Source: a virus. Taken from it: a DNA stretch of 22,248 nucleotides. The translations under genes were made by a program, and so were the position numbers. The first letter of the stretch is position 1, and every line of letters begins with the position of its first letter. This document shows, in pieces, positions 1 through 22,248 of the stretch. The notes below the pieces were generated by a model, which was given only the letters and a program-made list of their open reading frames with translations, was not told where the DNA came from and searched no databases. The DNA lies in the IMG/VR virus record IMGVR_UViG_3300024273_000566, positions 1 through 22,248 of that record. The stretch is one strand, 5' to 3'.

Positions 1-3000
1 CGCCTAAATAATCTATAGTTGCTACAGGAGCAAAGTTCAATCTAAACTCTGCAATATTTCCTGTAAAACCTGTACCTGAGCCAGCCCAAAAAGCGGGACC
101 CGCGTTATAGTTTAAAGCATAAGCAGCGGGTAGTGTTGCTTCTCTATTTTGTATTAAACCCCCGTAACTATTAGGTGAATATACTCTCAAGGCTGTGCCC
201 GTACCGAATGATTCAGCTTTCAAAGCATCACCATTTACGGAAGAAGCAGATATAGCGTGGTTTGTACTTAATGAAGTCGATACAATTGAGCCGTTTACTT
301 GAAGTTTTTCAGCCCCGCCTGTTCCGCCATTTATTTTAACGCTTGTACCATCGTCAGAAATTTGAGAATCTACCCCTGTAGTAGTCGTTCCAAACTTAAC
401 TAATTTGTTAACTGTTCCTGATAATCCACCACCTCCGCCTGTGATGTCCGATAGCATCGCAAAAGTACCATTCTTGTCAGGCACTTGTTGGGTTCTTGCT
501 GCTGTCAATAGATTAGTGTCTAAATTAAGGCCTATACCCGTTGCTGCTACTTTTGCAAAAAACGCATTTCCTTGAGATACTGAGAAAAGGGTTTTAAAAC
601 TATCAATATACCAATTAAAAGTACGCACACCATACGAAAAGATGCCCGTCGAACTATCTGCACCATCTCTGTATGTTTGATAGTATGATGACTTATCCCA
701 ATGTTTTGGTCCGTAAAATGTCTGCGCCCCATTAATCAATAAACCTGCGTTTGTTCCTCCAGCAGGAATTGTGAAGCCCGTACCGTTGGTGTTAGTAACT
801 GCACCGCTAGTCGCTGCAGGAACATAAGCTAAATCCGCTGCGCCTCCTCCACCTATACCTGCTAAGGAGGTCGTAGTACCGTTGCCCAATAAAACATCGT
901 CTGCTGTAGCTCCTGTTTTTATGAACTTATTTCCTGTAATATCTCCTAAATAGTTTACACTTGCTTTAGTTACATGGTTAAGTGTAAAGTCGGCTATGTT
1001 TGATGTACTTCCTGTAGCTATATTTGCTTTAAAGGCGGGACCAGTACCTAGGTTCTGTCCAATTAAGGCGTAGTTACCAGAGCTACTTGACTGGAATATG
1101 CCGCCAATAGCCCCTACAGAATACCCATTAAAAGCATTTCCCGAACCTGAAAGAGAAACTTGAATTCCATTACCATCGTTTCCTGACACGTAAAGTCCTT
1201 CTCCTGATCCTGTGAAGGATACGTTTACTTTGCCGTTTACTTGCAAGGATTCAGCGCCTCCAGTTCCTCCATTTACCAAAACTCTTGCAGGCAGAATCAA
1301 GTTTCCTGAATCTTCTGATAAATAGATCTTAGACGCGCCTGCACCTATTGCTAAAACATCTTGTCCAAAAGGACTTCCTGATATACTGGATATACTAAAC
1401 GTAGCGTTATCACTCCCTTCAAGTGTTATTGGTTTGTCTGTATTCAAAGACAATCCGCCAGCAGTAATTACCGAGGAAATATTTGCCGCTCCATTTACTT
1501 GTAGTTTTTCAACCCCACCTGTACCGCCTGCAATTTTAACAGAAGTACCATCGTCAGTAATTTGAGAATCTACACCAGTTGTAGTAGTTCCAAACTTTAC
1601 TAAATTATTAACTGTACCAGAAAGTCCTCCTCCTCCACCTCCTACTGCAGTTTCTATTACTTTCCCTGCAGAATCTACAGCAAGAGCATAAGTAGCCGTA
1701 CCTGTTTTAGAACCTGAACCGTAGAATGGTAATTCTAAATCTCCATTAGCCTTAGATGTTAAAGTTGTATTAGTTACAGTATTATCTACTGTTTTTACAT
1801 CAAACGCACTTGTATAAGTAAGTGAATTTCTATCTGTCCATCTATAATCCAAACTACCTTGACTTTGCACCGTTCCTTCATCACTAACATTTGATGAAAA
1901 ATCAATACCGTTGCTAGCAGTATCACTTCCCGATGCTGTACTAGTAATTAATATATTTCTAGTTACAGGTTGTGAACCTGAAGCTGCTCCTACTAACGTT
2001 CTGTTGAAGAAACCAGCATAATTATTTGAAGAAGCATCTATTCCAAATCCACTTCCTGAATATGTTTCTATTCCGTTACCAGTTGTAGCACCAAAAGAAC
2101 CTCCAGCTCCTGTTGTTGCAGTTCCAATAACCCCTGTACCGCTAGTTGCATCACCCCATAAAGCTATTCCATTATTTGTATTCGTAAACTTAGAAAGAGT
2201 ATTAGACGTGCTTCCTGTCGTAGTTAATTCATAAGTCCCTGCTGCAATATTTGTGTTTTGAGTAAGGGTTCCTCCAAGCTCGATGTCGTTAACAGTTTTA
2301 GTTAAACCATTAGAAGCTGTTTCTGTGGTTCCACTTGCAGTTGCGTAATTCGGTATGTTTATAACACTTCCTACTAAAGTTGCCGCTCCAGAAGTCCCTG
2401 TTGTGGTCAAAGAAATCTCGTCTTGCTTTCCATTAAATGTGGACCAATCCGTTGAGTTTAAAGCTCCTCTGTTAGAAGCGCTGGCGGTTGGTACATTCAG
2501 AGTTATTACTGGTGTAGTAGTTCCTGTCGCAACGCTTGAACTAAGATCGATTCCTGTTGTACCTAAAGTTAACGAACTTACATTAGTAACCGTACCTGCG
2601 TTAGAGGTGTATCCACTTGGGTTAGTAGAATTATAAGGCGTAAAACCTAATGTAGGTTGCTTTCCGTTTAACTGAGTTTGTATTGAACTAGTCGGATCCA
2701 CATAACTCATAGTTGTAGCTGTAACTCCGTTTGTAGAAGTCGGTGTAATAGCCCCTAACGTTAAAGATATAGCTGGAGTTGTGGTAGATGTAGCAACGGT
2801 TCCGGACACCCCGTTTGCAGATACAATAGAAACGTCAGACACAGTTCCCCCACCACCAGCGACGTAACTTGGTATATTAAGCGTAGATCCTGTCAATGTA
2901 GCTGCGCCTGACGTTCCAGTAGTTGTGAGTGTTATATTGTCTTGCTTATTACCTAAGCTTGAAGTTAGGTTTGTGACCTGACTTTCTGATATATTCCCTG

Positions 3001-3901
3001 TTATAGTTGAAGCTGTTCCTGTTGTGTTTGCATTTGGCAAAGCGTAATCTGTTCCCGCAATAGCTATACTTGGTACTCCGGTTGAAGTACTGTTCTTAAG
3101 TATTCCTGTAGATAATGAAGATAGTTCCGTGTTGTTTATCTTAGTGACTTTTAACACACCTCCTGCATCTACCACATCTCCTGTGTGCGTTATGTTTGAA
3201 ACTTTAGCTGTATTTGCTACAATCTCTGTCCATTTCCCAACTCCCAAGACACCCGCCTGAGTTTGATTGGCTTCCGCTATAAGTAAATCATTTACGTCTC
3301 CATCCGACGTTATTCCGTAATAAGTGCCTGTTACAGTCCCTGTAGATAACGAAGTTGGCCTATTTGTTACTAGTCCCGAATATAGAGTATTGATAGAGTT
3401 GTCACCGCTATTATTACCCGTACTAGTTCCGTTTCCATTTGGCGCACCAACTTGCTCAGCTGTTACTTGGTGAGGATTAGAGCGATTAGTTAGATGACTA
3501 ATCAATCCAGCTCCGTTCGAAGTTACCCATTCTGCAGTATTGTCGTATAACGTTCTTAATCCAGTTGTAAAAGCTTCCGTCATTCTTTCTAATAAAGTAA
3601 ATTTAACTGGCTTCAATAAACCAGCATTTACATCATCTGCAATTGGAATAACAACACCTGTTCCATTACTGTTAGATAAAGTCCCTTTGATTGGAGAAGC
3701 TATATAATTCAAGTTTGTCTTATTCGAAACGCTAGATTTTAAAACCCAATGAACTTCTTTGGTTATCGAGTCTTGCACCAAGATTCTATTAGCTTCATTG
3801 CTCTTCGTATCGTTAGTTATCTTTAACTTGTTAGTCAAGGTTGTCTGACCAATAGATGCGGCTGAAAATATCAGCAAGCATAGTAATTGTATTTTCTTCA
3901 T
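1..3901 (-). CDS. Long tail fibre / host-recognition protein, 3' end outside window
   Basis: The frame is open without a stop for 1300 codons from an ATG at 3901 to the left edge, so the C-terminus is missing. The protein is rich in Thr, Ser, Gly and Asn. It has a NPHQVTAEQVGA motif near residue 145, a signature of phage tail fibres, followed by low-complexity beta repeats of the TTTGTSGAATL..NIP.Y and GGTGG.EKLQVNG types that I associate with flavobacterial phage and prophage fibres. Such proteins often end in an intramolecular chaperone domain, which would lie beyond the window (inference). The first 19 residues (MKK, a run of Leu/Ile/Phe, then SAASIGQ) look like a Sec signal peptide, which is odd for a virion protein assembled in the cytoplasm. 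It is the last gene of the minus-strand block seen here, 13 nt after the 157-residue gene. Role: probably receptor binding. Confidence is high for the gene and good for the fibre call. Confidence 0.85.
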   Translation of the reverse strand, partial: MKKIQLLCLLIFSAASIGQTTLTNKLKITNDTKSNEANRILVQDSITKEVHWVLKSSVSNKTNLNYIASPIKGTLSNSNGTGVVIPIADDVNAGLLKPVKFTLLERMTEAFTTGLRTLYDNTAEWVTSNGAGLISHLTNRSNPHQVTAEQVGAPNGNGTSTGNNSGDNSINTLYSGLVTNRPTSLSTGTVTGTYYGITSDGDVNDLLIAEANQTQAGVLGVGKWTEIVANTAKVSNITHTGDVVDAGGVLKVTKINNTELSSLSTGILKNSTSTGVPSIAIAGTDYALPNANTTGTASTITGNISESQVTNLTSSLGNKQDNITLTTTGTSGAATLTGSTLNIPSYVAGGGGTVSDVSIVSANGVSGTVATSTTTPAISLTLGAITPTSTNGVTATTMSYVDPTSSIQTQLNGKQPTLGFTPYNSTNPSGYTSNAGTVTNVSSLTLGTTGIDLSSSVATGTTTPVITLNVPTASASNRGALNSTDWSTFNGKQDEISLTTTGTSGAATLVGSVINIPNYATASGTTETASNGLTKTVNDIELGGTLTQNTNIAAGTYELTTTGSTSNTLSKFTNTNNGIALWGDATSGTGVIGTATTGAGGSFGATTGNGIETYSGSGFGIDASSNNYAGFFNRTLVGAASGSQPVTRNILITSTASGSDTASNGIDFSSNVSDEGTVQSQGSLDYRWTDRNSLTYTSAFDVKTVDNTVTNTTLTSKANGDLELPFYGSGSKTGTATYALAVDSAGKVIETAVGGGGGGLSGTVNNLVKFGTTTTGVDSQITDDGTSVKIAGGTGGVEKLQVNGAANISSVITAGGLSLNTDKPITLEGSDNATFSISSISGSPFGQDVLAIGAGASKIYLSEDSGNLILPARVLVNGGTGGAESLQVNGKVNVSFTGSGEGLYVSGNDGNGIQVSLSGSGNAFNGYSVGAIGGIFQSSSSGNYALIGQNLGTGPAFKANIATGSTSNIADFTLNHVTKASVNYLGDITGNKFIKTGATADDVLLGNGTTTSLAGIGGGGAADLAYVPAATSGAVTNTNGTGFTIPAGGTNAGLLINGAQTFYGPKHWDKSSYYQTYRDGADSSTGIFSYGVRTFNWYIDSFKTLFSVSQGNAFFAKVAATGIGLNLDTNLLTAARTQQVPDKNGTFAMLSDITGGGGGLSGTVNKLVKFGTTTTGVDSQISDDGTSVKINGGTGGAEKLQVNGSIVSTSLSTNHAISASSVNGDALKAESFGTGTALRVYSPNSYGGLIQNREATLPAAYALNYNAGPAFWAGSGTGFTGNIAEFRLNFAPVATIDYLG
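291..421 (-). repeat. Fibre-internal direct repeat, copy 2
   Basis: This 44-codon unit inside the tail fibre matches the unit at 1491-1621 in 40 of 44 residues by my count (from SGTVN to LQVNG). The two copies lie exactly 1200 bp apart. A shorter relative ending in GGTGGAESLQVNG lies near 1231-1278. The arrangement fits modular duplication of fibre shaft segments. Confidence 0.8.
1491..1621 (-). repeat. Fibre-internal direct repeat, copy 1
   Basis: First copy (in reading direction) of the 44-codon unit also found at 291-421. Differences are conservative (K/N, S/T, N/A, A/V). A Gly-rich linker precedes it in the protein, as also occurs before the second copy, so each unit may start a new shaft module. 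Confidence 0.8.
2345..2422 (-). repeat. 26-codon fibre repeat, copy 2
   Basis: Encodes a segment with TTTGTSGAATLVGS and then NIPNY. It matches 2864-2941, which reads TTTGTSGAATLTGS and then NIPSY. This is a common shaft motif of flavobacterial phage fibres (known pattern, recalled and not searched). Confidence 0.7.
2864..2941 (-). repeat. 26-codon fibre repeat, copy 1
   Basis: Partner of 2345-2422, 519 bp away and in the same reading frame. Both copies follow a GKQD-type connector, so the repeated block is probably a structural module of the fibre shaft. Confidence 0.7.
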
Positions 3902-3914
3902 CTTAAGTTTAATA

Positions 3915-4388
3915 TTAAATTTCTGTGAAAACTATTGGTAAAAAATTATCTGAATTGGCTAGGTCTCCACCAAGCCACTTAGCTTCTGAGTACCTCATAG
4001 TTCCATCATTACTCCATCCGCAGAATATATCTCCAACTTCGTGATTCGTGAGGTTATTACCTCCAAAGCCTTTTTGAATAAACTTGAATGAGTCGTATTT
4101 GGCCATTACCAGGCTAAACGTAATTACCTTATCAATTGCTTTTATTTCTATTTGATTACCATTCTCGAAAGTAAAAGTGTCTTCGTAGGATGTAGCAACA
4201 GAACTTCCGTTTGCTGTAGCTATGGTCCTAACCATCTTAGATAAGTTAACCGATTTTCCAGAAGTCTCAGCTATAACGGAAACCGTTTCTATTAAGTTAG
4301 CGAAATCACGTGGGCTAACGGTTCCGCACCTGTCTGCTTTAAACAAAAGCTTTATTATGTTTTCCGCAATTTTCTCCGAATCAGTCAT
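3915..4388 (-). CDS. Small virion protein next to tail fibre, unknown function
   Basis: Encodes 157 residues. The N-terminal third (to about residue 45) is helical and charged, and includes a DRCGTVSPRDFANLIETV stretch. The rest is beta-rich and ends with GDIFCGWSNDG and a GGDLANSDNFLPIV segment. A helical N-terminus followed by a compact beta domain is common in phage head-fibre, adaptor or fibre-attachment proteins (inference). It sits 13 nt upstream of the tail fibre and 18 nt after the 66-residue gene, so it is probably cotranscribed and may help attach or fold the fibre. I do not recognise a named family. The plus-strand ORF at 4222-4410 is its antisense shadow. Confidence 0.7.
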   Translation of the reverse strand: MTDSEKIAENIIKLLFKADRCGTVSPRDFANLIETVSVIAETSGKSVNLSKMVRTIATANGSSVATSYEDTFTFENGNQIEIKAIDKVITFSLVMAKYDSFKFIQKGFGGNNLTNHEVGDIFCGWSNDGTMRYSEAKWLGGDLANSDNFLPIVFTEI

Positions 4389-4406
4389 CTATATTTTTTT
4401 AATTGG

Positions 4407-4607
4407 TTAAGCAGGCAACGGACATTCTCCGTGATCCTCTACAGGAGGAATGTAATCTGTGTCTGAGAAGTCGTTGTTCTTAACTGATTGTAACATCCCA
4501 CTATCTGATACTAGATTGTTATTGTCGTCAAGTTGCCTATCAGTTCCGTCAGTTGTTATTTTCACTAGTTTTGAATGCCCAAGGTATCCTGTGTTTTCTG
4601 TAGCCAT
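4407..4607 (-). CDS. Small hypothetical protein in the virion gene cluster
   Basis: Encodes 66 residues, hydrophilic and acidic, with no predicted membrane segment. It ends in a Pro/Cys-containing tail, PPVEDHGECPLPA. The start codon overlaps the stop of the preceding 217-residue gene by one base (TAATG), an arrangement that suggests translational coupling and supports this ATG. It could be a short linker or an accessory virion protein. No family recognised. Confidence 0.6.
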   Translation of the reverse strand: MATENTGYLGHSKLVKITTDGTDRQLDDNNNLVSDSGMLQSVKNNDFSDTDYIPPVEDHGECPLPA

Positions 4608-5260
4608 TAGTTTATTTTTAATACTGCTTTATCAGTAGTTTTGTTATACTCAAGAACACCTATCGCGAAAGAACTGTCTGGGTTCCTGGCTTGGTTAGAG
4701 ATTAGAGTATTTAAATCCCTAACATCTGAAGACACTTCCGTACCTCCTATGTTTACGATATCTGTACCAGACTTACTCATTGATCCTCCCTTATATGTTT
4801 TTACTTCTAATTGAAAGTCTCCGCTATTTACAGAGGCGGACCAAACTGCGTATACGCCGACTTTAATTAGATTTTCGCTTCCAGGGAAGTCTGTTTTAAA
4901 TTTCTTTAAATTCACAAGAACACCTTCTACGCCTTCTGAAGTACCGCTTGAATTGGTGTCGTCAAGACCCCACCATAAATAAGAATCTGACTTGATTGCA
5001 GGGCTAGGGCTTGGAACCGTTTCTGATCCTCCGTAACCAACACACACCCCGTCAACAGATAAGACATTATTGTTCTCGTATCTAACTTGGATATCTAAGT
5101 CACGTCCAGACGAAGGATAGTTCCAAATGAATCTTATGACCATAAAGTCAAATTCATTTATAACCACGTCTTTCGTTACACAATAAGGTTCAGACCCAAC
5201 CCACCTATATGGATATACTGAGTTTTCCTTTTTCGATACACTTATGTTTACTGTAGCCAT
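4607..5260 (-). CDS. Beta-rich putative virion surface protein
   Basis: Encodes 217 residues with no signal peptide or membrane segment. The sequence alternates hydrophobic and polar residues as in a beta-sandwich (VRYENNNVLSVDGVCVGYGG, then YLWWGLDD, then IKVGVYAVWSAS). The last 60 residues are more helical and polar and end in DKAVLKIN. It starts 9 nt after the 218-residue gene and overlaps the next gene by one base. Its place between the tail genes and the fibre points to a decoration or host-contact protein (inference). I do not recognise the family. Confidence 0.7.
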   Translation of the reverse strand: MATVNISVSKKENSVYPYRWVGSEPYCVTKDVVINEFDFMVIRFIWNYPSSGRDLDIQVRYENNNVLSVDGVCVGYGGSETVPSPSPAIKSDSYLWWGLDDTNSSGTSEGVEGVLVNLKKFKTDFPGSENLIKVGVYAVWSASVNSGDFQLEVKTYKGGSMSKSGTDIVNIGGTEVSSDVRDLNTLISNQARNPDSSFAIGVLEYNKTTDKAVLKIN

Positions 5261-5269
5261 GTTTTTATA

Positions 5270-5926
5270 TTAAGAAGTATATAATCCAGAGCCAATATCT
5301 GATATAGCGAATGTGAACTCAGTGTCTATAGCTGCTTTATTCAACGAGTCACTAACGTACGAAAACAACCCAGAATTTATCATTGAAAACACAATCTCTT
5401 GATTGATGTTGACGTTAGCGCCATTAAGTTTCAATGCCCCTGAATTAGGAAGAGTCAATACTTTTAACTTACTAGGAGCATCGCCCTCTGGATCATGATA
5501 CGGAGGGGTTAGTCCCGAAGTGAAATCTGTTGAAGTGAAAATCCTTGTAGCTCCGTGTATCATTGGCACTGACAGGTCGCCTACTTGGTCTGGAGCACGA
5601 TTCGTGTAAGAAGCTATGTTTATTGTTACTTTTGCCATTTTGCTGTATAATTTGTTTTGATTGTTATCGCTTATTTTAAAATTGAAGTATGTATTTATAA
5701 CTCCTTGCTTTAGTCTTAGGAAAGAAAGATAACTTGAGTTAGCGACTGGAAAACAATCGTTTACTTTTACATCTACTCCTTTGTATTTTAAGGTACCGGA
5801 ACCTGAATCGGGTAAGCTTAATATTACTACCTCACAAGCTGAATCTCCATCTGAATCAGAGAAGTTCTTTGTAAAAGCTTCTTTAAAGAAGTTGAATGAC
5901 GTGTTTACTTTTATGTTGTAATTCAT
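5270..5926 (-). CDS. Virion protein with two Ig/cadherin-like repeats
   Basis: Encodes 218 residues organised as two related halves. Each has an aspartate-rich patch (FSDSDGDSACEV near residue 23; HDPEGDAPSKL near 144), then LSLPDSGSGTLKYKG or LTLPNSGALKLNG, and later a strand ending TYFNFKISD or TEFTFAISD. This pattern resembles tandem-95/cadherin-like extracellular repeats, whose Asp/Glu residues often bind calcium (family knowledge; the match is mine). Such Ig-like domains commonly decorate phage heads and tails and bind carbohydrate or host surfaces. It lies 11 nt after the 172-residue gene and belongs to the same run. Confidence 0.7.
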   Translation of the reverse strand: MNYNIKVNTSFNFFKEAFTKNFSDSDGDSACEVVILSLPDSGSGTLKYKGVDVKVNDCFPVANSSYLSFLRLKQGVINTYFNFKISDNNQNKLYSKMAKVTINIASYTNRAPDQVGDLSVPMIHGATRIFTSTDFTSGLTPPYHDPEGDAPSKLKVLTLPNSGALKLNGANVNINQEIVFSMINSGLFSYVSDSLNKAAIDTEFTFAISDIGSGLYTS

Positions 5927-5937
5927 TTCGCTTGTAA

Positions 5938-6456
5938 TTATTGCGTTATTTCCACGTAAGTAACGTATACGTCTAAATCTCCAGTACCCCCTATTGGATC
6001 TCCAGTTCCAGCTCCTAGTTTATAAATAGAATTCTTGGTGCCGCCACTCCAGCTCTGAACTACGTTTATTGCTGATTGCATATAACCTATTTGTCCAGAA
6101 GTTAATGGATTTGGATTAATATTTGAAGATTGCGTTGTGTCAAAATCATTTGTAACGCTAAAATACGCCGCCGCTAATGTGTATCCTGTACCAGCTTTTC
6201 TAACAATATATATATTTGTAGGATACTTTACCTTGCCAGCCTCAGAAGAATCTAATATTGTTACAGGTGCTGTGTACAATAGTAACACCTGAGCTTCTGT
6301 AATAGTTGTTTTTACTACCTTCGTTAGAACTTGCTGGACAGCATAATCAACTACTGCTTTCATGTTAGCCCCTACGATTGCAGGAGTAACAGATTTCGCT
6401 GCCGTCTTATTTGTTATCTGTGCGTCTACTTGTGTTTTTAATTCCTCGCTAGTCAT
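5938..6456 (-). CDS. Putative fibre/decoration protein with conserved N-terminal assembly segment
   Basis: Encodes 172 residues. The first 40 residues (MTSEELKTQVDAQITNKTAA, then KSVTPAIVGANMKAVVDY) match a short helical segment I associate with many Bacteroidota phage fibre and head-fibre proteins. The remainder is a beta-rich domain (ITEAQVLLLYTAPVTILDSS, then YIVRKAGTGYTL, ending DLDVYVTYVEITQ) suggestive of a jelly-roll or TNF-like trimeric knob (inference). It is 16 nt downstream of the 134-residue gene. It probably attaches to the virion through its N-terminus and exposes the beta domain. Confidence 0.7.
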   Translation of the reverse strand: MTSEELKTQVDAQITNKTAAKSVTPAIVGANMKAVVDYAVQQVLTKVVKTTITEAQVLLLYTAPVTILDSSEAGKVKYPTNIYIVRKAGTGYTLAAAYFSVTNDFDTTQSSNINPNPLTSGQIGYMQSAINVVQSWSGGTKNSIYKLGAGTGDPIGGTGDLDVYVTYVEITQ

Positions 6457-6472
6457 CTCTGTATGTTATTTT

Positions 6473-6877
6473 TTAATTAAAAGCTTCGTTAAATTCCTCG
6501 CTAAATATCAATACCGCCTCACTTACGCTTTCTCCTACTATCGCAAAGTCGCTAACTTCTGGAGCGTGACTACCGGTTGTATTGTGATCTTGAACCGTTA
6601 GGTGTGTTAAAAATTGATTTGACTTGTATGTGTCAGATGATAATTCTTGCTTACAAAATTCACTTGATGAATTAAGCACTTTGTAATAAAGTAAACATAA
6701 TTCTCTTTGACGATCCTCGCTTATTCCTATAGCGCAAGACATTAATACTGTTTTGTGAATACAGTTCAAGAAATATAAGTTTCTTACGCTGTAAGTTCCT
6801 TTTCGCCTGGCATTCTTAAATGCCTTGCTCATGGTTCCTAGCGTAGTTTTTAAGTGATTTTCTCTGTCTAGTTGCAT
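6473..6877 (-). CDS. Conserved small helical phage protein, unknown function
   Basis: Encodes 134 residues, mainly helical. It has a basic N-terminal third (KAFKNARRKGTYSVRNLYFL), a Cys-containing middle (NCIHKTVLMSCAIG, then LCLLYYKVLN), and a more polar end (FAIVGESVSEAVLIFSEEF). There is no signal peptide. It lies 10 nt after the Cys-tailed 194-residue gene. A pair of small proteins of this kind between tail genes and fibres is a recurring arrangement in Bacteroidota phages as I remember them, but I cannot give the role. Confidence 0.65.
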   Translation of the reverse strand: MQLDRENHLKTTLGTMSKAFKNARRKGTYSVRNLYFLNCIHKTVLMSCAIGISEDRQRELCLLYYKVLNSSSEFCKQELSSDTYKSNQFLTHLTVQDHNTTGSHAPEVSDFAIVGESVSEAVLIFSEEFNEAFN

Positions 6878-6887
6878 TTCTTATTTA

Positions 6888-7472
6888 TTAAAAATGTGAT
6901 AATCCTCCGCACTCTTCGCAATCTACTTCTCCGTTTACAGGAGCGCACTCAGTGCAAGAGCTACAAAGCGTTTTTAATCTAGATAATAAAGTAATAGCGT
7001 CCATAAATCTGTTTAGTTTTATAGCCTCGCTTATAGCATCTAGTAGTAAGTGAATTGACATTACGTTGTTAGCGTCTCCAGAATCAGTTACTCCTGACGT
7101 GAATATATTAAGATAGCTTCCACTGGTTCTTAATAACATCTCCATAGCGCATCTGTAATAACCTATTAAGTTAGTTACGACAGCTGTTACCGGATTTAAG
7201 CAATTTACTCCTTGTTGATTTATATCATCAGATTCGAATTCTAAAAAGTAAATGCCATCAAATTTTACTAATCCAACTGAATCAGCCGCAATAATGAATT
7301 GCTCTCTATTTGAAGTTTTAGAAAGTACTAAAGATCTTTTCTTCGCATAGACTTTATATGTGTTCTCATTCCATAGATTAGCGTCTGTGATTACATATCC
7401 TTCGCTAGTCTCTACATCTACGTATATTTTAGTATTGTCTGCAGAAACCCTGCATTCATTGATTGTTATCAT
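6888..7472 (-). CDS. Conserved structural-region protein with Cys-rich C-terminal tail
   Basis: Encodes 194 residues. The N-terminal 100 residues form a beta-rich domain that begins MITINECRVSADNTKIYVDV, a start I associate with a recurrent Bacteroidota phage family. The C-terminal part is helical (ISEAIKLNRFMDAITLLSRL) and ends with cysteines at about 170, 173, 176, 185 and 188, spaced as CxxCxxC and CxxC, which looks like a zinc knuckle. It is the first gene after the terminator at 7513-7548, with a promoter-like TAAATTTG about 25 nt upstream. It therefore probably heads its own transcript. Exact function unknown; a connector or tail accessory role is possible. Confidence 0.7.
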   Translation of the reverse strand: MITINECRVSADNTKIYVDVETSEGYVITDANLWNENTYKVYAKKRSLVLSKTSNREQFIIAADSVGLVKFDGIYFLEFESDDINQQGVNCLNPVTAVVTNLIGYYRCAMEMLLRTSGSYLNIFTSGVTDSGDANNVMSIHLLLDAISEAIKLNRFMDAITLLSRLKTLCSSCTECAPVNGEVDCEECGGLSHF

Positions 7473-7495
7473 TTGATGAAAAATTACATATTAAA

Positions 7496-7503
7496 CAAAT
7501 TTA
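7496..7503 (-). promoter_or_regulatory. Bacteroidota-type -7 element (TAAATTTG)
   Basis: On the minus strand the octamer fits TAnnTTTG, the Bacteroidota housekeeping -7 consensus. It lies between the terminator at 7513-7548 and the start codon at 7472. I see no good TTTG at the expected -33 position, so strength is uncertain. Confidence 0.4.
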
Positions 7504-7508
7504 GTTTT

Positions 7509-7548
7509 AAAAAAATAAACCTAGGCTTTAGAAAGTCTAGGTTTATTT
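7509..7548 (-). terminator. Strong intrinsic terminator after the 335-residue virion gene
   Basis: The inverted repeat 7513-7529 / 7532-7548 pairs over 17 positions (12 Watson-Crick, one G-U, 4 Watson-Crick) around a 2-nt loop. On the minus strand it is followed by a U-rich run at 7512-7509. It starts about 25 nt after the stop codon of the 7574-8581 gene. The flanks are A/T on both sides, so it might also act in the other direction, but there is no plus-strand gene to stop. Confidence 0.9.
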
Positions 7549-7573
7549 AATATAATTGATGTGCTATACTAGA

Positions 7574-8581
7574 TTACGCTAGGTCAGTCCACGTAGGTCC
7601 TCCTGCAGTAGCAATAGCTTGTCCAATTTTGTTTATCTCAGCAAGTGTCTCGCAAACAAAGATTAATTGCTTGTCAGATTTGTGAGGGTCATACGCTGAT
7701 ACATCAGTGTATTTGATGTCAATCGTGTAGTACGATTTAGCAACGTCAGACTCGTATGCTCTGTTGAATCCTAATGAAATGTCAGGAGTTGAGAACTCTC
7801 CAACGTGAGCAGATAAATAGTGCTCCAACTCTTTCATTTGATACCCTTGTCCTTTAGCGTAAACGCCAGGAGTAGTTGTAGAAGTAAGAACAGTTGACAA
7901 AGTTGCAAAAGCATCTACGTTAGTTCTAGCCACTAGGTTCCACATCAATTGATCGAAAGATCTTAAAGCTACGATGTAGTCAGTTAAGATGAAGTCTTTC
8001 TCTTGAATAGTAAGAACACCTGCAACTTGAGAAATCTTGAAATACTTGTTTACAGGAACGCTAGTTCCAGCAACCATAACCTCAGTTCCTTTTCCTCCCT
8101 GAAAACCAACATGAATAGAACGGTCAAACTGAGTCGACAAGTCTTTTCCAAGTTTAGTAGCCAATGAAGTTACTGTTTCTCCTGCAACGGCTTTAGCTGA
8201 AGCTAAGAAGCTGATGAAGTTTTTCTCAGTAGTTCCGTAGTTAATTTTGAAATCGATGTAATATTCTACACCAGTAATGATTCCAGACTCAACTTTAACA
8301 GTTTGAATTCTTCCTGTTTTTGCTCTTGGAGCCGTACCTTTCATGTAAGATATGTCTTTTGGAGTGATTAAGTCTGATTTAGACAAAGCTCCAGTTGCAT
8401 TTTTCTTCAAGAAAAGTAGATCTTTACCTGCTGACCAGGCTACTCCACCTTCTCCTAAAGGCGCTATGTTTCCGTTTCCACCTGCGTTAGCGAATGTTTC
8501 GCTAGTTACTTTGGCGTCAACTGCAGAGAATAACATGAAATGTCTAATCCCTTTTTCAAATGGCAATGCTGTTGTACTCAT
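7574..8581 (-). CDS. Putative major tail/virion structural protein
   Basis: Encodes 335 residues, beta-rich, soluble, with no signal peptide. Segments such as VESGIITGVEYYIDFKINYG, KYFKISQVAGVLTIQEKDF and SYYTIDIKYTDVSAYDPHKS suggest stacked beta domains, as in tail tube or other repeated virion proteins (inference). It follows the two conserved connector-type genes downstream of the capsid gene, the usual place for a major tail protein. The very strong terminator directly after it suggests a highly expressed product. The ORF at 8352-8603 on the plus strand is its antisense shadow. It could also be an abundant ring or decoration protein. Confidence 0.75.
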   Translation of the reverse strand: MSTTALPFEKGIRHFMLFSAVDAKVTSETFANAGGNGNIAPLGEGGVAWSAGKDLLFLKKNATGALSKSDLITPKDISYMKGTAPRAKTGRIQTVKVESGIITGVEYYIDFKINYGTTEKNFISFLASAKAVAGETVTSLATKLGKDLSTQFDRSIHVGFQGGKGTEVMVAGTSVPVNKYFKISQVAGVLTIQEKDFILTDYIVALRSFDQLMWNLVARTNVDAFATLSTVLTSTTTPGVYAKGQGYQMKELEHYLSAHVGEFSTPDISLGFNRAYESDVAKSYYTIDIKYTDVSAYDPHKSDKQLIFVCETLAEINKIGQAIATAGGPTWTDLA

Positions 8582-8611
8582 TTTTTGTTTTTGTATTAAT
8601 TAGTATTTATT

Positions 8612-9262
8612 CTATTGTTGTTTTTGTATTCCGTTTGTTCTCGCTATCGATATAGCTTTCATTACAGCCACATCTATTATCTTTGAATGTATGAATGCCG
8701 GCAAAGTAGTTTGGCTCTTTAAAGACAATCCGTCTATACTTAAACCTGAGTCAAGATCCGAAACTATTATAGGATCAATCTCCTTGATATAGGTTATCCT
8801 GTATGACTTCAGGGCTTCCGAAGAGAACACTGTAATAAGCACGCTGTTATTCTCTATCTTAAGAACTTTTCTTTTATTAGGTTTTTTGAATGGATTATTC
8901 ATAAATGAATTTATCTCATCAATCCTACTAACCACAACCTCTGGAGTCACAATACAATTGTCAAGCTTTGGCTCTTCCCTAATTATTGCAATTAGTTTTG
9001 ATGGTAGCGAAACAGTGTATTCGGATAGCGTGCTTGATAGGTTTCCTATCTTTACCACTACACCATTATGATACTTCAAAAGATTAGCTACGATTCTTCT
9101 AGATTCTTCATTAGTCTCATAGCTTCCTACGGCAGCCTCTACGACGTCTCTTACTGCTTGAGTAAGAACTATAGACATTTCATAGTCGTCTATATCTGGA
9201 CCTCCTTGAGACGCTGCGTCGTACTTGAAATTGAATTCGTTTCTAAATTCTTCTAGAGTCAT
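8612..9262 (-). CDS. Conserved Bacteroidota-phage connector-type structural protein
   Basis: Encodes 216 residues. Several stretches match a family I recall from many Bacteroidota phages: an N-terminal DDYEMSIVLTQAVRDVVEA helix, SLPSKLIAIIREE, then NPFKKPNKRKVLKIENNSV near residue 122, and SYRITYIKEIDPIIVSDL with LSIDGLS near the end. These proteins sit just downstream of the major capsid gene and are thought to belong to the head-tail connector or ring complex (family placement from memory; role inferred). It starts 10 nt after the preceding gene and ends 30 nt before the next. Soluble, no membrane segment. Confidence 0.75.
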   Translation of the reverse strand: MTLEEFRNEFNFKYDAASQGGPDIDDYEMSIVLTQAVRDVVEAAVGSYETNEESRRIVANLLKYHNGVVVKIGNLSSTLSEYTVSLPSKLIAIIREEPKLDNCIVTPEVVVSRIDEINSFMNNPFKKPNKRKVLKIENNSVLITVFSSEALKSYRITYIKEIDPIIVSDLDSGLSIDGLSLKSQTTLPAFIHSKIIDVAVMKAISIARTNGIQKQQ

Positions 9263-9272
9263 AGTCTTTAAC

Positions 9273-10166
9273 TTATGCTGTTGCTTTTTTATCTTTCTTT
9301 GTAAGGATACTTAATTTAGCCTCAAGGCTCAATAAAGCTTCTTGCCCGATACCTGAAGACAAGTATGACGCAGCTCCGGTAATATCCGCAACAACTCCAT
9401 CAAGCGCGATTGCTTCTCCCGTTTCAAAGTAGTACAGGCTGTTCACCTTGTTAACCAACTTGTATCTTAAGAAAGAGGAAATCTTTATTTTAGTCTCCAA
9501 AAACTCATCCGAAAGTATGGCTATAAATAGCTTTGGCTTAGAATCTTTTTCTTTCCAAGACTCGCTTTGCAGGAAGTCTAGTTTAGACGTGGCAGATACT
9601 GGTTTGCCAATGTTGGATAATAAATATCTAAGCACGTCTTCATTCTCATCATACTTATTGTATAACTTAAACGCTGTTTTAGCCATTGAGATATCCGTCT
9701 TCTCTTTCTTGAACTGATCTTTCTCTTTGATTAAAGCGAATTTGCATTTCTTTACTTTTGCATTTTCAATAGAATCTCCAGTGGACTCTGAGTCTTCCAA
9801 GATCCTAATGTATATGTAGTCTATCGGGTTTTTTTTGTTGTACATAGCCCCTTCTTTTTTTAAGAAGATTGGGAATATAGACTGACTCATTCCGTGCTTG
9901 TCAGTGATGTATTCTTTCCAGAAATCTGAATCTCCCCTTACTAACGTAGGGTCATTAAACTCTACTGCTAACAATTCTAATTCTTCACTAGAAAAGATAT
10001 CGTTAATCTTTCTTGTTGATACTGGTGCGCATATTCCGATTCTTGCGTTGTTAGATAAACCTCCGTATTCTGGATGCATTTTATCTAAGATTCCATTACT
10101 AAAGTCTTGTATGTATCTAACATATACTTTCTCGTCTACAAACATTTCATTCTTACTAAGTGCCAT
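9273..10166 (-). CDS. Conserved capsid-adjacent structural protein of Bacteroidota phages
   Basis: Encodes 297 residues. It begins with VYVRYIQDFSNGILDKMHPE, then YGGLSNNARIG, and later KKNPIDYIYIRIL. The VRxI...GGL.xxA...NPxDYIxxxIL pattern is one I recognise from a family that follows the major capsid gene in large Bacteroidota phages. The middle (residues 130-240) is Lys-rich and helical. The end (ADITGAASYLSSGIGQEALL) is a short hydrophobic helix with a Lys-rich tail. It is separated from the capsid gene by 117 nt holding two RNA hairpins. A role in head completion or capsid assembly is likely, but I cannot specify it. Confidence 0.75.
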   Translation of the reverse strand: MALSKNEMFVDEKVYVRYIQDFSNGILDKMHPEYGGLSNNARIGICAPVSTRKINDIFSSEELELLAVEFNDPTLVRGDSDFWKEYITDKHGMSQSIFPIFLKKEGAMYNKKNPIDYIYIRILEDSESTGDSIENAKVKKCKFALIKEKDQFKKEKTDISMAKTAFKLYNKYDENEDVLRYLLSNIGKPVSATSKLDFLQSESWKEKDSKPKLFIAILSDEFLETKIKISSFLRYKLVNKVNSLYYFETGEAIALDGVVADITGAASYLSSGIGQEALLSLEAKLSILTKKDKKATA

Positions 10167-10193
10167 ATCTATTTTTTTAAGGTTCTTGCTATC

Positions 10194-10251
10194 GAGGAAC
10201 GAGGGATAAAATCCCTTCCTCAGAAGAGGATGCGCCCGTCAGGTACGCACC
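10194..10251 (-). other. Two RNA hairpins downstream of the capsid gene
   Basis: Hairpin one pairs GAGGAA (10194-10199) with TTCCTC (10216-10221) and GGGAT (10203-10207) with ATCCC (10211-10215), leaving a 3-nt bulge and a 3-nt loop. Hairpin two pairs GG and TGCG (10228-10234, one bulged A) with CGCACC (10246-10251). No U-run follows on the minus strand, so these are not canonical terminators. They may stabilise the 3' end of the capsid mRNA or mark a processing site (inference). Confidence 0.6.
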
Positions 10252-10283
10252 CTAATCTATTGGAAAGTTTATTTTTAAAAAGT

Positions 10284-11786
10284 CTATTCTAAGACTTTAG
10301 GGATCAATGCTACGCATCTCTCTTTGTTGTAAACTGCAACTCCAAGGTGAGTGAATTTTGTGATAGTAGCGCTATCTTCATCAGTAGACATGTATTGAAC
10401 ATTGTCTTCTTTTGTGAACGGGTTTCTAAAACCAGAACTGTATCCACATTGCTCTCCACCGATTTTCTCGAATTTCTTGTACATCAATTTCTGGATGTTT
10501 GGATCTTCTTTAGTTCCCATGTAACGGATGTCAGCACGGAAGCTCTCTGCTGGCAACTGAGTACCTGGCATTAAAACTTTATTACGAACTGGATCGTCAT
10601 ATTGGTCTTGGATGTTGATTTTCATTCTAATTCCATTAGAAGACAAATACTCTGTGAATTGGAAACCAGCGCTCAATGCGTTAGAATGCAAGTCAGAAGA
10701 TACTTTCTGCATAGTAGCAGGATTGTTGTTCGAGATAGTTTGCCATCCTGAAACCGTGTTTAACACAGCTTTGTGAAACAACGTTGCGAATCCTTGTCCA
10801 CAATCCAAGTCAAACACTCTTTCGTTCAAGCCGATTTTGTTGTAAGACAATTGTTGTAAAACATTTTCCACTAAATCTAAAGAGAAAAAGTTGAAGAAGA
10901 TGCTGTTCGCGTTATCGCATTGTTGACGAAGACCTGGTCCAAAAGTTAATTTTCTTCCTGATTTACCATCGATGTTAAAAGTGTTTCCTTTATCATCAAC
11001 GTTAGTAGTACCGTAAGCTAATGCTTTGTTCTTGTAGTCAGAGAATTCTTTTGTAACTAACCAATCTTCGTAAGAAGATAATACAGTCATTGTGGTTTCG
11101 TTTCCTTTGTCATCTAACGCAGGGAAACCCATCAAGATCGCATAGTCATCAATGTCACCAGCTACTTTGTGGTCAATACGAATAGTACTCAACATACCGC
11201 GTACTTTAGCAGTAGATGGACGTCTTACACCACCTTGACTTCTAGATAAACCTCTAGCAGCAGGAGCGTATTCAACAGAGAATTTTTTTCCTGACAAGAA
11301 CTCATCAGATGGAATTCCGTTTGGAGTTCCCCAGCCTTCTACTGTGTAGACAACATTGTCGCCTTCAGCTTGTGGCTCACGGATTACACGTACTGGATAT
11401 TTTTCGTTTTTCTCACCAACGATAACTTCACCTTCGAAGAAATAATCTTCACCGAATACAAGTTCTGCAACTGCTCCTCCAACAAGAATTGTACTTCCTG
11501 CTTCAACAACAACTCCGTTTACTCTAGCCTCGATAAGCTGAACGTTACGTCTTGAATCTGCGATGATCTCGTAGTAGAAATCACTTAACGTGTCTACGTA
11601 TTTTACTCCTAATTCCTCAAGAGTGTTTTCTAAAGTTCTACCAGCATGGATGGCATTTAACTTTACCATATTCTTTCTGATTTTCTCAGGCTGTGTTTTG
11701 TGAAGCGCTTTTAAAGTAGCTTCTGGGTCGAATAATGGGCCGTTCCAGTTTTTCAACTCGGTCATTTGCCATCTGTCTAATTTCAT
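10284..11786 (-). CDS. Major capsid protein (HK97-fold candidate)
   Basis: Encodes 500 residues. The gene directly follows an acidic scaffold-like gene and the portal and terminase genes, the standard position of the major capsid protein. The middle contains FGPGLRQQCDNANS, then LSYNKIGLNERVFDLDCGQG and FATLFHKAV (about residues 285-340). The arrangement GxGLxxQ...LSxNKLxxNxRxFxxxxGxxGxxxFHKAL is one I recognise in capsid proteins of crAss-like and related Bacteroidota phages. The N-terminal half includes a Gly-rich beta segment that could form the E-loop. The C-terminus is beta-rich (TKFTHLGVAVYNKERCVALI). Start codon preceded by an A-rich leader. The capsid shell would be built from hundreds of copies. 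Confidence 0.85.
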   Translation of the reverse strand: MKLDRWQMTELKNWNGPLFDPEATLKALHKTQPEKIRKNMVKLNAIHAGRTLENTLEELGVKYVDTLSDFYYEIIADSRRNVQLIEARVNGVVVEAGSTILVGGAVAELVFGEDYFFEGEVIVGEKNEKYPVRVIREPQAEGDNVVYTVEGWGTPNGIPSDEFLSGKKFSVEYAPAARGLSRSQGGVRRPSTAKVRGMLSTIRIDHKVAGDIDDYAILMGFPALDDKGNETTMTVLSSYEDWLVTKEFSDYKNKALAYGTTNVDDKGNTFNIDGKSGRKLTFGPGLRQQCDNANSIFFNFFSLDLVENVLQQLSYNKIGLNERVFDLDCGQGFATLFHKAVLNTVSGWQTISNNNPATMQKVSSDLHSNALSAGFQFTEYLSSNGIRMKINIQDQYDDPVRNKVLMPGTQLPAESFRADIRYMGTKEDPNIQKLMYKKFEKIGGEQCGYSSGFRNPFTKEDNVQYMSTDEDSATITKFTHLGVAVYNKERCVALIPKVLE

Positions 11787-11822
11787 AATATTTCTTTTTA
11801 TTTAGTTTTGTTGTTCAATCTC

Positions 11823-12899
11823 TTATTGAAGCGTCATTCCATTTGAGGACTTACCGCTGTTCTGTGCGCTCCTGCTTAATTCTTCTCTATCAATAGACCT
11901 TAGTCTATCTTCCAAAGCTTTAGCCGAGGCATTGCTAACTTTTGTTTTGATTTCTCCAAGATTTTTGAATCCGTTTGTGTTGTGGTAAAGAGCATTTAAT
12001 ATGATCTCCGCCTCAACTCCGTTTTCTCTTCTCCATTTTCCAAAAGCATTCAAAGGATTTCCTTCTGGCGTTGTGTCTACTTGAGTAGTCATTAGTTTTA
12101 ATATCTCTCCTCTAGATTCTTTAGTAAGCTTGATATCACCCATTACAGATTCCTTTGCATCGATTGTTTTCCTTACGTCTTCTATCGTGGCTTGTTTCTC
12201 TTCTTTTTTGTTACTTATAGAAGAGTTGTATGCAACAACTTTTTTGTCGTAAAGACTTTGAATTGATTCAGTAGCATCGTCTTTATCTTTTCCAAGCTCA
12301 AAACTTCTGTTAGCTAAAGCAACCGCCTTCTCTTCCGTAAGTCCTGACTCAACTAAGTCCATTACCATGATGTCAAATCTTAACTGGCCGCTTTCGTCGC
12401 TTTGTAATTCTTCAAGTCCTATTGCTTCAATCCAATTCAACTCCTTTTCCATACTCTCGTATTCGTTTAAAGGAAGTCCTGACTCAATAGAGTCTAGGTA
12501 TCTTTTTTGACTCTCACTTAAGTTAGAGTGCTTTTCAGACTCTATCTGCTTCATTACTAGATTCTTCAAATCTTCTAATGAATCTATTTTTTCAAACCCT
12601 TCAAGTTCAGAAGACAATACTCCTTCTTCTTTTAGATAGTTTGCAAAAACCGATATAGTCGAAGATGAATCTTTTGATTCTGAAGAAGGAGTTTGCTCTT
12701 CTGTTGTTTTCTCGAACTGCTTGTTCGCAAATTCTTCTTTTACTTCAGGAACTATTACAGCATCAGCTGCAGGAGTTTCTTTTATCTCTTCGTCACCTAC
12801 TTTGGCGACAGCTTCTGTGTTTACTAATTCTTTTTGTTCTTCACTTTCGACTTTAATATCTCCTAGTGATAAGAACAACTCTGGACTATCCGTGTACAT
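11823..12899 (-). CDS. Putative scaffolding / capsid assembly protein
   Basis: Encodes 358 residues, strongly acidic and mostly helical. A disordered Glu/Lys/Ser-rich N-terminal third (to about 85) is followed by helices with repeated charged heptads (LGKDKDDATESIQSLYDKKV; NKKEEKQATIEDVRKTIDAK) and a short basic C-terminal region (ALEDRLRSIDREELSRSA). Composition, size and position between portal and major capsid genes match phage scaffolding proteins, which fill the procapsid and leave before or during packaging (family knowledge). No protease motif is seen. The TAGATTTG element at 12928-12935 may drive this gene and the capsid gene. Plus-strand ORFs at 12665-12915 are shadows. Confidence 0.7.
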   Translation of the reverse strand: MYTDSPELFLSLGDIKVESEEQKELVNTEAVAKVGDEEIKETPAADAVIVPEVKEEFANKQFEKTTEEQTPSSESKDSSSTISVFANYLKEEGVLSSELEGFEKIDSLEDLKNLVMKQIESEKHSNLSESQKRYLDSIESGLPLNEYESMEKELNWIEAIGLEELQSDESGQLRFDIMVMDLVESGLTEEKAVALANRSFELGKDKDDATESIQSLYDKKVVAYNSSISNKKEEKQATIEDVRKTIDAKESVMGDIKLTKESRGEILKLMTTQVDTTPEGNPLNAFGKWRRENGVEAEIILNALYHNTNGFKNLGEIKTKVSNASAKALEDRLRSIDREELSRSAQNSGKSSNGMTLQ

Positions 12900-12927
12900 C
12901 TTGTCTATTTTTTAAGGTTTTGCATTA

Positions 12928-12935
12928 CAAATCTA
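12928..12935 (-). promoter_or_regulatory. Bacteroidota-type -7 element (TAGATTTG)
   Basis: On the minus strand this matches TAnnTTTG and lies 29 nt upstream of the scaffold start codon, in the 91-nt gap after the portal gene. The gap also has a TATAGCTATA palindrome at 12965-12974. No clear -33 TTTG is visible. It could boost expression of the scaffold and capsid genes. Confidence 0.4.
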
Positions 12936-12990
12936 TTGCGAGTATATGATGGATTAATATCATTTATAGCTATAATGCGTAACTGAGTTT

Positions 12991-15402
12991 CTAAATCCTC
13001 GCTTTAGTTTTAGAAGCTGCGACTTTAGCCAACTCTATCCTCTCTTTCTCTCTGTTGTTTCTAATACGCTCATCCAGGTCTAACATAGAGTGCATACTGT
13101 CACTAGACAACTTGTCGTACTCAAGATTGATTCTCCTGTCTTCTAAGTCATACTTTCTAGCCTCTGGATCTACTTCTGAAACTTCTTCCTGACCTGCGTC
13201 AAGCGCCATGCGTTTAGTTAAATTATCCTGGTCTACTTTATACTTGTCAGCTTCTAAATTATCAGTGTGATGACGCTCGATCATTTCTTGATTTGCCGCT
13301 GCTTGTTGTTGTATGGCCTGAGCGTTTTTATTGTCAGATTCAAGCTGAGCCTGTTGGGCCTGTTCTTTACGTTTCATTAAGTCTTCTTCTCCTTTTTCAA
13401 TGATGCGTTGTTTTTCGCTTAAACTAGAAGAGTTGTATATTTTAAATACATCGCTATATCTAATCGCTTGCGTCTGCATCGCTGCCTGAGTAAGGCCATC
13501 CATCATTTGCTCTATCTTAGATAAGTCTGTTTCGTTATCAACAAGAATACCATACTCTTCATTAGAAAACTCGTCATCTATCTCGAATATCTGATTTACG
13601 TAATCATCTCCGATAAACTGGAACTTTGTATTAGCACCTTTATAAGCAACCTTACACAACTCCAAAAGCATTGTAAGAACGCGTTTTTTAACGTTGTCAT
13701 GAATCTTGAATCTCTCGTTTGTAATGTAACTTGACTGAGTTACAGCTCTTTCTACTCCACCTACCGTTTCTCTGTTTTGGATATCCCCAAGTCTCTGTGG
13801 CGGAACACCAACGATTCTTCCCATTTGCTGTTCAACATAATTTAATATGTTGATCTGTTGTTGGATGAAATCGCCAAGTTGCTGATTTATGCTTTGGCCC
13901 GAATTAGGTATACCACCGGCAAGTTTACCTGTAGCCATTCCTTTATTTCCCTCCTTGAAACTATCTTTTACGGCTATACCAGCTTTCTTGGCAAAGAACA
14001 TCCATTTGTTTAAATCCCATCCTGGAGGAAGACTTGCCAAATCCACTACGACTAAACTTCCGAAGAACTTACTCATTGCGTCCTGCATTCTGTGAAACGT
14101 TGCGTCGTACATCAATTGATACGGAAATGCCATATCCATCATTGAAGATGCTTTGTATGAGTTAATGCTGTATATCTGTCCTATGATTCCTGGATGATTG
14201 TATCCTGGATCGTCGAATTTATTGTATTGAATATCTCTTGGTTTGATATAAGGAAAGATACCCTCTCCGATTTCTACACCTTCCCACCACTGTGACACCC
14301 AGTAGTCTTCTGATTCTTCTCCTTTGTCAGTATTGATTACATACGTTTCTGACTGGTAAGTATAAATAGGCTTGCCGTTCTTTTCGTCGTAAGTCTTTAC
14401 GCGTTTGATAAGCTTTCTAGACTTCCAAAACAATCTAACAACTCTTACGTTCCCTTCCGAATCTGTAATTTCCGAGTGTCCTTTTGAGAAGCTAGAACCC
14501 ATTCCTGCAGGAAGACTAACGAAGTCTTTCATCATTTCTCTTCTTGCCAGGTTAATTCCGTGTTCGTCCATGTCTAGGTCAGAACCTCCTGAACCTGAAA
14601 GTTTCGCTGAAGTATCGTCAAGCCATTTCGTATCTGCCTCCGACAAGTATCTGTAATACTTATCTTGAATCATACCTGGAGCTTCGTAAGCGTAATTGAT
14701 AATAACGTCAGAGTCCTCATACCTGTTACTGCTTCCTGATCGGATAACAAAGGTTGCTTTCTGGTCCAGCTTTTCTATACTTGGGCGATTATTAAAAACA
14801 TCTCCTATGTAAGCTTCTTCAGAGTTCAAACAAACATCTTTGAATCCAGCATTGAACTTCATCTTCAAGTCAAGCTCTTTGATGTAGTGTCTTAGCAATA
14901 AGTTAGCTCGCTTCTCTCTGATATCTTGGTACTCAAACTTAATGTAGTAATCAAAAGCTTTTAATTGTTCGGCAGCCTCTTGCTCTGATATTCCAGGATC
15001 AGTGATTATCTCCTGTATTTTCTTTTCGAACATCTTGCGTTTATCCAGTTCTATTTTTGAAATAGCATTTGGATTAGTTAGTATAGCTTTCCATTCAAAT
15101 CTCCTATCGAATTCTTCTCCGATGAGTACGTTGATATAAGGCGCTGCAATTGGGTGATGCTGGATGTCAGTAGGGTAGGAGAACTTTTTTAATCCGTTTG
15201 GATTCAAAAGCGTCGCATACTCTTTGACATCTATCTTACCTAAGTAAGACATTACATTCCTGTCCTTAATAGCTATAGAAGACCTGATTATAGATCCTTC
15301 TGAAAAAATAGCGTTCTTCGCCCATCCAAAATGATCTTCTCTCCATTTCTTGCCTTTAGCGGCAAATTTTTTCTTTTGTGGAGGAAATGCTTTTATACTC
15401 AT
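12991..15402 (-). CDS. Portal protein
   Basis: Encodes 803 residues. Portal hallmarks are visible: an N-terminal helical region with YINVLIGEEFDRRF (about residue 88); a beta-rich wing (VRVVRLFWKSRKLIKRVKTY, then QSETYVINTD); a long central helical stem (FPYQLMYDATFHRMQDAMSK); MGRIVGVPPQRLGDIQNRE near residue 525; and a crown and C-terminal tail (from about 680) that is a long, Gln- and charge-rich coiled coil. About 750-800 residues is the size I expect for portals of crAss-like and other large Bacteroidota phages. The portal forms the dodecameric DNA gate at one capsid vertex and docks TerL. It lies 12 nt downstream of TerL, in the classical order TerL, portal, scaffold, capsid. Confidence 0.88.
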   Translation of the reverse strand: MSIKAFPPQKKKFAAKGKKWREDHFGWAKNAIFSEGSIIRSSIAIKDRNVMSYLGKIDVKEYATLLNPNGLKKFSYPTDIQHHPIAAPYINVLIGEEFDRRFEWKAILTNPNAISKIELDKRKMFEKKIQEIITDPGISEQEAAEQLKAFDYYIKFEYQDIREKRANLLLRHYIKELDLKMKFNAGFKDVCLNSEEAYIGDVFNNRPSIEKLDQKATFVIRSGSSNRYEDSDVIINYAYEAPGMIQDKYYRYLSEADTKWLDDTSAKLSGSGGSDLDMDEHGINLARREMMKDFVSLPAGMGSSFSKGHSEITDSEGNVRVVRLFWKSRKLIKRVKTYDEKNGKPIYTYQSETYVINTDKGEESEDYWVSQWWEGVEIGEGIFPYIKPRDIQYNKFDDPGYNHPGIIGQIYSINSYKASSMMDMAFPYQLMYDATFHRMQDAMSKFFGSLVVVDLASLPPGWDLNKWMFFAKKAGIAVKDSFKEGNKGMATGKLAGGIPNSGQSINQQLGDFIQQQINILNYVEQQMGRIVGVPPQRLGDIQNRETVGGVERAVTQSSYITNERFKIHDNVKKRVLTMLLELCKVAYKGANTKFQFIGDDYVNQIFEIDDEFSNEEYGILVDNETDLSKIEQMMDGLTQAAMQTQAIRYSDVFKIYNSSSLSEKQRIIEKGEEDLMKRKEQAQQAQLESDNKNAQAIQQQAAANQEMIERHHTDNLEADKYKVDQDNLTKRMALDAGQEEVSEVDPEARKYDLEDRRINLEYDKLSSDSMHSMLDLDERIRNNREKERIELAKVAASKTKARI

Positions 15403-15414
15403 TGTATATATTTT

Positions 15415-17739
15415 TTAGTTGTTTCTATAGTTGCTTTCGAAGTCTTCGTAACTTTCTTCTCCTTCGGGGTTTCCGTAGTTCTCTCTTACGAAGTCATCTT
15501 CCTCTACGTAAATCTCTTTCGCCCCTTCGCTATCTCTAGACTCCGTCAGCCTCAAGCGCTCCTGTCTAAGTATCATTACCATATCCATTGCTGACACCCT
15601 ATCAAAGTTGCCATCAATATGATACTCATAGCATTCTTCTAGGTAGCCCAGGGATTTAATTCTTCTCAACTGAGGAATCTCTACTGTCTCACCATCTTTG
15701 TTTGTAGACTTATGAATACTTCTGTGCCAACTCTTTTGCAGTCTTTTACCATCCGCTATGATAAAGCTAGTCGTTCTAGTTCCTTTAGCTTGATTACCCA
15801 TTGGGGCTTGCTTTGTTTCCTCTACATCTTTAAGATATCTAGGCGCGTCGCACAGTAAATACAATGAGTTCTTTCCGTTGAAATACCCAAAAAGACCTTT
15901 TATATTATTCTCATAGTTTCCTACCGCATTGTAATACAGTAACATTCTTCTGCATACCTCGTAAAACTCTTCCGCCAATTCTGGACGCCCAGTATACTCT
16001 GCTACGATCTCATCTGTCCAAAGATCAAAAACAAAAATACTTGCCAACGAACCGTTAGTCACATAGTCTGAATCGACGGGGTCAATACCAGCTATATACC
16101 TGTACTGGAATGGTTTTCCAACTGAATGATCTATCTGAGGAAGAGCAAATATCTCTATAGCGCCTTCTAGGTTAGTCTTGTCAGAATTGTATTTCCGTAT
16201 AGGAGTTTTATCAAAGTTAGCTTTGAACTCAATTTTGCCATCGCTTTTTATAACCAAGTCGCCTACTAAATGCGACGAAGTAAACCTGTCAACATTTACC
16301 CTGCACTCTTCTAAGTAGTCTCTAATTTCTACAGTGTCGAAAGTAGATCCATTTGTTTTCATTATAGCTTCCTGCGGAGTAACAGGGTTTTCTGCTATAT
16401 TTTGTGTTATTGTAGAAGTCTCTTTAGAGTTATATTTAATATGAATTCTATTTTTTATTATTACAATTAAGCTGGCTACTACATCACTGTTTCCATCAAC
16501 ATCCATGCAGCCTTTCATGTTTAAATAACTGGCGTGAAAAAATCCACACTTGTTACCTGCCTTGGAATGCTTGTCAAAAACATTTGATAATGGATACACG
16601 TTGTAACCGCCAGGGCTGTAGAACAATTCTCGAAGACCAGCAAAGGCAGCTCCTTCAGTTCCACCTGTTCCATAGGCATTCATCAGTCCAAATACATAAC
16701 CACCCTCTTCTTCTACGGACGGGCGTCCAATGTTCCAGGCTTTAATCGCATTGTCAAACTTACCAAACTCCTCCCACTCAATCAGAACCCCACGCTTACC
16801 CCTGGCTTTCTCATGGTCGTTGTTCAGCGTAACTCCCATTACTTGATTGTGAGTACCTTTTTCAACGTCAGTACCTTTTTCTTTATAACCCATCATCCAA
16901 TGCATGTTTATCCAAGAGCTTTTAAGCTCACGAATACTTGGCCATGGAGTGTGTTGTGCGCAAAAATCAATTACATCTACGAATTTATTTAGAATACCAT
17001 CTTTTGTTAAGTATTCTTTTTCGTTGGCTACAGCCAGACTCACTACATTTCGCTTAGCGTCTGCACTTTCCCCTAATATAAAATTCCTGCCAAGCTTAGC
17101 GCCTCCCTTGAGAGAGTATCCAGCTCCACGTTTCTTAAGCGTAACGGTATGAGAACCGTTATCCCTAGCTCTTTCTAAGTAATGAAAGAATAAATAATCT
17201 CCGTCGTAGAAATCAGGAAGTCCTTGAATACGGTCAGCTCTCCTGGAGCCTTTGCGTTTCTTTGATTTCATGATGGGGGAGTAGTTCAGGTAGAAATAAA
17301 AGTATCCTGTTACCCATTCACCATCTGATTCACGAATATATCCCTCGTGACACCTTCGTATCTCTTCGTCCCAGAATACCCTAAAGTCACTAAATGGATT
17401 TGCGCTTGGCTTTAAGAAACTATACTGGCCATGCTGCTCGAAGTGCAGTGCCGCTTGCCTGAAGTAATTCATGTCTTCTAGAATATGCGGACTTGTAATG
17501 TCTACACGAATTCTACCTGCAGGGTCTTTAGTTTTTGGTATTTCCTGCTCATCGTTATTAGGGTCTTCCCATCTAGCTAAGTCTTTTGCTCTTAACCTGT
17601 CTACCGATATTAAGCTTTTCACAAAAGGAATAGCTGTAATATATTCCATAAACATATCACGCTCCTCTTTATTGAGTGTATCGAGAAGCGCTTTATCTAT
17701 GTTTGTGTTTGCTGAGTTAGTTGTTATGTGTTCGCTCAT
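15415..17739 (-). CDS. Large terminase subunit (TerL)
   Basis: Encodes 774 residues. N-terminal ATPase: a Walker A-like segment LKKRGAGYSLKGG at about 201-213 lacks the canonical GxxxxGK[ST] spacing, as in other Bacteroidota-phage TerLs I recall. Walker B is VLIEWEEF near 318-325, followed by a coupling motif NAYGTGGT near 354-361. C-terminal RNase H-like nuclease: the first metal-binding Asp is in AGIDPVDSD (550-558), a second candidate in LLCDAP (about 628-633), and the last in DRVSAMDM (713-720). Family-like blocks upstream include GEWVTGYFYFYLNYSPI and DFYDGDYLFFHYLERA. It pumps and cuts DNA at the portal. It starts 5 nt after the preceding gene. There is no frameshift or intron. Confidence 0.93.
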   Translation of the reverse strand: MSEHITTNSANTNIDKALLDTLNKEERDMFMEYITAIPFVKSLISVDRLRAKDLARWEDPNNDEQEIPKTKDPAGRIRVDITSPHILEDMNYFRQAALHFEQHGQYSFLKPSANPFSDFRVFWDEEIRRCHEGYIRESDGEWVTGYFYFYLNYSPIMKSKKRKGSRRADRIQGLPDFYDGDYLFFHYLERARDNGSHTVTLKKRGAGYSLKGGAKLGRNFILGESADAKRNVVSLAVANEKEYLTKDGILNKFVDVIDFCAQHTPWPSIRELKSSWINMHWMMGYKEKGTDVEKGTHNQVMGVTLNNDHEKARGKRGVLIEWEEFGKFDNAIKAWNIGRPSVEEEGGYVFGLMNAYGTGGTEGAAFAGLRELFYSPGGYNVYPLSNVFDKHSKAGNKCGFFHASYLNMKGCMDVDGNSDVVASLIVIIKNRIHIKYNSKETSTITQNIAENPVTPQEAIMKTNGSTFDTVEIRDYLEECRVNVDRFTSSHLVGDLVIKSDGKIEFKANFDKTPIRKYNSDKTNLEGAIEIFALPQIDHSVGKPFQYRYIAGIDPVDSDYVTNGSLASIFVFDLWTDEIVAEYTGRPELAEEFYEVCRRMLLYYNAVGNYENNIKGLFGYFNGKNSLYLLCDAPRYLKDVEETKQAPMGNQAKGTRTTSFIIADGKRLQKSWHRSIHKSTNKDGETVEIPQLRRIKSLGYLEECYEYHIDGNFDRVSAMDMVMILRQERLRLTESRDSEGAKEIYVEEDDFVRENYGNPEGEESYEDFESNYRNN

Positions 17740-17744
17740 TATAC

Positions 17745-18296
17745 TTACATATCCTCATACGCTGATTTAGTTTTGCTTCCCTTGTTTAAGTTAGCCTCAG
17801 CTTGGCCTTTAACGTATTCTATTTCTGCTTTGTTTAGCGTCTCCATTAGCAGTGGTATTTGCTTTGAAGTTTCTATAATTTGTTTTAAGTTGTAAACCGG
17901 CTTACCCATCTTGTCTTTTTCACCAAGATCAATTGCTTTTAATTCGTTTCTAATCTTTTGAACCATGGCATACGTGTCTTTTAGTAGGCCACTAGTCATG
18001 GTTTCCGAAAGCTCTAAGAAAGTTTCGCAACAGGTTGTCATGTATTCGTCTGGCTCCCATCCGGTAGGAAGATTTACATGTCTAATCACTTCTTTAGAGC
18101 GCTCAGCTTCGTTAGTTTGTTGCTGAAAGTCAGAAGAAGCTTCGTGCATGAAGTAGATGTACGCTAATTCTTTTAGTATCAGATTTTCATCCCCTTTACG
18201 GTCCGTGTACAGGAAGTTAAAATCTTTTAATAAGAGAATTTCGGGCTCAATGACTACATTAAACCCGTCATCACAACTAAATAACTTCATCCTCAA
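17745..18296 (-). CDS. Conserved helical protein directly upstream of TerL
   Basis: Encodes 183 residues, mostly helical, acidic, soluble. It carries VVIEPEILLLKDFNFLYTDR and KELAYIYFMHEASSDFQQQ near the start, and GKPVYNLKQIIETSKQIPLL near residue 130. These blocks match a family I remember from many Bacteroidota phages, always close to terminase or portal genes; its function is not known to me. The position 5 nt ahead of TerL makes a small-terminase-like or packaging-accessory role possible, but no helix-turn-helix is evident. It overlaps the upstream gene by 20 nt; the internal ATG two codons later (18290) would reduce this to 14 nt. Confidence 0.7.
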   Translation of the reverse strand: MRMKLFSCDDGFNVVIEPEILLLKDFNFLYTDRKGDENLILKELAYIYFMHEASSDFQQQTNEAERSKEVIRHVNLPTGWEPDEYMTTCCETFLELSETMTSGLLKDTYAMVQKIRNELKAIDLGEKDKMGKPVYNLKQIIETSKQIPLLMETLNKAEIEYVKGQAEANLNKGSKTKSAYEDM

Positions 18297-18876
18297 ATCC
18301 GTTTAAATCGCCTAACTGACGATTCTCATCGTAAACCCACACAATATCTCTTTGGTCTATCATCAAGTAGTCGTGACCGTCTATTCTATGAACGGGTACG
18401 TCTATGTATTTAGAATATTCCCCATTAGGAGTAGCTTCATTTGTATCTCTTACGTTTACAAACCTTCTGAAATCGATTTTTACTAACTGCCCAACACTGA
18501 AGTTCTCAGCAGCATTCTTACCTACGCTTACTATTTCTTGCTCGTTAAATACAACACGAACCATTCCTTTAGACTCAGCTTTAAACTTCTCATCACCCTC
18601 TATGTCTAGTTGAATTAAGTTAGCTTTTGCTAATAAGTTTATAAGCTTTGGGCGAACAGCCTTAGTCATTACAAATGAAAACGGAACTTTTACTCCTGGA
18701 ATAGGCGCCCTGATCTCGTCTCTACGAGCTTTGTTGTGAGCTTCAAGTTTTAAGTCTTGTTGTGCGTAATCAGATTTCTTCTCCATTAAGAAGTCTACAT
18801 CAACGAATAGTCCGTTCGCTCCTTTAACTAATCCTTCTGCAATCATTGCATTTGCCGGCATTTTTATAGTACTCAT
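18277..18876 (-). CDS. Putative GroES-like co-chaperonin
   Basis: Encodes 199 residues. The part from about residue 105 resembles the GroES barrel: QEIVSVGKNAAENFSVGQLV, then VKIDFRRFVNV, and at the end HRIDGHDYLMIDQRDIVWVY. In GroES the matching features are GxVxxVG, a VGDxVxF strand and a C-terminal EYLIxxExDILA strand (family knowledge; the alignment is by eye). The first 100 residues are unfamiliar and make the protein about twice the length of GroES. Some phages encode GroES replacements, such as T4 gp31, to fold their capsid protein in the host GroEL, and this gene sits in the head-assembly region. Confidence in the chaperone call is moderate. Confidence 0.55.
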   Translation of the reverse strand: MSTIKMPANAMIAEGLVKGANGLFVDVDFLMEKKSDYAQQDLKLEAHNKARRDEIRAPIPGVKVPFSFVMTKAVRPKLINLLAKANLIQLDIEGDEKFKAESKGMVRVVFNEQEIVSVGKNAAENFSVGQLVKIDFRRFVNVRDTNEATPNGEYSKYIDVPVHRIDGHDYLMIDQRDIVWVYDENRQLGDLNGFEDEVI

Positions 18877-18889
18877 ATTTTTTATTTTA

Positions 18890-18904
18890 TAAAGCGACGC
18901 TTTA
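18890..18904 (-). other. Small palindrome in the leader of the GroES-like gene
   Basis: TAAAGC and GCTTTA pair around a 3-nt loop in the 32-nt AT-rich gap between the 91-residue gene and the GroES-like gene. The stem has 6 bp and no useful U-run on the minus strand. A role in mRNA processing or translation control is possible but weakly supported. Confidence 0.3.
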
Positions 18905-18908
18905 GTTT

Positions 18909-19184
18909 TTATTTATTTTTTTTAATTTCATTCGCCTTAAGATGTAGGTACTTCTTATAGTTTGGAACCATAAATCCTAATCCCGGTATTTTTAATATTG
19001 GAACATTTTTCGAAAAGTCTTCAGAAGAGAGAATTACATTACCGGCTAATTGCGGCAGTTCTATCTTAGCTTTCATGTACTTGAACATAACGTTTATAGA
19101 TTGCTCTACTACGTATTCTGGAATACCAAGCTCATAGCTTATCTTAGCTAGTTTCTTTTCTTCTAACGTTTTTCTAGGCAACAT
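18909..19184 (-). CDS. Small basic protein, possible HU/IHF-like
   Basis: Encodes 91 residues, Lys-rich and basic. It begins with a helical part, RKTLEEKKLAKISYELGIPE, followed by VVEQSINVMFKYMKAKIELP, then beta strands and PGLGFMVPNYKKYLHLKANE. The layout of two helices then a strand pair ending in a GLGxxxPxxxKY motif recalls HU/IHF-like proteins found in crAss-like phages (pattern memory only; the DNA-binding arm is not obvious). Such proteins bend DNA during replication or packaging. It overlaps the upstream gene's end by 11 nt, indicating coupled translation. Confidence 0.45.
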   Translation of the reverse strand: MLPRKTLEEKKLAKISYELGIPEYVVEQSINVMFKYMKAKIELPQLAGNVILSSEDFSKNVPILKIPGLGFMVPNYKKYLHLKANEIKKNK

Positions 19185-19572
19185 CCGCTAATGGTTTTTT
19201 ATTTACAATGTCTATTGAATAGGTGAATTTAAAATTCTCAAACGGACGTTCTATCGCTGGAACTATTCGTTTATTAATACTCTTTCCTATTATTAGATTC
19301 TTCTTTCTCAGTATTGCCAACGTGTTATTAAATGTATACACCTGGAACTTAAGCTCGTCTCTCATTTTCTTTCTATTCTCCGAAGAGAACAAGAATAGAT
19401 CTATCATGGACCTATCAGACGTTGTGTCTGATATTAGATGTCTATGATATAGTATTTTGGCTAAGAGGTCTATCTCTTGCTGTCTCAGTTTAAGAAACGG
19501 CTGGAGCATATTAAGCCATAGCTTAAAGAACTGCTCCTCCGTTACTCCAACCTGCTGGATGTTTTGATTCAT
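19174..19572 (-). CDS. Winged-helix-like DNA-binding or regulatory protein
   Basis: From the ATG at 19572 it encodes 132 residues. A longer reading from 19605 would overlap the upstream gene by 34 nt, whereas 19572 overlaps that gene's stop by one base (TAATG), so I prefer it. The protein is helical at the start (EEQFFKLWLNMLQPFLKLRQ), followed by QEIDLLAKILYHRHLIS, a FSSENRKKMRDELKFQ helix, and LAILRKKNLIIGKSINKRIV, which resembles a recognition helix plus wing of MarR-like proteins. A related protein with FLKLT..E..VLA and LRKK.LI motifs is, as I recall, common in Bacteroidota phages. Likely a transcription regulator or initiation factor (inference). Confidence 0.55.
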   Translation of the reverse strand: MNQNIQQVGVTEEQFFKLWLNMLQPFLKLRQQEIDLLAKILYHRHLISDTTSDRSMIDLFLFSSENRKKMRDELKFQVYTFNNTLAILRKKNLIIGKSINKRIVPAIERPFENFKFTYSIDIVNKKPLADVA

Positions 19573-19832
19573 TAGTTTAAATTTATTATTGACACTGTTT
19601 TGCAAACGTATATTCTGTTTCCCTTTGTGAACCTACCGAAGTTGGTTAGTATTAATTCTCCGCTTACGACATAGTCGGCGAGTTTGTTGTTGTTTTTGAT
19701 GAATTTATCTATCAACGCTTCTTCAGATAGATCGTATGCCTTCTTTGTAAACAAGACGTTTTTAAAATTGTCCTCGTTCAGTAGAAAGTCTTTCGCTATT
19801 TGCTTTCCCGTCATCCAAGTATCTTCTTCCAT
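19572..19832 (-). CDS. Small hypothetical protein, overlaps the zinc-ribbon gene
   Basis: Encodes 86 residues. It contains a helical N-terminal half (MTGKQIAKDFLLNEDNFKNV, then LSEEALIDKFIKNNNKLADY) and a beta-rich end (VVSGELILTNFGRF; NRIYVCKTVSII), which could be a small wing-like or OB-like domain. The first 71 nt overlap the 3' end of the zinc-ribbon gene in another frame, long for this genome. The internal ATG at residue 7 (19814) shortens this to 53 nt. Its stop is coupled to the next gene by TAATG. No family recognised. Confidence 0.6.
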   Translation of the reverse strand: MEEDTWMTGKQIAKDFLLNEDNFKNVLFTKKAYDLSEEALIDKFIKNNNKLADYVVSGELILTNFGRFTKGNRIYVCKTVSIINLN

Positions 19833-20022
19833 TTTCTTCTGTGTAAAGCTCCTCCCAGAGATTAATATTTGTTTCGATTATATCTGTATTACCACATTCT
19901 CCACAGTAGCAATTTACTGTTTTTGGAATTACAATCACTTTTAAAGATAAACAGTGCTGGCAATAGAACACGTTATCGTTTTCTTCGCGCATATTTACGC
20001 TAAAATCATCTTGACTAAACAT
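19762..20022 (-). CDS. Small zinc-ribbon protein
   Basis: Encodes 86 residues. Two CxxC knuckles, C21-Q-H-C24 and C40-G-E-C43 (plus C38), are separated by a beta-hairpin-like stretch, LSLKVIVIPKTV. This is the layout of a treble-clef or ribbon zinc finger. The last 30 residues are polar and overlap the next gene in another frame. Small zinc ribbons of phages are often transcription or replication accessory factors, or contact RNA polymerase (general knowledge; role inferred). It overlaps the upstream gene by 8 nt, so the operon is translationally coupled. Confidence 0.65.
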   Translation of the reverse strand: MFSQDDFSVNMREENDNVFYCQHCLSLKVIVIPKTVNCYCGECGNTDIIETNINLWEELYTEENGRRYLDDGKANSERLSTERGQF

Positions 20023-20374
20023 TTTCTTTGTTTTTAAGGTTATGATCGGAGACTATCTCATCTACTTGGTTTTTTATTTCATTAAGATCCGGAACGTTGT
20101 TGTCTATTTTAAACGTGTTCCATTCGCTGTAACTCATCAGATCAGGAAACTTATCTTCATTGCAAGATTTGCTTGCGTAGGATTTCTTTATTGTTGGACA
20201 TGTGCATTTTTCACATTCTCCTGAGACTAAGCAAGTATCTTTACACGTGTATAACCTGTAGTAAACTTGTTCTTTTATGTATTCCGGCATCCCAAAGATG
20301 TTGTCGTAGTAGTATTTCGAGTATCCTTCTATGAAGGACTTTACTTTACTTAGTGTTATTTCGCTAATTTTCAT
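20015..20374 (-). CDS. Cys-rich small protein, putative zinc finger
   Basis: Encodes 119 residues. Cysteines at 44, 48, 54, 57, 59 and 71 form CKDTCLVSGECEKCTC and SKSCNEDKFPDLM. This CxxxCx5CxxCxC...CxxxxFPDLM pattern is one I associate with a recurrent small protein of Bacteroidota phages, probably zinc-binding. The N-terminal 40 residues are helical with Tyr clusters (YSKYYYDNIFGMPEYI). It overlaps the upstream gene by 11 nt and the next gene by 8 nt. Function unknown; contact with nucleic acid or a packaging/maturation accessory role are possible. Confidence 0.65.
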   Translation of the reverse strand: MKISEITLSKVKSFIEGYSKYYYDNIFGMPEYIKEQVYYRLYTCKDTCLVSGECEKCTCPTIKKSYASKSCNEDKFPDLMSYSEWNTFKIDNNVPDLNEIKNQVDEIVSDHNLKNKENV

Positions 20375-20708
20375 GACTAGTTAGTTCTTTCTGTATCGTT
20401 GTGGTTATTTCTTTTTCTTTTGATTCTATGTATTCTTTTCTTATTACTATGTGTCCTGCTCCGTGACTTACGTCTATGGTCTTTAGAACCAGTAGATTAT
20501 CACTGAATACTTCTAGTAGTAATTTGTATTGTTTCTCTCCACGCTTTCCTAGATTTACTGGTTCGTTTAGCCTAATAGTTACTTTGATTCCAGCATCTAG
20601 CTCAATTCCCTTATCTTTAGACTGGTCCAGCTTTGGTATGTGTTTTTCTCTAGGAAGTAGTCCTGCTATAAAAGCATTACTGAAACTATCTTGTTGTGTT
20701 ACTATCAT
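20364..20708 (-). CDS. Small hypothetical protein with central beta domain
   Basis: Encodes 114 residues. After a flexible start (PREKHIPKLDQSKDKGIELD) come beta strands (AGIKVTIRLNEPVNLG; KQYKLLLEVFSDNLLVLKTI; GAGHIVIRKEYI) and a charged helix, ESKEKEITTTIQKEL. Its start overlaps the stop of the upstream gene by ATGA, so translation is coupled. No family recognised. The 119-residue plus-strand ORF at 20476-20835 crosses this gene and its neighbour antisense and is taken as spurious. Confidence 0.65.
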   Translation of the reverse strand: MIVTQQDSFSNAFIAGLLPREKHIPKLDQSKDKGIELDAGIKVTIRLNEPVNLGKRGEKQYKLLLEVFSDNLLVLKTIDVSHGAGHIVIRKEYIESKEKEITTTIQKELTSHEN

Positions 20709-21169
20709 CTTTTCTCTAGTGCTAAGATTGAGCCTAATAAATCAGGATTCAATTGTGATTTTAATTCTTCTATTGTTTCAGGAACTTCAGGTTCTGAATA
20801 AGTATCAACTCCTACTGAAGAGCTTCTCGGCCTAGCACTAGATTTTAACCAATTATCAGACATCATCGCTAATTGATCTTGAGTATTAGCGTTTCCGAGC
20901 CCTCTTGACTTTTGCATTGTAAAACCTCCTTGTTTAAGTTGCTGAGATAGTCCAGAACCCATCCTACTTGCTGGTATTCCAACACTATTTAAAGCGTCTG
21001 TTCTTAATTCTTCTGCACGAAGAATCAAGGCATCTATTTTTCCGTTAGTTATGAATGGATTGTATTTACCACTAGATAACCTTCTATCCTCTGAAAGATC
21101 GTTATAAGCCTTTTCGAACACGCGTATAGACTCTTTGCCTTGCTGCAATAAATGCTCATCATTCTCCAT
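20705..21169 (-). CDS. First gene of the late block, hypothetical
   Basis: Encodes 154 residues, polar, with helical N-terminal part (GKESIRVFEKAYNDLSEDRR; GKIDALILRAEELRTDALNS), a Ser/Gly/Arg-rich disordered middle (MGSGLSQQLKQGGF; SSARPRSSSVGVD) and an acidic helical end (PETIEELKSQLNPDLLGSIL). A disordered middle between two helical ends suggests a scaffold- or adaptor-like protein. It is the first ORF after the structured leader at 21195-21637, so it is the likely first translated gene of the operon. No family recognised. Confidence 0.7.
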   Translation of the reverse strand: MENDEHLLQQGKESIRVFEKAYNDLSEDRRLSSGKYNPFITNGKIDALILRAEELRTDALNSVGIPASRMGSGLSQQLKQGGFTMQKSRGLGNANTQDQLAMMSDNWLKSSARPRSSSVGVDTYSEPEVPETIEELKSQLNPDLLGSILALEKR

Positions 21170-21194
21170 AACAGATTGATTTAATGGATTATTA

Positions 21195-21630
21195 AAATTG
21201 ATTTATACGGCGTTTAACCGTAGATAATGTTTGTGTAGTAATGTTTAATAGCCATTTAAGAACATAGCTATTTCCTACCCTGAAGTTGCCGTGGAAGGCT
21301 TTCGGGTCGAGACTTAATTGCTTAAGTCCGAATTTAACTTTGAATTTCCGTAGTTGTTATTCAGATGCTTTCCATATTCAATGAACTTAGGTTTGCATCC
21401 TATCCTTTGCATTTAGTTTTTTACGGTTGATCCTAACCAGTTCTAAATACCCTACATTATATCAAAGCTCTTTTTAGTCTATCGGGGACAACTCGTTTGC
21501 TATGTTACTTAGAATATGCAAACTACAACCCAACTTCTAATCCTATTACTCGTGCTGGAAAACTTTTTTTCAAAAGCAAAGAACACGTATTAACCTTACA
21601 GGATGATAGATATCGCTATCTGACTGTTAC
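21195..21630 (-). ncRNA. Candidate structured RNA or structured 5' leader of the late operon
   Basis: About 430 nt with no convincing protein gene but a near-continuous chain of hairpins. Stems seen by eye: 21206-21210/21218-21222, 21247-21252/21267-21272, 21278-21306 (CCC, GAA and GCC paired with GGC, TTC and GGG), 21311-21317/21322-21328 (7 bp, closed by a GCAA tetraloop on the minus strand), 21383-21391/21432-21443, 21495-21500/21518-21523, 21551-21587 and 21605-21609/21616-21620. The GNRA loop argues for minus-strand RNA. GC content is close to that of coding DNA, unlike the AT-rich gap at 21640-21780. Start-less open frames exist on both strands (minus 21192-21356, plus 21437-21643), as often happens in structured RNAs. 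It could instead be a decayed gene. Confidence 0.5.
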
Positions 21631-21637
21631 AAATATA
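21630..21637 (-). promoter_or_regulatory. Bacteroidota-type -7 element (TATATTTG) for the leader and late block
   Basis: Minus-strand TATATTTG fits TAnnTTTG. Transcription would start shortly downstream, near the hairpin at 21605-21620, and run through the structured leader into 21169. No obvious TTTG at -33; the upstream sequence is A-rich. Confidence 0.5.
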
Positions 21638-21790
21638 CTTTAAAAGAATATAGAAATTTGTTTTTTTTTGTATTTTATTTAAATCAAGGACTTAGTATTT
21701 CATATCGTATGGCAGGAGTTTATTTTTAAAAAAAATTTTTTATTTTTCTAAGAGTGTGAGATGATCCATATACCAACCGCCCTGCTTTTT
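21638..21790. other. AT-rich divergent intergenic core
   Basis: No ORF of note. It holds a run of nine T (from about 21661) and an A8-T6 block (about 21728-21741), both of which could bend or melt DNA. It lies between the minus-strand late promoter and the plus-strand small gene, so it may contain overlapping promoters or an origin-like region. I see no iterons. Confidence 0.4.
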
Positions 21791-21796
21791 TATAAT
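21791..21796 (+). promoter_or_regulatory. TATAAT element ahead of the plus-strand gene
   Basis: A perfect TATAAT hexamer lies 62 nt upstream of the start codon at 21859. There is no matching -35 box, and the Bacteroidota TAnnTTTG motif is absent on this strand nearby. Weak evidence. Confidence 0.25.
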
Positions 21797-21808
21797 GGGT
21801 GAACCCCC

Positions 21809-21833
21809 CTAGGACTTTATACTAAAGTCTTAG
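21809..21833. promoter_or_regulatory. 25-bp imperfect palindrome upstream of the plus-strand gene
   Basis: CTAGGACTTTA and TAAAGTCTTAG pair over 11 positions (one G-U in RNA) around a TAC loop, ending 25 nt before the ATG at 21859. It could be an operator for a dimeric repressor or a leader hairpin that controls translation. No U-run follows, so it is unlikely to be a terminator. Confidence 0.5.
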
Positions 21834-21858
21834 TTAACAATACCAAACACTACGCGTT

Positions 21859-22116
21859 ATGGCATATGCTAAACTTATCAGCTCTTACGATCGACAAGGA
21901 ATTTCAGAAAAGACAGGGAAACCCTGGGCTTTTTACACAGCTATCATGGCCTTAGACGGCATGATAATTAGTGCAAGTACAGACGAATTCGTCTATAGTA
22001 CTTTGAAGGATAAGGTCGGAAAAAAATTCCGACTTTATAAGCACAACACAGTAAGAGAAGGTCTCTTAACTTGTGGTGATTACTTAGGTGAGGAAAAGAT
22101 TAAGAAACAGAAATAG
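21859..22116 (+). CDS. Small plus-strand protein of the opposite genome arm, unknown
   Basis: Encodes 85 residues, basic and beta-rich. It begins MAYAKLISSYDRQGISEKTG, then KPWAFYTAIMALDGMIISAS, and VGKKFRLYKH near residue 53. An RxGxSxKTGKPW...VGKxF layout vaguely recalls small ssDNA-binding OB-fold proteins such as inovirus gene V protein (speculative). It is the only complete plus-strand gene in the window, transcribed away from the late block, with its own terminator overlapping its stop codon. It is therefore likely a monocistronic, early or regulated transcript. Confidence 0.75.
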   Translation: MAYAKLISSYDRQGISEKTGKPWAFYTAIMALDGMIISASTDEFVYSTLKDKVGKKFRLYKHNTVREGLLTCGDYLGEEKIKKQK

Positions 22117-22138
22117 GCTAACGCCTATTTTGTTTTTT
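22111..22138 (+). terminator. Intrinsic terminator of the 85-residue gene
   Basis: AAATAGGC (22111-22118) pairs perfectly with GCCTATTT (22123-22130) around a 4-nt loop. A T-rich run, TGTTTTTT, follows at 22131-22138. The stem includes the TAG stop codon at 22114-22116, so gene and terminator are compacted. Confidence 0.9.
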
Positions 22139-22209
22139 AAAATAAACCAAAAGCTTAAGGGTTTAGGCTAAACGTAACGCGTAACGTACAGGCAATAAAG
22201 CTTGATAGT

Positions 22210-22248
22210 ATGGAGAACAGTTTGACGACTAGAGTCTCTGTGCTATTG
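22210..22248 (+). CDS. Possible start of a plus-strand gene, cut by window edge
   Basis: An ATG at 22210 opens a frame (MENSLTTRVSVLL) to the right edge, 13 codons. It lies 72 nt after the preceding terminator in a plausible leader with a tandem CGTAACG repeat (22173-22186). Too short to identify; it may be a chance ORF. Confidence 0.3.
   Translation, partial: MENSLTTRVSVLL

Follow-up and report, generated by a model that had tools for sequence, protein, structure and literature searches.

The 460-nt non-coding gap at which the early and late genes of a crAss-like phage fragment diverge is best explained as a member of a new class of structured RNA that stands alone, probably acts in trans and is made together with the late genes, a reading to which we assign a probability of about 0.57. 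The minus strand of the gap has a conserved secondary structure without coding content, and the RNA occurs as one copy per phage, usually heading the late gene block behind a host-type promoter, with relatives in bacterial chromosomes. Expression of the RNA and its action in trans are inferred.

The window, by which we mean the whole stretch of DNA analyzed, is a 22,248-base virus contig in IMG/VR whose minus-strand genes include a terminase, a portal and a major head protein of crAss-like type (phrog_6681, 3e-104; phrog_6547, 1e-103; and phrog_11589, 7e-69, respectively). These three genes were the criterion for assignment to the crAss-like phages, and the record meets it; its terminase has up to ~43% identity to named Crassvirales terminases. 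The gap occupies positions 21170-21629 and its elements are listed in Table 1. Between the conserved part of the RNA and 21170, ahead of the first late gene, conservation is weaker; the protein of that gene has no close relatives in IMG/VR.

Table 1. Elements of the structured RNA and adjoining features in the window
Feature	Position	Strand	Sequence or pairing	Remarks
Promoter -7 element	21630..21637	(-)	TATATTTG	Bacteroidota type, TAnnTTTG
Structured RNA, conserved part	21255..21628	(-)		~375 nt; 83% identity to L001:6036-6552; homologues in L006 and L007; ends approximate, unmapped
Helix P1	21540..21604	(-)	AUCCU 21600-21604 with AGGAU 21540-21544	closes 5' hairpin domain
Hairpin P1a/P1b	21551..21587	(-)	CGUGUU 21582-21587 with AGCACG 21551-21556; GCUUUU-GAAA-AAAAGU 21562-21577	within P1; GAAA tetraloop
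Helix P2	21481..21534	(-)	GUUGGG 21529-21534 with CCCGAU 21481-21486	conserved core
Helix P3	21495..21523	(-)	GUUUGC 21518-21523 with GCAAAC 21495-21500	loop ends AUAG
Helix P4	21337..21468	(-)	GCUUUGA 21462-21468 with UCAAAGU 21337-21343	closes 3' domain
Helix P5	21349..21456	(-)	UGUAG 21452-21456 with CUACG 21349-21353	
Helix P6	21409..21450	(-)	GUAUUU 21445-21450 with AAAUGC 21409-21414	
Helix P7	21364..21399	(-)	GAUGC 21395-21399 with GCAUC 21364-21368	encloses CCUAAG 21386-21391 and UAUGG 21372-21376
Hairpin P8	21312..21327	(-)	ACUUAA-GCAA-UUAAGU	GNRA tetraloop
Conserved 3' sequence	21260..21281	(-)	AGGGUAGGAAAUAGCUAUGUUC	similar sequences at 3' end of other members, compared by eye
First late gene	20705..21169	(-)		154 amino acids; no family match; ATG at 21169; outside RNA
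Divergent early-side gene	21859..22116	(+)		85 amino acids; outside RNA

The gap is better conserved than the gene beside it. In L001, a contig with a terminase 86% identical to that of the window, the same gap is 83% identical over ~520 bases compared with only 41% identity over 51 residues for the first late protein. Clear homologues are present at the equivalent place in L006 and L007, whose terminases are 65% identical. Exact 18-mers of the region match the L001 contig only, and a blastn search of annotated phages with the window region and two members returned nothing beyond chance hits. On the RNA strand the longest open frame in the region has 54 codons, and on the opposite strand 66; the frames differ in each relative and the window and L001 are separated by indels of 1 and 7 bases, which together exclude coding.

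The helices P1, P2 and P3 are kept across the class, and P4-P8 belong to the window's own lineage. In P1, double changes are seen at four of five pairs among 23 sequences and at all five among 56 sequences. The start of P1 was picked by eye when alignment A3 was trimmed, so these counts are biased towards the model; P2 and P3 directly adjoin conserved sequence and are less exposed to such bias. An early RNAalifold pairing of 5' AUCC with 3' GGGU was dropped for P1, which is backed by the 23 sequences. Within P1, ten of the 12 pairs of hairpin P1a/P1b have changed on both sides with every cell paired in the window, L001, L006 and L007, and all four retain the GAAA loop of P1b. The P2 helix is paired in 100% of cells with pair types GU/AU/GC, UA/UG and CG/UA/UG/AU, and in L049 a G-C pair is exchanged for A-U by changes on both sides. 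All six pairs of P3 have changed on both sides across the family, with GUUUGC/GCAAAC in the window compared with AGUGGC/GCCACU in L001.

In the 3' domain, all seven pairs of P4 are retained in four phages, with double changes at three of the pairs, and P5 has double changes at four of its five pairs with 95% of cells paired. The P6 and P7 helices are paired in 100% of cells, P6 with a single double change and P7 with double changes at three of five pairs (GAUGC/GCAUC in the window compared with GUUAA/UUAAC in L001). Hairpin P8 has double changes at two of six pairs, and its loop is GCAA or GUAA across the four phages. The two segments enclosed by P7 form what we take to be the sequence of the 11-nt GAAA-tetraloop receptor; this motif was spotted by eye, is exact only in the window and L001 and is present as a variant in L006 and L007. 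The motif suggests that the GAAA loop of P1b may dock into the P7 receptor to give a compact fold with tertiary contacts like those of large functional RNAs, which is an inference. A G-rich 3' motif, AGGGRG..A....UAUGUC, recurs at 21260-21281 of the window and at the 3' ends of L092, L097, L100, L155 and L224. Pairing of this motif with the loop of the first 5' hairpin appears possible by eye in several sequences and not in others, and is not claimed.

The compensatory changes were counted in several alignments. In a sequence-only MAFFT alignment of the four phages (A2), RNAalifold assigns 53 pairs, of which 26 have double-sided changes that keep the pair. In the hand-refined structure placed on A2, 28 of 80 pairs differ on both sides without loss of pairing and 87.9% of all cells pair, whereas sliding the partners by 1-3 columns as a control leaves 31-41% of cells paired. 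L006 and L007 are closely related so that this alignment holds few independent lineages, a weakness removed by the wider family. In the core alignment of 23 sequences 94.3% of cells pair and 93 cells carry double changes, compared with 24.7 in shuffles; for the 56 model matches 94.6% of cells pair and 235 carry double changes, compared with 67.6. The alignments are partly fitted or hand-trimmed; the 56 matches were aligned to the model itself, and two of them are probably chance. The window meets the criterion of compensatory change for a new RNA class. Read on the RNA strand, G-U cells number 106 against 10 A-C cells, and the pairing is thus a property of RNA from that strand and not of the DNA.

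The sequence-only reading had proposed a new structured RNA at the divergence point, distinct from GOLLD and ROOL, and this leading idea is supported. Its late promoter element, its gap of about 430 nt down to the first late gene without a fitting open reading frame (460 nt, ending at the ATG) and its perfect minus-strand stem with a GCAA loop (P8) all held. Two of the checks it proposed also favor the idea, as no Rfam 15 family, GOLLD and ROOL included, matches the region and the homologous gaps covary extensively. A conserved protein in one of the open frames it listed would have refuted the RNA; this was looked for, and no conserved frame was found. On the minus strand the whole 460 nt folds beyond chance, with a z of -2.97 and none of 100 shuffles reaching the same stability, whereas the plus strand gives z -0.16. 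Averaged over 54 homologues, z is -0.75 for the RNA strand and -0.63 for the opposite one; folding energy is no general mark of the class, and the case rests on covariation and not on energy. The claim that failed is a composite stem joining 21383-21391 to 21432-21443. In the window CCTAAGTTC is complementary to GAAC-TGG-TTAGG, but in the 83%-identical L001 two pairs are altered on one side without compensation (GAAC to GAAA and TTAGG to TCAGG), and covariation assigns these bases to the P6 region and to the receptor-like motif within P7. The choice among the roles it had offered (leader, packaging RNA or other) is not settled, although a stand-alone RNA is favored over a leader because one copy opposes all of its neighbors and chromosomal copies have no operon behind them.

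The extent of the class was established with a motif and a covariance model. The motif GGGTTRTA-N15..45-TGTCCCCRRTAG was scanned over 2.9 million viral contigs and gave 37 hits, 35 of which are clear members with a shared core; the remaining two, L091 and L108, are chance. The core consists of the P1 hairpin, AGA(A/C)RUYGGGUURUA, the P3 hairpin with a loop usually ending in AUAG, and WUGUCCCCRAUAG. The criterion for membership, P1-P2-P3 with the flanks AGAAGUYGGGUURUA and WUGUCCCCRAUAG, is met by the window. The covariance model R1, built from the 23-sequence core alignment, matches 54 loci at E<1e-7, mostly in viral contigs, and two further loci (L111:4371 and L159) that are probably chance. 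It recovers L045 and L049 from the terminase set and the named phage cr111_1, all missed by the motif scan. The window scores 87.5 bits (E 1e-18) and is itself among the 23 model-building sequences; its alignment with L006 and L007 is independent of R1. In five members (L088, L093, L110, L112 and L137) P3 is replaced by UGAGUAAUC...GAUGAAAAGAG or similar, resembling the bulged-G (loop E) motif.

Thirty-five of 46 viral records match R1, with one copy each. A crAss-like portal is carried by 22 of 30 tested records, several of the remainder being short fragments, and in 19 of these 22 the RNA shares the strand of the portal and lies 4-10 kb upstream, as in the window. The three exceptions are G002 and G009, phages of 141-143 kb in which the RNA is far from the portal block, and G007, in which the RNA runs against the genes on both sides with no operon behind; these placements rest on metagenome contigs. 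The next gene usually begins 190-600 nt past the core, and the first downstream genes vary in size and order.

Among named phages, the RNA of the gut phage cr111_1 (NC_055880) occupies the gap that separates the early-side genes from the first late ORF. At the RNA site cr128_1 aligns with cr111_1 over 79 bases at 77.5% identity (E 4e-5) and with crAss001 over 87 bases at 79% identity (E 6e-11), and it has the P2-P3 architecture built from other bases (AUAGGG, GUUCC/GGAAU, CCCUAU). The corresponding sequence in crAss001 is at ~645-995 (+), with TATGTTTG at about 650, and is not recognized by R1 alone. From this chain of weaker links we infer that cr128_1 and the cultured crAss001 likely carry divergent members at the equivalent place. 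Searches with R1 at E up to 1 over the whole records of phi14:2, phi4:1, p-crAss, DAC15, cr85, cr126, bajarodcaudo, ProJPt-Bp1, FPSV-S29, crAss002, cr130 and cr6 gave nothing convincing, with parts of six R1-negative named-phage records also rescanned without filters. The class is patchy or has diverged past the reach of R1, and the data do not establish it throughout the order.

The promoter evidence extends beyond the window. An exact TAnnTTTG is found upstream of P1 in 30 of 50 members compared with 3.8 expected from shuffles, most often ~20-30 nt before P1. No terminator-like site was found on the minus strand between 20600 and 21900. In crAss001 the middle and late genes are switched on at 10-30 and 30-60 min after infection, respectively, probably via the host polymerase (PMC8375218). 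The promoter evidence and this timing lead us to infer, without transcript data, that the RNA is made late by host RNA polymerase.

Of the 33 hits from a scan of 84,980 genomes most are chance, and seven loci from four genomes scored well. R1 supports copies in one Salinimicrobium and in three Bacteroidales of the rumen, which carry 1, 12 and 17 copies. Only three of 295 Bacteroidales genomes have a match; the low frequency indicates that R1 is specific and that the chromosomal form is rare. The chromosomal copies are shorter than the phage form and lie among ordinary, unrelated genes, and several have their own TAACTTTGCA promoter with a G+C-rich hairpin behind. All of these bacterial genomes are metagenome assemblies. 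The 12 and 17 short copies in G047 and G049 (loci L183-L211) are dispersed. About 12 of 26 parsed chromosomal copies lie opposite a convergent gene with a terminal T9SS sorting-domain tail (VKVGNLPARKVVVVR), and two parsed copies (G047/G049) face HNH-like gene ends. The Salinimicrobium locus L212 (G050:C16:64000-80000) has a long, phage-like form of the RNA in a bacterial contig. Judged by eye, the genes around L212, which encode helix-turn-helix and AAA proteins, resemble a mobile element, in which this copy possibly resides.

We call the RNA class new because none of the 4227 Rfam 15 models matches the region, and for the phage members and the chromosomal loci Rfam gives nothing beyond a tRNA and unrelated hits under threshold. 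The best match in the window has E 0.97, is far below the gathering score and lies outside the region. In ten phage loci nothing reaches the Rfam gathering score except a tRNA, and in six chromosomal loci there is no Rfam match over the RNA. The open-access literature searched contains no description of a crAss-like noncoding RNA, and an account we have not seen is possible. The class is thus previously uncatalogued, with members in crAss-like phages and a few Bacteroidota genomes.

GOLLD resembles it as a large structured phage RNA of unknown function often located near tRNA islands (PMC12286853, Nature 2025), and its expression is reported to rise during lysis (PMC12286853); however, many GOLLD members exceed 800 nt whereas the new RNA is ~200-450 nt with its own P1-P2-P3 core. 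ROOL likewise occurs in phages and prophages, has no known function and often lies close to tRNA islands (PMC12286853), but the solved ROOL has 659 nt and the new class is so far confined to Bacteroidota and their phages. Membership in either family would require a match to its Rfam covariance model, and there is none. OLE RNA and the raiA motif are large bacterial RNAs that were defined by covariation ahead of function; their sequence and structure are unlike the new RNA, and no Rfam match links them to it. The phi29 pRNA is a phage RNA serving virion production, but it is shorter with another fold, and the new RNA has no shown link to packaging. HK022 put and EAR RNA are structured antitermination RNAs heading a long operon, whereas the new RNA also opposes its neighbors and stands alone in chromosomes, and has no Rfam match.

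In the preferred reading, host RNA polymerase would transcribe the RNA along with the late genes, and the transcript would fold compactly via the contact between the P1b loop and the P7 receptor. It would then act in trans late, as an independent RNA or an RNA-protein particle and not as a switch for the gene behind it. Action in trans is argued from the stand-alone placements, namely G007 and the chromosomal copies. A bolder version, to which we give slightly less than even odds, is that a large share of crAss-like phages employ, at the late stage, a compact RNA machine acting in trans, be it an assembly of RNA alone, a ribozyme or an RNA-protein particle, and that a related, duplicated RNA serves bacteria of the same phylum. 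Were this true, phage and bacteria would share an RNA function hitherto undescribed.

The main rival, which remains possible, holds that the RNA acts in cis as the leader of the late operon, a 5' UTR whose structure would serve processive antitermination or set translation of the first late gene. In its favor are the strand and position of the RNA relative to the portal in 19 of 22 records, the usual distance to the next gene, the lack of a terminator-like site on the minus strand and the variation of the first genes, as expected for antitermination RNAs. Against it, the RNA in G007 faces oncoming genes, the RNA in G002 and G009 is remote from the portal block, and the chromosomal copies have no operon behind them with many facing a convergent gene; known antitermination RNAs are also smaller than the new structure. 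A leader should always be directly upstream of the operon and on its strand, which G007 and the chromosomal copies are not. The leader nevertheless retains some weight because of the position in most phages and because the window shows no terminator-like site behind the RNA (minus strand, 20600-21900). A virion packaging or assembly RNA acting on the terminase like phi29 pRNA would fit the single copy per genome, the location upstream of the packaging genes and the probable co-expression. This is unlikely, as multi-copy relatives occur in bacterial chromosomes among ordinary genes and no copy is seen in many crAss-like phages whose terminases are related; structural or biochemical data are lacking.

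A DNA element (a replication origin or a packaging or recombination site) with inverted repeats that mimic RNA helices is suggested by the divergence point of two gene blocks, where such sites often lie. We consider it very improbable because the excess of G-U over A-C cells, together with a first P2 pair that is G-U in 41 of 55 rows, places the pairing on one strand only, and promoters precede the RNA with a fixed strand. There is similarly very little to support the idea that the RNA has diverged far from GOLLD, ROOL or another known family to which it belongs; a large phage RNA of unknown role with tRNA islands downstream in cr111_1 and crAss001 is compatible with this, but the Rfam searches of the region, the phage loci (the tRNA excepted) and the RNA in the chromosomal loci argue against it. 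A degenerate or unusual protein-coding gene could draw only on the short open frames and is all but ruled out by the indels between 83%-identical copies and the different frames of each relative.

The stand-alone RNA remains the preferred reading, and its role is directly testable, since the class has dozens of members, its structure has comparative support and crAss001 likely carries a divergent version. A culture collection has both crAss001 and its host Bacteroides intestinalis (laboratory pair DSM 109066 / DSM 108646), and strand-specific crAss001 RNA-seq exists (PRJNA678472). The crAss-like phages are among the most abundant human gut viruses, and with a covariance model annotators could label a feature that currently passes for empty space. 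The chromosomal copies raise the question of whether one RNA system is common to phage and bacteria.

Two further observations concern tRNA-related sequences. Large tRNA islands follow soon after the RNA in crAss001 (L221:1683-5807) and cr111_1 (L136:7511-11507), a setting comparable with that of GOLLD and ROOL. Elsewhere in crAss001 a 900-nt gap (L222:3960-4880, minus strand) beside the early RNA-binding (TROVE) gene gp96 contains tRNA-like sequences interrupted by long inserts, with an Rfam tRNA score of 46.6 bits at 4454-4597, and also a repeated GTTACTTCAA. These tRNA-like sequences resemble the YrlA-type Y RNAs and could possibly be bound by a phage Ro protein.
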